From the NCBI RefSeq assembly GCF_900013425.1, contig NZ_FBXK01000005.1, forward strand, positions 806,001 to 870,000: 64,000 nt of DNA. Direction: 5' to 3'. Positions 1 to 64,000 of the stretch are shown here, one piece after another (within the stretch, counting starts at the first letter, position 1; each line of letters starts with the position of its first letter). The notes beneath the pieces are model-generated. The model saw only the letters and a program-made list of their open reading frames with translations, did not search any database and was not told the DNA's origin. This DNA is from Sphingobium sp. Z007 (GTDB lineage: Bacteria; Pseudomonadota; Alphaproteobacteria; Sphingomonadales; Sphingomonadaceae). The position numbers were made by a program, and so were the translations under genes.

Positions 1-1
1 C

Positions 2-976
2 TATAGCAGCGTCCCGCGCCAGGATGTGTCGCTGCTCGACGGCGTGAAGGCCAAGCTCAAGGGCAAGGCGGAGGTCGTCCACGCCCAGGGCGTCTTCATC
101 ACCCAGAGCGAGGACCGCTCGGTCGATGAAGTGCTGCTGGCGGACCCGGAAAAGAATCGCCAGTTGATCGCCCAAGCGGTCGAAGTGGCTAAGACCGCCG
201 ATGTCATCATCCTTGCGATCGGCGACACCGAACAGACCAGCCGCGAAGGCTTCGCCAGGAACCATCTGGGCGACCGCACCAGCCTGGACCTGCTGGGCGA
301 GCAAAACGCCCTGTTCGAAGCAATGAAAGCGACCGGCAAGCTCGTCATCGTCTGCGCGATCAACGGCCGCCCGCCTAGCTATCCAACCGTGGTCGAGGGC
401 GCCAACGCGCTGCTCGAATGCTGGTATCCGGGGCAGGAGGGCGGCACCGCCATGGCCGACATTCTGTTCGGGGACGTCAATCCGGGCGCCAAGCTACCCG
501 TCACCGTCGCGCGCGACGCGGGGCAGATCCCGATCTTCTACAACCGCAAGCCCAGCGCCCGGCGCGGCTATGTGTTCGAGGATGTCTCGCCGCTTTTCCC
601 CTTCGGATTTGGCCTGAGCTACACGCAGTTCACCTTTGGAAAACCAAGACTTTCCGCGCTGCGCATAGGTGTGGGTGGAACCGTCACGGTCGAGGTCGAT
701 GTGCGCAACACGGGCGACAGGGCAGGGGACGAGGTCGTCCAGCTCTACGTCCATGACCAGACTGCCAGCGTCACCCGCCCAATCCAGGAATTGAAGGGCT
801 TCGAACGCATCGCCCTCGCGCCGGGCGAAACCAAGACCGTGCGCCTGACGCTTGGCCCCGATGCCTTCACCCTCTGGAATCTGGAGATGGAGGAGGTGGT
901 CGAACCCGGCCTCTTCGACATCATGGTCGGGCCGAACAGCCAGGCCGTCCAGACCATTACGCTCGAAATCATCTGA
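2..976 (+). CDS. Glycoside hydrolase family 3 enzyme, C-terminal part (beta-glucosidase/beta-xylosidase type), cut by window edge
   Basis: The reading frame is open from the first bases of the window, so the gene begins upstream; the GTG at 26 is only an internal codon. About 325 residues are present. They cover the GH3 C-terminal alpha/beta sandwich, with the [10 protein letters not shown] stretch and the [10 protein letters not shown] segment typical of GH3 xylosidase/glucosidase enzymes, and then a fibronectin type III-like domain over roughly the last 100 residues. The N-terminal TIM barrel that carries the nucleophile lies outside the window, so substrate cannot be judged from catalytic residues. 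The gene ends 14 bp before manD and leads a uronate operon. This context suggests it trims xylo- or gluco-oligosaccharides released from a uronate-bearing polymer; that role is inferred. Confidence 0.88.
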
Positions 977-990
977 ACAGGACCGCCACC

Positions 991-2202
991 ATGCCCAAGA
1001 TTATTGATGCTAAGGTCATCGTCACCTCCCCCGGCCGCAACTTCGTCACGTTGAAAATCATCACCGAAGACGGCGTCTATGGCCTGGGCGACGCGACGCT
1101 CAACGGTCGCGAACTGTCGGTCGCCAGCTATCTGCAGGACCATGTCGTGCCCTGCCTGATCGGGCGGGACGCGCACCGGATCGAGGATATCTGGCAATAT
1201 CTCTACAAGGGCGCCTATTGGCGGCGCGGCCCCGTTACCATGTCGGCCATCGCCGCCGTCGACACCGCGCTCTGGGACATCAAGGGCAAGCTGGCGGGCC
1301 TGCCGGTTTATCAGCTGCTGGGCGGCGCGAGCCGGGAAAGCGTCATGGTCTATGGCCATGCCAACGGCACCAGCATCGAGGATACGGTCGCCGTCGCGCT
1401 CGATTATCAGCGACAGGGCTATAAGGCGATCCGCATCCAGTGCGGCGTGCCCGGCATGGGATCGACCTATGGCGTGTCGAAGGACAGATATTTCTACGAA
1501 CCCGCCGATGCCGACTTGCCCACCGAAAATGTCTGGAACACCAGCAAATATCTGCGCGTCGTGCCTGAATTGTTCAAGGCCGCGCGTGAGGCGCTGGGCT
1601 GGGACGTGCATCTGCTGCACGACATCCACCACCGCCTGACCCCGATCGAGGCCGGGCGCCTGGGCAAGGATCTGGAACCCTATCGCCCCTTCTGGCTGGA
1701 AGATGCGACGCCAGCCGAAAATCAGGAAGCTTTCAAGCTGATCCGCCAGCACACTACCACGCCGCTCGCTGTGGGCGAAATCTTCAACTCGATCCACGAT
1801 TGCCGCGAACTGATTGAAAACCAACTGATCGACTATATCCGCGCCACCGTGGTCCATGCCGGCGGCATCAGCCACCTGCGCAAGATCGCGAACCTTGCCG
1901 ACCTCTATCAGGTCCGCACCGGCTGCCACGGCGCGACCGACCTGTCGCCGGTCTGCATGGCCGCGGCGCTGCATTTCGACCTGTCAGTGCCCAATTTCGG
2001 CGTGCAGGAATATATGCGCCACACGCCCGAAACCGACGCGGTATTCCCCCACGCCTATACGTTCGCGGACGGCGCGATGCATCCGGGCGAAGCGCCGGGC
2101 CTGGGCGTGGATATCGACGAGGAACTGGCCGCCAAGTACGAATATAATCGCGCCTTCCTGCCGGTGAACCGGCTGGAAGACGGCACGATGTTCAACTGGT
2201 GA
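991..2202 (+). CDS. manD: D-mannonate dehydratase, enolase superfamily (ManD type)
   Basis: The 403-residue protein dehydrates D-mannonate to 2-keto-3-deoxygluconate, the common step of glucuronate catabolism. Its N-terminus ([18 protein letters not shown]) and overall length match the enolase-superfamily ManD group characterised in Novosphingobium, not the unrelated UxuA. Metal ligands are visible at Asp211 (in LHDIHH), Glu237 (in FWLEDAT) and Glu263 (in AVGEIF). The catalytic Tyr160 and His213 are also in the expected places, one residue offset from the Novosphingobium numbering as I recall it. It sits between the GH3 gene and a hexuronate permease with almost no intergenic space, so it is very likely cotranscribed. 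Some ManD homologues have low activity, but the full uronate operon here supports a true catabolic role. Confidence 0.93.
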
Positions 2203-2207
2203 TCGGG

Positions 2208-3491
2208 ATGACGCAGGCGATTCCCAAGCCCTCAGGCAAAGTCCGCTGGATCGTCTGCGGCCTGCTCTTTGCGGCGGTGGTCCTCTCCTATGTCGACCGC
2301 CTCGTCCTGCCGACATTGAAGCCCGATCTCCAGGCCCGCTATGGCTGGAGTGAGCGCGGCTATGCCGATCTCGCCATCTGGTTTCAGGCGGGCTACGGCA
2401 TTTCCTATGTCTTTTTCGGCCGCCTGATCGACCGGATCGGCGCGCGGGCAGGCTATGCGCTGGCGGTGACGCTGTGGACGCTGGGCCATGTCGCGCACAT
2501 CTTCTTCACCTCGACCGCAGGAATGTTGATCGCCCGCATCCCGCTGGCGATCGGGGAGGCAGGGACATTCCCGGCCGCCATCGCCGCGACCAATGAATGG
2601 TTCCCTAAGAAGGAGCGCGCGCTCGCGATCGGCATCTTCAACGCCGGGTCCAATGTTGGCGCGATCCTGACGCCGCTGCTGGTGCCGATCATCGCGGTGA
2701 CGCTGGGCTGGCGCTGGGCCTTCATCCTCACCGGTCTGCTGACCGTCCTGTGGCTGACCGCATGGCTGACCTTCTACCGCCGCCCGCGTGAGAAGAAGGG
2801 TCTATCGGCCGAGGAACTGGCCTGGATCGAAACCGATCCTGTCGAAGAAAAACGCCCCGTCAAATGGGCCACCCTGTTCCGCCATCGCCAGACCTGGGCC
2901 TATATGGCGGGCCGCTTCCTGATCGATCCGGTCTGGTGGACCTTCCTCTTCTGGCTGCCCGACTTCTTCAACAAACAATATGGCGTCAAGATGCTGGACT
3001 TCGGTCCGCCGCTGATCGCTGTCTATCTGCTAGCCGATGTCGGATCGGTCGCGGGCGGCTGGGCGTCGTCGCGCTTCATGGGCCGGGGCTGGAGCCTCAA
3101 CCGGTCGCGCAAGAGCGCCATGTTCCTGGCTGCGCTGTGCGCCGTGCCGATCGCCTTTGCGGCCAATGCGCCCTCCATGTGGGTGGCGGTCGGCCTCATC
3201 GGCCTCGCTTGCGCCGGGCATCAGGGCTTTTCCGCCAATCTCTATGCGCTGCCGGGCGACGTCTTTCCCCGCTGGATGGCGGGATCGGTCGTCGGTCTTG
3301 GCGGCCTGTCCGGCGCGATCGGCGGCATGATGATGGCCAAATTCGCGGGCGTCATTCTGGAAACCATCGGCAGCTACGGCCCGATCTTCGCGGTCGCCTC
3401 CTGCGCCTATCTGGTCGCGCTCGGCGTGATCCACCTCCTCCTGCCCCGCTACCAGCCGGTGCTCGCTCCTCTCCCCGGAAACCCTGCATGA
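2208..3491 (+). CDS. exuT: MFS transporter, hexuronate permease (ExuT-like)
   Basis: The protein is a twelve-helix major facilitator of about 427 residues in the anion:cation symporter group that includes ExuT. It has the SYVDRLVLPTLKPDL start, the FGRLIDRIGAR loop after helix 2 and the GEAGTFPAAIAATNEWFP helix 4-5 motif of this group. It probably imports glucuronate or galacturonate across the inner membrane. Its first possible codon is a GTG at 2199 that overlaps the manD stop. I prefer the ATG at 2208, which has a GGTGA element just before it. It overlaps uxaC by 4 bp (ATGA), so translation is probably coupled. Substrate is inferred from the neighbours manD, uxaC and the fructuronate reductase gene. 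Confidence 0.88.
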   Translation: MTQAIPKPSGKVRWIVCGLLFAAVVLSYVDRLVLPTLKPDLQARYGWSERGYADLAIWFQAGYGISYVFFGRLIDRIGARAGYALAVTLWTLGHVAHIFFTSTAGMLIARIPLAIGEAGTFPAAIAATNEWFPKKERALAIGIFNAGSNVGAILTPLLVPIIAVTLGWRWAFILTGLLTVLWLTAWLTFYRRPREKKGLSAEELAWIETDPVEEKRPVKWATLFRHRQTWAYMAGRFLIDPVWWTFLFWLPDFFNKQYGVKMLDFGPPLIAVYLLADVGSVAGGWASSRFMGRGWSLNRSRKSAMFLAALCAVPIAFAANAPSMWVAVGLIGLACAGHQGFSANLYALPGDVFPRWMAGSVVGLGGLSGAIGGMMMAKFAGVILETIGSYGPIFAVASCAYLVALGVIHLLLPRYQPVLAPLPGNPA

Positions 3492-4903
3492 CCAAGCCAC
3501 TGCATTTGCACCCTGATCGTTTGTTTCCGTCCGATTCCGCAACGCGCGATATCGCGCGCCGCCTCTATGCGACGGTCAAGGATCTGCCGATCATCAGCCC
3601 GCACGGCCATACCGATCCGCGCTGGTTCGCCTATGACGCGCCTTTCGCCAATCCGGCCGAACTGCTGATCGTGCCCGATCATTATGCATTCCGCATGTTG
3701 ATGAGCCAGGGCGTGACGCTGGACGAACTGGGCGTGCCGACCGTGGACGGCAGCGCGACGGAGAGCGATCCGCGCGCCATCTGGCGGCGCTTTGCCGAGC
3801 GTTATTATCTGTTCCGCGGCACGCCGACGCGCATGTGGATGGACTGGGTCTTTGCCGAGGCGTTCGGCATCGATGTGCAGTTGAGCGTGGAGACGGCCGA
3901 CCATTATTACGACATCATCGACGCCGCGCTGAAAACCCCGGCCTTCCGCCCGCGCGCCCTGTTCGAACGCTATAATATCGAAGTCATAGCCACCACCGAA
4001 GGCCCGCTCGACCCGCTCGACCATCACCGCGCGATCCGGGAGTCCGGTTGGAGCGGCAGGGTCATCACCGCCTATCGCCCGGACCCGGTGATGGACCCCG
4101 ACGATCCGGCCTTCATCGCCAATGTCCAGCGCTTCTGCGCCATGGCGGGCGAGGATGCGGGCAGTTTCGCCGGATATCTGCGCGCCCATGAAAAGCGTCG
4201 CGCCGATTTCCGCGCGGCGGGTGCGACATCGACCGATCACGGCCACCCCAGCGCCTTCACCGCCCATCTGCCGCGCGAAGAGATCGAGGCGCTCTACGCC
4301 AGGGTCACGACCGGTCCTGCCACCGCGCGGGAAGCCGAGCTCTTCCGCGGCCATATGCTCACTGAAATGGCGCGCATGGCGATCTCGGACGGCATGGTCA
4401 TGCAACTGCACCCCGGCGTTCATCGCAACCACAACGAAGCCGTGCTGGCCCGTTTCGGCAAGGACAAGGGCGGCGACATCCCGACCGCAGGCGAGTTCGT
4501 GCAGGCCTTGAAGCCCTTGCTGGACGCCTATGGCAACGACCCGCGCCTGACCCTGATCCTCTTCACCCTGGACGAGGACGTCTATTCCCGCGAACTGGCG
4601 CCGCTGGCGGGCCATTATCCTGCGCTCAAACTGGGGCCACCCTGGTGGTTCCACGACAGCCCGGAAGGGATGCGCCGTTTCCGCGAGCGCACGACCGAAA
4701 CGGCCGGCTTCTACAATATGGTCGGCTTCAACGATGACACGCGCGCCTTCCTGTCGATCCCGGCGCGCCATGACGTAGCCCGCCGCATGGATTGCGCCTG
4801 GCTCGCGCAACTGGTCGCGGAACATCGGCTGGAGGAGGATGAAGCGTTTGAGGTCGCCCGCGCGCTCGCCTATGATCTGGCCAAGGCAGCGTACAAGCTG
4901 TGA
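3488..4903 (+). CDS. uxaC: Uronate isomerase
   Basis: This 471-residue enzyme interconverts glucuronate with fructuronate (and galacturonate with tagaturonate), the first cytoplasmic step of hexuronate breakdown. The translation starts MTKPLHLHPDRLFPSD and soon shows ISPHGHTDP, the HxH metal-binding motif of the UxaC branch of the amidohydrolase superfamily. The later segments MQLHPGVHRNHN and GPPWWFHDS are also typical. Length matches the family. The start at 3488 forms an ATGA overlap with the permease stop; a longer open frame running back to 2864 is just out-of-frame read-through of the permease gene. The stop in turn overlaps the GTG start of the next gene. Confidence 0.94.
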   Translation: MTKPLHLHPDRLFPSDSATRDIARRLYATVKDLPIISPHGHTDPRWFAYDAPFANPAELLIVPDHYAFRMLMSQGVTLDELGVPTVDGSATESDPRAIWRRFAERYYLFRGTPTRMWMDWVFAEAFGIDVQLSVETADHYYDIIDAALKTPAFRPRALFERYNIEVIATTEGPLDPLDHHRAIRESGWSGRVITAYRPDPVMDPDDPAFIANVQRFCAMAGEDAGSFAGYLRAHEKRRADFRAAGATSTDHGHPSAFTAHLPREEIEALYARVTTGPATAREAELFRGHMLTEMARMAISDGMVMQLHPGVHRNHNEAVLARFGKDKGGDIPTAGEFVQALKPLLDAYGNDPRLTLILFTLDEDVYSRELAPLAGHYPALKLGPPWWFHDSPEGMRRFRERTTETAGFYNMVGFNDDTRAFLSIPARHDVARRMDCAWLAQLVAEHRLEEDEAFEVARALAYDLAKAAYKL

Positions 4904-6366
4904 GCCGCCTGTCTTCCACCACGCTGGCGACACTGCCCGCTGATATCATCCGCCCGGCCTATGACCGCGCCGCCGTCACCTGCGGCGTAGTCCATATCGG
5001 CATCGGCGCCTTCCACCGCGCGCATCAGGCGGTGGTGTTTGACGATGCCCTCAACGCCGGCGACATGCGCTGGGGGATTATCGCCGCCTCGCTCCGGTCG
5101 CCCGCCGTGCGGGACCAGATGCAGCCGCAGGACGGCCTCTACACCATGCTGGTGCGTGACGGCTCTCATGAACAGGCCCGCATCATCGGCGCAGTCCAGC
5201 GCGTCATCGTCGCACCGGAAGAGCCGCAGGCGTTGCTCGCCGCGCTGGCGTCTGCCGACACGCATATCGTCACGCTCACCATCACGGAGAAGGGCTATAA
5301 GCTCGACCCGGCGACTGGCGCGCTGATCGAAACCGACCCGCAACTGGCCGCCGACCTTGTCTCGCTCGACAGTCCGCAGACGGCGCCTGGCTATATTGTC
5401 GCGGCGCTGGCCCGTCGCCGCGCAGCGGGACTGCAACCCTTCACCGCGATCAGCTGCGACAATTTACCGCATAATGGCGCGCGGCTTCGGGATGCGGTGC
5501 TGGCGCTGGCCCGCCGCCATGACGCCACCCTGGCCGACTGGATCGCGCAGCATGGGGCTTTTCCTGAAACCATGGTCGATCGCATCGTGCCCGCGACCAC
5601 GGCCGAAGACATCGCCGCGCTAGCAACCCGTCTCGGCGTCGAAGACCAGGCGATGGTAAAAACCGAACCCTTCCTCCAATGGGTGATCGAGGACAAATTC
5701 TGCGGCCCGCGCCCGGATTTTGGCGCAGGCGTCCAACTCACCGCGGCCGTCGCTCCCTGGGAAGAAGCCAAGTTGCGCCTGCTCAACGGCGCACATAGCG
5801 GCATCGCCTATCTGGGCGGCTTGGCCGGCATCGAGCATGTCCACGACGTGCTGACCTTGCCCGAAGCGCGCCATTTTGTGGAGTCGCTTTGGGACGAGGC
5901 GGAAACCACGCTATCGCCCCCGCCCGAACTCGACATCGCCGCCTATCGCCGGGCCCTGATGGCGCGCTTCGACAATCCGACGCTGCGCCACCGCACGCGC
6001 CAGATCGCCATGGATGGATCGCAAAAGCTGCCCCAGCGGCTACTCGCGCCCATTGCCGCGCGGCTCGATGCGGGGCAGAGGATCGACGCGTTGTCGCTGG
6101 CGGTCGCGGCCTGGATACGCTGGCAGGCGGGACGGGACGATAGCGGCACGCGGCATCAGGTGGACGATCCGCTTGCCGCAGCCATGGCGGCGACTTTGGC
6201 CGACAGGCAATCGGCGGCTGGTCGTGTCGCGGCGATGTTGACGTTCGATGCCGTGGTGCCGCCCCCGTTGGCGCGCGATGAACGGCTGCGCGCGTCGTTG
6301 ACTCACTGGCTATCCATTCTCGAAACAGATGGCGCGCAGGCCGCACTCGCCTCTTTTCGCGCATGA
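4900..6366 (+). CDS. uxuB: Mannitol dehydrogenase family oxidoreductase, probable fructuronate reductase
   Basis: The 488-residue protein belongs to the long-chain mannitol/fructuronate dehydrogenase family. It has an N-terminal Rossmann-type region with GVVHIGIGAFHRAHQAV, the mid-protein SCDNLPHNGARLRDAVL signature and the C-terminal helical domain with KLRLLNGAHSGIAYLG. In this operon it most probably reduces D-fructuronate to D-mannonate with NADH, feeding manD. The start is a GTG that overlaps the uxaC stop (GTGA). The family also contains mannitol, arabinitol and altronate oxidoreductases, so the symbol is assigned from context. It is the last gene of the compact catabolic block; the following TonB receptor has its own leader. 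Confidence 0.88.
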   Translation: MSRLSSTTLATLPADIIRPAYDRAAVTCGVVHIGIGAFHRAHQAVVFDDALNAGDMRWGIIAASLRSPAVRDQMQPQDGLYTMLVRDGSHEQARIIGAVQRVIVAPEEPQALLAALASADTHIVTLTITEKGYKLDPATGALIETDPQLAADLVSLDSPQTAPGYIVAALARRRAAGLQPFTAISCDNLPHNGARLRDAVLALARRHDATLADWIAQHGAFPETMVDRIVPATTAEDIAALATRLGVEDQAMVKTEPFLQWVIEDKFCGPRPDFGAGVQLTAAVAPWEEAKLRLLNGAHSGIAYLGGLAGIEHVHDVLTLPEARHFVESLWDEAETTLSPPPELDIAAYRRALMARFDNPTLRHRTRQIAMDGSQKLPQRLLAPIAARLDAGQRIDALSLAVAAWIRWQAGRDDSGTRHQVDDPLAAAMAATLADRQSAAGRVAAMLTFDAVVPPPLARDERLRASLTHWLSILETDGAQAALASFRA

Positions 6367-6411
6367 GCGCATCGCCACCTATACCGTTACCATTTTGCGC
6401 GTTCCGTCATC

Positions 6412-6439
6412 TTGACAAAGTCAAACGCTGGTTTAATTA
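6412..6439 (+). promoter_or_regulatory. Candidate sigma-70 type promoter of the TonB receptor gene
   Basis: A perfect TTGACA (6412-6417) is followed after 16 bp by TAATTA (6434-6439). The -35 box lies inside a perfect inverted repeat, TTGAC-AAA-GTCAA (6412-6424), which could bind a regulator. A LacI-type palindrome starts 9 bp after the -10, where a repressor would block initiation. The start site is inferred, not known. Confidence 0.5.
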
Positions 6440-6447
6440 GGCCATAT

Positions 6448-6461
6448 TGATAGCGCTACCA
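6448..6461. promoter_or_regulatory. LacI-family operator candidate
   Basis: TGATAGCGCTACCA is a near-perfect 14-bp palindrome around AGCGCT. It resembles operators known for LacI-family sugar repressors of Caulobacter and relatives (such as the XylR site, from memory). It lies just after the proposed -10 box and 49 bp before the receptor start codon, as expected for substrate-induced derepression. The cognate repressor is not in the window. Confidence 0.6.
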
Positions 6462-6509
6462 GTTTGCCTACCGGAGAGTCGGAGGCTGCGCTCAGGAGAG
6501 GGTTTGTTC

Positions 6510-9419
6510 ATGACTTCACGCACCCATATGTTTCGTATCGCCCTGTTCGCGGCATCCGCGATCGGTTCGCTCAGCCTTGCCCAGGCCGCGCTGGCGCAGG
6601 ACGCCGCGCCGCAGGCTGATCCCGCAGCGGTTGCCGCACCGCAGGATGGCGAAGTGGCCGACATCGTCGTCACTGGCATCCGCGCCTCGCTGGCGAGTGC
6701 GACCAATGCCAAGAAGGACGCCGTCGCCTTCGGCGACTCGATCTTCGCCGAAGACATCGGCAAGCTCCCCGCCACCAACCTCGCCGAAACGCTCAACCGC
6801 ATGCCCGGCGTGCGCCTCAACCGCGACATCAATGGCGAAGGCACGCAGGTCGCGATCCGCGGCCTTGGCCCCAGCTTCACGCGCGTCCTGATGAACGGTT
6901 CGCAGCTTCAGGTCGCGTCCGATGGCGGCACCAACGGCGGCAGCGCCAACCGCGAAGTCGATCTCGACTTCTTCCCGTCCGAACTCTTCACCCGCCTCGA
7001 TCTGGCCAAGAGCCCGTCGCCCTCGACGCTGGAAGGCGGCATCGCCGGGACCGTTAACCTGCGCAACGCTCGGCCCTTCGACAAGCCGGGCACGCATCTG
7101 ACCGTGGTTGCACAGGGCCAATATACCGACAGCAATGACAAGATTTCGCCGCGCGGCGCGATCGTCGCCAGCCACACTACCGACACGTTCGGCATCCTGC
7201 TGGGCGTCGCAGGCGTCAAGACGAAGACGCGCGTGGATGGCTTTGAATCACTGGGTTGGACTGACGGCAATCTTGGCGCCGGCGATCCGGGCGGCAATAA
7301 TTTCTCCTACGCATCGGTCGTGCCGCGCAATGCCGGTCATGGCCTGGTCGCAGGCCAGCCGGTCGATGTGGTTGCAACATCCGGCCTGACCCGTGACCAG
7401 CTCAGCACCGCGCTGATCCCGCGCCTGGGCCGTCAGGCGCTGACGGAAGGCGATCGCTCGCGCATCTCCGCGCTCGCCTCGGTCGAATGGCGTCCCAGCG
7501 ACGAACTGCACTTCGCCCTGGACGGCATCTGGGCAAAGTCCAAGCGGAACTACGATCGTCTGATTATGAACTGGCAGGTCCGCAATTCCGGTCCCGGCAC
7601 CAGCGCCCAATCGACCGGCGGCATGATCCCGATCGACCTGACCGTCGACGACAATGGCGTCGTCACCAGCGGCACCTTCGCCAATTCATCCTTCTTTCTG
7701 GAAGCCAGCCAGTTCAAGCAGACGACGAAATTCTGGAACATCAACCCCAGCGTCGAATGGAAGCCGGCGGACAATCTGACCGTTAACCTGTCGGCCAACT
7801 GGTCGAAGAGCCGCTTCTTCCGCGAACAGCCGACCTGGGCGTTCCAGACCCGCCCGCAATCGGGCGTGGACGTCTATTTCGACAATACGGGCCAGGGCGA
7901 TTATCCCGCGATCACCACCAATGTCGATCTGAATGATCCCAACAACGGCCTTTGGGAATGGTATCGCCAGAATATCGCGCTGGTGCGCCGCACCACAGAA
8001 ACCAAGGGCGCGCATCTGGACCTGACCTACGGCGACGAGATGTTCAACGTGAAGGTCGGCGCAGCCTATGACCGCGCGCAACGCACCATTCGCGCCTATG
8101 ACAACAGCCCCGCTTATCAGGCGTCGGTCTGCGGCGCAGGGTGCACCGGTGCGACCGGGACCATCCCCACAAGCGCCATCCCGCAATATCTCAGCCCTGG
8201 ATCGACCGGCAATTTCGGGCATCTGGCCAGCGGCAACATCGGCTTCACCAACTATATCCGGCCCGATTTCGACGCGATCAAGCAGGCGACCAATTATGCC
8301 AGCTTCCGCGACGGCGCGCCGGAAACCCGCGGCGCCGTGACGGGCGGCGCGACTGGCGACATGGACGAAAAGGTCTTGGGCGCCTATTTTGAAGTCAACG
8401 GCGTCACCGCGATCGCCGGGCGTGACCTGCATATCAATGCGGGTATGCGCTACGCCCATACGGATCAGGAAGTCATCGGCCCCAGCCAGGTCGGCACCGC
8501 GATCATCGACATCACGTCGCGGTCCAAATATGAAAACTTCCTGCCGTCGATCAACCTGACCTATGATGTCGCCGACAATCTGAAGCTGCGTGCGTCGGCA
8601 TCGCGCACCATGACCCGCCCGGATGCGGGGCAGATTCTGCCCGGCATCACTTTCTCCGATCCGTCGGCGTTGCTGGCCAGTGCCGGCAACCCGGACCTCA
8701 AGCCCTACACGTCCGACAATTATGACCTGGGTGGGGAATTCTACACTGGCGGCATCGGCTATATCGGCGTGTCCCTGTTCATGAAGAACATCACTGGCTT
8801 TACCGTTACCCAGTCGCAGGAGGTGACATTCGGCTCGCTGAATATCCCCTATGACAGCCTGCTGTCGACCCAGCAGAATGCCCTGACCGACCGTTCGCTT
8901 CAGACTGGCGTGCCGATTGCGGCGCTGCCGATCACGGTGAACCGTCCGATCAACCTGAGCGATCTCAAGATCAAGGGCCTGGAAGCCACCTGGGTTCAGC
9001 CGCTCGATTTCCTGGTCAAGGGCCTGGGCTTCTCGGCCAACGGCACCTATCTGGATCAGTCGTCGTCGTCCGGCCTGGTCGCAACCGGCGTATCGAAATA
9101 TTCCTACAATCTTCAGGGCTTCTACGAAAATGGCGGTCTTTCCGTCAGCCTGAACTATGTCTGGAACGACGATGCGATCGCGCTCAACGGGCCGCAAAAC
9201 GGCATCCAGAACGCCAATCTCCGGTCCGAAGCCCGCGGCCAATTCGACGCGTCGGTGGGCTATCAGCTGCCCTTCTTCAACAAGGCGCTGCGCCTGACGG
9301 TCGATGCGCTCAACATCACGAACGAGCCGATCCGCACCAATTTCGAATATGATAATGCGCCCTATTCGGTCTATTATCCTGGCCGCACGATCATGGCCGG
9401 CATCCGGGCCAATTTCTGA
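6510..9419 (+). CDS. TonB-dependent outer-membrane receptor (Caulobacter/Xanthomonas carbohydrate type)
   Basis: The mature start is most likely the ATG at 6510, giving about 969 residues with a signal peptide ending near LAQAALAQ-D. A plug domain follows: DIVVTGIRASL is the TonB-box-like segment, then the IGKLPATNLAETLNRMPGVRLNRD plug core and IRGLGPSFTRVLMNG. The remainder is a 22-strand barrel ending in an aromatic-Phe C-terminus (AGIRANF), required for outer-membrane insertion. The pattern matches the large TonB receptor subfamily used for plant-polymer oligosaccharides in Sphingomonadales and Caulobacterales. Placed directly behind the hexuronate operon and a LacI-type operator, it probably imports uronate-containing oligosaccharides. 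The ligand is inferred. Confidence 0.9.
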   Translation: MTSRTHMFRIALFAASAIGSLSLAQAALAQDAAPQADPAAVAAPQDGEVADIVVTGIRASLASATNAKKDAVAFGDSIFAEDIGKLPATNLAETLNRMPGVRLNRDINGEGTQVAIRGLGPSFTRVLMNGSQLQVASDGGTNGGSANREVDLDFFPSELFTRLDLAKSPSPSTLEGGIAGTVNLRNARPFDKPGTHLTVVAQGQYTDSNDKISPRGAIVASHTTDTFGILLGVAGVKTKTRVDGFESLGWTDGNLGAGDPGGNNFSYASVVPRNAGHGLVAGQPVDVVATSGLTRDQLSTALIPRLGRQALTEGDRSRISALASVEWRPSDELHFALDGIWAKSKRNYDRLIMNWQVRNSGPGTSAQSTGGMIPIDLTVDDNGVVTSGTFANSSFFLEASQFKQTTKFWNINPSVEWKPADNLTVNLSANWSKSRFFREQPTWAFQTRPQSGVDVYFDNTGQGDYPAITTNVDLNDPNNGLWEWYRQNIALVRRTTETKGAHLDLTYGDEMFNVKVGAAYDRAQRTIRAYDNSPAYQASVCGAGCTGATGTIPTSAIPQYLSPGSTGNFGHLASGNIGFTNYIRPDFDAIKQATNYASFRDGAPETRGAVTGGATGDMDEKVLGAYFEVNGVTAIAGRDLHINAGMRYAHTDQEVIGPSQVGTAIIDITSRSKYENFLPSINLTYDVADNLKLRASASRTMTRPDAGQILPGITFSDPSALLASAGNPDLKPYTSDNYDLGGEFYTGGIGYIGVSLFMKNITGFTVTQSQEVTFGSLNIPYDSLLSTQQNALTDRSLQTGVPIAALPITVNRPINLSDLKIKGLEATWVQPLDFLVKGLGFSANGTYLDQSSSSGLVATGVSKYSYNLQGFYENGGLSVSLNYVWNDDAIALNGPQNGIQNANLRSEARGQFDASVGYQLPFFNKALRLTVDALNITNEPIRTNFEYDNAPYSVYYPGRTIMAGIRANF

Positions 9420-9442
9420 TCCTCCCCCAAGGACACCTCACA

Positions 9443-9470
9443 GGGTCGGCGGCAACGCCGGCCCTTTTTC
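9443..9470 (+). terminator. Rho-independent terminator of the TonB receptor gene
   Basis: A 9-bp stem (9443-9451 with 9456-9464, one G-T pair) closes a GCAA loop and is followed by TTTTTC. It begins 24 bp after the receptor stop codon. Confidence 0.85.
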
Positions 9471-9535
9471 TTGGGCGCAGCCGTTCTCCACGGAATTGGC
9501 GATCCAGAGGCCGGACCATGTCGACTTTGCCCTAT

Positions 9536-9719
9536 CAATGTAGGATTTTCTTTGCTCTACCAACGACATGTCCGCCCTCGCAAACGATGCGCAACCGCCG
9601 CGGCTTGGGCCTGGCCCTGGCGTAGCGTCGGTGTGACTTTGGCGTGACCTGTCGATGGCTTATGTGGGGCTTTGCAGGGACTATTGCGGCGAAAAGCCCG
9701 ACAACGGTGTGAACTTCGG
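9536..9719. repeat. Two-block intergenic element, copy 1
   Basis: The block CAATGTAGGATTTTCT (9536-9551) and the block ACGGTGTGAACTTCGG (9704-9719) both recur, in the same order and orientation, at 59460-59475 and 59681-59696. Similarity continues a little past block 1 (TCTA-C after 4 bases). In both places the second block lies about 70-75 bp upstream of a start codon, here that of the SGNH hydrolase. The intervening sequences differ. I do not recognise the element; it could be a shared regulatory region or the ends of a small mobile repeat. The remaining gap from 9471 shows no gene. Confidence 0.6.
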
Positions 9720-9789
9720 TTCCGCCCGAAGCGCCATGCCACTATCGCGGTCAGTCCCGCCTGGGACCAAGACTGAAAGGATGTCGATC

Positions 9790-11019
9790 ATGCCCCTGCG
9801 TTTCTGGTCCTGCCTGACCCTGGCCCTGTTCGCCGCCACGCCCGCCAACGCGAAAAGCTGCGCGCCGGCATGGGTCGCGGGCTGGGCCTCCTCGCAATTC
9901 CGGCCCACCGGCGACGCCGCGCTGCCGGCCGGCACGCTGGCCAACCGGACGCTGCGCCAGATCGTCCGGCCATCTGTGTCGGGAGATCGCCTGCGCGTGC
10001 GCATATCCAACCTGGCCGGAACGCGGCCGCTTATGCTTGCCGGCGCCAGCATCGCCCGCGCGCGCGGGGCCGCCGCCCCGACGATCGATCCCGCCACGCT
10101 GATGGCGCTCCGCTTCGACGGCAAGCCCGACGTCATCGTCCCGGCGGGCGCGGACTATCTGTCCGACCCGGTATCGCTGCCGACCAAGGCGCTGGATAAC
10201 ATCGCCATATCGATCCGCTATCAGGGCGACCCCGATCAGACGTCACACCCCGGATCGCGCGCGACGTCCTGGCATCTGCCCGGCGATCATCTGACCGATG
10301 AAGCCATGACCAGCGCCGCCCATTTCGACCATTGGTTCAACCTCGCCGCACTCGAAGTCGAACGCTGTGCGCCTGCCAGGCTGATCGTCGCGCTGGGCGA
10401 CTCGATCACTGATGGCAAAGGCTCCACCACCAACGGCAACGACCGCTGGACGGACGTTCTGGCGGAGCGGCTACAGGCCGACCCAAAGCGCCGCGCGATC
10501 GCCATCGTCAATCAGGGGATTGGCGGCAACCAGCTGCTTGACGATGGCCTTGGCCCCAATGCGCTGGCGCGGCTGGACCGCGATGTGCTGGCCCAGCCCG
10601 GCGTCAGCCATCTGATCCTGCTGGAGGGGATCAACGATCTGGGCACCCTGACCCGCGAGGCGCCTGTGAGTATCGAAGCGCATCAGGCCCATGTCGCCCG
10701 CATCATCGGCGCCTATCGCCAGATCATCGCCCGCGCCCATGCCAGGGGAATCAAGGTGATCGGTGCGACCGTGATGCCCTTCGTCGGCAATGGCTATTAT
10801 CATGCTGACGCGCAGAATGAGGCGGACCGGCAGGCGGTCAACGCTTGGATCAGGAACCCAGGGCATTTCGACGCGGTGATCGATTTCGATCGCGTGACCC
10901 GCGATCCCGTGCACCCCGACCGGCTGCTCCCCGCTTATGACGACGGCGACGCGCTGCACCCTTCGCCCAAGGGGTATAGGGCGATGGGGGATGCGATCCC
11001 GCTCAGCCTTTTCGACTGA
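9790..11019 (+). CDS. Secreted SGNH/GDSL-type hydrolase
   Basis: The protein is about 409 residues and starts with a clear signal peptide (MPLRFWSCLTLALFAATPANA). It carries the SGNH blocks in order: LGDSITDG with the catalytic Ser, a Gly in GIGGNQLLD, Asn in LLEGINDLG and the Asp-x-x-His pair in DALHPSPKGY near the C-terminus. Family members are esterases or lipases, including acetyl esterases acting on polysaccharides; the exact substrate is not determinable. I chose the ATG at 9790 because AAAGG lies 9 bp upstream; an in-frame ATG at 9781 would abut that element. Its upstream region holds the two-block intergenic element that also precedes the aldehyde dehydrogenase gene at 59772. Confidence 0.86.
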   Translation: MPLRFWSCLTLALFAATPANAKSCAPAWVAGWASSQFRPTGDAALPAGTLANRTLRQIVRPSVSGDRLRVRISNLAGTRPLMLAGASIARARGAAAPTIDPATLMALRFDGKPDVIVPAGADYLSDPVSLPTKALDNIAISIRYQGDPDQTSHPGSRATSWHLPGDHLTDEAMTSAAHFDHWFNLAALEVERCAPARLIVALGDSITDGKGSTTNGNDRWTDVLAERLQADPKRRAIAIVNQGIGGNQLLDDGLGPNALARLDRDVLAQPGVSHLILLEGINDLGTLTREAPVSIEAHQAHVARIIGAYRQIIARAHARGIKVIGATVMPFVGNGYYHADAQNEADRQAVNAWIRNPGHFDAVIDFDRVTRDPVHPDRLLPAYDDGDALHPSPKGYRAMGDAIPLSLFD

Positions 11020-11024
11020 CCCGC

Positions 11025-11513
11025 CTATTTCCCCCTGATCCGCTGCTGCCCCGCCTCCAGCACCGTCTCCATCGCGACGAAGGTGGATGTGCTGGCGACA
11101 TGGGGCAGAGCGCTGATCTTTTCGCCCAGCACGATGCGATAGCGGCGGATGTCGGCGGTGCGCACTTTCAGGAGATAGTCGAAATTGCTCGCCAGCATAT
11201 GACATTCCTCGACCTCCGGAATGCGCCGCACCGCTGCGTTGAACTCGCCAAGCGCCGCCTCACGCGTGTCGGACAATTTCACCTCGGTAAAGGCGATATG
11301 GTCCATCCCCAGTTTCGCCGGATCGACGATCGCCCGAAAGCCGCGAATGACGCCGGATTCCTGCAAGCGCTTGAGCCGCACTTGGCACGGCGTCTTGGAC
11401 AGGCCGACCTGGGCTGCAAGATCGGTGATTGTCATCCGCCCGTCTTCGACCAGCGCGGCGATGATCCGCCGGTCGAAATCGTCCAGTTCGACCGCTTTGG
11501 GCATATTTTCCAT
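11025..11513 (-). CDS. putR: Lrp/AsnC-family transcriptional regulator, probable proline-catabolism activator (PutR-like)
   Basis: The 162-residue protein has the Lrp/AsnC layout: an N-terminal helix-turn-helix starting at ELDDFDRRIIAALVEDGRMTITDLAAQVGLS and a C-terminal RAM ligand-binding domain. It is transcribed away from putA with a 98-bp shared intergenic region. In Alphaproteobacteria lacking a PutA DNA-binding domain, such a divergent Lrp-type gene (PutR) activates putA when proline is present. PutA here indeed lacks the ribbon-helix-helix domain, which supports the assignment. The translation could also start at the second Met, four codons in. It ends just 5 bp from the convergent SGNH hydrolase stop. 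Confidence 0.85.
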   Translation of the reverse strand: MENMPKAVELDDFDRRIIAALVEDGRMTITDLAAQVGLSKTPCQVRLKRLQESGVIRGFRAIVDPAKLGMDHIAFTEVKLSDTREAALGEFNAAVRRIPEVEECHMLASNFDYLLKVRTADIRRYRIVLGEKISALPHVASTSTFVAMETVLEAGQQRIRGK

Positions 11514-11541
11514 CCCATCTGCCTAGCAAAGCTATTTTAAT

Positions 11542-11556
11542 AAGTCACTTCGACTT
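11542..11556. promoter_or_regulatory. Candidate PutR operator
   Basis: AAGTC-ACTTC-GACTT is a perfect 5-5-5 inverted repeat midway between the divergent regulator and putA, in a locally AT-rich stretch. Lrp-family boxes are commonly imperfect 15-bp palindromes. Binding is inferred. Confidence 0.45.
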
Positions 11557-11611
11557 GTGAAACGGCGCTGATAAGGCGGAACGAAAATTCGACCTGGGTT
11601 ATTCTTGACCG

Positions 11612-14600
11612 ATGACCGACCAGCCCTTTGCCCACTTCGCCCCCGCCATCCGCCAGTCCACCACGCTGCGGGAAGCGATTACCGCCGCGTATCGCCGCGA
11701 CGAGGCGGAGGCGCTCGCCCCGCTGATCGCATCGGCTACCCTACCTGGCGAAACAAAGGCCTCGATTGCCGATACCGCCCGCACCCTCGTCACCGCGCTG
11801 CGCGCCAATCACAAGGGGACCGGCGTCGAAGGGCTGGTGAAGGAATATGCGCTGTCCAGTCAGGAGGGCGTGGCGCTGATGTGCCTAGCCGAAGCGCTGC
11901 TGCGAATCCCCGACACCGCCACCCGCGACGCGCTGATTCGCGATAAGATCGCCGACGGCGACTGGGGATCGCACTTGGGCGGGGACAAATCGCTGTTCGT
12001 CAACGCCGCGACCTGGGGGCTGGTCGTCACCGGCAAGCTGGTCGGCAGCGTCGATGATCGTGGCCTGGGCGCAGCGCTCACCCGTCTGGTCGCCCGCGCT
12101 GGCGAACCGGTCATCCGCCGCGGCGTGGACCTTGCGATGCGGATGATGGGCGAACAGTTCGTCACTGGCGAGACGATCAAGGAAGCGCTCAAGCGCGCCA
12201 AGGAGATGGAAGCGAAGGGCTTCGCCTATAGCTATGACATGCTCGGCGAAGCGGCGACTACTGCCGCCGATGCAAGGCGCTATTATGCCGATTATGAGCA
12301 GGCGATCCATGCCATCGGCAAGGCGTCGGCCGGGCGCGGCATCTATGCCGGGCCGGGCATTTCGATCAAGCTGTCGGCGCTGCACCCGCGCTATGTCCGG
12401 TCGCAGGCGGATCGCGTCATGGGCGAATTGCTGCCGGCCGTGAAGCGACTGGCGCTGCTGTCCAAATCCTATGACATCGGACTCAATATCGATGCGGAGG
12501 AGGCCGACCGGCTCGAACTGTCGCTCGACCTGCTCGAAAGTCTGGCGACCGACCCGGAACTGGCGGGTTGGAATGGGCTTGGCTTCGTGGTGCAGGGCTA
12601 TGGCAAGCGCTGCCCCTTCGTGATCGACTGGATCGTCGATCTGGCGCGCCGCGCGGATCGCCGGATCATGGTGCGGCTGGTGAAGGGCGCTTATTGGGAC
12701 GCGGAAATCAAGCGGGCACAGGTCGATGGCCTGATCGACTTTCCGGTCTATACCCGCAAGGTCCACACAGATGTCGCCTATGTCGCCTGCGCGCAGAAAC
12801 TGCTCGCGGCGCCCGATGCTGTATTTCCACAATTTGCGACCCATAATGCGCAGACGCTGGCGACCATTTATCAATTGGCCGGGCCGGATTTCCAGATCGG
12901 CCAATATGAGTTCCAGTGCCTGCATGGCATGGGCGAGCCACTCTACGAACAGGTGGTCGGCGCTGGGAAATTGAACCGCCCTTGCCGCGTCTATGCGCCG
13001 GTGGGCACGCACGAAACGCTGCTGGCCTATCTGGTCCGCCGCCTGCTGGAAAATGGCGCGAACAGCAGTTTCGTCAACCGCATCGCCGATCCCGAAGTGT
13101 CGATAGACGAGATCATCGCCGATCCGGTAGATGTCGTGCGGGCCATGGCGCATCCCGGCCAACATCATGACCAGATCGCGCTGCCGGCGGGTCTTTATCC
13201 CGACCGCCGCAATTCGGACGGGCTGGACCTCAGCAACGAAACCACGCTCGCCAGCCTGGGCGATGCGTTGCGGCACAGCGCCACGCTCGCCTGGACCGCA
13301 GCCCCCGACAATGCGACTGGTCCCTCGCGCACGGTATTCAACCCGGCCGACCATCGCGATGTTGTCGGCCGCGTCACTGAAGCATCCCCGGAGGAAGCGC
13401 GCGCCGCCGCCATCCGCGCCGCCGCGTCGCGCTGGCCCAATAGCCCGGTCGCAGATCGCGCCGCCACGCTGGACCGCGCCGCGGACTCCATGCAGGCGCG
13501 GATGCCCATCCTGCTGGGCCTTATCGTGCGCGAAGCTGGCAAGTCGCTGCCCAACGCCATCGCCGAAGTGCGCGAGGCGATCGACTTCCTGCGCTATTAT
13601 GCCGCGCAGGCGCGCTCTACCTTCGGACCCGCGCAGGCCGCGCTGGGTCCGGTGACCTGCATCAGTCCATGGAACTTCCCGCTCGCCATCTTCACGGGTC
13701 AGGTCGCCGCCGCACTGGTCGCCGGCAATCCGGTCCTGGCCAAGCCTGCCGAGGAAACCCCGCTGATCGCGGCTGAGGCGGTTCGCCTGCTCCATGAGGC
13801 GGGCGTGCCGGCCGATGCGCTGCAACTGCTTCCCGGCGACGGCCGGATCGGCGCGGCGCTGGTGGCCGCATCGCAAACAGCCGCCGTCATGTTCACCGGA
13901 TCGACCGAGGTTGCCCGGCTGATCCAGCGCCAGCTGTCCACGCGCCTGTCCGCGGATGGCAAGCCAATCCCGCTGATCGCCGAAACCGGCGGCCAGAATG
14001 CGATGATCGTGGACTCGTCCGCACTGGCAGAACAGGTGGTCGCTGATGTCATCGCCTCCGCTTTCGACAGCGCGGGTCAGCGTTGTTCGGCGCTGCGCAT
14101 CCTCTGCCTGCAGGAGGATGTCGCCGACCGGACGCTGACGATGATCAAGGGCGCGCTCGCCGAACTAAGGATCGGCCGTACCGATGCGCTGAAGGTCGAT
14201 ATCGGCCCGGTCATCAGCGCAGAAGCGCGCGATGGGATCAACGCCCATATCGACGCGATGAAGGCGCTGGGCCGCAAGGTCGAACAAAGCCCGCTGCCGC
14301 CCGAAGCGACCCACGGCACCTTGGTCGCGCCGACGATCATCGAGATCGACTCTATTGCGGACCTCAGCCGCGAAGTCTTTGGCCCTGTCCTGCATGTGCT
14401 GCGTTTCCGGCGCGACCGGCTTGATGCCTTGGTCGATCAGATCAACGCCACCGGCTATGGCCTGACATTCGGGCTGCACACCCGGCTGGACGAGACGGTG
14501 GCGCGGGTGACCGCCCGCGTGAAAGTCGGCAACATCTATGTGAACCGCAACGTCATCGGGGCCATAGTGGGCGTGCAGCCTTTTGGCGGTTGTGGCCTGT

Positions 14601-15211
14601 CGGGCACTGGACCCAAGGCGGGCGGGCCGCTCTATCTGGGGCGGCTGGTCACGACCCCGCCGGTCTTTGCCGCGCGGGTCAGCCATTTGCGCTCGCCACT
14701 CCATGCCTTTGCCGACTGGCTTGATGCGCAAGGCGATGGCGAGGCTGCCGGGCAGGCGCGGCGCGCTGGCGATGCCTCCGCGCTGGGTGTCGAACTGGCG
14801 CTGCCGGGGCCGGTGGGTGAACGCAACATCTACGCCCTGCATCCGCGCGGGCGCATCCTGTTGCGCCCAGCGACGCGGCAGGGGCTGTTCCGTCAGATGG
14901 CCGCCATACTCGCGACCGGCAATCATGGCGTGGTGCAGGGTATGACGATCCCTGCGGGCCTGCCCGCCGACGTGGCTGCCTGCTTCAGCGCCGACGCCGC
15001 CGGCCACTATGCCGCCGCTTTGGTGGAGGGGGACGCCGCCAAGGTCGCAGCGACCGCCCAGTGCGTCGCCGACCTGCCCGGCCCGATCGTGTCGGTCCAT
15101 GCCGACGATCACGGCCATGGCTATTGCCTCGACTGGTTGTTGGAGGAGCAGTCCACATCCATCAACACGACGGCGGCGGGGGGCAATGCGAGCCTGATGA
15201 TGATCGGCTGA
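11612..15211 (+). CDS. putA: Bifunctional proline dehydrogenase / L-glutamate gamma-semialdehyde dehydrogenase
   Basis: This 1199-residue enzyme oxidises proline to glutamate in two steps with substrate channelling. The N-terminus begins directly with the PutA arm (FAHFAPAIRQSTTLREAI); there is no ribbon-helix-helix DNA-binding domain. The FAD proline dehydrogenase barrel spans roughly residues 140-470, with GPGISIKLSALHPRY and RLVKGAYWDAEIKRAQ. The aldehyde dehydrogenase domain runs from about 540 to 1010, with catalytic Cys825 in AGQRCSALR and Glu791 in ETGGQNAMI. The final ~180 residues form the extra C-terminal domain of long PutA proteins. The divergent Lrp-type gene is the likely regulator. 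Several long frames on the opposite strand inside this gene are coding shadows. Confidence 0.96.
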   Translation: MTDQPFAHFAPAIRQSTTLREAITAAYRRDEAEALAPLIASATLPGETKASIADTARTLVTALRANHKGTGVEGLVKEYALSSQEGVALMCLAEALLRIPDTATRDALIRDKIADGDWGSHLGGDKSLFVNAATWGLVVTGKLVGSVDDRGLGAALTRLVARAGEPVIRRGVDLAMRMMGEQFVTGETIKEALKRAKEMEAKGFAYSYDMLGEAATTAADARRYYADYEQAIHAIGKASAGRGIYAGPGISIKLSALHPRYVRSQADRVMGELLPAVKRLALLSKSYDIGLNIDAEEADRLELSLDLLESLATDPELAGWNGLGFVVQGYGKRCPFVIDWIVDLARRADRRIMVRLVKGAYWDAEIKRAQVDGLIDFPVYTRKVHTDVAYVACAQKLLAAPDAVFPQFATHNAQTLATIYQLAGPDFQIGQYEFQCLHGMGEPLYEQVVGAGKLNRPCRVYAPVGTHETLLAYLVRRLLENGANSSFVNRIADPEVSIDEIIADPVDVVRAMAHPGQHHDQIALPAGLYPDRRNSDGLDLSNETTLASLGDALRHSATLAWTAAPDNATGPSRTVFNPADHRDVVGRVTEASPEEARAAAIRAAASRWPNSPVADRAATLDRAADSMQARMPILLGLIVREAGKSLPNAIAEVREAIDFLRYYAAQARSTFGPAQAALGPVTCISPWNFPLAIFTGQVAAALVAGNPVLAKPAEETPLIAAEAVRLLHEAGVPADALQLLPGDGRIGAALVAASQTAAVMFTGSTEVARLIQRQLSTRLSADGKPIPLIAETGGQNAMIVDSSALAEQVVADVIASAFDSAGQRCSALRILCLQEDVADRTLTMIKGALAELRIGRTDALKVDIGPVISAEARDGINAHIDAMKALGRKVEQSPLPPEATHGTLVAPTIIEIDSIADLSREVFGPVLHVLRFRRDRLDALVDQINATGYGLTFGLHTRLDETVARVTARVKVGNIYVNRNVIGAIVGVQPFGGCGLSGTGPKAGGPLYLGRLVTTPPVFAARVSHLRSPLHAFADWLDAQGDGEAAGQARRAGDASALGVELALPGPVGERNIYALHPRGRILLRPATRQGLFRQMAAILATGNHGVVQGMTIPAGLPADVAACFSADAAGHYAAALVEGDAAKVAATAQCVADLPGPIVSVHADDHGHGYCLDWLLEEQSTSINTTAAGGNASLMMIG

Positions 15212-15249
15212 TCATGAGTGCGCCGTGGGTAGCGGGCGGCGCAGCAGCG

Positions 15250-15609
15250 TCATTCCAGTTCGTGGAAGGGCCGGATCTCGATTTCGCTCGGCCCCGGCAT
15301 GGGATTGGGGCAGCGCTTCACCCAGGCGAGGGCCTCGTCCATGTCCTTGACCTCCCAGATCCAGAAGCCCGCAAGCAATTCGCGCGGCTGGGCGAAGGGG
15401 CCGTCGATGACATTGCGGTCGGCTCCGTCAAAGGTGACGCGCTTGCCTCTACAGGAGGGGGTGAGGCCGTCTGCCATCACTAATATCCCGGCATCGCGCA
15501 AAGCATCATTGAAGCGGCCCATGGCGGCCATCATCGCGTCCGTTTCGGGCGAGGGGTGATAACCTCTTTCGCTGTCTTCGGTCGCCTTCACCAGCACCAT
15601 CACGCGCAT
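15250..15609 (-). CDS. YCII-related (DGPF domain) protein
   Basis: The 119-residue protein shows the DGPF motif in VIDGPFAQPRELLAGFWIWEV, followed by DMDEALAWVKRCP and ending in EIEIRPFHE, the standard layout of the YCII-related ferredoxin-fold family. Its biochemical role is unknown; many relatives lie next to ECF sigma-factor genes, but none is seen here. I placed the start at the ATG ending at 15609 because AGGA lies about 10 bp upstream. The open frame continues further upstream without family resemblance. The gene is convergent with putA, 38 bp apart. Confidence 0.85.
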   Translation of the reverse strand: MRVMVLVKATEDSERGYHPSPETDAMMAAMGRFNDALRDAGILVMADGLTPSCRGKRVTFDGADRNVIDGPFAQPRELLAGFWIWEVKDMDEALAWVKRCPNPMPGPSEIEIRPFHELE

Positions 15610-15784
15610 CGCCTGTTTCCTTGCCGGGCGTTGGAACGATGGTACAGTTCTTCGTGAATTATCGTTCTGGCGCAAATGGATTTGATAGCGACGAGGTGGC
15701 GGCATGCCGGGATGCCGGCGGTTTGATCAAACGTCAGATGATGCAAAAGACGATGACCGTCGCGTGATTGCCGCCTGCGCCGGA

Positions 15785-17170
15785 TCAGGCCAAAAGGACA
15801 TAGGCCGCCCCGATCGCGGCGCAGGCGCCCAGCACCGGCAACATCCCGATCTTGAAGCGGAACAGCGCGATCATCGCGCCGATATACAGCAACAGTGCGG
15901 GAACATTGACGCTCCGCAGCACCGGCAGGTCGACGACGCCGATCCGCTGGACCTGACCGAATAATGTGTGGATGGCGAACCACAGAGCAAGGTTCAATAT
16001 CACCCCGACGACCGCGGCGGTGATCGCCGTCAACGCCGCCGACAGCGCGCGATTGCCGCGCAATCGCTCGATAAACGGCGCGCCCGCGAAAATCCACAGG
16101 AAGCAAGGCAGGAAGGTCACCCATGTTGTCAAAATCGCGCCAAGCGTCGCGGCCAGCAGCGGAGGCATCGTGCCGGCATCCCGGAACGCAGCCAGGAAGC
16201 CTACAAATTGCGTCACCATGATGAGCGGTCCGGGCGTCGTTTCCGCCATGCCGAGGCCATCCAGCATTTCGCCCGGCTGCAACCAGCCCAGGCTGCCCAC
16301 GGCCTCCCGCGCGACATAGGCCAGCACGGCATAGGCGCCGCCAAAGGTGACCACGGCCATCTGGCTGAAGAAAGTGGCGATCCGGGTGAAAACATGGTCC
16401 GGCCCCAGGGTCAGGAACAGGCCCAGCACCGGCCCCAGCCATAGGATCAGCAGGATCGAGGATATGCGCAGCGACCATCCCAGATGCGGCCTGGCATGAT
16501 CGGGCAATTGTTCGCCCAGCGCCGTGTCGCGATCATGAACCGGCGCGCCATGGGCCGGACCATGGCCGCCGCCGCCCTGGAATTGCGCGATGCCGCTGCG
16601 TCCGCCGACATAGCCGATGCAGCCCGCAATCAGGATGATGAGGGGGAAGGGCGCGGCCAGGAAGAAGATCGCGATGAACGCCGCGAGCGCGATGCCGCGC
16701 ATGACGTTGTTGCGCAGCGCGCGAGACCCCACCCGGACCACGGCATGGATGACGACGGCCAGCACCGCCGCTTTCAATCCGAAGAACAATCCTTCGATCA
16801 GCGGCGAATGGCCCATCAGCACATAGATATAGCTGAGCGCCAATATAGCGAGAAAACCGGGCAGCACGAACAACGCCCCGGCGATCAGCCCGCCCCTGGT
16901 CTTGTGCAGCAGCCAGCCAATATAGATGGCCAGTTGCTGCGCTTCGGGACCGGGCAGCAGCATGCAGTAATTGAGCGCATGCAGGAAACGCTCTTCACCG
17001 ATCCATTTCTTCTCCTCCACCAGGATGCGGTGCATCACCGCGATCTGCCCGGCCGGGCCACCGAAACTGAGCGCCGCGATCCGCGCCCAGACGCCGGTGG
17101 CTTCCCGCAGGGCAATGCCGTGATCGCGTGGCGAGCCGATGGATGCGGTGCTGGCGATCCTGGTGGTCAT
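15785..17170 (-). CDS. chrA: Chromate transporter ChrA, two-domain type
   Basis: At 461 residues this is the long, duplicated form of the CHR superfamily, an inner-membrane protein thought to export chromate by proton-driven antiport. The first CHR domain shows LSFGGPAGQIAVMHRILVEEKKW and NYCMLLPGPEAQQLAIYIGW. The second repeats the pattern with VVTFGGAYAVLAYV and ETTPGPLIMVTQFVGF, and about ten hydrophobic segments are visible. A histidine-rich linker (HGPAHGAPVHD) joins the halves. ChrB or ChrR partners are not next to it. A short frame immediately upstream on the same strand overlaps its start by an ATGA arrangement and is listed separately. Confidence 0.92.
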   Translation of the reverse strand: MTTRIASTASIGSPRDHGIALREATGVWARIAALSFGGPAGQIAVMHRILVEEKKWIGEERFLHALNYCMLLPGPEAQQLAIYIGWLLHKTRGGLIAGALFVLPGFLAILALSYIYVLMGHSPLIEGLFFGLKAAVLAVVIHAVVRVGSRALRNNVMRGIALAAFIAIFFLAAPFPLIILIAGCIGYVGGRSGIAQFQGGGGHGPAHGAPVHDRDTALGEQLPDHARPHLGWSLRISSILLILWLGPVLGLFLTLGPDHVFTRIATFFSQMAVVTFGGAYAVLAYVAREAVGSLGWLQPGEMLDGLGMAETTPGPLIMVTQFVGFLAAFRDAGTMPPLLAATLGAILTTWVTFLPCFLWIFAGAPFIERLRGNRALSAALTAITAAVVGVILNLALWFAIHTLFGQVQRIGVVDLPVLRSVNVPALLLYIGAMIALFRFKIGMLPVLGACAAIGAAYVLLA

Positions 17171-17358
17171 GACGCATCCTTCCAGGTGCTGAAATAGGCG
17201 TGAAACTGGTACAGGGCTTCGCCGGCAAGCGCGAGGCGTTGGATATTGTGGTCACCCACGCGCATATGCGCAATAGCGTCGCACCGATGTCGGTCCCCGC
17301 GCAGCACCAAAGTTCCAGCATCGCCCCGTGCGACAGGAACTTTGTTCACGCCCGACAC
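17167..17358 (-). CDS. Small ORF overlapping the chrA start, function unknown
   Basis: A 63-codon frame, starting at a GTG, ends with a TGA that overlaps the chrA ATG (ATGA), the usual signature of translational coupling. The frame stays open upstream for a further 23 codons (to about 17430). The translation (ending ALYQFHAYFSTWKDAS) has no resemblance I recognise, including to ChrB. It may be the degraded 3' end of a former chrA partner, a short leader peptide or chance. A competing frame on the plus strand over the same stretch is no better supported. Confidence 0.3.
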   Translation of the reverse strand: MSGVNKVPVARGDAGTLVLRGDRHRCDAIAHMRVGDHNIQRLALAGEALYQFHAYFSTWKDAS

Positions 17359-17504
17359 TATAGTCCGGTGCCGACTGTCTCGCGGCGATAGATATTGGAC
17401 ATAGGAGAGATTGGAGCCGATTGCTGACGACTATAACGGGGTTCCGCTTTTTAGGCTCAAACGGGATCGCATGTCAGGATAGGACCAGCAGGGGAGATGG
17501 ACAA

Positions 17505-18629
17505 ATGGCGCACTATCCCGTTGATCGACTGATCGTCGTGCCCGACGATATCGACCTTACCCGATCGCCGCTGCGTTCGTCGTTGCAGGCCGACACTTTC
17601 GTTCTGGGCGCGTTCAATCCGGGCATGACGCGGCTGCCCAACGGCAATCTGCTGCTGATGGTGCGGATCGCCGAAGCCCTGTCCGCGCCCATTGAGGGCG
17701 ACATGATCCGCGCGATCCGCTGGGAGGCGGGGCGCTATGTGTTGGATGCATGGCCGATCGATGCCGTCGAAACCGCCGACCCGCGCACGTTCATGCTCAA
17801 GGGGCAGGACTGGCATGTGATCGCCTTGACATCCCTATCCTGGCTGCTGCCGGTGGAACTGTCGCCCGATGGCCTGCATGTGATCGCCTGGCATTATGAC
17901 CGCGTCATCGCGCCGGCCGCGGATAGCCAATGCTATGGCGTTGAGGATGCGCGGATCAGCCGGATCGATGGCCGCTACTGGATGACCACATGCTCGGTCA
18001 GCCCAGAGCGCCAGGCCACCACGCTCTACAGCTCCCCCAATGCTCTGGATTGGCGATGCGAAGGGCTGGTGCTCGATCATCAGAACAAGGATATGTTGTT
18101 GTTCGAAGGGCTGATCGCTGGCCGCTACTGGGCGCAGACCAGGCCGTTGGGCGATCTCTTTTTCGCCTATCCGCCCGGCAGTGCCTGGCGCGCGGGGCCT
18201 TCCATCAACCTTGCGACATCGCCCGATGGTCTGCACTGGAAACCCCATGATCGTCCCGGTATTCGCCCGCGCGCCGATACCGAGGCGACAGCGCGCATCG
18301 GTGGCGGGGCGCCGCCGATCCTGACCGACGAAGGCTGGCTCAGCCTTTGGCACGGAGTAGCGCCCAATGATGGCGTCGGCGCTTATCGCACCTACTGGTC
18401 TATCCTGGATCGAGACGATCCCAGCCGTGTCATGCGCACCGACCACCGGCCTCTGCTCGAAGCGGCACCCTGGCTGACGGCGCCGCTGGCGCACCAGATG
18501 TATCTCCACGATATCGTGTTCACGACGGGTATCGTCGATGCGGGCGATCATTATATCGTGGCGTCTGGCGAGGCTGACCTGGCCTGTCGGATAACCTATG
18601 TTAAACATGACCGGTTCAGTCCAATTTAA
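17505..18629 (+). CDS. GH130-family glycosidase/phosphorylase (first of two)
   Basis: The 374-residue protein has the five-bladed beta-propeller look of GH130, a family of beta-mannoside phosphorylases and beta-1,2-mannosidases. Supporting segments are AFNPGMTRLPNGNLLLMVRIAE near the N-terminus and YGVEDARISRIDGRYWMT, which corresponds to the conserved E-D-x-R motif around the family's catalytic Asp. The late GGGAPPILTDEGWLSLWHGV strand is also typical. The start ATG at 17505 is preceded by GGGGAG. The gene opens a five-gene, same-strand cluster with a GT4 fusion, another GH130, a transglutaminase-like protein and a sensor kinase. Direction of the reaction (synthesis or breakdown of a mannoside) cannot be told from sequence. 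Confidence 0.82.
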   Translation: MAHYPVDRLIVVPDDIDLTRSPLRSSLQADTFVLGAFNPGMTRLPNGNLLLMVRIAEALSAPIEGDMIRAIRWEAGRYVLDAWPIDAVETADPRTFMLKGQDWHVIALTSLSWLLPVELSPDGLHVIAWHYDRVIAPAADSQCYGVEDARISRIDGRYWMTTCSVSPERQATTLYSSPNALDWRCEGLVLDHQNKDMLLFEGLIAGRYWAQTRPLGDLFFAYPPGSAWRAGPSINLATSPDGLHWKPHDRPGIRPRADTEATARIGGGAPPILTDEGWLSLWHGVAPNDGVGAYRTYWSILDRDDPSRVMRTDHRPLLEAAPWLTAPLAHQMYLHDIVFTTGIVDAGDHYIVASGEADLACRITYVKHDRFSPI

Positions 18630-18746
18630 TCGTCAAACAGACGGCGAAATGTTGCGTCGCGGCAACTAATGAGGGGCCCGCGCGTTAAGCGCCATAACCG
18701 GATTTCATCGCGCGCGGCGCGACGCGGCCCAGCAGGATGACAGTCG

Positions 18747-21041
18747 ATGAAGCATAGTCCATTGGATTCGCTCGCCTCCGTTCCCGCGCCTCAGCACATC
18801 GCCCTCATCGGCAACTCGATGCCGCGGCGCTGCGGAATTGCGACGTTTACGACCCATTGCCGCGATGCGTTGCGGGCCGCCTTTCCGGCCATGCGGATAG
18901 ACAGCTATGCGATGGACGATGGCGCCGATGGCATCGTCTATCCCGACGGCATCCATGCCATCGCGCGGAACGATCAAGCCGCCTATGCCGAAGCCGCTTG
19001 CAGGATCGAGGATAGCGGGGCGCAGGCGATCTGGCTCCAGCATGAATTCGGCATATTCGGTGGCCCGGCGGGGGACATGATCCTGCATCTCCTCGACCGG
19101 ACCCGGCTGCCGTCGATCCTGACGCTTCATACTATTTCGGAAAGCGCAACGCCGGACGAACATCGCGTCATGGTCGCGCTGTTGCGGCGGGCGAGCAAGA
19201 TCATGGTGATGGCGGGGCAGGGGCGAACCATCCTGATCGAGCACTATGGCGTGGATGAATCCCTCATCGCGGTCATCCCCCATGGCGTGCCTGACCGCCC
19301 CTATGTCGATCCCGCTAAGATCAAGCCCGACTTTGGCTGGGAGGGGCACCGGATTATCCTCACCTTCGGCCTGCTTGCCCCCGACAAGGGCATTGATCAC
19401 ATGATTCGGGCGATGCCTGCTATTGTGCAGGCGCATCCTGACGCGCTGTATGTCGTGCTGGGCGCCACCCACCCGAACCTTGTCCGTGAACAGGGCGAAA
19501 GCCTGCGTGAAGGCCTCGCTGCACTGGCGCAGGAACTGGGCGTAGGCGACCAGGTCCGCTTTATCGATCGTTATGTCGAGCAGGAAGAATTACTCGACTA
19601 TCTTCAGGCCGCCGACATCTACGTCACCCCTTATGTCAATCCGGCGCAGATCGTGTCAGGAACGCTCAGTTATGCGATTGGCATGGGCAAGCCCGTGCTT
19701 GCCACGCCCTATGTCCAGGCGCAGGAAATCCTGTCGGAAGACCGCGGCGTGGTGGTGCCGTTCCGGGATGCCGAGGCTTTGGCCACGCAGATTATCGGCT
19801 TATTATCGGATCAGGCGTTGCTGGGTGGCTATGCCAAGCGCGCCTATGCCTATGGACGCAAGATGATCTGGAGCGAACTGGCGCGCAATGTCGGTAATCT
19901 GATGGTTGACGCCGTCTTTGCCCATCCCGATCCACAAAGTCCCCGTCGCAGCTACGCCGTCCTCGCGCCCGATCCATCGGCCGTTCTTCGGATGAGTGAC
20001 GCGACCGGCATATTCCAGCATGGCATTCTTACCATCCCCGATCGCAATCATGGCTATTGCATCGACGACAACGCCCGCGCCCTGATCCTGATGGTCGCAA
20101 TCGAGACGATGGACGAAGGCCTTCGTGACCGATGGATGACGACATACGCCAGTTTCGTCCAGCACGCCTGGAATCCCGATCGCGGCCGGTTTCGCAATTT
20201 CATGGGGTTCGACCGGCAATGGTGCGAGGAAGAAGGGTCGGAGGACAGTTGCGGCCGCGCCCTATGGGCCTTGGGCGTCACCATGCGCGACGCCCCCTTT
20301 GCTGCGCATCGCGAATGGGCGGCGCATTTGTTCGACGCGGCGATCGGTCCCATGGGTGCGGTCACATCGCCGCGTGCGCAGGCCTTCGTCATTCTTGGCG
20401 CTGGGGCCGTGCTGGACACCGATCCCCGTCATCAACACGCTTTGGCCGTGATGACGCAATTTGCAGATCGGATCGCAGCCTTGTTGGATGCCGCGCGCAC
20501 CCCCGAATGGACATGGTTCGAACCGGTTCTCGCCTATGATAATGCGCGTTTGCCCGAAGCCCTTCTCGTGGCCGGACGGCATTTGGGGCGGGCCGATCTG
20601 GTTGATCGGGGTCTGCTCACGCTAGAATGGATAGCTGGCGAGCAGCGAACGCCGGAGGGGTATTTTCGGCCGGTGGGTTCGGCAAGTTTCGGCCGGGCCT
20701 ATCGACCTCCGTTGCCGTTTGACCAACAGCCGCTTGAGGCACAGGCGACCATCGATGCCGCTATCGCCGCCTGGGATGTCGATCCCGACAAGCGATGGGT
20801 GACTTTGGCTGAAACCGCCTATCGCTGGTTCCTGGGGCAGAACGACCTCGACACCCCACTTGCAACGCCGGCGGGCGGTGGTTGCTATGACGGCCTGACT
20901 CCGCTGGGCCCTAATCGTAACCAGGGGGCGGAATCGCTTATTGCGTTGCAATTGGCATCCTGCGCGATGAACAGGCTTTCCCAACGCCTGGCAGACGTGG
21001 CACAGAGGGGAACGAGAGAGAGACCCACCTCTGTCGCCTGA
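18747..21041 (+). CDS. GT4 glycosyltransferase fused to a C-terminal helical (alpha/alpha)-barrel-like domain
   Basis: The 764-residue protein has two halves. Residues ~15-390 form a GT-B glycosyltransferase of family 4: MPRRCGIATFTTHC at the N-terminus, HGVPD, the GLLAPDKGIDHMIRAMP donor-domain loop, and the nucleotide-sugar region VSGTLSYAIGMGKPVLATPYVQAQEIL. Residues ~400-755 are rich in helices with NHGYCIDDNARALI and ARTPEWTWFEPVLAYDNARLPEALL, resembling the toroids of glycoside hydrolase-like proteins. A synthase joined to a putative glycosidase or lyase domain, between two GH130 genes, suggests assembly and trimming of one glycan, possibly a mannan or mannosyl-glucoside; this is inference. 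The protein lacks a signal peptide and is probably cytoplasmic. Confidence 0.8.
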   Translation: MKHSPLDSLASVPAPQHIALIGNSMPRRCGIATFTTHCRDALRAAFPAMRIDSYAMDDGADGIVYPDGIHAIARNDQAAYAEAACRIEDSGAQAIWLQHEFGIFGGPAGDMILHLLDRTRLPSILTLHTISESATPDEHRVMVALLRRASKIMVMAGQGRTILIEHYGVDESLIAVIPHGVPDRPYVDPAKIKPDFGWEGHRIILTFGLLAPDKGIDHMIRAMPAIVQAHPDALYVVLGATHPNLVREQGESLREGLAALAQELGVGDQVRFIDRYVEQEELLDYLQAADIYVTPYVNPAQIVSGTLSYAIGMGKPVLATPYVQAQEILSEDRGVVVPFRDAEALATQIIGLLSDQALLGGYAKRAYAYGRKMIWSELARNVGNLMVDAVFAHPDPQSPRRSYAVLAPDPSAVLRMSDATGIFQHGILTIPDRNHGYCIDDNARALILMVAIETMDEGLRDRWMTTYASFVQHAWNPDRGRFRNFMGFDRQWCEEEGSEDSCGRALWALGVTMRDAPFAAHREWAAHLFDAAIGPMGAVTSPRAQAFVILGAGAVLDTDPRHQHALAVMTQFADRIAALLDAARTPEWTWFEPVLAYDNARLPEALLVAGRHLGRADLVDRGLLTLEWIAGEQRTPEGYFRPVGSASFGRAYRPPLPFDQQPLEAQATIDAAIAAWDVDPDKRWVTLAETAYRWFLGQNDLDTPLATPAGGGCYDGLTPLGPNRNQGAESLIALQLASCAMNRLSQRLADVAQRGTRERPTSVA

Positions 21042-21061
21042 TTTGTTCGACGCACGGGATA

Positions 21062-22351
21062 TTGTTTTTGCAAAAAATTGACGCGTTGCCGCTTCGATTG
21101 ACAGCCGATGCGACGCGTGTCGTCGTGCGGCCCTTTCACCTTGGCTGGCAGACCCAGGGCGGGGCGCCCAGCCGCACCCAGCGCATCACCGACGCGGTGC
21201 TCGCGCTCACCGAGGCGGAGGTCAAAGCCCAGCTCACCCATGTCCTGATCGGGTTCGAAGCGCGCCATTGGCAGACACGACGGGTGTTCATGACCCGTTT
21301 CGCCGAGATCGCGCGGCTCCTGAAATTGGACGACCGTGCCATCAGCGACGCGCGATGTCAGTTGATCGGTGCCTATTTCTGTCATGAATATAGCTATGCG
21401 GCCGCTGCGCTGATGAACCCCAGTGTCGTCCCGCATCCAGACCAGAGCGGGATCGCCAAAGGGTGCCAGCGCATCGTCATTTCCCTGCGGGCGGTGGGGG
21501 AGGGGCATATCAGCTCGATCGCCTTTCGCGAGGGTATCATCACGGAGAATGGCGACCTGCACCTGGCGCCGGAGCCGCCCTTTGCGACGGCTGCGGATGC
21601 GCTGGGCGACGAGGAGCGCGAACAATCCGGCCCTGTAACGATCTTCCGCCACCCTGACAGCACCTTGTCGGGAACTGTCATCTTCCCGATTACCGCGGCT
21701 CAAGCCAACGGGCTTGAAGATCTGCGCCTGGTGAAGTTCACGCATGACGACGGATCGATCGAATGGCTCGGCACCTACACCGCCTATAATGGTCGCCAGA
21801 TACAGTCCGAGATGATGCGGACCAGCGATTTTCGTAGCTTTGCGCTATGTCCGCTAACCGGCAGCGCCGCGCGTAACAAGGGCATGGCGCTGTTCCCGCG
21901 CAAGGTGAACGGCCGATACATGATGATCGGGCGGCAGGATGGCGAAAATCTCTTCCTGATCCAGTCCGACAGCCTGACCGACTGGGGCGAGGGAGAGAAA
22001 ATCCTGATGCCTCATTATCTTTGGGAACTGGTTCAGATCGGCAATTGCGGTTCCCCCATCGAACTGGACGAAGGCTGGTTGCTGCTGACCCACGGCGTCG
22101 GCGCGATGCGGGAATATTCCATTGGCGCTGTCCTTCTCGACAAGGCCGATCCTTCCAAGGTGCTGCGCCGCTCCGTCGAACCTATCCTGGCCGCCGTGGA
22201 TAGCGAAAGGGAAGGCTATGTGCCCAATGTCGTCTATACCTGCGGCGCGACGCGCATCGGCAAGATGATCTTCATGCCCTATGGCGTGGCTGACAGTTCC
22301 GTCGCATTTGCGTTCATTCCCGTCGACGAGATGCTCTCTTTGATGGTTTGA
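21062..22351 (+). CDS. GH130-like glycosidase with N-terminal helical extension (second of two)
   Basis: About 429 residues. Residues 1-110 are a helical extension (TQRITDAVLALTEAEVKAQLTHVLIGFEARHWQ) not seen in the first GH130. The rest is a propeller with the NGLEDLRLVKF segment, equivalent to the E-D-x-R motif, and later GNCGSPIELDEGWLLLTHGV and the YVPNVVYTCGA strand. I find no ATG near the N-terminus; the TTG at 21062 is the likely start, 20 bp behind the stop of the GT4 fusion gene, so weak or coupled initiation is plausible. The divergence between the two GH130 copies argues for different roles rather than redundancy. Confidence 0.78.
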   Translation: MFLQKIDALPLRLTADATRVVVRPFHLGWQTQGGAPSRTQRITDAVLALTEAEVKAQLTHVLIGFEARHWQTRRVFMTRFAEIARLLKLDDRAISDARCQLIGAYFCHEYSYAAAALMNPSVVPHPDQSGIAKGCQRIVISLRAVGEGHISSIAFREGIITENGDLHLAPEPPFATAADALGDEEREQSGPVTIFRHPDSTLSGTVIFPITAAQANGLEDLRLVKFTHDDGSIEWLGTYTAYNGRQIQSEMMRTSDFRSFALCPLTGSAARNKGMALFPRKVNGRYMMIGRQDGENLFLIQSDSLTDWGEGEKILMPHYLWELVQIGNCGSPIELDEGWLLLTHGVGAMREYSIGAVLLDKADPSKVLRRSVEPILAAVDSEREGYVPNVVYTCGATRIGKMIFMPYGVADSSVAFAFIPVDEMLSLMV

Positions 22352-22501
22352 GCGATGTGATCTGACGTCGCGATGTCGTGGCTGGCAATTTGGTCCGGGC
22401 ATGGGTGCGGACAATCGTGTCGATGACGCGACGGGACATATCTCGCGCCCGCCGATGAAACCATTTCTTCGATCATGCTTTGAGCACATCGCGACAAGGC
22501 C

Positions 22502-23395
22502 ATGGCCGACCCGCGATACGATCAGTCAGGAAGGTTCACCTCCCCCATGCTTATTCGCGCCGGTTATGACATTGCGCTTGAGGCGTATGCGCCAACGCCA
22601 TTGGTCACGATGCTGCATGTCCGGCCTTCTAGACTGGCTGATTTGCGAACGCCGCACTTGGTTACCAATGATAAATCCCTTGCGATCACCGATTATCGCG
22701 ATGCCTTTGGCAATATCTGTTCACGGATGGTTCTGCCCGGTGGCGTCACGACCATCTCCTGCGACTTCACGATCGAAGACACCGGCGATATCGACCGTCA
22801 AAATCCCGCGGCGGTGCAGCATGACGTTGCCGATCTGCCCGCCGACATTCTCACTTACCTCTTCGCTAGCCGCTATTGCGATACCGATCTTCTGTCCAAC
22901 GAAGCATGGTGGCTGTTTGGACATGTCCCGCCCGGCTGGCAGCGGGTCCAGGCGATCGTCGATTTCGTGCATGGCCACCTGACCTATGGCTATCAATATG
23001 CGCGGGCCACCCGAACGGCGTCGGAAGCCTATTATGAGCGGGTCGGCGTGTGCCGCGATTTCGCGCATCTCGCGGTGGCGCTTTGCCGGTGCCTGAACAT
23101 TCCGGCGCGCTATTGCAGTGGCTATCTGGGCGACATCGGGATCGATCCGGTCGATACCGCGATGGATTTTCATGCCTGGTTCGAGGTGTATCTGGGTGGC
23201 GAATGGTATAGTTTCGACGCCCGTCATCGGGTGCCCCGGATCGGGCGCATACTGATGGCCTGCGGCAGGGATGCCGCCGATACGGCGCTGACGACGGCCT
23301 TTGGATCGGTGCGCCTCGTCCGCTTCAACGTCCATACCGACGAAGTGTCGGATGTCGGAGGCATTGGCGCGCAACCGATGCGGTGGGCGGCATGA
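22502..23395 (+). CDS. Transglutaminase-like protein (cysteine-protease fold)
   Basis: The protein has an N-terminal beta domain (MLIRAGYDIALEAY) and a transglutaminase core. The triad reads Cys184 in GVCRDFAHL, His224 in MDFHAWFEVY and Asp239 in SFDARHR, counted from the ATG at 22502. An alternative start at 22547 fits the usual N-terminus of this family better and would shorten the protein by 15 residues; AGGAAGG lies about 13 bp before it. Bacterial relatives are proteases or peptide-processing enzymes of unknown substrate, frequently beside uncharacterised operons. It has no signal peptide. It lies 150 bp behind the second GH130 gene on the same strand. Confidence 0.85.
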   Translation: MADPRYDQSGRFTSPMLIRAGYDIALEAYAPTPLVTMLHVRPSRLADLRTPHLVTNDKSLAITDYRDAFGNICSRMVLPGGVTTISCDFTIEDTGDIDRQNPAAVQHDVADLPADILTYLFASRYCDTDLLSNEAWWLFGHVPPGWQRVQAIVDFVHGHLTYGYQYARATRTASEAYYERVGVCRDFAHLAVALCRCLNIPARYCSGYLGDIGIDPVDTAMDFHAWFEVYLGGEWYSFDARHRVPRIGRILMACGRDAADTALTTAFGSVRLVRFNVHTDEVSDVGGIGAQPMRWAA

Positions 23396-23587
23396 CTAAG
23401 GCCTGCGATCGACGTGGCCATTTATGACCCTAAATCTACCTTGCCATATTCATCCCGCAAGGCGCAGTCGGCAAAGGCACCCGGTGATGACCGGGGGGAG
23501 TTAACAGATGCCGCCTGAGACCTTTCGCCCGCCCTGGTGTCGATTGGATCGGATGGTGCCAAGCCTTAAGGGCGACATAATAGGCAC

Positions 23588-25825
23588 TTGCTGGTGAATG
23601 GGGATATGATCGTACAAGGTGCAGGAACGCTTAGCGAGACGATCGAAAGCCATGACTGGTCGAAAAGCGCGCTTGGCCCAAAGGCGGATTGGCCGACGCA
23701 CCTCAAGACGGCGGTTTCCCTGGTGTTGGACGCGCCCTTGCCCATGGCTTTGCTGTGGGGCGAGGAAGGGGCGCTGATCTATAATGACGGCTATGCCGTG
23801 GTCGCTGGTCCCAGGCATCCGCATATATTGGGAACGCCCGTACGGGACGCGTGGCCGGAGGCGTACGCGTTCAACGACAATGTCATGCGTCGGTGTCTGG
23901 CGGGCGAAAGCCTGACCTATGTGCGGCAGGCGTTGACGCTTTACCGCAGCGGAACGCCTGAGCAGGTCTTCATGGACCTGACCTATACGCCGGTCCGGGA
24001 TGAAAGCGGCTTGCCCGCCGGCGTGCTGGCGATCGTCATAGACACCACTCAGGCCGTTCTTGCCGAGGGTGAATTACGGTCTGAAACGCAGGCGCTGGAG
24101 ATGCTCAATCAGACCGGCGCGGCGCTGGCTGCGGAACTGGAGTTGGAACCTCTGGTCCAGATGGTGACCGATGCGGGCGTGACGCTGACCGGCGCGGAAT
24201 TTGGCGCCTATTTTCACAATATCATGGATGAGACCGGCGAACGCCTGCACCTTTTCACGCTGTCTGGAGCAGAGCGCGCGGCGTTTGAAGGCTTGGGTCG
24301 TCCCCGGCCGACAGCCATTTTCGGGCCGACGTTCCGCAATGAAGGCGTCATTAGATCGGATGATATCCTGGCCGATCCGCGTTATGGGCGTAATGCACCC
24401 TATCAAGGCATGCCGCCGGGACATTTGCCGGTCCGCAGTTACCTCGCCGTCCCGGTCGCTTCCCGGTCGGGCGAAGTGCTGGGTGGTCTGCTCTTTGGCC
24501 ACTCCGATCCGGGCCGTTTTACAGAACGCCACCAGATGCTGATTGTTGGCGTTGCCGCGCAGGCGGCGGTGGCGATCGACAATGCGCGGCTCTTCGCGGC
24601 GGTCCAGGACGCCAATGAGACGCTGGAACTGCGGGTGGCGGAGCGCACGGAGGAGCTGACCAAGGCCTATGAGGCGTTGCAGCAGGCGCAAAAGATGGAG
24701 GCGCTGGGCCAGCTTACCGGCGGTATGGCGCATGACTTCAATAATCTGCTCACGGTCATCCTTGGCTCGACCGATCTGCTCAAGCGCCCTGGGCTGACTC
24801 ATGAGCGGCGTGAACGCTATATCGACGCCATCGCCCAGACCGCCGAGCGCGCCACCAAATTGACAAGTCAGCTACTGGCCTTTGCGCGGCGATCGTCGCT
24901 CACCCCCAGCATTTTCGACCTTGGCGACCGGATTCGCGGGCTGAATGACATGATGGCCATGCTGGCGGGTTCCTTCATCACCGTCGAACTCCATTTGCCC
25001 GAAACGATTTGCTGCGTGAACGCTGATGTCAGCCAGTTCGAAGCCGCGATCGTCAACATGGCGATCAACGCCAGGGACGCCATGGAGCAGCACGGTTCGC
25101 TGTCGATCATCGTCGAACGGGTGCAGCATATTCCTGCGGTGCGCGGTCACCTGGAACGCGAAGGCGATTATGTCGCCATCTCCATCGTTGATTCCGGCTG
25201 TGGTATCCCGCCGGAAAATATCGATCATATTTTCGAGCCGTTCTTCACCTCGAAGGCGGTGGGGCATGGCACGGGGCTGGGCCTTTCTCAGGTGTTCGGC
25301 TTCGCCAAACAGTCGGGAGGCGACATCATCGCCACCAGCCGACTGGGAGAAGGCTCCACCTTCACCCTCTACCTTCCTCGCGAGGGCGATGAAACCCAGG
25401 CGGACATTGCGCCCAACATAGATAAGTTGGCCGGTAGCGGGTTGTTCAGGATATTAATCGTCGAGGACAATGAAGAGGTCGGCATGTTCGCTGCGGCGGC
25501 GCTTGGCGATCTGGGACATGACAGTGTGCGAGCGCGGGATGGCGAGGAAGCGCTGGCTATCCTGAACAGTGGCGACCCGCGGTTCGACGTCGTATTTTCC
25601 GACGTCATGATGCCCGGCATGAATGGTATCGAATTGGGGCAGCATATTCGCCATGCCTTTCCAGATATGCCTGTCCTTCTTACGAGCGGCTATAGCGAAG
25701 TCATCTCCACGCAGGGCACGCAGGGCTTTGATCTGCTGCGCAAACCCTATTCGATCGATGAACTGGCTCACGCGCTGCACAAAGTGATGGCCTGGAAGGC
25801 TCCAGCAGCGTCCTTACCCGGCTGA
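23588..25825 (+). CDS. Hybrid sensor histidine kinase/response regulator (PAS-GAF-HisKA-HATPase-REC)
   Basis: The 745-residue protein contains a PAS-like sensor (residues ~20-170), a GAF domain (~180-335), a short coiled coil, a HisKA dimerisation helix with phospho-acceptor His382 in GGMAHDFNNLL, a HATPase_c domain with its N, G1 and G2 boxes (NMAINARDAM, DSGCGIP, GHGTGLGLSQVFG) and a C-terminal receiver with Asp672 in VVFSDVMMPG. No membrane segment is visible, so it is a soluble sensor. The first start is a TTG at 23588; an ATG follows at 23606 and a GTG at 23594, and the choice is uncertain. It closes the GH130-GT4 cluster, which it may regulate. No separate output regulator is adjacent. 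Confidence 0.88.
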   Translation: MLVNGDMIVQGAGTLSETIESHDWSKSALGPKADWPTHLKTAVSLVLDAPLPMALLWGEEGALIYNDGYAVVAGPRHPHILGTPVRDAWPEAYAFNDNVMRRCLAGESLTYVRQALTLYRSGTPEQVFMDLTYTPVRDESGLPAGVLAIVIDTTQAVLAEGELRSETQALEMLNQTGAALAAELELEPLVQMVTDAGVTLTGAEFGAYFHNIMDETGERLHLFTLSGAERAAFEGLGRPRPTAIFGPTFRNEGVIRSDDILADPRYGRNAPYQGMPPGHLPVRSYLAVPVASRSGEVLGGLLFGHSDPGRFTERHQMLIVGVAAQAAVAIDNARLFAAVQDANETLELRVAERTEELTKAYEALQQAQKMEALGQLTGGMAHDFNNLLTVILGSTDLLKRPGLTHERRERYIDAIAQTAERATKLTSQLLAFARRSSLTPSIFDLGDRIRGLNDMMAMLAGSFITVELHLPETICCVNADVSQFEAAIVNMAINARDAMEQHGSLSIIVERVQHIPAVRGHLEREGDYVAISIVDSGCGIPPENIDHIFEPFFTSKAVGHGTGLGLSQVFGFAKQSGGDIIATSRLGEGSTFTLYLPREGDETQADIAPNIDKLAGSGLFRILIVEDNEEVGMFAAAALGDLGHDSVRARDGEEALAILNSGDPRFDVVFSDVMMPGMNGIELGQHIRHAFPDMPVLLTSGYSEVISTQGTQGFDLLRKPYSIDELAHALHKVMAWKAPAASLPG

Positions 25826-25960
25826 ACGGGGCCTTGCGATCTGCGCCTTACACGCCAGCTGTGGATTGGCCATGCGGAAATGGGGCATGTTAAACTGAGG
25901 CTGAACAGCAAATTTAACTTAAGCTGGCAGAACCTGCCGGACGTCCAAATAAGGGAAAGT

Positions 25961-25977
25961 CTGGTGACCCCTACGGG
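25961..25977. other. attL candidate: 17-bp copy of the tRNA-Glu 3' end
   Basis: CTGGTGACCCCTACGGG here is identical and in direct orientation to 42309-42325, which is the 3' end of tRNA-Glu(CTC) including its encoded CCA, plus one base. Similarity stops on both sides. A tRNA-end fragment at one boundary with the intact tRNA at the other is the normal product of tyrosine-recombinase integration. Confidence 0.75.
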
Positions 25978-26029
25978 CACCCGACAGTCATGGCAAGGTA
26001 TTGATTTAACGTCGGTTCTCGCTCCCGAC

Positions 26030-27458
26030 GGCCGTGTCCCGTTACGTGGTGTAACAGCGTCACCGTTGGGGCGTGAAGCGGAGGGAGCGTAGCGACCGGA
26101 GCTTCATGCCCCAACGGTGGCATGGCTTCTGTCTAGGCGGCCATCGCCAATCTTCGGTAGAGTTCGGGTTGCGAAACCAATGAACCTATCGGAGACGACG
26201 ATGACCACAGACAGAATGGCCCTTATCGAGCTGGTTGAAAAGGGCGCTGATGCAGATCTCGTTCGCGAGATGTTGGCATTTGCCGCTGAGCGAATGATGG
26301 AAGCTGAAGTGCAGGTGCTGACTGGTGCCGCGCATGGCGCTCGCGACCCTGCCGGGCGACAGGTCCAGCGCAACGGCTATCGAGAGCGTTCCTGGGAGAC
26401 CAGGGCCGGCCACATCGAACTGGAGATCCCGCGGCTACGCAAGGGATCGTATTTCCCATCCTTCCTTGAACCCCGTCGGACTGCCGAGAAGGCCCTGACG
26501 GCGGTGATCCAGGAAGCCTATGTCCAGGGCATTTCGACGCGATCGGTCGATAATCTCGTGAAGGCCATGGGCGCTACGGGCATCTCCAAGAGCGCCGTCA
26601 GCCGACTGATCCAAGAGATCGACGAACGGGTTAACGCTTTCCTCAACAGGCCAATCGAGGGCGAATTCCCTTATCTGTGGCTCGATGCGACCTACATCAA
26701 ATCGCGCCAGGGTGGCCGGATTGTGTCGACCGCGACGATAATAGCTGTCGGTGTCAGCAACGATGGCCGCCGCGAGATACTGGGCGTCGACACCGGGCCA
26801 ACCGAGGCCGAAACCTTCTGGAAGGGCTTCTTGCGCTCTCTTGCCGATCGCGGGCTCAGGGGCGTCAAACTTGTCATTGCAGACGATCACAAGGGCCTAC
26901 GCGCCGCTGCCAGCAAGGTCTTCCACGCAACCCAGCAACGCTGTCGGATTCATTGGATGCGCAATGCGCTCGCCCATGTTTCCACTAAGCAGCGTGCCGC
27001 CGTCACCGCCATGATCAAGACAATTTTCGCGCAGGAAACTGCTCAGGAGGCTCATAAGCAATGGCAAACAGTCGCCGATGCCCTGCGTGATCGCGCTCCC
27101 AAACTTGCTGAGATGATGGATGGCTCCCGCGAAGACGTCCTCGCCTACACAGCCTTCCCGAAAGAACATTGGCCGCAGATTTCCAGCACAAATCCCCTGG
27201 AACGTCTCAACGGAGAGATCAAACGAAGGTCCGACGTTGTCGGCATCTTTCCCAATGACGCGGCCATTGTACGCCTCGTCGGAGCCCTCATGCTCGAACA
27301 GCAGGACGAATGGGCCGTGGCTCGCCGATATATGACACTTGAAAGTCTCGCCACCGTCAGCGACAATCCCCTCATCAGTTTGCCCGGCGTGGCAGCCTGA
27401 TCCAGTCCGATCCTCTACCGAGGATACCCGCTGTTACACCATCCCGCGGGACACGATC
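26030..27458 (+). mobile_element. IS256-family insertion sequence, complete, with 8-bp target duplication
   Basis: The element is 1429 bp. Its ends match over about 30 bp: the outer bases G--CGTGTCCCG and the inner TGGTGTAACAGCG are identical at 26030-26059 and, inverted, at 27429-27458, with a 5-bp mismatch block between them. It is flanked by perfect 8-bp direct repeats CTCCCGAC at 26022-26029 and 27459-27466, the duplication size expected for IS256. A second, subterminal inverted repeat (CACCGTTGGGGC around 26060 with its complement near 26115) sits upstream of the transposase gene. Confidence 0.9.
26201..27400 (+). CDS. IS256-family transposase
   Basis: The transposase is 399 residues from the ATG at 26201, which has GGAG ten bases upstream; an in-frame Met at 26180 is a weaker alternative. 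It has the mutator-type DDE fold: first Asp in [14 protein letters not shown], second in [12 protein letters not shown], the C/H motif in [12 protein letters not shown] and the catalytic Glu in [23 protein letters not shown]. The frame is intact to GVAA at the end and the TIRs are well kept, so the element may still be active. Confidence 0.96.
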
Positions 27459-27792
27459 CTCCCGACCCACAATTAATACCATCACAAGTGCCATCTGTCC
27501 ATTAGGATCGCATGGGCTCGTATGACATTGTTGGGAGATAGCGCTTCATCTCCGGATGTGCCGGAAACACCTGATCTGCGCCATATCGTCTGCACGGAAA
27601 GCCGCAATGTGGCTACCCTGTCGACATGAAAGCCCTCGACGGCACCGTCGATCCGCTCCGGATGACCCATCAAGGACACTCACGGCTGATGGGATGAACG
27701 GAGCCGATGTCGGACCAGTATCATCTATCACTGCGCCAACAAGGCGCGAAAGCGGCACCAATTATTCAGATATCGGGTGTTAGAACAGAGAT
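27459..27792. other. Gene-free stretch between IS256 and the membrane-protein gene
   Basis: It contains the right copy of the IS256 target duplication (27459-27466). Short frames on both strands (65-75 codons) have no recognisable similarity and no convincing ribosome binding sites. I see no hairpin terminator or RNA gene. Confidence 0.5.
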
Positions 27793-29472
27793 ATGCGCCG
27801 TCTTTTTCCCTCTTCTCTGCTCTTTTTTGCCCTAACCGCAGCCCTGTTTGTTCTCCAGATGATTCCTTTCATCGGAATATTTCTGATGTTCCTGCTGGCG
27901 ATGTTCTGGTCCGTCCTGCTCATCAATGCAGGCATGATCGGGATTGCCGTCGAGGCGACGATCGGTCGAGTCTCGCGCTGGTGGCTGGTGGTGCCACTGG
28001 TCTTCTATGGCGGTTACTGGGCGGTGGCCGCGCAGGACTATATGATGATGCGCCAATTGGGCGCGGCCTATGATGCGGCAAATGCGAAGGTCACGACTGG
28101 GTTCAATCCCATTCGGCAAGCGCTGGCATTCGATGGGGACGGCAGAAATGACGACGGCACCTGGCTGACGCAGAATTACGGCCTGCCGGTCGCCTATTCG
28201 GCCAACAGCAATTTTCAGGAACGTTTTCTTTCGCACCGCATGATGGACAAGGAGATTCGCGCGAAAGTGCGTGAGACCCCCGCGCTCCGCGCCGCCTTCG
28301 TAAACGTTTTCGGTTTCCACGACGGCGATGCGATTCTTGGCCGCAAGATGGAAAGCCGGTTTTGCACACTGTCCATGCCGGAGCGCCCGACATTGCCGCT
28401 GGTGCGGGTTTCGCGCACGGAAACGAAAGGCCATGAAACCAGCTTGCCGATCACACGCGTCACCACCACGATTACCATGCCGAATGGCCGACAACTCAAG
28501 TTGCTAGGCGGCCATGCCGCACCGCTCGGCTGGATTCCTATGCCGATCATGGGCTGTGGTCTCAACTCCGGCGCGCCGTCATGGGATTGCGACGCTGGCT
28601 TCTGGCGCAAGGGCTTCACCCCTATCGTGTCGGGCGACACCCGCTACAGCCGCGACAGTGCAGTCCTTGCACGCGCGCTCGGTCTCAAGCGCGTCTCAAT
28701 AACCGAGCGCCGAGGCGGCGATACGGCGTTGGCGCTCGCGAAGTTGGCAAAGGTCGAGCAGGCCACGCTCGCACGTCAACTCGCCGCTATCGATGTGATG
28801 ATAACCGATCCGCTGGCCAAGGCGGATTGGCAAGTCGGCGTTGTCTCCAACCATCCAGAAGTGCTGGAGTCCCGCGCCGATGCGATCATGGCAGGGTTGG
28901 AACGTGCGGTCGCGGTAGAGGGCAATGATCGCGGGTGGGCAAGGGAGAGCGGGCGTATTCTCGGCGGCTTGCTCGCACGGTTGCCTAAGGCGCGTCTTGC
29001 CGGTTTCGGCCCGCGCATCCTCGCCGTCTATGGACAGGCGGGCGAAGAGCATTGGCTATGGGATACAGAACCCCTTCTGAGGCGGGTGGGGGATCTCGGC
29101 CCAGAGGCGCTGCCCTATCTCCTCAACCGGCGTGCCTCAACTTCTTCGGTCAATAACGCGGGGATCGAGGGACTTTGCCGGATTGGTCCTGCTGCGCGCG
29201 AAGGGGCCGAACCGGTGCTGCTCGACAGGTGGCGGCGCACTGACCGTTTCGACCGCGATGAGCGCGCGGCGCTTTATGTGGCGATGCGCCGGATCGGCAT
29301 TACACCACCACCGCTGCCTACCGATGGCAAAAAGGACCAGTTGGCCGAGCTTCAGGCGCAATGGGCGGATATTTCTCCGGCTTCGCCGCCCCGAGTGTGC
29401 GCGGTCCGCGCCGAACGGCAAGCCCGGCGTGAGGAGCAATTTGACGGCAAGCGCCGAACAAACTTGGAGTGA
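27793..29472 (+). CDS. Membrane-anchored protein of unknown function
   Basis: The 559-residue protein begins with three closely spaced hydrophobic helices (residues ~5-85; MIPFIGIFLMFLLAMFWSVLLINAGMIG is the core) and then a long soluble part. A Cys pair in IMGCGLNSGAPSWDCDAGFW lies mid-protein. The last ~220 residues are Ala/Leu-rich helices with repeated segments such as RILGGLLARLPKARLAG, ALPYLLNRRAS and GIEGLCRIGPAA, which look like HEAT-type repeats. I do not recognise a family. It is an island gene without operon partners: IS256 lies 334 bp upstream and 350 non-coding bases follow. The open frame is long and codon use is normal for the window, so it is likely real. Confidence 0.65.
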   Translation: MRRLFPSSLLFFALTAALFVLQMIPFIGIFLMFLLAMFWSVLLINAGMIGIAVEATIGRVSRWWLVVPLVFYGGYWAVAAQDYMMMRQLGAAYDAANAKVTTGFNPIRQALAFDGDGRNDDGTWLTQNYGLPVAYSANSNFQERFLSHRMMDKEIRAKVRETPALRAAFVNVFGFHDGDAILGRKMESRFCTLSMPERPTLPLVRVSRTETKGHETSLPITRVTTTITMPNGRQLKLLGGHAAPLGWIPMPIMGCGLNSGAPSWDCDAGFWRKGFTPIVSGDTRYSRDSAVLARALGLKRVSITERRGGDTALALAKLAKVEQATLARQLAAIDVMITDPLAKADWQVGVVSNHPEVLESRADAIMAGLERAVAVEGNDRGWARESGRILGGLLARLPKARLAGFGPRILAVYGQAGEEHWLWDTEPLLRRVGDLGPEALPYLLNRRASTSSVNNAGIEGLCRIGPAAREGAEPVLLDRWRRTDRFDRDERAALYVAMRRIGITPPPLPTDGKKDQLAELQAQWADISPASPPRVCAVRAERQARREEQFDGKRRTNLE

Positions 29473-29822
29473 AGCGGATAAGGCCGCGCCCATCGGATGA
29501 GCCTAAGATGGCGGCTATATTAGATAAGCCGGAAAAAACATGGTGTCCGCACAGCATCACGGTGACCGGCTTTGGCCGATTTCGGAATGTCGGCTCACCG
29601 GAGGGTAAGAAGGCATAGCCGCCGGTCCTCTCTGGGGCAGGCGACACGATCGTAGGCGGCAATAGCTGCCTGTCGCCCATTGGCCAAGGTGCGACCTCTG
29701 TCCCTATCGATTCAATCATGCCAACGTCAGCCCAACGATCCAAGCGTGACCGCGCGTTCGATCCTGCTATGGCCGAGGCGGGCAGTGTTCAATCATGGCG
29801 TGGCCCAAGTAGGAGAAGATGC
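29473..29822. other. Gene-free stretch of the island
   Basis: Nothing recognisable is present: no RNA gene, no strong hairpin with a T-run and no frame with family resemblance. An AGGAG at 29811-29815 serves the following VOC gene. Confidence 0.5.
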
Positions 29823-30221
29823 ATGCTTTTTCACACGATGGTGGGGTCGAACGACATCGACCGGGCGAAGCGCTTTTACGACACGGTGCTCGGCACCCTC
29901 GGAGTTGGGGAGGCGACGATCAACGTGGCCGACAGTGGCCACACGCGCCTGATCTACAACAGTGGAAATGGGGCCAATTTCATTGTCACCCAGCCCATCA
30001 ATGACGAACCGGCATCCGTCGCGAATGGCAGCACCGTTGCTTTTTCATGCGATTCGCCAGAACAGGTGAAGCAGTTTCATGATGTTGCAGTCGCCAATGG
30101 TGGCACGTCGATCGAGGTAGCGCCCGGTCCTCGCGAAACAGCGTCTATGGGTACGATCGTACTCGCGTACTTCCGCGATCCAGATGGAAACAAGCTATGC
30201 GGCATCCACTTCCCCAAATAA
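29823..30221 (+). CDS. VOC-family (glyoxalase/bleomycin-resistance fold) protein
   Basis: The 132-residue protein shows the vicinal-oxygen-chelate pattern: MLFHTMVGSNDIDRAKRFYDTVLGTLG at the start and YFRDPDGNKLCGIHFPK at the end. Metal-ligand candidates are the early His and the late residues near the C-terminus. Members include glyoxalases, dioxygenases and resistance proteins; the function here is unknown. The ATG at 29823 has AGGAG at a good distance, so the longer open frame beginning at 29718 is not needed. It stands alone between the unknown membrane protein and an IS110 element. Confidence 0.85.
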   Translation: MLFHTMVGSNDIDRAKRFYDTVLGTLGVGEATINVADSGHTRLIYNSGNGANFIVTQPINDEPASVANGSTVAFSCDSPEQVKQFHDVAVANGGTSIEVAPGPRETASMGTIVLAYFRDPDGNKLCGIHFPK

Positions 30222-30384
30222 CCCTGCTTTGCATCGTTTAGCCTGAGTCAGCTGCCCGCCAATGCTTTGGTGGGGCAGCTGGGCGCTCTCTTCCCGTTCC
30301 ATTTTTCGTCCGAAGGTGGATAATCCGTTCACTGCAAGGCCGTAGCGATTTAGGCGGGCGATATGCCCTCGATGGGTGATGGGG

Positions 30385-31540
30385 TGGACGCCCCCCGACG
30401 GTATCGATGTGCCAAAGTGGAGGTGTTGAACACCACTTGAGGGAGGCGTCCATGTCAGAAGTTAGCATAATCAGGTTGGATATCGCCAAGCATGTTTTTC
30501 ATGCGCACGGTGTAGATGTGTCGGGCCATGTGCTTCTTCGCAAGAAGATCAGCCGAGCGAAGCTGTTGCCGTTTTTCGCAGCACAGCCGCGTTGCCAGGT
30601 AGTTCTGGAAGCATGCGGCGGCGCGCATCACTGGGCGCGCGAGTTGCTCAAGCTGGGCCATGATGTGCGGTTGATTGCGCCGGCCTATGTGAAGCCGTTC
30701 GTGAAGCGTCAGAAGAACGATGCGGCCGATGCCGAGGCGATCTGCGAGGCGGCCCAGCGACCAAGCATGCGGTTCGTGCCGGTGAAGACAGAGGAGCAGC
30801 AGGCGGCGGCAATGGTGTTCCGGGGCCGTGACCTGTTGGTGCGGCAGCGGACCCAGATCAGCAATGCCCTGCGCGGCCATATGACCGAGTATGGCTGGAT
30901 CGCGCCCAAGGGGCTGGCCCATCTGGAAAAGCTTGCCGCGCTGCTCGCCGATCCATTGGCTGTTCCCCAGGGCGTGCGATCGGTCTGCATGCTTCTGCTC
31001 GACAGCCTGGCGATGCTCGACCGGCAGATCGCCGCACTCGACAAGGAGATTGTGCGCCGTTCGCGCGAAGATGCTCTCGCACGCCGGCTCATGACGATCC
31101 CGGGCATCGGTCCGATCACGGCAACTGCCATCCTGGCGCTTGCGCCGCCGTCGGGCACCTTCGCCAAGGGACGTGACTTTGCCGCATGGGTCGGCCTCAC
31201 GCCGCGGCAGCACTCGACGGGCGGCAAGCAGAAGCTGGGTTCGATCTCAAAGATGGGCGAGCGAACGCTCAGGCGGTTGCTGATCATCGGCAGCAGCGCC
31301 GTGGTGTTGCAGGCGAGCAAGCGGGGCGCGCCCAAGGGATCATGGCTGGAGCAGATGATGGCGCGCAAGCCACGCATGCTCGTAACAGTGGCGCTCGCTA
31401 ACAAGACAGCGCGCATCGTCTGGGCGCTCATGATGAAGAATGAGGATTACACTGCTCCGGTCGCAGCGGCGGCGTAAGCCAAAGCGGACCAGAGGTCGTC
31501 GGGGCGTAAGTCGGTCGAAGGAGGGTATGGCACAACAGTC
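30385..31540 (+). mobile_element. IS110-family insertion sequence (IS1111 group), approximate ends
   Basis: The element surrounds the IS110 transposase gene. A short subterminal inverted repeat, TGTGCCA near 30408 and its complement TGGCACA near 31526, is consistent with the IS1111 group. A stem formed by GGACGCC (30388-30394) and GGCGTCC just before the gene lies at the left end. IS110 elements make no long target duplication, so the exact boundaries cannot be fixed from one copy. Confidence 0.6.
30452..31477 (+). CDS. IS110-family (IS1111 group) transposase
   Basis: The protein is 341 residues from the ATG at 30452 (GGGAGG upstream). The N-terminal DEDD RuvC-like domain carries Asp in IRLDIAKHVFHAHGVD, Glu in VVLEACGGAHHWAREL and the Asp pair in KRQKNDAADAEAICEAA. 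The C-terminal transposase_20 domain has LMTIPGIGPITATAIL and the serine segment AWVGLTPRQHSTGGKQKLG, followed by TLRRLLIIGSSAVV. The frame is intact. IS110 elements carry a bridge RNA in a non-coding end; here either flank (30385-30451 or 31478-31540) could hold it, but none can be assigned by eye. Confidence 0.95.
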   Translation: MSEVSIIRLDIAKHVFHAHGVDVSGHVLLRKKISRAKLLPFFAAQPRCQVVLEACGGAHHWARELLKLGHDVRLIAPAYVKPFVKRQKNDAADAEAICEAAQRPSMRFVPVKTEEQQAAAMVFRGRDLLVRQRTQISNALRGHMTEYGWIAPKGLAHLEKLAALLADPLAVPQGVRSVCMLLLDSLAMLDRQIAALDKEIVRRSREDALARRLMTIPGIGPITATAILALAPPSGTFAKGRDFAAWVGLTPRQHSTGGKQKLGSISKMGERTLRRLLIIGSSAVVLQASKRGAPKGSWLEQMMARKPRMLVTVALANKTARIVWALMMKNEDYTAPVAAAA

Positions 31541-31840
31541 GGCGAGACGGGGTCGGAAGAACCAGGGCTAACCACCGTGCTTCATCAGCACGCTTAGGGT
31601 GATGTGGTTCCGATCCGCGAACTCCCATACGGGCCCGCAGCCTTCATCGCTGCATCAGAGGCCTGTCAATCGGCGTGCAAACGGGACCCCTTATCGGCGC
31701 GCAAAAGGGACCCCCTGTCAGGATGGCGGAACGTTGATGTGACGGGCTTCCTTGCGCTGCGCGCGGCGTAGGGAGGGCGTAGCCCGACCGGAGGCGCGCG
31801 CAGCGCAAAACATCTTCTAATTGATCGCTGCTGGGGCGGA

Positions 31841-32569
31841 TCAGCTGCGGTTTTTGAAGCGCCAGCTGTCATTGCCGGTCTCGACAATGTCGCAATGATG
31901 GGTGACGCGATCGAGGAGCGCGGTTGTCATCTTGGGATCGCCGAACACGGTGGGCCACTCGCCAAAGGCGAGGTTGGTGGTGATGATGACACTGGTCTGC
32001 TCATAGAGTTTGCTGATCAGGTGGAACAGCAACTGGCCGCCCGATCGAGCGAACGGCAGATACCCCAGTTCATCGAGCACGATGAGATCGAGGCGGGATA
32101 GCTGGGCGGCGAGAGCGCCACTCTTGCCGATCCTGGCCTCCTCTTCGAGGCGGGTCACCAGATCGACCGTGTTGAAGTAGCGGCCTCGGGCGCCGGAGCG
32201 CACTACATTGGCGGTGATGGCGATGGCTAGATGGGTCTTTCCTGTGCCTGTGCCGCCGACCAGGACGATATTGCGCCGTGCGGGCAGGAACGCGCCGCTG
32301 TGCAATGAACGCACAAGCCCCTCGTTGATCGGGGTACCCTCGAACCGGAAGGCATCGATGTCCTTCACGACTGGCAGCTTGGCAGCGGCCATCCGGTATC
32401 GGATCGACGCGGCATGACGATGCGTCGCCTCCGCTCGCAGGAGATCGGTCAGTATCTCCATGGTGGTGCGCTGGCGCTGAAGGCCGGTGGTGACGGCATC
32501 GTCGAACGCGCCCGCCATGCCCTTGAGTCCAAGCCCGCGCATGGCCTCGATCATATCATGCCGCTGCAT
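31841..32569 (-). CDS. istB: IS21 helper ATPase IstB
   Basis: The AAA+ protein of 242 residues regulates target selection by the IstA transposase. It has a Walker A motif in [16 protein letters not shown] (residues ~105-112), a Walker B region in [14 protein letters not shown] and sensor I in [19 protein letters not shown]. Its start overlaps the istA stop by 14 bp, the standard istAB arrangement. The frame is intact. Confidence 0.96.
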
Positions 32570-34070
32570 CGAAGGTCCTTAGCTGGTCGTAACGGGCACA
32601 GTCGGCGATCGGGGGATGGCGCAAGGCGCTATCCTCGGAGGTGATGATCGTCAGCGGACGCGGAGGCTCCCGGCGTCTTGCCAGGATGTTGAGGATCAGG
32701 TCGTCGCTCGCCGTGCCCGTCGCCAGTGCCTCACGCACAGCGGTTTCGACAGGCTCCAGGCCATCGGTCAGTACGGCCGACAGTACACGGACGAACCGGC
32801 GATCGGCATCGTCGCCATTACCCAGCTTGCGGCGCAGGCGGGCCAGCGCCGGTGGCAGATCCCAGTCCTGGAAGGGGGCACCGTTCCGCAGCGCGCCAGG
32901 CTTGCGGGCCAGCACTGGCAGATAATGCCAGGGATCATAGATCGTGCGGTTGCGGCCGAAGTAGCGCGGATGTTCAGCGACAACCTCTTCGCCGCAGCGA
33001 ACGACAATACGATCGGCATAGGCCCGGACCTGCACGGTGCGTCGCGACACCGTCGAGAGGACTGAGTAGCGGTTGCGGTCGAAGCTGATCAGGCAGGTGC
33101 CGGTCACGGCATGCTCGCTCTCATTGAAGCCGTCGAACGGTCCCAGCATCGGCTGCAGCGCAGATCGTTCGATCTCCAGCATCTGCGCCACGGTCAGATC
33201 TCCCTGTTCAGGATGGGGCTGCCGTTCCGCCCAGCGCCGACACTCTGCCTCCAGCCAGCCATTGAGCTCTTCGAGACTGGCGAACCGCAACCGGGGCTGG
33301 AAGAAGCGACCCCGGATCGTCTGCACCTGGTTCTCGACCTGACCCTTCTCCCATCCCGCCGCAGGCGAGCAGGCCGTGGGCTCGACCATATAATGGTCGG
33401 TCATGATCAGGAACCGCCGGTTGAAGACGCGTTCCTTGCCGGTGAACACGCTCGTCACAGCCGTCTTCATATTATCGTAGATGCCGCGCCCTGGCACGCC
33501 GCCGAAGAAGGCAAAGCCGCGCGCATGCGCGTCGAACAGCATCTCCTGGCTCTCGCGAGGATAGGCCCGGACATAGACCCCACGTGACGCGCACAGGCGC
33601 ATATGCGCGACCTTCACCCGCATCGGCGCTCCTGCGATCTCGACATCCTCATGGCTCCAGTCGAACTGGTAGGCCTCGCCTGGCCTGAACATCAGCGGGA
33701 TGAAGGCGGTGACGCCATCGCCAGCATCCTTGCGCCGCTCGATCTTCCAGCGCGTCGCATAGCGCCGCACCGCATCGTAAGAACCCTCAAAGCCTTCTCG
33801 CACCAGCAGGTCATGGATCCGCGTCATCCGCAGCCGGTCACGCCTGCCGCGCAGCTCGTTCTCTTCCAGCAGCGTGTTCAGGCGCTCCTGGAACGGACCG
33901 ATCCTGGGCAGCGGCTGAACCTTGCGCTGATAATCAAAGGCGCCCTCCGGCGCTCGGACCGCTTTGCGGATGACCTTCCGCGACACATGCAGATCCCGTG
34001 CGATCGCCTTGATCGCCTTGCCTCCGGCATACTCGCGCCGGATCCGTAAAACTGTCTCCAAAACCAACAT
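32556..34070 (-). CDS. istA: IS21-family transposase IstA
   Basis: The transposase is 504 residues. It starts with a helix-turn-helix ([21 protein letters not shown]), then a DDE core: Asp in [16 protein letters not shown], a second Asp in [15 protein letters not shown] and the Glu in [20 protein letters not shown]-terminal beta-barrel domain follows ([26 protein letters not shown]). The frame is uninterrupted and the element keeps both ends, so it could be active. It is followed by istB with a 14-bp overlap. Confidence 0.96.
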
Positions 34071-34182
34071 CCCGATCTCGCCGCCTGAAAATCCAGCCGG
34101 CTGCTTAAACCATCGAAATGAGGGGTCCCTTTTAGACGCCGATCACCCCGCTAACGGGGTTCTTTTTGCACGCCGATCCACA

Positions 34183-35563
34183 GCCATTGGGGACGACACG
34201 TGGCTGTCGGCGTCACTGTCGCCCGCGACGAATTGGCACCATCGATTGTTATCGCCGCCATCCCCTGCTCAGGCACGAACCCTGCCTCGGGGTAGTGAAA
34301 CCAACGATAATGCAGGCGCTGCCCCTTGTCTGTGTCGTGGCTTTGCCCCGCGTCTATCGTCAATGGCTTGCCGACTTCTGCATCCAGTAAAATGGGGGCA
34401 GTGCCTCCAATTCCATTAACGATTGCGACCGGGTGGTGATTGACAGGTGTGGCCCCGCCAAGCGTCCAGTTCATGCGTGCGGCAAAATCATTCTGATAGG
34501 CCGTGCGCCAGCGCCAGATCGTCGCTTGATCCGAAACATAGCTCTTGCCGTCAATACCAGCGACCGTATCGGCGGAGGTGGTGCGCGCGAAAGAGTCGCC
34601 TCCCTGCGTCCAGATTGCGTGATCCTCGCCATAGGGTTGTCGCCAGACATACCGTCCCCCCCAGCCGCCCCAGCTTGGATTGTCAGCACTCGCCAGTCCA
34701 TTACGGGTGAGGCCGAGAAAGGCTGGGGTGTCGCCTTCCATTATGAACAGGAACTCGGGATAGTGTTTTCCGAACGGGCCTTTGCGGATGTGACTATCCA
34801 ACCAGGCATTGGTGATGGTGCTGCCATCGGCCCCCGCACCGTTTCGATAAAAGACGTCGCCACTGATGCCCGTCCAGGTTGCTGTACTGTAGTTGCCGCC
34901 ATCTGGCGTCGAAGGATGGACGATATAGAACAGGTTGGGGAATTGCCGGCGGATCCATGGCCCGGCATCGTCCTGATCCGAAATCGAATAAACGCGCAGT
35001 TTCGCGATAAATGCGTCAAGGTCGGCCTGCGAGCGTGTTGACCGAACTTCGCTCAGCGCCTGGGCAAGTGTGTTGGCGCCACCCCAGATGCTGATCCATA
35101 GTGGTCGCGGATCCGGTCGATCTGCGGCGCGGATAATGGCTTCGGCACCGGGCGACGTCTTGTCTTTGCCCACGGATGCCATGCCGTAACCCGGCTGCCC
35201 CGACGTCACGATTGAAGCGAGGGCTTGCGCTTCCGGCCAGCCTAGCGCGTTCCGCAACAGGTTGGGCCGCACTTCGCCATATGCGCCGATGATCGCTCGC
35301 ATCGTTTGCGGGTTGGTGGTCGTTTTAAGCTAGGTCGAGGTGCAAGCAATTATCGATTCGATGTCGATTTCGTTCGAATAGAGGAGCAGACGTATCAGCG
35401 ACATCTGGTCGTCCGGTTCGTTTCCGATGTCGCTCAATACCACGAGGCGCTGTTTGTCAGACGTGCTTTCGATTTTTGTCGGAGGACTAGCCTGGGCGTT
35501 TATCGCGGTTCCGGCTGCTACCAGGATACCAAAAAAAGCTGTCTTGAGTGCCTCAAGTGACAT
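34183..35563 (-). pseudogene. Secreted DUF1593 (nucleoside-hydrolase-like) protein gene, broken by an amber codon and by IS21
   Basis: The gene begins at the ATG ending at 35563 (MSLEALKTAFFGILVAAGTAINAQA, a signal peptide). It continues with RLVVLSDIGNEPDDQMSLIRLLLYSNEIDIESIIACTST, then a TAG (35330-35332), and goes on in the same frame as LKTTTNPQTMRAIIGAYGEVRPNLL and so on. The family normally has Trp after the T-S-T, so TGG has become TAG. Downstream the similarity stays in frame to the IS21 end at 34182, where the last ~30 residues are replaced by IS sequence. The family has an Asp-rich nucleoside-hydrolase-like fold and occurs in polysaccharide-use loci. Two independent lesions make loss of function very likely. 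Confidence 0.85.
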
Positions 35564-35991
35564 TTGGATTCTTTCGATCGCGTTTTGCAGTGGTTTTATG
35601 CCGATTGTCGATTTGGAAGTCCAACTGCACATGGCTAGGGTCAGGCCAACGGCCCGGCCTACTGGATAAATGGCGTTATGTACGGCAATCACATGAACAC
35701 CGCCGCCCCAGGGGGGCGCGCTTGCCGTAGGCGGCCATATCGGCACCGAAGCCCTGACGGAAAACCCTGTTCATGAGGTTGTCGTGTACTTTTGCAATCC
35801 GACAGTGATTGTCGGACAGTCGGGCGGGCAATATGCCGCACAACGCTGTGCGCGGCCGGATCACTGTGGAATTGCGGGACGACTGCCTGAGATTCATGTG
35901 TTTTGCGACACCCTGAATCGACAGCATGGACAAATTACCGTTCCCTAACTAAGCAACACACCCGAAAGCTGGTAAAACAGCTTTCATGATC
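35564..35991. other. Gene-free region upstream of the cobalamin riboswitch
   Basis: No frame with recognisable similarity is present; the longest (minus strand, 35676-35933) has no family resemblance. A short perfect palindrome TCCGACA-GTGAT-TGTCGGA lies at 35798-35816 and may be an operator or hairpin. The promoter for the B12 operon must lie here or just upstream of 35990, but I cannot assign clear boxes. Confidence 0.45.
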
Positions 35992-36214
35992 GCGCCGGTG
36001 CCCCGTGAGGGGCTTAAAAGGGAATGCGGTGCGGGTGACTTGTCACTCAAATCCGCAGCTGTCCCTGCAACTGTAAGCGGCGAGCGCGATGCACATGTGC
36101 GGACGGGAGTACCCGAGCCGCCAGCCACTGGGCCGGATGCTAAATCCTGCGAGGCCTGGGAAGGCCGTGCATCAAGCTTTGACCCGTGAGCCAGGAGACC
36201 TGCCAGCGCACCGG
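35992..36214 (+). ncRNA. Cobalamin (adenosylcobalamin-type) riboswitch
   Basis: The class signatures occur in order: GGTGCCCCGTGAGGGGCTTAA at the 5' end, AAAAGGGAATGCGGTG, ATCCGCAGCTGTCCCTGCAA, CTGTAAGCGGCGAGC, the B12 box region GCCACTGGG near 36124, a GGGAAGGCC arm and the closing GTGAGCCAGGAGACCTGCC at 36187-36204. The outer stem can pair 35992-36000 with 36209-36216. It leads the btuB operon; about 190 nt separate it from the btuB start. A hairpin with GTTGC/GCAAC arms followed by GGGCGCTTTTT (about 36296-36320) could be the expression platform, though this is weak. Cobalamin should repress the operon. Confidence 0.95.
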
Positions 36215-36404
36215 TCGCTCTTGCCTTGGTCCAGGGGATGGTCACGGCACGGTAATTCTCCGTCTGAGCGACGAAGCTATGCGGCGGGGCCGCACGGTTG
36301 CTTGGCAACGGGCGCTTTTTGGCGTCCGCTCGTCGTCGCGCGCCGACCGGAGTATGCCGGTACGCCCCACCGCTCACGTTGCTCGTGCGCCAAGGGGGAA
36401 TACC

Positions 36405-38327
36405 ATGAAGACCATAGTTACATCCGTGATAGCGCTTGCAGTGGCCGCACCAGCCTATGCGCAGTCAGCTTCCACTGATTCCAACCAAGACCAGATCGTC
36501 GTCACCGCCAGTCGTTCGGGCGATGGCGTCAAGGTAAGCCAACTCGGTGCCTCCGTAACTATCCTTGACGCACAGGCTCTCGAAACACGCCAAACCCGCG
36601 TCGTGTCGGACATCCTGCGCGACGTACCCGGTGTGGCTGTGAGCCGCACGGGCGCGATTGGTGGCCTGACCCAGCTTCGCTTGCGCGGTAGCGAAGGCAA
36701 TCAGGTTCTCGTCCTTATCGACGGGATCGAAGCTGCCGATCCCTATTATGGTGAATATGATTTCGGCACGCTGATCGCTGACCCGGAAGCGCGCATCGAA
36801 GTGCTTCGCGGCCAGCAATCCTCGCTTTACGGCTCTGACGCCATCGGCGGCGTGATCCATTACATGACCCTGTCGGGTGCCGAAGCTCCCGGCTTTACCG
36901 CCCGTTTGGAAGGCGGTTCTTTCAACACCTACACCGGCAGTGCCCGCGCTGCCGGTGTATCGGGCGATCTCGATTATGCCGTTTCGTCTTCCTATTATCA
37001 CACAGGAGGGACCCCTACCGCACGCAATGGTTCACGCGATGTCGGATCGGATAGCCTTGGCCTCAGCGCGAAGCTGATTTGGACACCAAGAGACAATCTC
37101 AAGATCACAGGTGTCGGCCGCTACAGCTATACCGACGCCGATACCAATGACAGCGAGAGCAACTCGGCCAGTTCGCTGTTCGGCTACACCGTCGACAGTC
37201 CTGGTGTGCATTACAGGAACAAAGCCTTTTACGGTCTGGTCAGCGTCGAACACACAGCCCTCGACGGCCGATGGACCAATATCCTTTCAGGGCAGATCGC
37301 AGATACGACGCGCGACGGTTATACCGCCGCAGGCTTCGATTATGGCGACAAGGGCCAGCGCTATAAGGGATCGTTTACCAGTAGCCTGCGCTTTGGAACC
37401 GATACAGTTGTTCATCGAGTGACCGCAGCGGTTGATGTCGAGCGCGAGCAGTTCCAGAACACCACGCCATCCCCCTTCGTTTTTGAGGGCAAACGGCACA
37501 CCGATAATGTTGGCCTGGTCGGGCAGTATGAATTGCTGGTCAACAATGCCCTGTCGCTCGGTGGCTCCATCCGCCGGGACGAGAATAACCGATTTGACGA
37601 CGTGACGACATGGCGAGTCCAGGGCAGCTATGCCTTTGCCGCCGGCACCCGCGTTCGCGGTGCCTTTGGTACGGGCGTCAAGAACCCAGGCTATTACGAA
37701 CTCTACGGCTATTCCGACGGCAAATATATCGGCAATCCGAACCTCAAGCCCGAAAAATCAGAAGGCTGGGAAGCCGGGATCGAGCAGACGATCGGTGGCA
37801 ACTCGACAATCGGCGTGACCTACTTCGACAGCCGGTTGAAGGACGAGATATACACGACCTATCCTGCGCCGGCCTATATCGCGACGCCAGGCAATAGGGC
37901 GACAGAGTCAAAGCAACACGGCATCGAAGCGTTCGTCAGCGCGCGGCCAATCCCGCAACTTCGCTTGGACGCGGCCTACACCTATCTCAAAGCCCGCGAG
38001 AATGGGATCGTCGAAGTGCGCCGTCCTAAGCATATCGCCAGCTTCAATGCGACGGTGTTCTCAAAGGATGAGCGTTTCTCCGGCACGCTGACACTGCGCT
38101 ACAATGGTCGACAGAGCGACGTGGCTTATACCGATCCCAGCTATATTCCCGTGCGCGTGTCGCTCCGCGAATACGTTTTGATGAACGTCAACGTAGAATA
38201 TAAGCTGACTTCCAGGATCGCGGTGTTTGGCCGCGTCGAAAATCTGCTCAATGAGAACTATGAGGAAGTGTTCAGCTTCGCAACGCCGGGCCGTGCGGCC
38301 TATGGCGGCGTGCGCGTCCACTTCTGA
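36405..38327 (+). CDS. btuB: TonB-dependent vitamin B12 receptor
   Basis: The protein is 640 residues from the ATG at 36405 (GGGGGAA upstream) with a signal peptide ending AAPAYA-Q. TonB box and plug follow: QIVVTASRSGDG, VSDILRDVPGVAVSRTGAIGGLTQLRLRGSEGNQVLVLIDGIEAADP and the SLYGSDAIGGVIHY motif characteristic of BtuB-type plugs. The barrel ends in YGGVRVHF with the C-terminal Phe. The cobalamin riboswitch upstream and the BtuFCD genes downstream fix the ligand as a corrinoid. The gene overlaps btuF by one base (TGATG). Confidence 0.94.
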   Translation: MKTIVTSVIALAVAAPAYAQSASTDSNQDQIVVTASRSGDGVKVSQLGASVTILDAQALETRQTRVVSDILRDVPGVAVSRTGAIGGLTQLRLRGSEGNQVLVLIDGIEAADPYYGEYDFGTLIADPEARIEVLRGQQSSLYGSDAIGGVIHYMTLSGAEAPGFTARLEGGSFNTYTGSARAAGVSGDLDYAVSSSYYHTGGTPTARNGSRDVGSDSLGLSAKLIWTPRDNLKITGVGRYSYTDADTNDSESNSASSLFGYTVDSPGVHYRNKAFYGLVSVEHTALDGRWTNILSGQIADTTRDGYTAAGFDYGDKGQRYKGSFTSSLRFGTDTVVHRVTAAVDVEREQFQNTTPSPFVFEGKRHTDNVGLVGQYELLVNNALSLGGSIRRDENNRFDDVTTWRVQGSYAFAAGTRVRGAFGTGVKNPGYYELYGYSDGKYIGNPNLKPEKSEGWEAGIEQTIGGNSTIGVTYFDSRLKDEIYTTYPAPAYIATPGNRATESKQHGIEAFVSARPIPQLRLDAAYTYLKARENGIVEVRRPKHIASFNATVFSKDERFSGTLTLRYNGRQSDVAYTDPSYIPVRVSLREYVLMNVNVEYKLTSRIAVFGRVENLLNENYEEVFSFATPGRAAYGGVRVHF

Positions 38328-39247
38328 TGAAAAGGGTCGGCATCCTGGTGGTGGTGTTGATGGCCGTACTGCCAATTTCTGTTGGCAGCGCGGCCCATCC
38401 CCCGGCTTCTCCCGCTCAGACATTACCCGCACCGGCTCAGCCAGGGCGGGTAATGTCGATGAATCAATGCACCGACCAACTGGTGCTGGCATTGTTGCCG
38501 CCTGAGCGCATCGCCTCGGTCACTTGGTTGTCTCGCAATCCCGGTGGATCGCTGATGGCAGACCAGGCCAAGCGGGTAGGCGTCAATCATGGTCTGGCAG
38601 AGGAAATCATCCGCCAAAAGCCGGACCTTGTCGTCGCGGGCAGCTTCACCACACCGGCGACACGGGGTCTGCTCAAGCGTCTGGGCTTTCCGATGATCGA
38701 AGTCGGCGCTGCAAATAATTTCGCCGAAATTCGAACGATCACCCGACAGGTAGCGATGGCCGTAGGCGAGCAAGCCCGGGGAGAAGCATTGATTGTGCGT
38801 ATGGATGCGCAACTGAACGCTATTCCCAAAGGCCCCAGGCGGCCAATTCGTGTCGCGGCTTGGGACGGATCGGGATTCAATGCCGCGAGGGGGACGCTCT
38901 ATGATGCGATCCTCCACGCCGCAGGCGCTGAGAATGTGGCGAACCAACCACCAGCGTTAACCTACGGCGCGCCGGATGCCGAAGTGCTGCTAAAGACGGC
39001 TCCCGCGCTTCTGGTACAGGGCATGCCGACCGACGAAAAACCGGGCCTTCGCGCCAATCTGGCGCGGCACCCCTTGGTCCGCCAATATTGGGCGGGAGCT
39101 CGGACAGTCCATATAAGGCAAGCCTGGTATATTTGCGGCACCCCGATGGTCGGGGATGCCGTTCTGGCGCTGCAAGGCCAGCTTCGCACTGCCATGGCGG
39201 ACATCAAATCGCCTTTGCCCTTTGCTGTTCGAAAGGCGACAAAATGA
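38327..39247 (+). CDS. btuF: Cobalamin ABC transporter substrate-binding protein (BtuF-like)
   Basis: The 306-residue protein has a signal peptide (MKRVGILVVVLMAVLPISVGSAA) and a class III (TroA/BtuF) periplasmic binding fold with the long helix between lobes. Typical segments are RVMSMNQCTDQLVLALLPPERIASVTWLSRNP, EEIIRQKPDLVVAGSFTTPATRGLLKRLGFP and TYGAPDAEVLLKTAPALLV. Ferric-siderophore binders share the fold, so the corrinoid assignment comes from the riboswitch and btuB next to it. Its stop overlaps the btuC start (ATGA). Confidence 0.88.
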   Translation: MKRVGILVVVLMAVLPISVGSAAHPPASPAQTLPAPAQPGRVMSMNQCTDQLVLALLPPERIASVTWLSRNPGGSLMADQAKRVGVNHGLAEEIIRQKPDLVVAGSFTTPATRGLLKRLGFPMIEVGAANNFAEIRTITRQVAMAVGEQARGEALIVRMDAQLNAIPKGPRRPIRVAAWDGSGFNAARGTLYDAILHAAGAENVANQPPALTYGAPDAEVLLKTAPALLVQGMPTDEKPGLRANLARHPLVRQYWAGARTVHIRQAWYICGTPMVGDAVLALQGQLRTAMADIKSPLPFAVRKATK

Positions 39248-40227
39248 AGCGCTGGCTCATCCCCATTTTGCTTGCGTTGCTCCTGTTCGCTGTGGCTGCA
39301 TCGCTTCTGGCTGGAACGGTTTGGCTTAGGCCCCACGACGTTGCCAAGGCGCTTGCCCACCGGCAGGATGACCTAACTGGCCTGATCCTGACGCAAATCC
39401 GCCTGCCGCGTGTCATATTAGCTATCATGGTGGGTGCCATATTGGGCCTGTCAGGGGCCGTTCTTCAGGGACTGCTGCGCAATCCGTTGGCCGAGCCTGG
39501 GACGCTTGGCGTATCGGCGGGCGCGGCGCTGGGGGCGGTTATCGCCATCTATTATGGTTTTGCGACCAGCTTCATTCTTGCAACGCCGCTGTTTGGGCTG
39601 GTGGGCGGTTTCATCACCGCAGGGCTGGCGATGATATTGTCGCGCAATGGCGGAACGCTATCGTTGATCTTGGCGGGTGCGGCGGTCTCCAGCATATCTG
39701 GCGCGGGCGTCAGCCTCGCGCTCAATCTCTCACCCAATCCCTACGCCGCTTATGAGATCATGACCTGGCTGATGGGATCGTTGACCGATCGCAGTTGGGA
39801 CCATGTTCGGCTTGCAGCACCGTTCATCGCTGTTGGTGGCGCCCTGCTGCTCCTCACCGGTCGAGGCCTCGATGCACTGGCGCTGGGAGAGACTCAGGCC
39901 GAAAGTCTGGGTATCCATGTTGGGCGCACGCGCTTGTTGGCACTGTTCGGTACGGCGCTGGGCGTCGGCGCCGCAACGGCCGTGGCGGGCATGGTAGGCT
40001 TTGTCGGCCTGATCGCGCCGCATGTGGTGCGTCCATTGGTCGGGCATAGACCGGGCAAGGTTCTGCTGCCTGCCGCGCTGGTTGGAGCAACTCTGGTCGT
40101 ATTGGCCGATATCGCAACCCGGCTGCTCATATTCGGCATCCCGATCAATCTGGGCGTCTTCATCAGCGTGATCGGCGCGCCCTTTTTCTTGTGGCTGATC
40201 CTGCATGTCCGGAGCCGTACCGCATGA
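39244..40227 (+). CDS. btuC: Cobalamin ABC transporter permease (FecCD/BtuC family)
   Basis: The permease has 327 residues and about ten hydrophobic helices. Family signatures are RLPRVILAIMVGAILGLSGAVLQGLLRNPLAEPGTLGVSAGAALGA and the cytoplasmic coupling loop in AGMVGFVGLIAPHVVRPLVGHRPGKVLLPAAL. I used the ATG at 39244, which overlaps the btuF stop, rather than the longer open frame reaching back into btuF. It overlaps btuD by 4 bp. The compact layout implies one transcript. Confidence 0.93.
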   Translation: MKRWLIPILLALLLFAVAASLLAGTVWLRPHDVAKALAHRQDDLTGLILTQIRLPRVILAIMVGAILGLSGAVLQGLLRNPLAEPGTLGVSAGAALGAVIAIYYGFATSFILATPLFGLVGGFITAGLAMILSRNGGTLSLILAGAAVSSISGAGVSLALNLSPNPYAAYEIMTWLMGSLTDRSWDHVRLAAPFIAVGGALLLLTGRGLDALALGETQAESLGIHVGRTRLLALFGTALGVGAATAVAGMVGFVGLIAPHVVRPLVGHRPGKVLLPAALVGATLVVLADIATRLLIFGIPINLGVFISVIGAPFFLWLILHVRSRTA

Positions 40228-40991
40228 GCGCGTTGACCCTAGAGCATATATCCGTCCGGAGGGCAGGGCAGACCGTGTTGGACGGGGTGGATGTAACCTT
40301 TCAAGCAGGACGCCTCACAGCCGTGATCGGCCCCAATGGCGCGGGCAAAAGCACTTTGCTGGATGTCGCTGCGGGCCTGCTCAAGCCACAAGGCGGGGCT
40401 GTACGAATGGGCGGCGAGAATCTGACTGCAATCGGCAGGCGCGCGCTTGCCCAGCGGCGTGCTTACCTTCCGCAGCGAGCCGTCGTGGACTGGCCCATCA
40501 GCGTGGAGCGCGTCGTCGCTTTGGGCCTGACGCCATCGCTGCCGACCTTCGGCGCCCTGCCCGCCGCAATGCAGCCTGCCATCGATAAAGCGCTTTTGGA
40601 TTGCGACCTCATGAACTTGAGGGATCGACCTGCAACGCGACTATCAGGCGGCGAACTGGCGCGCGCGATGCTCGCGCGAGCCATCGTTAGCGACCCGGAA
40701 CTCTTGATCGTTGACGAGCCTACCGCTGGCCTCGATCCGCGTCACGCGGTCGACGCAACCCGGCGCTTGCGGGCCCGCGCGGATGCGGGCCGCACCGTGG
40801 TGATGGCGATCCATGACCTCGATCTGGCCCTGCGCTTTGCCGACGAAATCGTTGCGGTGCGCGAGGGTCGCATATTGGGCAGCGGCCCAGTGGCCGAAAT
40901 CATGACTGAGCCTCTGCTATCCCGGCTCTACGATATCGATGTCCGACTGGTGCGCGATCCAACCGGTCTATTCGTCCGCTTCATCGACTAA
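40224..40991 (+). CDS. btuD: Cobalamin ABC transporter ATP-binding protein
   Basis: The ATPase has 255 residues: Walker A in VIGPNGAGKSTLLDVAAG, Q-loop in AYLPQRAVVDWP, signature LSGGELARAMLARAIV, Walker B LLIVDEPTAGLDP and the H-loop in VVMAIHDLDLALRFADEI. It belongs to the FepC/BtuD subgroup that partners FecCD permeases. The ATG at 40224 overlaps the btuC stop; an upstream extension of the frame is shadow. It ends 11 bp before the next gene. Confidence 0.93.
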   Translation: MSALTLEHISVRRAGQTVLDGVDVTFQAGRLTAVIGPNGAGKSTLLDVAAGLLKPQGGAVRMGGENLTAIGRRALAQRRAYLPQRAVVDWPISVERVVALGLTPSLPTFGALPAAMQPAIDKALLDCDLMNLRDRPATRLSGGELARAMLARAIVSDPELLIVDEPTAGLDPRHAVDATRRLRARADAGRTVVMAIHDLDLALRFADEIVAVREGRILGSGPVAEIMTEPLLSRLYDIDVRLVRDPTGLFVRFID

Positions 40992-41002
40992 AGGTGAATA
41001 TC

Positions 41003-41986
41003 ATGCACCCTGTACCCTTCGACCTTATTGCCGATTTGGCGCTTGATCCGGCCAATGGCTGGAGCATTGGGAGCTTCGGCGCGATCGGTGAATTTGTTCG
41101 CGACGTCGGCGAACCTGCGGCAATCAATCATAACGCTAACGGCATAGAGATCGTCACCGCTCGCGGCGGTATGCGGATCGATGCGAAGGCAAACCTGTCT
41201 GCGCTAGCTTGGGACAGTTTGTCCGCCGATGGGGAAAGCTGGAGCCATTCTCTGGCCTTCTGCGTCGCCCGACCAGACTCCACGAACCGGGGCATTATGC
41301 CTCTTGGTCCCGATCGGCATGCCTTACGACCGGAGGACGCCAGTGCGCCGCTTTTTGACCTTGGCGTCGGCTGTGGGGCGGTTTCCATGTGTCTGCGAAC
41401 GGCAGATACAGCGTTGATCGATATTCTCAATCGAGCGGAAGGACAGTCCATGTTCTCGGTTGCGGGCTTGACGGTCGAACTTCTGCGCGCCCAACCGAAC
41501 AGAGTCATGTTGTCACCGGCAGGCCGCATCGAGGTGTTTCAGCATATACCCCCCGCAAACGGGAAATCACCGGAAGGTCCACATACTCATCTCCTCCCAA
41601 AATTGATCGTTAAGGATCGAGCGCATTCCGCCAACGTGCCAATCCCGGAGGGGTGGCAGTCGGCTCTGTCAGCGCATCCACGATCGCCCTGGCGCACGAT
41701 GTTGGGAGAGAAGCATCCCTACGATCCCGCCATTGACGTCAAATTCGCACCGCTTCTGGCCAGCTACGCGCTGGAGGAGGATCGGGTCGTCGATAAGGAT
41801 CTTCGCAACGCTATAGAAAGTGGGGCCACCCCTGAATTTGCGCACTGGCCGGAAACCCGTCGCGGTCGCACCAAAGGGCGGATTGTGCTGCGTCGCATGG
41901 CCGCTGCCGGGGACGATCGCGTGAAACCGTGGCGGGCGCTCCATGATCGTGCCCCGGTCGAATTGGAGGAAGACGAAGCGGTGTGA
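41003..41986 (+). CDS. Conserved protein of unknown function at the end of the B12 operon
   Basis: The 327-residue protein starts at an ATG with AAGG 8 bp upstream; a GTG at 40994 is an alternative. No signal peptide or membrane segment is seen. Its N-terminal half is beta-rich (NANGIEIVTARGGMRID, SHSLAFCVARPDS), with a Cys in LGVGCGAVSMCLRT and a proline/histidine stretch PEGPHTHLLPKLI. From memory it may correspond to DUF6925, which occurs beside cobalamin uptake genes in sphingomonads; I could not check this. Its placement 11 bp behind btuD under the same riboswitch suggests a role in corrinoid trafficking, remodelling or sensing. Confidence 0.7.
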   Translation: MHPVPFDLIADLALDPANGWSIGSFGAIGEFVRDVGEPAAINHNANGIEIVTARGGMRIDAKANLSALAWDSLSADGESWSHSLAFCVARPDSTNRGIMPLGPDRHALRPEDASAPLFDLGVGCGAVSMCLRTADTALIDILNRAEGQSMFSVAGLTVELLRAQPNRVMLSPAGRIEVFQHIPPANGKSPEGPHTHLLPKLIVKDRAHSANVPIPEGWQSALSAHPRSPWRTMLGEKHPYDPAIDVKFAPLLASYALEEDRVVDKDLRNAIESGATPEFAHWPETRRGRTKGRIVLRRMAAAGDDRVKPWRALHDRAPVELEEDEAV

Positions 41987-42309
41987 TGCCGCTGGTCACG
42001 AGCGGGATTAAGCGCCGGGTTCTGGCGAAATCCATCATTCGCCGCAGCTTCCTAGAAGGCTGGAAAGTCCCACAAAGTGGCGTTGCGGAGGTGAGATGAC
42101 GGGAAACCCGGTTTTCGTCACTCATGTGCGACAAACGGGTGTTTCTCAGGCTGTTTGTGAGAAAAGATGATCGGAAAAGGAGCGGATATCGTCCCGCGAT
42201 GTTCCGAATCATACCATCAGGCCCCCCGGAAAATGTGGGAACGGTTGTGGTATCAATTACAAGGATTTCTCAAATTATCACGCCAAATCAAGACGATAAA
42301 ACGCTTGAC
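41987..42309. other. Gene-free region between the B12 operon and tRNA-Glu
   Basis: This is where an island integrase would normally lie, next to the tRNA 3' end. I find no integrase or integrase fragment; frames are short and unrecognisable. The stretch becomes AT-rich near 42240-42309. Confidence 0.5.
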
Positions 42310-42325
42310 TGGTGACCCCTACGGG
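42309..42325. other. attR candidate within tRNA-Glu
   Basis: This 17-bp segment covers the encoded CCA, discriminator and the end of the acceptor/T-arm of tRNA-Glu. It is exactly repeated at 25961-25977. Confidence 0.7.
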
Positions 42326-42384
42326 AATCGAACCCGTGCTTCAGCCGTGAGAGGGCCGCGTCCTAACCGCTAGACGAAGGGGCC
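42310..42384 (-). tRNA. tRNA-Glu (anticodon CTC), CCA encoded
   Basis: Read on the minus strand, the gene starts GGCCCCTTCGTCTAGCGGTT and ends GGGGTCACCA. The 7-bp acceptor stem (GGCCCCT/AGGGGTC, one G-U), the D-arm with AGCGGTTAGGA, the anticodon loop CCCTCTCACGG with CTC, and the T-arm GGGTTCGATTCCC are all present. Its 3' end serves as the insertion site of the putative island to its left. Confidence 0.97.
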
Positions 42385-42481
42385 ATGGACCGCGCTGGGC
42401 GGTCGGCAGGGGCTGGCCTTTAGGCAGGGCGGTCAGTCGCGTCAAGCGAAACTGACGGTCTTCCGCCGACGTCAGGCAGAA

Positions 42482-42633
42482 AACCACGTCCTGCAGCGCA
42501 TGGTCCGATTGCCACATGTAAAACCACCTCACGCAGAGCATGGTCGACCCGCCAAAAATATAAAACCACCTCATGCAGAGCATGAACCAAGCCATCAATA
42601 TAAAAAAACCACCCCATGCAGAGCATGGGGTGG
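42482..42633 (-). repeat. Four tandem terminator-like hairpin repeats
   Basis: Four units contain AAACCAC followed by a CATGC-AGA-GCATG type hairpin core. The GCAG in the cores lies at about 42493, 42533, 42575 and 42618, so the period is 40-43 bp. On the minus strand each reads hairpin, then GTGGTTTT. The unit nearest the upstream sapC-like gene is a perfect terminator, and the others decay with distance (CTCATGC, CTCACGC, GTCCTGC). This looks like duplication of a terminator followed by drift. Confidence 0.75.
42602..42633 (-). terminator. Rho-independent terminator of the SapC-family gene
   Basis: On the minus strand an 11-bp perfect stem (CCACCCCATGC with GCATGGGGTGG, loop TCT; 42609-42633) is followed by seven T residues. 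It is the proximal and best preserved unit of the hairpin array. Confidence 0.88.
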
Positions 42634-42652
42634 CCAAGGTTCAGGGAGGAGA

Positions 42653-42760
42653 CGCCTCCAAAGGGGGAGGCGCCCATACGATACACCCGAAAGGGGGGCA
42701 GGTGCATCGCATGATTGATAGATAGGGCAGGTCGCATCGCCTTACAAGAGGGGATGCGAC
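42653..42760 (-). other. Further 3' UTR hairpins behind the SapC-family gene
   Basis: Two more perfect stems lie between the sapC-like stop and the terminator: CGCCTCC/GGAGGCG (42653-42659 with 42666-42672) and GTCGCATC/GATGCGAC (42731-42738 with 42753-42760). They have no T-runs on the minus strand and may stabilise or process the transcript end. Confidence 0.5.
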
Positions 42761-42805
42761 GCCCATTCCATCAATTTTTCAAACCCTTTCGGGGTAATTT
42801 CTCGT

Positions 42806-43606
42806 TCAGGCGCTGGCTACTGCCGGGGTCGCTTCCGTCGCAACTGGCGGCGCAATCGGTCCCTTGCCCTGCGAGACCTGTGCTTCGAACACTTCGCGCA
42901 TCAGTTGCAGCGAAAAGAGGTGCGCATGGATCAGGGGCAACATGCCGTTCTGGTTGATCTTGCGCAGCTGGTCGCCGCGCAGGTCGCGCAGCTTTTCCTC
43001 GTTTATCATGCGAAAACCGCGATAGACGAAGGGTTGGTCGGCCACTGGAGTCTGGATCGCGACTTCGCCGTCCATCAGCAGGTCGAGTTCATGCAGGTCG
43101 CGGACAAACTGGCTGGTGCGGGCTGCGGCCTGCTCGAAATCCTCGCAGAATTTCATCACGCCCTGCGTCATTTCGCTGGGCTTGCCGTCGTCGAACAGCG
43201 GCTGGCCTTCGTCGAATGCGCCGATCGCCGGGCTGGTTGGATCGAAGCAGAGCGAAAGGTCGTCGCTATCGGGGCGCAGCTTGGCCAGCATCCAGGGATA
43301 ACGGCGGACATAGGCCGGCACATAGGCGGGGCCGCGCAGCTTGCCTTCGTCATCGACGAAGACGTTCACGCCTTCATTGAGGCCCATCAGCAGCAGCGGC
43401 ACGGAATCGGCGCCGGCCGAAAAGATGATCGGGGCGAAGCGCTGGGCCGGGACGAATTCGTCGATCGTCAGCGGAATGGCGTGCTGAGTCGTCAGGAACG
43501 GCGCCGAATCGATCTGGCGGGTGCGATAGTCGACATGGTCCACGCTGCTGAGCGGCAGGAGATCATTGTAGAAGATGGGCAGGGTGTTGGCGGGCGCGCT
43601 GGCCAT
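42806..43606 (-). CDS. SapC-family protein
   Basis: The 266-residue protein matches the SapC family named after a Campylobacter S-layer locus: LPIFYNDLLPLSSVDHVDYR, FAPIIFSAGADSVPLLLMGLNEGVNVFVD and YVPAYVRRYPWMLAKL are in order. The role is unknown; no S-layer gene is nearby. I chose the ATG ending at 43606 because the family homology begins there, though the frame extends 33 codons upstream. An Ala/Pro tail (PIAPPVATEATPAVASA) follows the fold. The gene is followed by an elaborate set of hairpins, suggesting strong expression or a regulated 3' end. Confidence 0.85.
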   Translation of the reverse strand: MASAPANTLPIFYNDLLPLSSVDHVDYRTRQIDSAPFLTTQHAIPLTIDEFVPAQRFAPIIFSAGADSVPLLLMGLNEGVNVFVDDEGKLRGPAYVPAYVRRYPWMLAKLRPDSDDLSLCFDPTSPAIGAFDEGQPLFDDGKPSEMTQGVMKFCEDFEQAAARTSQFVRDLHELDLLMDGEVAIQTPVADQPFVYRGFRMINEEKLRDLRGDQLRKINQNGMLPLIHAHLFSLQLMREVFEAQVSQGKGPIAPPVATEATPAVASA

Positions 43607-43741
43607 GGTCCGGGTCCATTCTGTCAATTTGCGGCCGCTTTTCATCTGCGCGCCGCGGGCTGAATATTGGGGCAGGGCGATAATGGCCTTGCCGGTTGGT
43701 GGCAATCGGTTTGTCGGCGGCCTGTCTTCAGTCTTGGGCGG

Positions 43742-45181
43742 TCAGCCCTCGTCGGGCAGCGGAATGAGCTTGCCCGGGTTGAACAGGTCCTTGGGATCGA
43801 ACGCCGCTTTGATCGCGCGCAACGCGCCAATCCGTGCCGGGCTGGCAAGGCGGCCCAGTTCCGCGCGCTTCATCTGGCCGATGCCATGTTCGGCGGAGAT
43901 GGAGCCGCCCGCGGCGACCACCGCATCGTGGACGAAGCCGTTGATCGCCTGACCCTGCGTCGCGATCCAGGCCGGGCCGTCGCTGGTCCCCTTGGGCGCG
44001 CGCACATGAAAATGGACGTTGCCGTCTCCCAGATGCCCGAAGGACGACGCCGTGGTGCCGGGAAAGGCGCGTTCCGCTGCGGCGGCGGCATCGATCATGA
44101 AGGCCGGCATCTTCGCCACCGGCACGCTGATATCGTATTGCAGCGCCGGCCCCTGCGCCTTCTCCGATTCCGACAGCGATTCGCGGATGCGCCAAAAAGC
44201 GTCCGCCTGCGCTTCGTTGGCGGCGAGCGCCGCATCGATCGCAATGCCGCGCTCGAACGCGTGCGCCAGCGCTGCTTCCAGCCGTTCGGACGGCCCCGGT
44301 TCGGACAGGTCGGCATGATCGACCTCGATCAGCACATGCCAGGGCGTGCGCGTCTCGATCGGCGACCGTGTGCCGGGGATATGGCCCAGAACAAAGCCCA
44401 GCGTCTCGTCGGCGATCACCTCGAACCCTTCCACGCTATCGCCCAATAGGGTTTCGGCGAGCCGCAGCAGCGCCAGCGCGTCGGCGGGCGTCCGCACCCC
44501 GACCCAGCCCACCGCGCGCGCGGCGATGGCAGGGACGAGCCGCACCGCAGCCGCGGTAACGATGCCCAGCGTCCCCTCCGCGCCGATCAGCAACTGCTTG
44601 ATGTCGTAACCGCGATTATCCTTCTTGAGCGCGTCCAGGCCGTCGAAGATGCTGCCGTCGGGCAGCACCGCCTCGATCCCCTCGACCAGCGCGCGCATCG
44701 TGCCATGGCGCAGGACCTGCGTGCCGCCCGCATTGGTCGATACCAGCCCGCCGATCGTGGCGGAGCCCTTGGCCCCCAGGCTCAGCGGAAAACGCCGCCC
44801 CTGTTCTTCCGCCGCATCGTGCAGGACGCTCAGGATCACGCCCGCCTCGCACACCGCCAGATTATCGTCAGGCGACAAGCTACGTATCCGGTTCATCCGC
44901 CGCAGCGACAGGATCAGCGCCGATCCGTCCGCGGGCGGGGTCGCGCCGCCGACCATAGATGTATTGCCGCCCTGCGGCACCAGCGCGACGCCCAGTTCCG
45001 CCGCCAGCGTCACGGTCGCGGCGACCTCCTGCGTGGAAGCAGGCGACAGGATCGCGGCCGCCACGCCATGATAGCGCCCGCGCCAGTCGTTCACCCAGGG
45101 GGCGATGTCGTCGGGATCGGTGACGACCCCCTTGGGGCCGAGCAGGGCGATGAAGCGGTCGATCATGTCTTGTCCAATCAT
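43742..45181 (-). CDS. FAD-linked oxidase of the GlcD / D-2-hydroxy-acid dehydrogenase family
   Basis: The 479-residue flavoprotein has a PCMH-type FAD domain with LVPQGGNTSMVGGATPP and GLVSTNAGGTQVLRHGTMRALVEGIEAVLPDG, and a C-terminal FAD-oxidase domain ending with SFGHLGDGNVHFHVRAP and SISAEHGIGQMKRAEL. These are the hallmarks of D-2-hydroxyglutarate, D-lactate and glycolate (GlcD) dehydrogenases. The exact substrate is open. It is a single gene, convergent with nothing and divergent from the next small gene. Translation may start at the second Met, five codons in. Confidence 0.9.
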   Translation of the reverse strand: MIGQDMIDRFIALLGPKGVVTDPDDIAPWVNDWRGRYHGVAAAILSPASTQEVAATVTLAAELGVALVPQGGNTSMVGGATPPADGSALILSLRRMNRIRSLSPDDNLAVCEAGVILSVLHDAAEEQGRRFPLSLGAKGSATIGGLVSTNAGGTQVLRHGTMRALVEGIEAVLPDGSIFDGLDALKKDNRGYDIKQLLIGAEGTLGIVTAAAVRLVPAIAARAVGWVGVRTPADALALLRLAETLLGDSVEGFEVIADETLGFVLGHIPGTRSPIETRTPWHVLIEVDHADLSEPGPSERLEAALAHAFERGIAIDAALAANEAQADAFWRIRESLSESEKAQGPALQYDISVPVAKMPAFMIDAAAAAERAFPGTTASSFGHLGDGNVHFHVRAPKGTSDGPAWIATQGQAINGFVHDAVVAAGGSISAEHGIGQMKRAELGRLASPARIGALRAIKAAFDPKDLFNPGKLIPLPDEG

Positions 45182-45259
45182 GGGACGAGCTTATGCCCCG
45201 GAATTCATCGACGGTTCAACCACCGCTCGATAGCATCGCACGCATATAAGGGGTCCGTC

Positions 45260-45694
45260 TTGGTTCATTCCATATTGCTGCTGCTTTCCGCGTCGACCGG
45301 CGATCCGATCCAATGGGCGCAATTGTCCATCCAGCAGCGCGTTATCATCCGCGTGCCGATGACGCGAAAGGGCAGGGTGCCCGCACGGATCGCGCCGGAT
45401 GCGCGTGAGCAGTGGCAGGAGAAGAAGGGGCCGCGTTGCGTCGCACTGCGCTCTATTCGCGGCGGCAGTATCGTCGTGAAAAACGGCGTCGATCTCATTC
45501 TTGCCGACAATCACCGCTATCGCGCCCGGCTGGAAAAGGGATGCGACTCCATAGGCTTCTATTCCGGCTTCTATGTCGAACCGGACGAGGATGGATCGCT
45601 CTGTTCGGGGCGGGACGAATTGCAGGCGCGCAGTGGGCTTAGCTGCGCAATCGACAGTTTCCGTCGGCTTATCCCAGGGGACGAGGAAAATTGA
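45260..45694 (+). CDS. Small exported or membrane-attached hypothetical protein
   Basis: A 144-residue frame starts at a TTG with AAGGGG at 7 bp; no ATG lies near. The N-terminus (MVHSILLLLSASTG) is hydrophobic and could be a short signal sequence. The remainder is basic, with QQRVIIRVPMTRKGR and KKGPRCVALRSIRGGSIVVKNGVDLILADNHRYRARLEKGCDSI, and a pair of later Cys residues (SLCSG, LSCAID). I recall similar short proteins annotated as hypothetical in sphingomonads but cannot name a family. The open frame extends far upstream antisense to the FAD oxidase gene, which is a shadow. Confidence 0.65.
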   Translation: MVHSILLLLSASTGDPIQWAQLSIQQRVIIRVPMTRKGRVPARIAPDAREQWQEKKGPRCVALRSIRGGSIVVKNGVDLILADNHRYRARLEKGCDSIGFYSGFYVEPDEDGSLCSGRDELQARSGLSCAIDSFRRLIPGDEEN

Positions 45695-45819
45695 TCGCCC
45701 GCCGCCACCCGGCAACTGCGCGATTTTCTTGACAAGAGGCCGATATTTCCGCAATGCGCGGCCGATTTCCGTCTCGCATGCGCGCGGGGCGGACAAGCCT
45801 CCTGTTCCCGGACCATTGA

Positions 45820-47301
45820 ATGACTTTTGCCGATCTCGGCCTTTCCGACGAATTGCTCAGGGCCGTAACCGAATCCGGTTACGACACGCCCACTCCCATT
45901 CAGGCGCAGGCGATACCCTCCGTCCTTATGATGCGCGACATCATCGGCATCGCCCAGACGGGGACGGGAAAAACCGCCAGCTTCGTGCTGCCGATGATCG
46001 ACATTCTTGCCCATGGTCGCAGCCGCGCGCGCATGCCGCGCTCGCTGATCCTGGAGCCGACGCGCGAACTCGCCGCTCAGGTGGCGGAAAATTTCGAGAA
46101 ATACGGCAAATATCATAAGCTCTCCATGGCGCTGCTGATCGGTGGCGTGTCGATGGGGGATCAACTGGCCGCGCTTGAAAAGGGCGTGGACGTGCTGATC
46201 GCAACGCCCGGCCGCCTGATGGATCTGTTCGGTCGCGGCAAAATCATGCTCAACGGCTGTTCGCTGCTGGTCATCGACGAAGCCGACCGGATGCTCGACA
46301 TGGGCTTCATCCCGGATATCGAGGAAATCTGCACAAAGCTGCCCGCGCAGCGCCAGACACTGCTGTTTTCCGCGACGATGCCGCCGGTCATCAAGAAACT
46401 GGCGGATAAATTCCTGTCCAACCCCAAATCGATCGAAGTCGCGCGCCCCGCCAGCGCCTCGATCAACATCACCCAGCGTCTGGTGAAGGTCGATTCGCGC
46501 AAGAAGCGCGACGTCTTGTCCAAAATGCTCAAGGAAGCCGACGTCACCAGCGCGGTCATTTTCTGCAACCGCAAGACGACGGTGCGGGACTTGAACAAGA
46601 GCCTGCAACGCGACGGCTTCAAATCCGGCGAAATCCATGGCGATATCGACCAGGGTTCGCGCATCGCCGAACTGGAACGCTTCCGCGCCGGCACCGTCAC
46701 CATCCTGGTTGCGTCGGACGTCGCGGCGCGCGGTCTGGACATCAAGGGCGTCAGCCACGTCTTCAACTATGACGCGCCCTGGCACCCGGATGATTATGTC
46801 CACCGCATCGGCCGCACCGGTCGCGCAGGCGCATCGGGCGTCGCTTACACCTTCGTCACCGAAGCGGATGCCGAAGCGATCGACAACATCCAGAAGCTGA
46901 TCGGCACCAAGATCGAGGTCGTCGGTGCCGCCGAAATCGTCGCATCGGCTGAACCGGCCAAGGGTGAGCCCGCCAAGGACGAACCGACCCGCGCCCCACG
47001 CAGTCGCGGCCGGGGCGCACGCCCCGCCGCTGCCCCGGCCCAGGAAGCGCCGATCGAAGCACCGGCTCCTGCTCCGGTCCGCGAAGAAGCACCGCGCGAA
47101 GAAAAGGCCCGTGAGGAGCGTCCGCGTCAGGATCGCCCGCGCGACAATAGCCAGCGCGACGAGCGCCCCCGCGATTCACGCCCCGATCGCACCGCCTCCG
47201 CCCCGCCGCCGCGCCGCCGCAATGACCATGTCGATGATGGCCCGGACGACGGCTGGAACGGCCCGGTCCCCGAATTCCTGAACTTCGGGTTCGATGGCTG
47301 A
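45820..47301 (+). CDS. rhlE: DEAD-box RNA helicase, RhlE type
   Basis: The 493-residue helicase has the Q motif (GYDTPTPIQAQAIP), Walker A AQTGTGKT, motif Ia PTRELAAQV, motif II VIDEADRMLDMGF (DEAD), motif III FSATMPP, and motifs V-VI ARGLDIKGVSHVFNYD and HRIGRTGRAG. The core ends near residue 375. The last ~110 residues are a low-complexity Arg/Pro/Glu/Ala tail with many R-P and R-E-E repeats, likely an RNA-binding extension used in ribosome assembly, cold response or RNA decay. The start is the ATG at 45820. Confidence 0.93.
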   Translation: MTFADLGLSDELLRAVTESGYDTPTPIQAQAIPSVLMMRDIIGIAQTGTGKTASFVLPMIDILAHGRSRARMPRSLILEPTRELAAQVAENFEKYGKYHKLSMALLIGGVSMGDQLAALEKGVDVLIATPGRLMDLFGRGKIMLNGCSLLVIDEADRMLDMGFIPDIEEICTKLPAQRQTLLFSATMPPVIKKLADKFLSNPKSIEVARPASASINITQRLVKVDSRKKRDVLSKMLKEADVTSAVIFCNRKTTVRDLNKSLQRDGFKSGEIHGDIDQGSRIAELERFRAGTVTILVASDVAARGLDIKGVSHVFNYDAPWHPDDYVHRIGRTGRAGASGVAYTFVTEADAEAIDNIQKLIGTKIEVVGAAEIVASAEPAKGEPAKDEPTRAPRSRGRGARPAAAPAQEAPIEAPAPAPVREEAPREEKAREERPRQDRPRDNSQRDERPRDSRPDRTASAPPPRRRNDHVDDGPDDGWNGPVPEFLNFGFDG

Positions 47302-47366
47302 TTTTTAGCGGTGGCTCTGGCGTTCGATGGCTTCGGATTGCCCCGTAAATCCCAGCTAATTTTGCG

Positions 47367-48062
47367 CTAAAGTAACCCTTGCGCCCGCAAACTCGCATGA
47401 CCGGTCGCCGCCATGATGATATGGTCATGCACTGCGATGCCCAGCCGCTTGCCCGCCTCCACGATTTGCCGCGTGATGTCGATATCCTGCCGGCTGGGCG
47501 ACGGATCGCCCGACGGGTGGTTATGCACCAGGATCAGAGCGGCCGATCCCAATTCCATCGCCCGCTTGATGACCTCGCGCACATAAATCGCTGCCTGATC
47601 AATCGATCCGTCGCCCATATGATCGTCGCGGATCAGCATGTTGCGGCTGTTGAGGTGCAACACGCGTACCCGCTCGACATGCAGATGCGCCATGTCCGCG
47701 CGCAGATAGTCGAGCAGAGCCTGCCAACTCGCCAGCACCGGCCGCGCCGCCACCTCGTTGCGCAGCATCCGCAGCGCGCTCGCCTGCACGATCTTGATCG
47801 CCGCGATGCTGGTGTCGCCCATGCCGGGCACGCGGGCGATTGCCTGCCAATCGGCGCTCATCAGCCCGCCGATGCCGCCAAATTCGCGCAGCAGCGTTTT
47901 GGCCAGCGGCTTGGTGTCGCGCCGGGGAATCGCCAGCGCGAGGAGATATTCGATCAGTTCATGGTCGTGCAGCGCCTCGCCGCCGCTCTCCGCCAGCTTG
48001 CTTCGCAACCGCGCGCGATGGCCGACGCCATCATGCGCGGCCTTTTCGTCCTGATCCGCCAA
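47367..48062 (-). CDS. radC: RadC-family JAB-domain protein
   Basis: The 231-residue protein has an N-terminal helix-hairpin-helix region (GLMSADWQAIARVPGMGDTSIAAIK) and a C-terminal JAMM/MPN fold with ILVHNHPSGDPSPSRQD, the H-x-H...S-x-x-D zinc motif. Once named a DNA repair protein, RadC's function remains unsettled. It is convergent with the helicase gene and divergent from the ydbH-like gene. Length and motifs are normal. Confidence 0.93.
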   Translation of the reverse strand: MADQDEKAAHDGVGHRARLRSKLAESGGEALHDHELIEYLLALAIPRRDTKPLAKTLLREFGGIGGLMSADWQAIARVPGMGDTSIAAIKIVQASALRMLRNEVAARPVLASWQALLDYLRADMAHLHVERVRVLHLNSRNMLIRDDHMGDGSIDQAAIYVREVIKRAMELGSAALILVHNHPSGDPSPSRQDIDITRQIVEAGKRLGIAVHDHIIMAATGHASLRAQGLL

Positions 48063-48222
48063 ACTTTCGTCCCCTTCACTGGCCCGATGACGCTATGCGT
48101 TGCGGAATCGCGGGGCAAGGATATTTAAGGGCTTAAAGACGTTGTGGTCCCGTTACGGACCAAGGCTATCATAGTCCCAATATCGTAATCATTCTCGCAG
48201 CAAGCCGGGGTTGGCCATAAGC

Positions 48223-51200
48223 ATGGAAGAACAGGACGGCGAAGAGACGGTTCGCCGGGCATGGCTGCGCTGGCTGGGCGTCGGCACCGGGTCGTTGGCG
48301 CTGGTGCTGGTCGCGCTGTGGACGCAGCGCGCGCCGATCGCGGAGAATTTCGTCAGCCGGGAACTCAATCGGCGCGGGGTGCAGGCCAATTATGACCTGG
48401 TCGATGTTGGCCTGCGCACTCAGCGGATCGAGAATATCGTGCTGGGCAATCCGGCCCGGCCGGATATGACGGCGCGCTGGGTAGAGGTCGACATCGCCTT
48501 TGTCGGCCTGACGCCGCAGGTCGCGGCGGTGCGGGCCGGGGGCGTGCGCCTGCGCGGCACGCTGCATGACGGCGTTATGCGCCTGGGCGAACTTGACAAG
48601 TTCCGCGATCCCGATTCGACCGCGCCGTTCAGCCTGCCCGACATCATTGTGGCGCTTGCCGACGCGCGGCTGACGCTGGATACCGACGCCGGGCGTATGG
48701 GCATGCAGATTGACGGCAATGGCAATCTCCAGTCGGGTTTCCGCGGCACGCTCGCCGCCGCCACGCCGCGCGCGTCGCTGGCGGGCTGTGGGCTGACGCA
48801 GGCGACCGCGCTACTCGACATCGCGATGCGGCAGGGGCGGCCCCATCTGTCCGGTCCGCTGCGCGCCGACGCATTCGCCTGCCGCGACGCGGGGGCAGCG
48901 ATCGCCCGGCCTCTCGCGACGATCGACCTCAACCTGGGACAAGGGCTCGACCGCTGGAGCGGCCATGTCGACCTGTCGGGCGAAGCGTTCAAGGGCAATG
49001 GCGTTGTGATGGCCTCGCCCACTGGTCGCGTCGATTTCAACGGCACGGCGGCGCGCACCGGCGGCAAACTGCGTCTGGGCGCCAAGGCGGTCACGGCGCG
49101 CGGCGCCTTGCTGCGCGAGGCACGCCTGACCGGCGATTGGGTGGTCGGCAACGACGGCAACAGCCTCAAGGGCGCCCTGTCAGGACAGGACATCCGCGTC
49201 GCCGGGCGCGATCCGCTGGCCGGTGTCCGCGCCGCTGCGGCCGGAACGCCGGTGGGGCCACTCGCCGCGCGCCTGGCCGATGCGGTCGAGCGCGCGGGCG
49301 CGGCCAATCGTCTCCACACCCGCTTCGCCCTGGTCCAGAAACAGGGCAGCGGCAGCGTCGTCATCACCGACGCGGGCCTCGACGCGCGCAGTGGCGCGCG
49401 CATCGGCCTCGCGTCCGGCGCGCTGGCGACCCTGGCCTGGCCGGGCAAGGTCGGCGGGCTGGATTGGGCGCTTGACGGCGCGCTGACCACGGACGGCGGC
49501 GGCCTGCCGAAGGGCGCGCTGCGCCTCAAACGGCGACCGGGCGGCGGGTTCGGCGGTGAATTATTCGTCGATCCCTATGCCGCCGGAGACGCCCGCCTGG
49601 CGCTCGACCGGGTGCGCTTCACCGCCGACGCCAACGGCGCGACCCGCTTTTCCACCGCCGTCCGGCTCGACGGTCCCTTGCCCGACGGACGCCTGCGCGG
49701 CCTCAGCCTGCCGGTCGAAGGGCGCATGGCCGCCAATGGCGCGCTGACCATCAACCCTGCCTGCGTGCCGGTATCGCTGGTCGAGGCGCGCTACGGTAAT
49801 TTCGCGCTGGGCCAGACCCGCCAGACCCTCTGTCCGGTGGGTGGCGCGATGTTCGCCACCGGGCCGGGCGGCATCAGCGGCGGCGCGGAAATCCGCAAAC
49901 TCGCCCTTAATGGACGCAGCGGCGACAGCCCAATGCGCCTGACCGCCGATCAGGCGCGCGTGGCGCTGGGCCGCACCGGATTCGCGCTCGCCAATCCGGC
50001 GCTGACGATCGGCCCGCAGGACGCGCCGGTGCGCCTGACCGCCGCCGCGCTGGACGGCGCACTGACCAAGGATGGTTTCGGCGGCAAGGTGACGGGCGCG
50101 GGCGGCCAGATCGGCAGCGTGCCGCTGATCGTCGAGCAGGGCGCGGGCGACTGGCGCTTCGCCAAGGGCGCGCTGACCTTCCGCGCCGCCATGACCGTGC
50201 GCGATTCGCAGGCGCCCGCGCGTTTCACGCCGCTCTCGGTCCCCGACTTCGCGCTGACCCTCAAGGACGGCCGCATCGCCGCCACCGGCACGCTCCACGC
50301 GCCGCGCAATGGCGCGACCGTCGCCCGCACCGACATCGCCCACGACCTGTCGAGCGGGAAAGGCCATGCCGACCTCATCGTCTCCAACCTCGTCTTCGGT
50401 CCCGGCCTCCAGCCGGAGGATGTGACCCCGCTCGCGCTCGGCGTCGTCGCCAATGTGAACGCGACCGTCGCGGGGCAGGGGCGAATCGACTGGACCGGAT
50501 CGGCCGTCACCTCCACCGGCACGTTCCGCACCGACAATGCCAATCTCGCCGCCGCCTTTGGCCCGGTGGAGGGACTGTCGGGCGAAATCCGCTTCACCGA
50601 TTTGATCAACATGGTCACCGCGCCGGGGCAGGAAGTGCGGATCAAGTCGGTTAATCCGGGCGTCGAGGTCCGCGACGGCGTCGTCCGCTATCGGCTGGAG
50701 GCCGGGCAGAAGGTCCGCATCGAAGGGGGCGGCTGGCCCTTCTCCGGTGGCGAACTCTCGCTGCTGCCCACCACCATGGATTTCAGCGCGGACGTCGATC
50801 GCTACCTGACCTTCCGCGTCGTCGGCTTGGACGCGGGCGCCTTCATCCAGGCGATGGAGTTGGACAATATCTCCGCCACCGGCACGTTCGACGGCATCAT
50901 GCCGCTGATCTTCAACGCGCAGGGCGGGCGCGTGGCGGGCGGCGTATTGGTCGCCCGGCAACAGGGGATGCCGCCGCTCATCATGCCTGAAGGCGTGCTG
51001 CCGACCATCCCCTGCGATCCTGGCCGCCAGTCGGGCGTGCTGTCCTATGTCGGCCCGGTGTCGAACGAACAGCTTGGCGTCATGGGCAAAATGGCCTTCG
51101 ACGCGCTCAAGGATTTGCAATATAAATGCCTGACCATCCTGATGGACGGCGCGCTGGACGGCGAAATGGTCACCAACGTCGTCTTCAACGGCGTCAATCG

Positions 51201-51450
51201 CGGCCAATTGGGCAATATACCCAGCGGGATCAGCCGCAGCTTCATCGGCCTGCCCTTCATCTTCAATGTCCGCGTGTCGGCGCCCTTCCGCGGGTTGCTG
51301 GGCACCGCCCAATCCTTCATCGACCCGTCGCAGCTCATTCAGAACAGCATCGGCGACAAGGTGCAGCAGGAGATGAAGGCGAATGGCGATAACGGCCTTG
51401 CGGTTCAGCCTGCGGAAAGCGACACTGTGTCAAACGGGGAGCAGAAATGA
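48223..51450 (+). CDS. ydbH: YdbH-like AsmA-type intermembrane lipid-transport protein
   Basis: About 1075 residues with a single N-terminal membrane anchor (WLGVGTGSLALVLVALW) and a long beta-rich periplasmic body of repeating 30-40-residue strands with Gly/Ala-rich character, as in the AsmA superfamily (YhdP, TamB, YdbH). The C-terminal ~300 residues (SGGELSLLPTTMDFSADVDRYLTFRVVGLDAGAFIQAMELDNISATGTFDGIMPLIF) match the YdbH conserved domain. Identification is strengthened by the next two genes, which look like YnbE and YdbL, reproducing the Escherichia coli operon order. In E. coli the three proteins act in phospholipid transport to the outer membrane. A TTG at 48211 is an alternative start. 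Confidence 0.85.
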   Translation: MEEQDGEETVRRAWLRWLGVGTGSLALVLVALWTQRAPIAENFVSRELNRRGVQANYDLVDVGLRTQRIENIVLGNPARPDMTARWVEVDIAFVGLTPQVAAVRAGGVRLRGTLHDGVMRLGELDKFRDPDSTAPFSLPDIIVALADARLTLDTDAGRMGMQIDGNGNLQSGFRGTLAAATPRASLAGCGLTQATALLDIAMRQGRPHLSGPLRADAFACRDAGAAIARPLATIDLNLGQGLDRWSGHVDLSGEAFKGNGVVMASPTGRVDFNGTAARTGGKLRLGAKAVTARGALLREARLTGDWVVGNDGNSLKGALSGQDIRVAGRDPLAGVRAAAAGTPVGPLAARLADAVERAGAANRLHTRFALVQKQGSGSVVITDAGLDARSGARIGLASGALATLAWPGKVGGLDWALDGALTTDGGGLPKGALRLKRRPGGGFGGELFVDPYAAGDARLALDRVRFTADANGATRFSTAVRLDGPLPDGRLRGLSLPVEGRMAANGALTINPACVPVSLVEARYGNFALGQTRQTLCPVGGAMFATGPGGISGGAEIRKLALNGRSGDSPMRLTADQARVALGRTGFALANPALTIGPQDAPVRLTAAALDGALTKDGFGGKVTGAGGQIGSVPLIVEQGAGDWRFAKGALTFRAAMTVRDSQAPARFTPLSVPDFALTLKDGRIAATGTLHAPRNGATVARTDIAHDLSSGKGHADLIVSNLVFGPGLQPEDVTPLALGVVANVNATVAGQGRIDWTGSAVTSTGTFRTDNANLAAAFGPVEGLSGEIRFTDLINMVTAPGQEVRIKSVNPGVEVRDGVVRYRLEAGQKVRIEGGGWPFSGGELSLLPTTMDFSADVDRYLTFRVVGLDAGAFIQAMELDNISATGTFDGIMPLIFNAQGGRVAGGVLVARQQGMPPLIMPEGVLPTIPCDPGRQSGVLSYVGPVSNEQLGVMGKMAFDALKDLQYKCLTILMDGALDGEMVTNVVFNGVNRGQLGNIPSGISRSFIGLPFIFNVRVSAPFRGLLGTAQSFIDPSQLIQNSIGDKVQQEMKANGDNGLAVQPAESDTVSNGEQK

Positions 51451-51635
51451 AGATACAGGCAATCATGACAGCGGCTTTGACCGCTTCCGCGTTGGGGGGC
51501 TGCATTCAGGTGAAGGCGCCCGACAAGCCGATCGAAATCAACCTGAACGTCAAGGTGCAGCAGGAAGTCGTCGTCAAGCTGCAACGTGATGCGCAGGATC
51601 TTATCCAGAATAACCCGGAGTTGTTCCCGCAATGA
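51447..51635 (+). CDS. ynbE: YnbE-like small outer-membrane lipoprotein
   Basis: The 62-residue precursor has a lipobox SALGGC, leaving a ~45-residue mature lipoprotein: KAPDKPIEINLNVKVQQEVVVKL is the family core, ending QNNPELFPQ. YnbE multimerises and extends the beta-sheet of YdbH at the outer membrane in E. coli. The start overlaps the ydbH stop (ATGA) and its stop overlaps the ydbL start (ATGA), so all three are coupled. Confidence 0.88.
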   Translation: MKIQAIMTAALTASALGGCIQVKAPDKPIEINLNVKVQQEVVVKLQRDAQDLIQNNPELFPQ

Positions 51636-52033
51636 CACGCAAGATATTCATGTTCGCCGCCGGCGCTGTGATTGCGCTGGCCAGCGGCTTCGCCATGACC
51701 GCGCCCGCCCGCGCCCAGTCCGGCCCCGTCGCCGCCGCCATGGCGGCCGGTACGGTGGGCGAGCAGGCGGACGGCTATCTCGGCATCGCCGGGATGGTCG
51801 GCGCGGACGTCCGCGCCGAAGTGGAAGCCATCAACATCAAGCGCCGCGCCGCCTATACGCAGCTTGCGGGCCAGCGCGGCGTCACGGTGCAGGACGTCGC
51901 GGCGGCCACCGGTTGCCAGACGCTCAGCAGCCGGGTGAAGCAGGGTCAGGCCTATCGCATCGGCGCGGGCGCCTGGCAGACCAAGGGCGCAGGCGCGATT
52001 GCGCTGCCGGGCTATTGCGCGACGGCGGGTTGA
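51632..52033 (+). CDS. ydbL: YdbL-family (DUF1318) periplasmic protein
   Basis: The 133-residue protein has a signal peptide ending TAPARAQ-S. The mature part fits DUF1318: GTVGEQADGYLGI, then VRAEVEAINIKRRAAYTQLAGQRGVTVQDVAAATGCQTL, ending with QAYRIGAGAWQTKGAGA. In E. coli YdbL modulates the YdbH-YnbE interaction. It is the last gene of the operon and is followed by a strong terminator 27 bp after the stop. Confidence 0.9.
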   Translation: MTRKIFMFAAGAVIALASGFAMTAPARAQSGPVAAAMAAGTVGEQADGYLGIAGMVGADVRAEVEAINIKRRAAYTQLAGQRGVTVQDVAAATGCQTLSSRVKQGQAYRIGAGAWQTKGAGAIALPGYCATAG

Positions 52034-52060
52034 TCGCAGCGGGTTGGAGAATGAAGGAAG

Positions 52061-52090
52061 GGCGCGGTGGCGATGCCACCGCGCCTTTTT
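52061..52090 (+). terminator. Rho-independent terminator of the ydbH-ynbE-ydbL operon
   Basis: A perfect 11-bp stem (GGCGCGGTGGC with GCCACCGCGCC, loop GAT) is followed by TTTTTATT. Confidence 0.92.
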
Positions 52091-52103
52091 ATTGGGAGCT
52101 AAT

Positions 52104-52150
52104 CCTCCCCTGCAAGGGGAGGTGGGGCGCGAAGCGCCTCGGAGGGGTAG
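52104..52150. repeat. Sphingomonad-type intergenic palindromic repeat
   Basis: CCTCCCC-TGCAA-GGGGAGG (52104-52122) is followed by a second GC-rich hairpin (GGCGC-GAA-GCGCC) and GGAGGGGT. The same two-hairpin layout is familiar from intergenic repeats of Sphingobium and Sphingomonas genomes; this is recall only. Confidence 0.6.
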
Positions 52151-52240
52151 GGAAAGGAATTACCGGAAACGACCATTTGTTGCCTTTGATTTGTCTCGAC
52201 GAGCTTCTTACAAGCGGACGTGGCAAAAGGGGGCGGCGAG

Positions 52241-52798
52241 ATGGCGTTGCGAGTTTCTGCGGCTAAACCCGCTATGGCGCTTTGCCTGCTAGCCCTCACC
52301 TCATGCGACGCCCATTGGGGCGATTCTGCCATAAACAGCGAACTGGACAAGGCGGAAGTGATAGGGTGCTACAAATCACCCAGCGCAAATCCTATACTTA
52401 GGGTCACGCATACGAAAATATTTGCCGATCAATCGTCCGTGTATGAGCAATATATATATGCTCGAATTGGCAAAAATAATTATCCGGCTTTGGTAGTTCG
52501 TCCCCGAATGGCTATTCAATTAACACAAGATAGTCCGCGAATTTACTCCTTTGTTCTCTACACCAAAGGAACCGGAGAAGATTTCAGTTATAGGGTTACC
52601 GACACTTTGCAGGGCAAGGTAATCCATATGAGTTTGGAAAATGGTCAGCAAATCGCGTTCATACGGACCAATTGTCCAGCCTCGGCGAGTGGCAAATTCC
52701 GCGGTTTGTCGCTAAAAGCCGACCATCCGCCATCCACCCAACCTCACCACCCATTCCAACGTCATCCCGGCCTTGAGCCGGGATCCCGCTTCTCTTGA
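52241..52798 (+). CDS. Putative small lipoprotein, AT-rich, C-terminus formed by a palindromic repeat
   Basis: The frame encodes about 185 residues from the ATG at 52241 (GTG at 52220 also possible). An N-terminal signal with LLALTSC forms a lipobox. The body (AEVIGCYKSPSANPILRVTHTKIF to IAFIRTNC) has two further Cys residues. The DNA between about 52380 and 52660 is visibly richer in A/T than its neighbours, which hints at horizontal origin. The final ~15 codons (FQRHPGLEPGSRFS) are read from the left arm of a REP-like palindrome that also supplies the region of the stop, so the original C-terminus has probably been replaced. Function unknown. Confidence 0.6.
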   Translation: MALRVSAAKPAMALCLLALTSCDAHWGDSAINSELDKAEVIGCYKSPSANPILRVTHTKIFADQSSVYEQYIYARIGKNNYPALVVRPRMAIQLTQDSPRIYSFVLYTKGTGEDFSYRVTDTLQGKVIHMSLENGQQIAFIRTNCPASASGKFRGLSLKADHPPSTQPHHPFQRHPGLEPGSRFS

Positions 52799-52842
52799 TC
52801 CGCGCGAAATAAGCGGGATGCCGGGTCAAGCCCGGCATGACG
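52760..52842. repeat. REP-like inverted pair (REPIN-like) 1
   Basis: Arm 1 (52760-52791) starts CGTCATCCCGGCCTTGAGCC and ends ATCCCGCTT. Arm 2 (52811-52842) is its inverse with paired substitutions, reading on the minus strand CGTCATGCCGGGCTTGACCC and so on. Each arm is itself a hairpin, and the two arms face each other across 19 bp. Compensatory differences between arms suggest selection on, or duplication of, the folded form. Confidence 0.85.
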
Positions 52843-52876
52843 GGACGGGAATATCCCCCAATCCCCGCAATCCCCC

Positions 52877-53182
52877 TCAATCCCGCCCCCGCCGCCGCGG
52901 CCTCGCCTCCACGATCCCCCGCGCCTGCTCGCAAAAGGGCGCCAGAAAATCATACAACTGCCCGGTCAGCCGATCCGCTACCAGCGTATAGAGCACATAT
53001 TGCCCGCGCTTTTGTTCGCGTACCACGCCGGCCTCTTTCAGCACCGCCAGATGCCGCGAAATCGACGGCATCGCCATCTCGAAATTGTCGGCGATCTCGC
53101 CCACGGTCATCGGTTCCAGCGCCAAATGGTGCAGGATGCGGCGGCGCGGTTCGGACGCCAGGGCCTTGAAGATCTTGTCCAT
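52877..53182 (-). CDS. ArsR-family winged-helix regulator
   Basis: The 101-residue protein begins MDKIFKALASEPRRRILHHLALEPMTVGEIADNFEMAMPSISRHLAVLKEAGVV, a classic ArsR helix-turn-helix with the H-x-x-x-L recognition helix. No Cys-based metal site (such as ELCVCDL) is present, so it belongs to the non-metal SdpR/BigR-like branch. The tail is Arg-rich. An 18-bp perfect palindrome lies one base upstream of its start codon, suggesting autorepression. It is divergent from the atp genes; its regulon is not evident. Confidence 0.9.
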   Translation of the reverse strand: MDKIFKALASEPRRRILHHLALEPMTVGEIADNFEMAMPSISRHLAVLKEAGVVREQKRGQYVLYTLVADRLTGQLYDFLAPFCEQARGIVEARPRRRGRD

Positions 53183-53183
53183 T

Positions 53184-53201
53184 CCTATTTAGCTAAATAG
53201 G
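53184..53201. promoter_or_regulatory. 18-bp perfect palindrome, probable ArsR autoregulatory operator
   Basis: CCTATTTAGCTAAATAGG is perfectly symmetric and starts one base before the regulator's start codon (53182), so it includes the gene's own Shine-Dalgarno AGGA. A related half site (GACTAAATG) lies 6 bp further upstream. Confidence 0.7.
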
Positions 53202-53270
53202 AAAATGACTAAATGCAAGGGTGTTGCCCCCTCTCGTCCGAAAGGCTGATTTTCCGCCTTTTGCGCGGGG

Positions 53271-53299
53271 TTGACACTCCCCCCAACCCTTTCTAGAGG
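53271..53299 (+). promoter_or_regulatory. Candidate promoter of the atp (F0) operon
   Basis: A perfect TTGACA (53271-53276) is followed after 17 bp by TAGAGG, with TCTAGA two bases earlier as the alternative -10. It lies about 75 bp upstream of atpI. The -10 is poor, so this is tentative. Confidence 0.4.
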
Positions 53300-53375
53300 G
53301 GCCTCGCCTTGACGGGTGCAGCCGCAAGCGCCATGCCGAACGCCACGGGCTGATAGTGCCTGATGGAGACGATGC

Positions 53376-53699
53376 ATGGCGGCGGACACACCCGAACAGG
53401 ACCCGGCGGGCGAGGACTCGCGGATCGCTTCCCTTGAGGAGCGGATCGCGCAGGCCGAGCAGGTCGAAAAGGTCAGGCAGGGGGCGACTGTGCAGGCGGC
53501 GGACGATGGTTCGCGGCTGGGCAACAGGGTTCTGGCGGAACTGATCGGCGGTCTTGTCGGTGGCGCGTTGATCGGCTGGGTTCTCGACCGGCTGCTTGGC
53601 ACGACGCCCTGGCTCCTGTTGGTTTTCCTCGGTCTTGGGATCGTGGCGGCGTTCAGGAACATCATCAGATTGACGACGACGAAGCCGCCCAAGGAATAA
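53376..53699 (+). CDS. atpI: ATP synthase assembly protein I
   Basis: The 107-residue protein has an N-terminal coiled-coil stretch (DSRIASLEERIAQAEQVEKVRQ) followed by two hydrophobic helices (LAELIGGLVGGALIGWVLDRLLG and WLLLVFLGLGIVAAFRNI), the AtpI/Atp-synt_I layout. AtpI assists c-ring assembly or Mg2+ supply. It leads the F0 gene cluster, with the a subunit 48 bp downstream. Confidence 0.9.
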   Translation: MAADTPEQDPAGEDSRIASLEERIAQAEQVEKVRQGATVQAADDGSRLGNRVLAELIGGLVGGALIGWVLDRLLGTTPWLLLVFLGLGIVAAFRNIIRLTTTKPPKE

Positions 53700-53747
53700 G
53701 GCAGCTTCGCTCCAAGTCCGAAGACATTAGGCGTTACAGGGGTCAAC

Positions 53748-54533
53748 GTGGCAGAATCCGGCAAGATCGATCCGATGCACCAATTCGCTATCGAACCCCT
53801 GTTCGGTACGGATCATTGGTCGCTTGGCGGCTTCAACATCGCCTTTACTAACAGCGCGCTTTATATGGTGCTCGCCGCCGTGGTGCTGTGGATATTCGTG
53901 ATCGGCGGCATGAAGCGCGAACTGGTCCCCGGTCGCTGGCAGATGGCGGTCGAATATATGACCGGCTTCATCAAGAACCTGCTGATCTCCAACGTGGGTG
54001 AAGGCGGCAAGAAGTACATCCCCTACGTCTTCTCGCTATTCATGTTCATCCTGCTGGCGAACCTTCTGGGCCTGCTGCCGCTGGGTCTGGTCGGGCTTCA
54101 CCCCTTCACCTTCACCAGCCACTTTACCGCGACCGGCGTGCTCGCGATCATGAGCTTTTCGATCGTGCTGATCGTCGGCTTCTGGAAGCATGGCCTGCAC
54201 TTCTTCTCGCTGTTCGTGCCGCACGGCACGCCCCTGGCGATGATCCCGGTCATTTTCCCGATCGAGCTGATCTCGTTCATGGTGCGTCCGTTCAGCCTGG
54301 GCCTGCGACTGTTCGTGGCGATGACCGCCGGGCACGTCCTGCTCAAGGTTCTGGCCGGCTTCGTCATCAACAGCTCGAACGCGGGCATCGGCTACGGCCT
54401 GACCGTCGGCAGTGCCAGCTTCGTCCTGATGATCGGCATCAGCGCGCTGGAAATGCTGGTCGCGGTCATCCAGGCCTATGTGTTCGCGCTGCTGACCTCG
54501 GTCTATCTCAACGATGCCGAGAACCTGCACTAA
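53748..54533 (+). CDS. atpB: F0F1 ATP synthase subunit a
   Basis: The 261-residue membrane protein starts at a GTG (family N-terminus MAESGKIDPMHQFAIEP). Key parts are FSLFMFILLANLLGLLPLG and the proton-channel helix RPFSLGLRLFVAMTAGHVLLKVLAGFV, which contains the essential Arg (in GLRLF). The C-terminal helix has ALEMLVAVIQAYVFALLTSVYL. It forms the proton half-channels against the c ring. Confidence 0.96.
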   Translation: MAESGKIDPMHQFAIEPLFGTDHWSLGGFNIAFTNSALYMVLAAVVLWIFVIGGMKRELVPGRWQMAVEYMTGFIKNLLISNVGEGGKKYIPYVFSLFMFILLANLLGLLPLGLVGLHPFTFTSHFTATGVLAIMSFSIVLIVGFWKHGLHFFSLFVPHGTPLAMIPVIFPIELISFMVRPFSLGLRLFVAMTAGHVLLKVLAGFVINSSNAGIGYGLTVGSASFVLMIGISALEMLVAVIQAYVFALLTSVYLNDAENLH

Positions 54534-54586
54534 GATTTCCGTAATTTCGTCAACATCATCATTATTCTAAAGAAGGAGTTTATACC

Positions 54587-54814
54587 ATGGACGCAGAAGC
54601 CGCAAAGCTGCTCGGTGCTGGCCTGGCCGCCATCGGTGCGGGCATCGCCGCCCTCGGTGTGGGCAACGTGTTCAGCGCATTCCTCGAAGGCGCGCTGCGC
54701 AATCCGGGTGCCGCTGACGGCCAGCAGGGTCGCCTGTTCATCGGTTTCGCCGCGGCGGAACTTCTGGGTCTGCTGGCGTTCGTTATCGCCATGATCCTGG
54801 TGTTCGTGGCCTAA
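54587..54814 (+). CDS. atpE: F0F1 ATP synthase subunit c
   Basis: The 75-residue two-helix hairpin has the glycine-rich first helix (LAAIGAGIAALGVGNVFSAFLEGALRNPGA) and the second helix with the proton-binding Glu in AAAELLGLLAF. The ATG follows AAGGAG. The sequence shows no Na+-binding signature. Confidence 0.96.
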   Translation: MDAEAAKLLGAGLAAIGAGIAALGVGNVFSAFLEGALRNPGAADGQQGRLFIGFAAAELLGLLAFVIAMILVFVA

Positions 54815-54904
54815 AACACGAAATGAGGAGCGGGCAGGGCGGCTTCGTGCCATAGCCTGCCCGCTCCCCCTATTTGACCGCCCTCTGACCGGACGGACCG
54901 TAAA

Positions 54905-55399
54905 ATGCCTCAAATCGCGCAAATCGCCGATACCTACTCCAGCCAGATTTTCTGGTTGCTGCTGACCTTCGGCCTCGTCTTCTTCGTCATCGGCCTGGGC
55001 ATGGTGCCCAAGGTGCAGGGCACGGCGGACGCGCGCGACGCGAAGATCAGTGGCGATCTGGACGCGGCGAAGGCCGCCTTCGCTCGCGCCGACGAAGCGG
55101 AAGCGGACTATCGCGTCCGCGACGCCGGCAACCGCGCGGCCGCTCAGGCGACTCTGGCCAAGGCCAAGAGCGACGCCGCCAAGGCGACCGAAGTGAAACT
55201 GGCCGCCGCCGATGCGGTGGTTGCTGAAAAAATCGCCGCCGCCGAAGCCCGTATCAAGGGCGCCAGCGACGCTGCGATGGCTGAAATCGAAACCGTCGCC
55301 GCCGATGCGGCGCGTGACATGGTGGCGCGCATCTCCGGCGTGGAAGCGTCGGACGAAGCCGCCCGCAACGCAGTAAAGGCGGCATTGGCCCATGGCTGA
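54905..55399 (+). CDS. F0F1 ATP synthase subunit b'
   Basis: The 164-residue protein has one N-terminal membrane helix (SSQIFWLLLTFGLVFFVIGLGMVPKV) and a long Ala/Glu/Lys-rich helix that dimerises with b to form the peripheral stalk. A separate b' gene before atpF is normal for photosynthetic and many non-photosynthetic Alphaproteobacteria. It overlaps atpF by 8 bp. Confidence 0.92.
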   Translation: MPQIAQIADTYSSQIFWLLLTFGLVFFVIGLGMVPKVQGTADARDAKISGDLDAAKAAFARADEAEADYRVRDAGNRAAAQATLAKAKSDAAKATEVKLAAADAVVAEKIAAAEARIKGASDAAMAEIETVAADAARDMVARISGVEASDEAARNAVKAALAHG

Positions 55400-56003
55400 G
55401 GCAGCATCCCATAGCGCATCGGAGGTTCCGCACTTGAACCAGGCGATCCACAGCGAAGGCATGGAGCCGGTCGGCACCGTCTCTCATGAAGGCGTCGTCC
55501 CCCACACCGATCCCCAAGCGGTCGGCATGGACGCGACGGCCTGGGTCAGCCTGGCGATGGCGGCCTTCATCGTCATCCTGCTGATCAAGAAGGTGCCTGC
55601 CCTGATCGGCGGCGCGCTGGACGGCCGGATCGCCCAGATCAAGGAGCAACTGGCCGAAGCCTCGCGCCTGCGCGCCGAAGCCGAAGCGCTCAAGGGCGAA
55701 TATGAAGCCAAGCTGGCCGCCGCGGCTGGCGAAGCCGACGCCATGCGCCAAGCCGCCGAGCATGAAGCCGAAGGGCTGATCGCCGACGCCAGGGTGAATG
55801 CCGAAGATCTGGTCGCCCGTCGCCAGAAGATGGCGGAAGACAAGATCGGCGCCGCTGAACGCGCCGCCATCACCGCCATCCGCGCCAAGGCCGTGAATGC
55901 GGCGACCGCCGCCGCTGCGGTGCTGATCGCACAGGGTCACGACGCCGCCGCTGATAAAGCGCTGGTCGATAGCGCCATCGGTAAGCTCGGCACTATCAAC
56001 TGA
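55392..56003 (+). CDS. atpF: F0F1 ATP synthase subunit b
   Basis: The 203-residue protein has a ~48-residue N-terminal extension (GMEPVGTVSHEGVVPHTDPQAVG) before the membrane helix (WVSLAMAAFIVILLIKKVPALIGGALDGRIAQIKEQL) and then the stalk coiled coil. The extension is longer than in many b subunits. It ends the F0 operon and is followed by a strong terminator; the F1 genes lie elsewhere, as usual in this group. Confidence 0.92.
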   Translation: MAEAASHSASEVPHLNQAIHSEGMEPVGTVSHEGVVPHTDPQAVGMDATAWVSLAMAAFIVILLIKKVPALIGGALDGRIAQIKEQLAEASRLRAEAEALKGEYEAKLAAAAGEADAMRQAAEHEAEGLIADARVNAEDLVARRQKMAEDKIGAAERAAITAIRAKAVNAATAAAAVLIAQGHDAAADKALVDSAIGKLGTIN

Positions 56004-56026
56004 TCGGTTCGAGCCGAACGGAAAAA

Positions 56027-56058
56027 GGGCCGGTGCGCATCGTTGCACCGGCCCTTTT
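56027..56058. terminator. Bidirectional rho-independent terminator after the F0 operon
   Basis: A perfect 10-bp stem (GGGCCGGTGC with GCACCGGCCC, 8-nt loop) is flanked by AAAAA on the left and TTTT on the right. Confidence 0.9.
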
Positions 56059-56061
56059 CCT

Positions 56062-56744
56062 TTGACGCAAGGGCGCATAGAGCCGGCAAATGATGATGTG
56101 AAAGATGAAGCTAGGCGTCTGGCTTATTTCCAACTGATGCGATTTCCGAGTGGAACAGTCAGCGATGGCCATCGCGCCGCGCTGGACCGCGCGCACGATC
56201 TTAGGCGCTTCGAAATCGAGAATTACTGGAAGCGTTCGACCTATTTCTGAGGGTTCCAGCTTGTTGCCTTTACGGCGCTTGCGCTGACCGCATTTCGGGG
56301 TGATGTATTTCCTCCCCTGGTGCTACCCGCTGCTGTGCTTGGCATATTCACGTCTCTCGCTGCCATCCGCACTGCGCGCGGGTCAAAATTCTGGCAGGAG
56401 AATTGGGAGGGGCGCATGTTGATCTCCTAGAGAATGAAGTCGCAGGGCATTTGCACAAGATCGTTCTTGTGAAAGGCGCGCTTCAACCGTCGGTCAGCAA
56501 GGTCAATGAAAGACTACAGATTCTGCTGGCATTTGGCTGGGCGGCGATTTTCGTTCTGGCCTCTCTGGTGATCCTGTTTCCCGTTCTGCTTGGGCTGGAC
56601 GCAGCGTCGGCGGCCTGCTTGCAAGTCGGATGGGCGTCATTTGCGTTGATTTTCGGCGATGGGTGGATCTGGCGCAGTCCGCTGTCCGATGTGACCGACC
56701 GGGCCTATCATAAAGCCACATTGGAAAAGTTCGAGGCGAGTTGA
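56062..56744 (+). pseudogene. Decayed integral-membrane protein gene (possibly RipA-like), stop codon plus frameshift
   Basis: The first frame (56062-56250) ends DLRRFEIENYWKRSTYF and a TGA. Reading on in the same frame gives GFQLVAFTALALTAFRGD, AAVLGIFTSLAAIRTARGSKFWQENWEG; this looks like a continuous membrane protein in which a Trp TGG became TGA. Near 56409-56412 (a G run) the frame must shift by one to continue with HVDLLENEVAGHLHKIVLVK, two further hydrophobic helices and EKFEAS at 56744. The layout of cytoplasmic N-terminus, helix pair, long loop and helix pair recalls the RipA-family octameric membrane proteins, from memory. Two lesions argue for real decay rather than a base-call error. 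Confidence 0.7.
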
Positions 56745-56811
56745 GCCCCAACATCCCGTCTGCGTTGTCATAGCCGTTGCGCTCTTTACACCGCACGCTA
56801 TCTCTGCCCCC

Positions 56812-58725
56812 ATGTCCGGCCCCCAGTCCCCCGATCGTTTCAACGAAGACAAGGCGAGCTTCACCGTCACCGGCAGCCAGCCGGATATCGACCTGGGCGT
56901 GGAGGCGATCCGCACCACGCTCAAGACGCTGCCGATCCGGCCCGGCGTCTATCGGATGCACGATGCGCGCGGCGATGTGCTCTATGTGGGGAAGGCGCGG
57001 GCGCTCAAGAATCGCGTCGCCAACTATACCCAGGTCGATCGCTTGCCGCGCCGGCTGCAACGCATGGTCGCCCAGACGCGCAGCATGACCATCGTCACCA
57101 CCAATAGCGAAGCCGAAGCGCTGCTGCTGGAGGCGCAACTCATCAAGCGCTACCGTCCGCCCTACAATGTCCTGCTGCGCGACGATAAAAGCTTCCCCTT
57201 CATCCTGCTACGCGAGGATCATGCCTTCCCCCGCGTCCAGAAGCATCGCGGTGCGCGCAAGGCGAAGGGCCGCTATTACGGCCCCTTCGCCAGCGCCGGA
57301 TCGGTCACGCGCACCATCAATGCGCTGCAAAAACTGTTCCTGCTGCGCTCCTGCACCGACAGTTTCTTCGCCAATCGCTCGCGCCCCTGCCTCCTCTATC
57401 AAATCAAGCGCTGCTCGGCCCCCTGCGTCGACCGGATCGACGCGGCGGGCTATGCCGAACTGGTCAACGACGCGCAGGATTTCCTGGGCGGCAAATCGAC
57501 CGCCGTGCAGAAGAAGCTGGGCGTCGCGATGGAGCAGGCGGCGGAGTCGCTCGATTTCGAGCAGGCCGCCGTCATCCGCGACCGGCTGAAAGCGCTGACG
57601 TTCATCCAGGGGTCGCAGGCGATCAATGCGGAAGGTCTGGGCGATGCCGACATCTTCGCGCTGGCGGCGAAGGGCGGGGCGATGTGCATCCAGGCCTTCT
57701 TCATCCGCGGCGGCCAGAATTGGGGCCATCGCAGCTTCTTCCCCGTCCACACCGCCGACGTGGCGGAGGATGAGGTGCTGGAAAGCTTCATGGCGCAATT
57801 TTATGAGGAAGTGCCGCCGCCCCGCCTGATCCTGGCCGATCGCCAGCCCGCCGAATGCGAGCTGATGGCGCTGGCGCTCAGCGAACGGGCCGGGGCCAAG
57901 GTCCGCATCGAAGTCCCCCAGCGCGGCGATCGCACCCGCCTCATCAAACAGGCGCAGCGCAACGCGGTGGAGGCGCTCGACCGGCGGTTGGCCGAAACGA
58001 CCAGCCAGGGCAAGATTCTCGACGAACTGGTCGAGGCCTTCGGGCTGGAGGGCGTGCCCGACCGCATCGAAATCTACGACAACAGCCATATCCAGGGGGC
58101 GCATGCGTTGGGCGCGATGGTGGTCGCGGGGCCGGAAGGCTTCCGCAAGAACGCCTATCGCAAGTTCAACATGAAGAACCCGGAGATTAGCAACGACGAT
58201 TTCGCGATGATGCGCGAAATGTTCGAACGCCGCTTCGGGCGCGCGCAAAAGGAAGACCCGGATCGCGACAGCGGCGAGTGGCCAGACCTGGTGCTGATCG
58301 ACGGCGGCAAAGGGCAGCTATCGGCCGCCCGCAACATGCTGCAGGAAATGGGCATAGAGGACGTCACCATGATCGGCGTCGCCAAGGGACCGCATCATGG
58401 CCGCGACGGGCGCGAAGTCTTCCACATGCTCGACGGCCGTGAGATCAATTTCCCCGTCAACCACCCCGTCCTCTTCTACCTGCAAAGGCTCCGCGACGAA
58501 GCCCACCGCTTCGCCATCGGCGCCCACCGCGCCAAGCGCAGCAAGGCGATCACCGTGTCGTCGCTGGACGAGGTGCCGGGCATCGGCCCGGCGCGTAAGA
58601 AGGCGCTGCTGATGCACTTCGGCACCGCCCGCGCCGTCCGCGACGCAGCGCTCGACGATCTGGCCAGAGCGCCCGGCGTGTCGAAGGCGGTGGCGCAGCA
58701 GGTCTATGATTATTTTCACGGGTGA
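56812..58725 (+). CDS. uvrC: Excinuclease ABC subunit C
   Basis: The 637-residue nucleotide-excision repair nuclease has an N-terminal GIY-YIG domain (GVYRMHDARGDVLYVGKARALKNRVANY), a UVR/coiled-coil motif (ESLDFEQAAVIRDRLKAL), the RNase H-like C-terminal nuclease (RIEIYDNSHIQGAHALGAMVV and PDLVLIDGGKGQLSAA) and tandem helix-hairpin-helix motifs (DEVPGIGPARKKALLMHFG). All parts are intact. The GIY-YIG gene 270 bp downstream is unrelated in size and is listed separately. Confidence 0.96.
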   Translation: MSGPQSPDRFNEDKASFTVTGSQPDIDLGVEAIRTTLKTLPIRPGVYRMHDARGDVLYVGKARALKNRVANYTQVDRLPRRLQRMVAQTRSMTIVTTNSEAEALLLEAQLIKRYRPPYNVLLRDDKSFPFILLREDHAFPRVQKHRGARKAKGRYYGPFASAGSVTRTINALQKLFLLRSCTDSFFANRSRPCLLYQIKRCSAPCVDRIDAAGYAELVNDAQDFLGGKSTAVQKKLGVAMEQAAESLDFEQAAVIRDRLKALTFIQGSQAINAEGLGDADIFALAAKGGAMCIQAFFIRGGQNWGHRSFFPVHTADVAEDEVLESFMAQFYEEVPPPRLILADRQPAECELMALALSERAGAKVRIEVPQRGDRTRLIKQAQRNAVEALDRRLAETTSQGKILDELVEAFGLEGVPDRIEIYDNSHIQGAHALGAMVVAGPEGFRKNAYRKFNMKNPEISNDDFAMMREMFERRFGRAQKEDPDRDSGEWPDLVLIDGGKGQLSAARNMLQEMGIEDVTMIGVAKGPHHGRDGREVFHMLDGREINFPVNHPVLFYLQRLRDEAHRFAIGAHRAKRSKAITVSSLDEVPGIGPARKKALLMHFGTARAVRDAALDDLARAPGVSKAVAQQVYDYFHG

Positions 58726-58785
58726 TGGGGCGGGCGGCGTGGTTGAGGGCGGTGTGAGGGGACGGCAGACGCGCCATTCCTATAC

Positions 58786-58874
58786 CGTCATCCCCGCGCA
58801 GGCGAGGATTCATCTCGCGTGTTTGCACCGTGTCGCAGGTTAGGAGATAGGTTCCCGCCTGCGCGGGAATGACG
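58786..58874. repeat. REP-like inverted pair 2
   Basis: Arm 1 (58786-58816) begins CGTCATCCCCGCGCAGGCGA; arm 2 (58844-58874), inverted, reads CGTCATTCCCGCGCAGGCGG on the minus strand. The arms end in ATCTC and are separated by 27 bp. Same CGTCAT-hairpin plan as pair 1, different stem. Confidence 0.82.
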
Positions 58875-58940
58875 AAAGGGGTGGGTTGCAGACCGTCTGG
58901 CTTGCGGGCGCAATGCCGAAGAGCGGACTTAAAATCCACC

Positions 58941-59313
58941 GTCACCCCAGCGAAGGCTGGGGTCTCAGGCGGCGACGCGCTACGGTAGGACATGGCGCGA
59001 GGCGGCTACACCTACATCATGACCAACAAACCGAGGGGCGTTCTCTATATCGGCGTCACAGCCGACATCGCTGCGCGGGCCGAACAACATCGAAACGGGA
59101 CCGGCTCGGCCTTTTGCAAGAGATACGGGCGGACGCGCGTTGTTCTGGTCGAACCACATGATGACATCACGCTCGCCATCGCTCGCGAAAAGGCCCTCAA
59201 AGCCTGGAAGCGCGAATGGAAAGTCCGGCTTGTGGAAGAAGGCAATCCAGATTGGCGGGATATGTCAGACGTTATCCTCTGACGCCTGAGACCCCAGCCT
59301 TCGCTGGGGTGAC
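58941..59313. repeat. Perfect 31-bp inverted repeat framing the GIY-YIG gene
   Basis: The left arm at 58941-58971 (GTCACCCCAGCGAAGGCTGG then GGTCTCAGGCG) and the right arm at 59283-59313 are exact reverse complements over 31 bp. Each arm contains a CCCCAGC-GAAG-GCTGGGG hairpin. The left arm ends 20 bp before the GIY-YIG start codon; the right arm begins at the base after its stop codon. The unit of 373 bp therefore looks like a minimal mobile cassette: two inverted REP-like arms and one nuclease gene. Confidence 0.9.
58992..59282 (+). CDS. Small GIY-YIG endonuclease-like protein
   Basis: The 96-residue single-domain protein shows GYTYIMTNKPRGVLYIGVTADIAAR, the GIY and YIG strands, followed by a basic QHRNGTGSAFCKRYGRTRVVLVE segment and IAREKALKAWKREWKVRLVEEGNPDW, the conserved Glu/Lys helix of the stand-alone YhbQ/UPF0213-like group. 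It has no added DNA-binding domain. It is framed exactly by a perfect 31-bp inverted repeat and lies among three more REP-like units within 600 bp, suggesting that its nuclease may act on, or be spread with, these palindromes. That link is inference. Confidence 0.9.
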   Translation: MARGGYTYIMTNKPRGVLYIGVTADIAARAEQHRNGTGSAFCKRYGRTRVVLVEPHDDITLAIAREKALKAWKREWKVRLVEEGNPDWRDMSDVIL

Positions 59314-59394
59314 GATAAGAGGAGTGGCAGCCTCCAAATAATGGCACCCGCATATTTGAAGACCAAGAATGATCGTTCTCAGTCACTCCTCTCC

Positions 59395-59426
59395 CGTCAT
59401 GCCTGGCTTCACCCGGCATCCCGCTG
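59395..59426. repeat. Single REP-like arm
   Basis: CGTCATGCCTGGCTTCACCC followed by GGCATCCCGCTG has the CGTCAT-hairpin-ATCCCGCT plan of pair 1 without an inverted partner nearby. Confidence 0.65.
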
Positions 59427-59459
59427 CCTTCCCCCTGCGCGCCAGAACACATCCTCTAC

Positions 59460-59696
59460 CAATGTAGGATTTTCTCTGATCTATCCTGTCGAATGATCCG
59501 CATGCTCCTCCTGATCTCTCGCTTGGCTCCCCCCGCACCGAAAATAGCCGTGACCCACCCGGCGCGTCAGGCGTGCGTAACTATGACCTACATGGCGCGT
59601 CGGCGGCGCGTGCCAGCCACCCGACCTTTGCTTCGGCGATACGATTGTCACCATTTTACCGAGTTTTTTCATATCCAGTGACGGTGTGAACTTCGG
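59460..59696. repeat. Two-block intergenic element, copy 2
   Basis: CAATGTAGGATTTTCT (59460-59475) and ACGGTGTGAACTTCGG (59681-59696) match the blocks at 9536 and 9704 exactly. Block 2 lies 75 bp before the aldehyde dehydrogenase ATG, nearly the same as its distance to the SGNH hydrolase ATG. The region from 59314 to 59771 otherwise contains only the single REP-like arm; no gene is supported. Confidence 0.6.
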
Positions 59697-59771
59697 CACC
59701 ATGACCGCGTTTTGACCCTGCAAAGGCGACTTCCATCGCCGTCCATCCCCGAATCACCCCGGAGCCTACCC

Positions 59772-61133
59772 ATGAAAAGTATCAACCCCGCCACCGGAGA
59801 AGAAATCGCCGCCCACGACCCATTGACCCAAGCGCAGATCGACGCCGCGCTCGACCAAGCGACCGCGACCTTCGCGACATGGCGGACCACCCCCATCGCA
59901 GACCGCACCGCGCTCCTCACCACGCTCGCCAACGCCTATCACGCCCATCGCGATCGGCTCGCCCGCATGGCGACGCTGGAAATGGGCAAGACGCTGAAAT
60001 CCGCGCTGGCGGAGGTCGACAAATGCGTCGCCGCCTTCCGCCATTATGCGCAAGCCGGCCCCGCCATGCTGGAGGGCGGCAGCATCCCGCTCGCCGCGGG
60101 GGGCAAGGCCGATTATGTCTGGCTGCCGATCGGCCCGGTGCTGGCGGTGATGCCGTGGAATTTCCCTTACTGGCAGGTCGTCCGCTTCCTCGCCCCTTGC
60201 ATCCTCGCCGGTAATGTCGGCCTGCTCAAGCACGCCAGCAATGTGCAGGGCGTCGCCGCGCTGATGCAGGAGATGATGGCCGTGGCCGGCGCGCCTGATG
60301 GTCTGTTCCAAAACCTGCCGATCCGCTCCGACGCTGTCGCGGCGATCATCGCCGATGATCGCGTCGCCGCCGTGACCCTGACCGGCAGCGAGGGCGCTGG
60401 CCGCGCCGTGGCGGAACAGGCGGGCAGGGCGCTGAAAAAGGTGGTGCTGGAACTGGGCGGTGCCGATCCGTTCATCGTCATGCCCTCGGCCGATCTCGAC
60501 GCGGCGGTGAAGCAGGCGGTGACGGCGCGGGTCCAGAATACGGGCCAATCCTGCATCTGCGGCAAGCGGATGATCGTCCATGCCGACATTTACGACGCCT
60601 TCCTCGACCGCTTCTCGGCCGCGATGGCGGCGGTCAAGGCGGGTGATCCGTTCGACCCCGCCACCGACATGGGACCGCTTTCCAGTGAGGAACAGCGCCG
60701 CACCGTGCAGGAACAGATCTGGAAGATGCAGGCGGCGGGCGCGACCCTGATTGGCGGCGGAGCGCTGCCAGGCCCCGGCGCTTACATGACCGCCGGTATA
60801 TTGACCGACGTGCCGATCGATCCGGCGCTGATGGGGGAGGAGATTTTCGGCCCCATCGCCATGCTCTTCAAGGCGAGCGACATCGATGACGCCATCGCCA
60901 TAGCCAACTCCATACCCTTCGGCCTCGGCTCATCGGTCTGGACGGCGGACGAAGCGGAAGAGGCGCGCTTCATCCGCGACATTCAGGCGGGCATGACCGC
61001 GGTGAACCAGATGCTCGCCTCGGCCCCCGAAGCCCCCTTCGGCGGTGTCAAACGCTCCGGCCATGGCCGCGAACTCGGTCCCTTCGGCCTGCACGAATTC
61101 ATGAATTTGAAGAGCGTCTATAGGTCGGGGTGA
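59772..61133 (+). CDS. sad: NAD(P)-dependent aldehyde dehydrogenase, succinate-semialdehyde type (Sad/YneI-like)
   Basis: The 453-residue enzyme starts [19 protein letters not shown], with GGAG before the ATG at 59772. Catalytic residues are Cys261 in [11 protein letters not shown] and Glu in [10 protein letters not shown]; the cofactor loop [15 protein letters not shown] is present. Shortness and the [17 protein letters not shown] segment resemble the Sad/YneI branch of succinate-semialdehyde dehydrogenases. Substrate is a family-based guess. The gene has a long leader with the two-block element and is followed by recO 49 bp downstream. Confidence 0.87.
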
Positions 61134-61182
61134 AGGGCGAACCGCTTTCCTACTGTGCCGCTTGCCCGTACAGGCAGGCGCC

Positions 61183-61917
61183 ATGCCCAGCCTGACCACC
61201 ACCGCCATCGTCTGCGCCGTCCGCCATCATGGCGAACATGGCGCGATCGTGCGGTTGCTGACGCCTGATCACGGCCTCCTGCACGGCTATGTTCGCGGCG
61301 GCCGGTCGCGCACTTTGCGCCCGGTGTTGCTGCCCGGCAATATCGTCAAGGCAGATTTCCGCGCCCGGACGGAGGATCAACTGGCCGGACTGACGGTGGA
61401 ACTGGCGCAGAGCCGCGCGCCCCTGTTGGCCGAACCGCTGCCAGCCGTAGCGATCGACTGGAGCTGCGCCCTGACCGCCGCCTCCCTGCCCGAAGGGACA
61501 CCCTATCCCGCCTTGCATCAGGCGCTCGACGGCGTGCTGAGCGCGGTGGAGGCGGCGCCTGCCGCACGGGGTTGGGCGGTAGCGCTGGTGCGCTATGAAC
61601 TTCTGCTGCTGGCCGAGCTGGGCTTTGGCCTGGACCTGACCCGTTGTGCCGCGATGGGCGATACCGACGATCTTGCCTATGTCAGCCCCCGCAGCGCCGC
61701 GGCGGTCAGTCGCGCGGCGGCGGTCGGCTACGAAGCCCGCCTGCTGCCGCTGCCCCCCTTCCTGATCGAAGGCGGCATGGGCGACTGGACTCAGATAGTG
61801 AATGGACTGCGCCTCACCGGCTTCTTCCTTGAACGCTCGATCCTGATTGATCGGCGCGCAGATATCCTCGCGGCGCGCGAAAGACTGGTCGATCGGCTGA
61901 AAAGGGCGGTTGCGTGA
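61183..61917 (+). CDS. recO: DNA repair protein RecO
   Basis: The 244-residue protein has the OB-fold N-terminus ([52 protein letters not shown]) and a helical C-terminal domain with [24 protein letters not shown], followed by [11 protein letters not shown]. The zinc-binding Cys cluster of some RecO proteins is reduced to single Cys residues, as in many Alphaproteobacteria. RecO loads RecA on SSB-coated gaps with RecR. Confidence 0.9.
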
Positions 61918-61939
61918 AACCTTCTGTCTCCATAAGGGC

Positions 61940-61995
61940 CAGCCACGTAATATCAGCCACGTCATATCAGCCACGCAATATCAGGCACGCACTAT
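61940..61995 (+). repeat. Four tandem 14-bp repeats before the leuB ribosome binding site
   Basis: Units CAGCCACGTAATAT, CAGCCACGTCATAT, CAGCCACGCAATAT and CAGGCACGCACTAT run without gaps from 61940 to 61995 and abut AAGGAG (61996-62001), the leuB Shine-Dalgarno. They lie in the 91-bp recO-leuB gap. Copy number could vary between strains and may affect leuB translation. Confidence 0.9.
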
Positions 61996-62008
61996 AAGGA
62001 GTCTCGCC

Positions 62009-63052
62009 ATGTTGATCGCCCTGTTCCCCGGAGACGGCATCGGTCCCGAAATCGTGGCGCAGGCCGTCCGCGTGCTTGACGCGCTGGCGATCCCCGGCCT
62101 GACCTATGAAGACGGGCTGGTCGGCGGCGCGGCCTATAAGGCAGTCGGCCATCCGCTGCCCCCTGAAACGCTGGCGATCGCGCACCGTGCGGACGCTATC
62201 CTGTTCGGCGCGGTGGGCGATCCCGACTGCGATTCTCTGGAGCGCCACCTGCGCCCCGAACAGGCGATTTTGGGCCTGCGCAAGGCACTGGGCCTCTTCT
62301 CCAACCTGCGCCCCGCCAAGGTCTTTCCCGAACTGGCCGACGAATCCGCGCTGCGCCCCGAAGTCGCCAGCGCCATCGACCTGCTGATCGTCCGCGAAAC
62401 CAATGGTGACGTCTATTTCGGCGAGAAGGGCTTTCGCACCACCGCCGACGGCCTGCGCGAAGGCTATGATGTCATGTCGTATAACGAAGCCGAAGTGCGG
62501 CGCATCGCCCATGCCGGCTTCCAGGCCGCCCGCGCCCGCCGCGGCAAGCTTTGTTCGGTGGACAAGGCCAATGTGCTGGAAACCAGCCAATTGTGGCGCG
62601 ACGTCGTGATCGAAGTGTCGGCCGATTATCCCGACGTCGCATTGAGTCACATGTATGTCGATAACGCCGCGATGCAGCTGGTCCGCAACCCCGGCCAGTT
62701 CGACGTCATCGTCACCGGCAACCTGTTCGGCGACATCCTTTCGGATCAGGCGAGCATGTGCGTCGGCTCCATCGGGATGCTGGCGTCGGCCACGCTCAAC
62801 GGCACCGGCCAGGGCCTGTACGAGCCGATCCACGGCTCCGCCCCCGACATCGCCGGCACCGGCAAGGCCAACCCGCTGGCGACGATCCTCTCGGCGGCGA
62901 TGATGCTGCGCTATTCGCTGGGTCTGCCCGAACAGGCTGACCGGATCGAAACCGCGGTGGCGAAGGCGCTGGCCAACGGCGCACGCTCGCCCGACCTGGG
63001 CGGAACCATGTCGACCGTGGCGATGGGCGACGCCGTCCTTGCGGTGCTCTGA
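62009..63052 (+). CDS. leuB: 3-isopropylmalate dehydrogenase
   Basis: The 347-residue enzyme catalyses the NAD-dependent oxidative decarboxylation in leucine synthesis. It starts [20 protein letters not shown]. Typical signatures are [40 protein letters not shown], the Lys in [19 protein letters not shown] and the [26 protein letters not shown] metal/cofactor region, then [25 protein letters not shown] lies 7 bp upstream of the ATG, immediately after a tandem repeat. No leader-peptide attenuator is seen. Confidence 0.96.
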
Positions 63053-63133
63053 CCGCTCCGTTCGTCGCATAGCGGGGAAATTTCCTTAACTTTTGCGTTC
63101 GCAGACCGATCTAAACAAAAATGGGGACGCAGA

Positions 63134-63553
63134 ATGTTGATGGAATTGAAACAGGACCATGATGCCTTGCGGGGCATGATGCGGGAATTCGCGCACGTCA
63201 TGCGCGCCCACGGACCGGAGGCGCTGCCGGACATCACCCGCAGGCGCATCGCCTTCTCGCAATTATTCCGCGATCATATGGGCCGGGAAGACGCGATGGT
63301 CGTCGCCTTGCGGGCCGGACCGATGGCGGTTCAGGCCGACCCGGTGGCGCGGGAGCACAGCCGTGCGATCGTCGCGCTGTTCCTGCGCTACAGCGACCAC
63401 ATCAAGCACTGGACGCCCGCGCAGATCGAACGGGACTGGCAGGGCTATCGCGACGCCGTGCTGGCATTGCAGCAGGGTCTTCTCGACCGCATGGCGTGGG
63501 AGGAGCGGCATCTGCATCCACTCATGGCGGAAGCGCCGCGCCGGGCGGCCTGA
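63134..63553 (+). CDS. Hemerythrin-like (HHE domain) protein
   Basis: The 139-residue four-helix protein has candidate di-iron ligands in KQDHDALRGMMREFAH, FRDHMGREDAMV, AREHSRAIVALFLRYSDHIKHW and WEERHLHPLM, the spacing of HHE cation-binding domains. Roles in oxygen, nitric oxide or iron sensing are known for relatives; none is indicated here. It is a single gene between leuB and the dehydratase. Confidence 0.8.
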   Translation: MLMELKQDHDALRGMMREFAHVMRAHGPEALPDITRRRIAFSQLFRDHMGREDAMVVALRAGPMAVQADPVAREHSRAIVALFLRYSDHIKHWTPAQIERDWQGYRDAVLALQQGLLDRMAWEERHLHPLMAEAPRRAA

Positions 63554-63640
63554 TCGGCCTGGTGGGGAAGGGCCACTTACAGGGCCAATTGCGAAGCATC
63601 GGTCCTGTCCCATGCCTGGCTTAACGATTAGCGCGGCGGG

Positions 63641-64000
63641 ATGAACGACTTCTCTCTGCACAGCCTCCGCGCCGCCGCCGACATGATCCATGCTCAGGTG
63701 CCGCCGACCCCGCAATATGCCTGGCCGTTGCTGGGCCGGCGGTCCGGTTGCGACCTGTGGGTCAAGCATGAGAATCATACGCCTACCGGCGCGTTCAAGG
63801 CGCGGGGCGCGATCACCTATATCGACTGGCTGCGGCGCACTCACCCGCATGTGAAGGGCATCATCACGGCCACCCGCGGCAATCATGGCCAGGCGCAGGT
63901 GCGCGCCGCCACCGCCGCCTGCATCGCCGCCACCATCGTCGTGCCCCATGGCAACGCGTTGGAAAAGAACGCGGCGATGCGCGCGTTCGGCGCGACCCTG
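63641..64000 (+). CDS. Threonine dehydratase-like PLP enzyme, N-terminal part, cut by window edge
   Basis: The first 120 residues are present: PPTPQYAWPLLGRRSGCDLWVKHENHTPTGAFKARG contains the Schiff-base Lys in GAFKARG, followed by the cofactor-phosphate region ATRGNHGQAQVRAATAACIAATIVVPHGNALEKNAAMRAFGATL. This is the fold-type II serine/threonine ammonia-lyase family. Two points are atypical: the Gly-Asn-His-Gly-Gln-Ala motif has a Thr-Arg before it where Ser is common. Full length and regulatory domain lie outside the window. Confidence 0.85.
   Translation, partial: MNDFSLHSLRAAADMIHAQVPPTPQYAWPLLGRRSGCDLWVKHENHTPTGAFKARGAITYIDWLRRTHPHVKGIITATRGNHGQAQVRAATAACIAATIVVPHGNALEKNAAMRAFGATL

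Follow-up and report, generated by a model that had tools for sequence, protein, structure and literature searches.

The hairpins analyzed here belong to a type of bacterial repeat surveyed in 2013 by Di Nocera et al. as CGTC-tagged REPs. Available excerpts of that survey describe an unpaired CGTC head, a stem of 8–9 bp, a loop of 4–5 nt and a short tail that is mostly CCA, in elements that form repeated families, mostly of head-to-head dimers, lie mainly downstream of coding regions and are known from five phyla, mostly from alphaproteobacteria (PMC3733652). Family 1, with an 8-bp stem and a 4-nt loop, includes dRS3 of Neisseria and, in the excerpted text, a dedicated transposase for CGTC REPs is apparently absent (PMC3733652). 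According to an excerpt of a second source, the GIY-YIG nuclease superfamily includes homing enzymes and is also represented in Penelope-like retroelements (PMC1564403).

REPtrons, in which RAYT genes accompany GTAG REPs and REPINs, provide a further point of reference. As at the locus described below, a small nuclease gene lies between cognate hairpins, REP pairs without a gene occur, one genome can hold several families with separate arms, and each hairpin has a tetranucleotide foot. The enzyme is here GIY-YIG rather than HUH/tyrosine and the foot is CGTC rather than GTAG; because the defining enzyme and tag differ, we do not class the unit as a REPtron, REPtron-like as it is in its working. 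IS200/IS605 elements and classical insertion sequences are short autonomous units with deletion derivatives, IS200/IS605 elements having subterminal hairpins as well; all these traits recur here. In contrast to both, the present unit is without an HUH or DDE enzyme; its outer tips, GGGTGG and TGGTCG, are no inverted copies of each other. UPF0213 GIY-YIG proteins and SLX1 likewise consist of a single small GIY-YIG domain, but the gene type studied here is arm-flanked, multi-copy and found at varying positions. A GIY-YIG nuclease also resides inside selfish DNA in the case of homing endonucleases and Penelope-like retroelements, as excerpted (PMC1564403); the present unit has the nuclease as its one gene, bears hairpin arms and gave no match to a group I intron.

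The window, a stretch of 64,000 nucleotides from Sphingobium sp. Z007, contains a GIY-YIG gene between matching inverted arms (Table 1). Each arm comprises 32 nt, the two are 100% complementary and 311 nt lie between them. An arm consists of CGTC, the 8-bp stem ACCCCAGC/GCTGGGGT and a GAAG loop, which is the form given for family 1 of the CGTC REPs in the excerpted survey; the tail after the arms is CTCA in the window genome and CCA or CCG at many other loci. Read from the left, the unit runs from the end GGGTGG through left arm, gene and right arm to the end TGATCG. We consider it probable that the GIY-YIG nuclease is the dedicated partner of a CGTC REP type and that the gene and its two arms form one copy of a mobile element of ~0.5 kb. 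Whereas the 2013 survey in its excerpts associates no transposase gene with CGTC REPs (PMC3733652), a partner gene is proposed here. Among the matches listed from the open-licence literature, no title or abstract linked GIY-YIG proteins to REPs; an earlier publication is possible.

Table 1 Coordinates of the GIY-YIG unit and of neighbouring palindromes in the window.
Feature	Position	Strand	Remarks
Predicted mobile unit, whole	58879..59375	+	~497 bp; edges 61 nt outside both arms
Left outer flank, 61 nt	58879..58939	+	Common to GIY-YIG copies (alignments)
Left arm, CGTC-REP hairpin	58940..58971	+	8-bp stem, GAAG loop, CGTC head outward
GIY-YIG nuclease gene, 96 aa	58992..59282	+	Pfam PF01541, E 2.6e-12
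Right arm	59283..59314	-	Exact reverse complement of left arm
Right outer flank, 61 nt	59315..59375	+	Common to GIY-YIG copies (alignments)
Other-type REP pair, CCCGCGCAGGCGGG class	58786..58874		4 bp before the unit's left end
Solitary CGTC hairpin	59395..59419	+	5-nt loop, one mismatch; read by eye

A preliminary description of this DNA had placed the gene inside a perfect inverted repeat, and the repeat stands, but its extent, given as 31 bp at 58941–59313, was one base short at each outer end. It had rightly let the right arm begin just past the stop codon (the ORF ends at 59282) and each arm fold as a hairpin. The inverted pair it reported at 58786–58874 is likewise present, with arms at 58786–58816 and 58844–58874 that are 81% complementary and of a different CGTC-REP type; its single arm at 59395–59426 is, by eye, a CGTC hairpin at 59395–59419. 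What it overlooked is the CGTC-REP identity of the arms, the ~61 nt beyond them, the seven copies with their short relatives and the type-specific arms of paralogues.

Two other readings of the locus were rejected. No Y1_Tnp domain (PF01797) was matched in the window genome at E 0.001, which speaks against a RAYT. Rfam gave no match at gathering score and no group I intron among ten matches up to E 10; an RNA or intron reading was dropped. Only one match fell below E 0.01, that of the neighbouring palindrome to a microRNA model, with 27.6 bits where 75 are required.

The GIY-YIG gene occurs in seven copies of 83–100% identity in the 4.94-Mb genome, all on one contig (the search gave eight rows, as a frameshifted copy was matched in two pieces). 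Five copies are intact, one contains a stop and one is frameshifted, and both arms are present at all seven. A genome-wide search allowing up to three mismatches gave 58 hits for the 23-mer arm core and none for its reversed-pattern control; the window arms are therefore not a product of chance. Like the described CGTC REPs, the arms are thus repeated and largely paired: 57 of the cores are on contig C5 and a single one is on C1; on C5, 23 convergent pairs and 11 lone cores were counted, and cores less than 1 kb apart occur in no arrangement other than these pairs. The pairs comprise the seven GIY-YIG units, with arm starts 346 or 347 bp apart and a span of 375–376 bp from arm to arm, and 16 short gene-less pairs with start-to-start distances of 84 bp (11 pairs), 52 bp (two) and 82, 83 and 151 bp (one each). 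C5, which holds 57 of the 58 arm copies and all seven genes, measures 3.25 Mb of the 4.94 Mb.

Because homology among copies continues past the arms to defined edges, we place the window unit at approximately 58879–59375. In the window genome the left edge reads GGGTGG, with GGATGG and GAGTGG as variants, and the right edge reads TGGTCG in most GIY-YIG copies, otherwise TGATCG or TGGTCC, each 60–62 nt from the arm; both edges were recognized in five of the seven GIY-YIG units and the right one alone in two. Aligning 18 GIY-YIG copies of the genus gave an information content that increases around −62 and drops around +62. Short units in the window genome have at least one such edge at 60–62 nt in six of nine cases examined and none in three. 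Judged by eye, GIY-YIG units and short units carry different, class-specific 61-nt outer flanks. An internal sequence common to both kinds of unit was considered and dropped, as the likeness seen by eye was inconsistent in orientation. In a different clade, represented by five copies in genome G067, the common outer flanks measure about 28 nt and 50 nt; the length to the edge therefore depends on the clade. Four loci in other species retain both arms around an internally deleted gene. Two copies in the window genome, L003 and L006, have the same left flank over the 300 bp compared and the same 5′ gene half, while the 3′ part of L006 resembles L005, which suggests recombination between copies. 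In draft genome G152, contigs C17, C28 and C39 end near GIY-YIG copies, and equal scores of the copies on C17, C39 and C76 hint at recent amplification of near-identical units.

To compare loci, we called hairpins with an outward CGTC head, a stem of at least 7 bp with at most one mismatch and a loop of 3–7 nt, within 160 bp of the gene. The exact head and near-perfect stem demanded by the caller mean that decayed arms are scored as absent, and pairing, being built into it, is not independent evidence. A first set (copies from the window genome, the best matches of each genome and the 80 best named relatives) contained 116 GIY-YIG loci, 67 with hairpins on both sides and 31 on one side; the corresponding numbers were 1 and 31 for 1707 windows taken from these loci with a shift of 700 bp or more. 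The second set consisted of 60 further paralogues from 19 multi-copy genomes, chosen among the matches listed, and gave 33 and 11, compared to 1 and 27 in 481 shifted windows. After removal of two duplicates from the 176 loci, 174 distinct loci remained, including six at contig ends, of which 98 had outward CGTC hairpins on both sides, 42 on one and 34 on none. Loops at other loci were mostly 4 or 5 nt; calls of 3, 6 or 7 nt were few. As shifted windows are positioned without regard to gene borders, here and in the outside-family set below, we added the flanks of 252 neighbouring ORFs of at least 150 aa from the same loci as a control: none had hairpins on both sides and 26 had one on one side. 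The enrichment of arms beside GIY-YIG genes that the preliminary description had proposed as a check was thus found, at 98 of 174 loci versus 0 of 252 ORFs and 2 of 2188 shifted windows. Together with the co-occurrence of repeats and gene reported below, it supports the earlier idea of a REPIN-like family tied to stand-alone GIY-YIG proteins.

Paralogues within one genome can carry different arms; in G067 these are of CCAGC-GAAG, CCCGGG-CTTGA, CTGAA-CTTGT and CCCGC-GCAG types. The two arms of a locus agreed in core and loop length at 85 of the 98 distinct two-armed loci (87 of 100 before duplicate removal), compared to a mean of 27.8 and a maximum of 38 after shuffling. We related arm type to a protein tree of 155 dereplicated rows and 96 columns, in which 72 of 152 inner branches were open. 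With ‘none’ counted as one label, arm labels changed 43 times on this tree versus 92 times when shuffled, and none of 200 shuffles was as low. Protein and arm distances correlated over all pairs (r 0.52; permutation maximum 0.13) and, in a Mantel test within genomes, over 108 pairs (r 0.83; the permutations averaged 0.45, and one of 999 was as high). Arm type therefore follows the protein tree across clades and within genomes, and the GIY-YIG gene is flanked by cognate, family-specific REPs in the manner of RAYT/REPtron systems.

Gene and repeats also co-occur. Among 119 genomes of the Sphingomonadaceae, the gene was found at E ≤1e-8 in 84, with one to ten copies each, and was not detected in 35. 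Two REP types taken together reached at least five copies in 48 of the 84 genomes with the gene versus 3 of the 35 without (Fisher 4.8e-7), with reversed-pattern controls at 0 throughout, and a third type did so in 38 of 84 versus 5 of 35 (Fisher 0.0015). The abundance of the first two REP types scaled with gene count (Spearman 0.58). In genomes with one gene type only, considering those whose loci were read, the matching REP was commoner, in 12 genomes for one type (p 0.0009) and 7 for the other (p 0.027). The preliminary description had asked whether gene-less genomes lack the repeats: usually they do, as the counts of three and five repeat-rich genomes among 35 indicate, but the link is not absolute. 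Despite giving no gene match, G045, G066 and G083 contain 16–29 REPs that belong to the first two types; the third type has 10–19 copies in G013, G028, G045, G059 and G083, likewise with no gene match. When 15 of the 35 genomes without the gene were searched with a profile, weak matches appeared in G045 and G083 (E ~1e-11 to 1e-12) and in G005, and none in the other 12, including G066, G013, G028 and G059. The window genome itself has nine third-type REPs, while all seven of its genes carry the other arm type. Repeats without a matching gene may be orphans of lost genes, or a partner may not always be needed.

Presence and absence of the gene between relatives was seen at two sites. One is an fnrL/response-regulator locus on Sphingobium plasmids: seven records align over its full length, gene included (arms were read in three, one with a TGTC head), and TYG74, TYG64, TYG72 and TYG65 are without the gene. 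In TYG74 and TYG64, a single CGTC palindrome is found at the site; a deletion between 8-nt direct repeats that lie within the arms could account for it, as could a solitary REP present beforehand. With such a palindrome in two of the four gene-less relatives, deletion and insertion fit equally well. The other site is in Azospirillum lipoferum 4B, where complete REP pairs flank the gene in its place between sufB and sufC; three inspected relatives do not have it there. The uvrC region, proposed earlier for such a comparison, gave a clean joint in none of 11 relatives compared; it carries other sequence. For five other insertions in the window genome, a search with joined flanks aligned element-free sites at three, where the intergenic DNA was too diverged for a joint, and no target duplication or exact joint was readable at the element-free Sphingobium sites inspected.

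Other REPs adjoin some insertions. Across 34 units from the window genome and relatives, another CGTC hairpin abuts five left ends, including that of the window copy, and no right end, compared to 3 of 1047 random positions in the same loci placed regardless of gene borders. One site is occupied by a GIY-YIG unit in G148 and by a short unit in the window genome (G000), with different outer flanks and the same older palindrome adjoining both, which suggests independent insertion at a preferred place. Loci L031 and L245 have in their left flanks, next to the insertion in each case, a large palindrome that starts CGTCATTGCGAGCGAAGCGAAGCAATCCA and may represent another CGTC-REP family.

How such a unit might move can be outlined from these patterns. 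The only protein of the element would be a small SLX1/UPF0213-like GIY-YIG nuclease and its hairpins would be CGTC-REPs. The nuclease would recognize its cognate CGTC-footed hairpin, either as an extruded cruciform or as a single strand at replication forks, and cut near the hairpin foot by structure-selective cleavage. From this cut, an edge-to-edge copy of the unit would be released or templated, short units that lack the gene but have the same edges could be moved in trans, and copies would land at new sites, sometimes directly beside other REPs. Hairpin recognition, foot cleavage, action in trans and the insertion chemistry are steps that we infer. The GIY-YIG enzyme probably spreads the CGTC repeat family whose spreading enzyme was reported missing.

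The main rival holds that another agent spreads the CGTC REPs and that the GIY-YIG gene is a homing-type passenger, invading REP pairs through hairpin cutting and recombination. It would explain the matched arms; GIY-YIG units resemble REP pairs with a gene between them, and this rival also draws on the homing enzymes of the superfamily (excerpted in PMC1564403) and on the repeats in genomes without a detected gene. The site with a GIY-YIG unit in G148 and a short unit in G000, and the solitary palindrome at the fnrL site in two relatives, are likewise in keeping with such a passenger. However, the class-specific outer flanks seen by eye argue that the gene was not simply dropped into short units, which disfavours strict homing into existing ones; repeat counts track gene presence, and the genome with the window yielded no Y1 transposase. 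We therefore judge a passenger origin unlikely.

The protein itself bears both on the dedicated-partner reading and on a possible host role. Residues Y8, Y19, G21, R29, E66 and N85 are invariant in 20 aligned relatives; we take them to be catalytic-type residues, in line with their roles in the GIY-YIG family. A structure model of the window protein (pLDDT 90.7) was nearest to 1zg2 (UPF0213 BH0048; probability 1.00, with an E of only 0.01), followed by Slx1-Slx4 structures (probability 0.93, E only 0.07). Going by the titles of those structure entries, Slx1 acts on branched DNA, and an Slx1-like action on branched DNA would fit recognition of hairpins or cruciforms. With a GIY-YIG fold and conserved Tyr, Arg, Glu and Asn, the protein has the features expected of a GIY-YIG nuclease; it may be catalytically active and serve in transposition. 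The gene is under purifying selection: pairwise dN/dS is 0.12–0.22 among the five intact copies of the window genome and has a median of 0.10 over 103 pairs of Sphingobium copies. Selection of this kind, and a fold like those of UPF0213, SLX1 and the UvrC nuclease domain, would also suit a host nuclease that repairs or controls hairpins and so limits or domesticates REPs, its adjacency to them being regulatory. Such a role is hard to reconcile with one to ten copies in some genomes and none detected in 35 of 119, with two broken copies among seven and with arms that are matched on both sides and type-specific, and we consider it very improbable. Coincidence, in which REPs act as terminators at gene ends and short intergenic genes are often framed, can practically be dismissed: REPs do lie mainly downstream of coding regions in the excerpted survey (PMC3733652) and one-sided hairpins do accompany neighbouring ORFs, but two-sided framing of those ORFs was never seen, the 23 close arm pairs of the window genome are all either GIY-YIG units or short pairs (52–151 bp start-to-start), and the identity of left and right arms and their covariation with the protein would be left unexplained.

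A dedicated, clade-specific GIY-YIG partner would name an enzyme for CGTC REPs, predict the hairpin of each enzyme and provide many natural pairs for studying specificity. A bolder version of the reading, for which we see about even chances, is a new class of bacterial DNA transposon in which a single-domain GIY-YIG protein is the CGTC-REP transposase, reading hairpin and CGTC foot, and in which different clades spread separate families, possibly including dRS3 and the rhizobial CGTC repeats. In that reading, the transposase would be unrelated to HUH, DDE, serine and tyrosine transposases. If transposition holds true, bacterial transposition would gain an enzyme class, and RAYT-REP systems a non-homologous counterpart.

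The pairing of gene and hairpins is real and general, extending beyond the family. At E ≤1e-10, GIY-YIG relatives were present in 120 of 397 Pseudomonadota genomes. Outside-family loci, chosen among the matches listed and scored with a 200-bp limit, comprised 31 from outside the Alphaproteobacteria (hairpins on both sides at 11, on one side at 11) and 13 from other alphaproteobacteria (both at 4, one at 6). Altogether, 15 of these 44 loci had hairpins on both sides, 17 on one and 12 on none, compared to 2 with both and 52 with one among 642 shifted windows. A plasmid collection contained 33 records with a match, ten of which were read with a 260-bp limit and CGTC, TGTC, CCTC or CATC heads accepted. 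Two-sided hairpins were found in seven, three of which represent the same Sphingobium locus. The caller detected no hairpins within 260 bp in the Photobacterium, Planktothrix and Spirosoma records; TGTC-headed palindromes are visible nearby by eye in the latter two. Phage records gave no match at E 1e-6, and a phage origin was dropped. In Neisseria gonorrhoeae, a GIY-YIG homologue is situated among ten dRS3-like palindromes within 3267 bp, a neighbourhood that is suggestive only, because dRS3-like elements of Neisseria occur mostly in clusters according to the excerpted survey (PMC3733652). The plasmid-collection record in question, at 2.17 Mb, looks like a chromosome labelled as plasmid. In Sinorhizobium meliloti Ak57 (CP090106.1), a second arm pair lies beside a full arm-flanked GIY-YIG gene and encloses only a 3′ remnant of such a gene, a visible step from an autonomous unit to a gene-less repeat.
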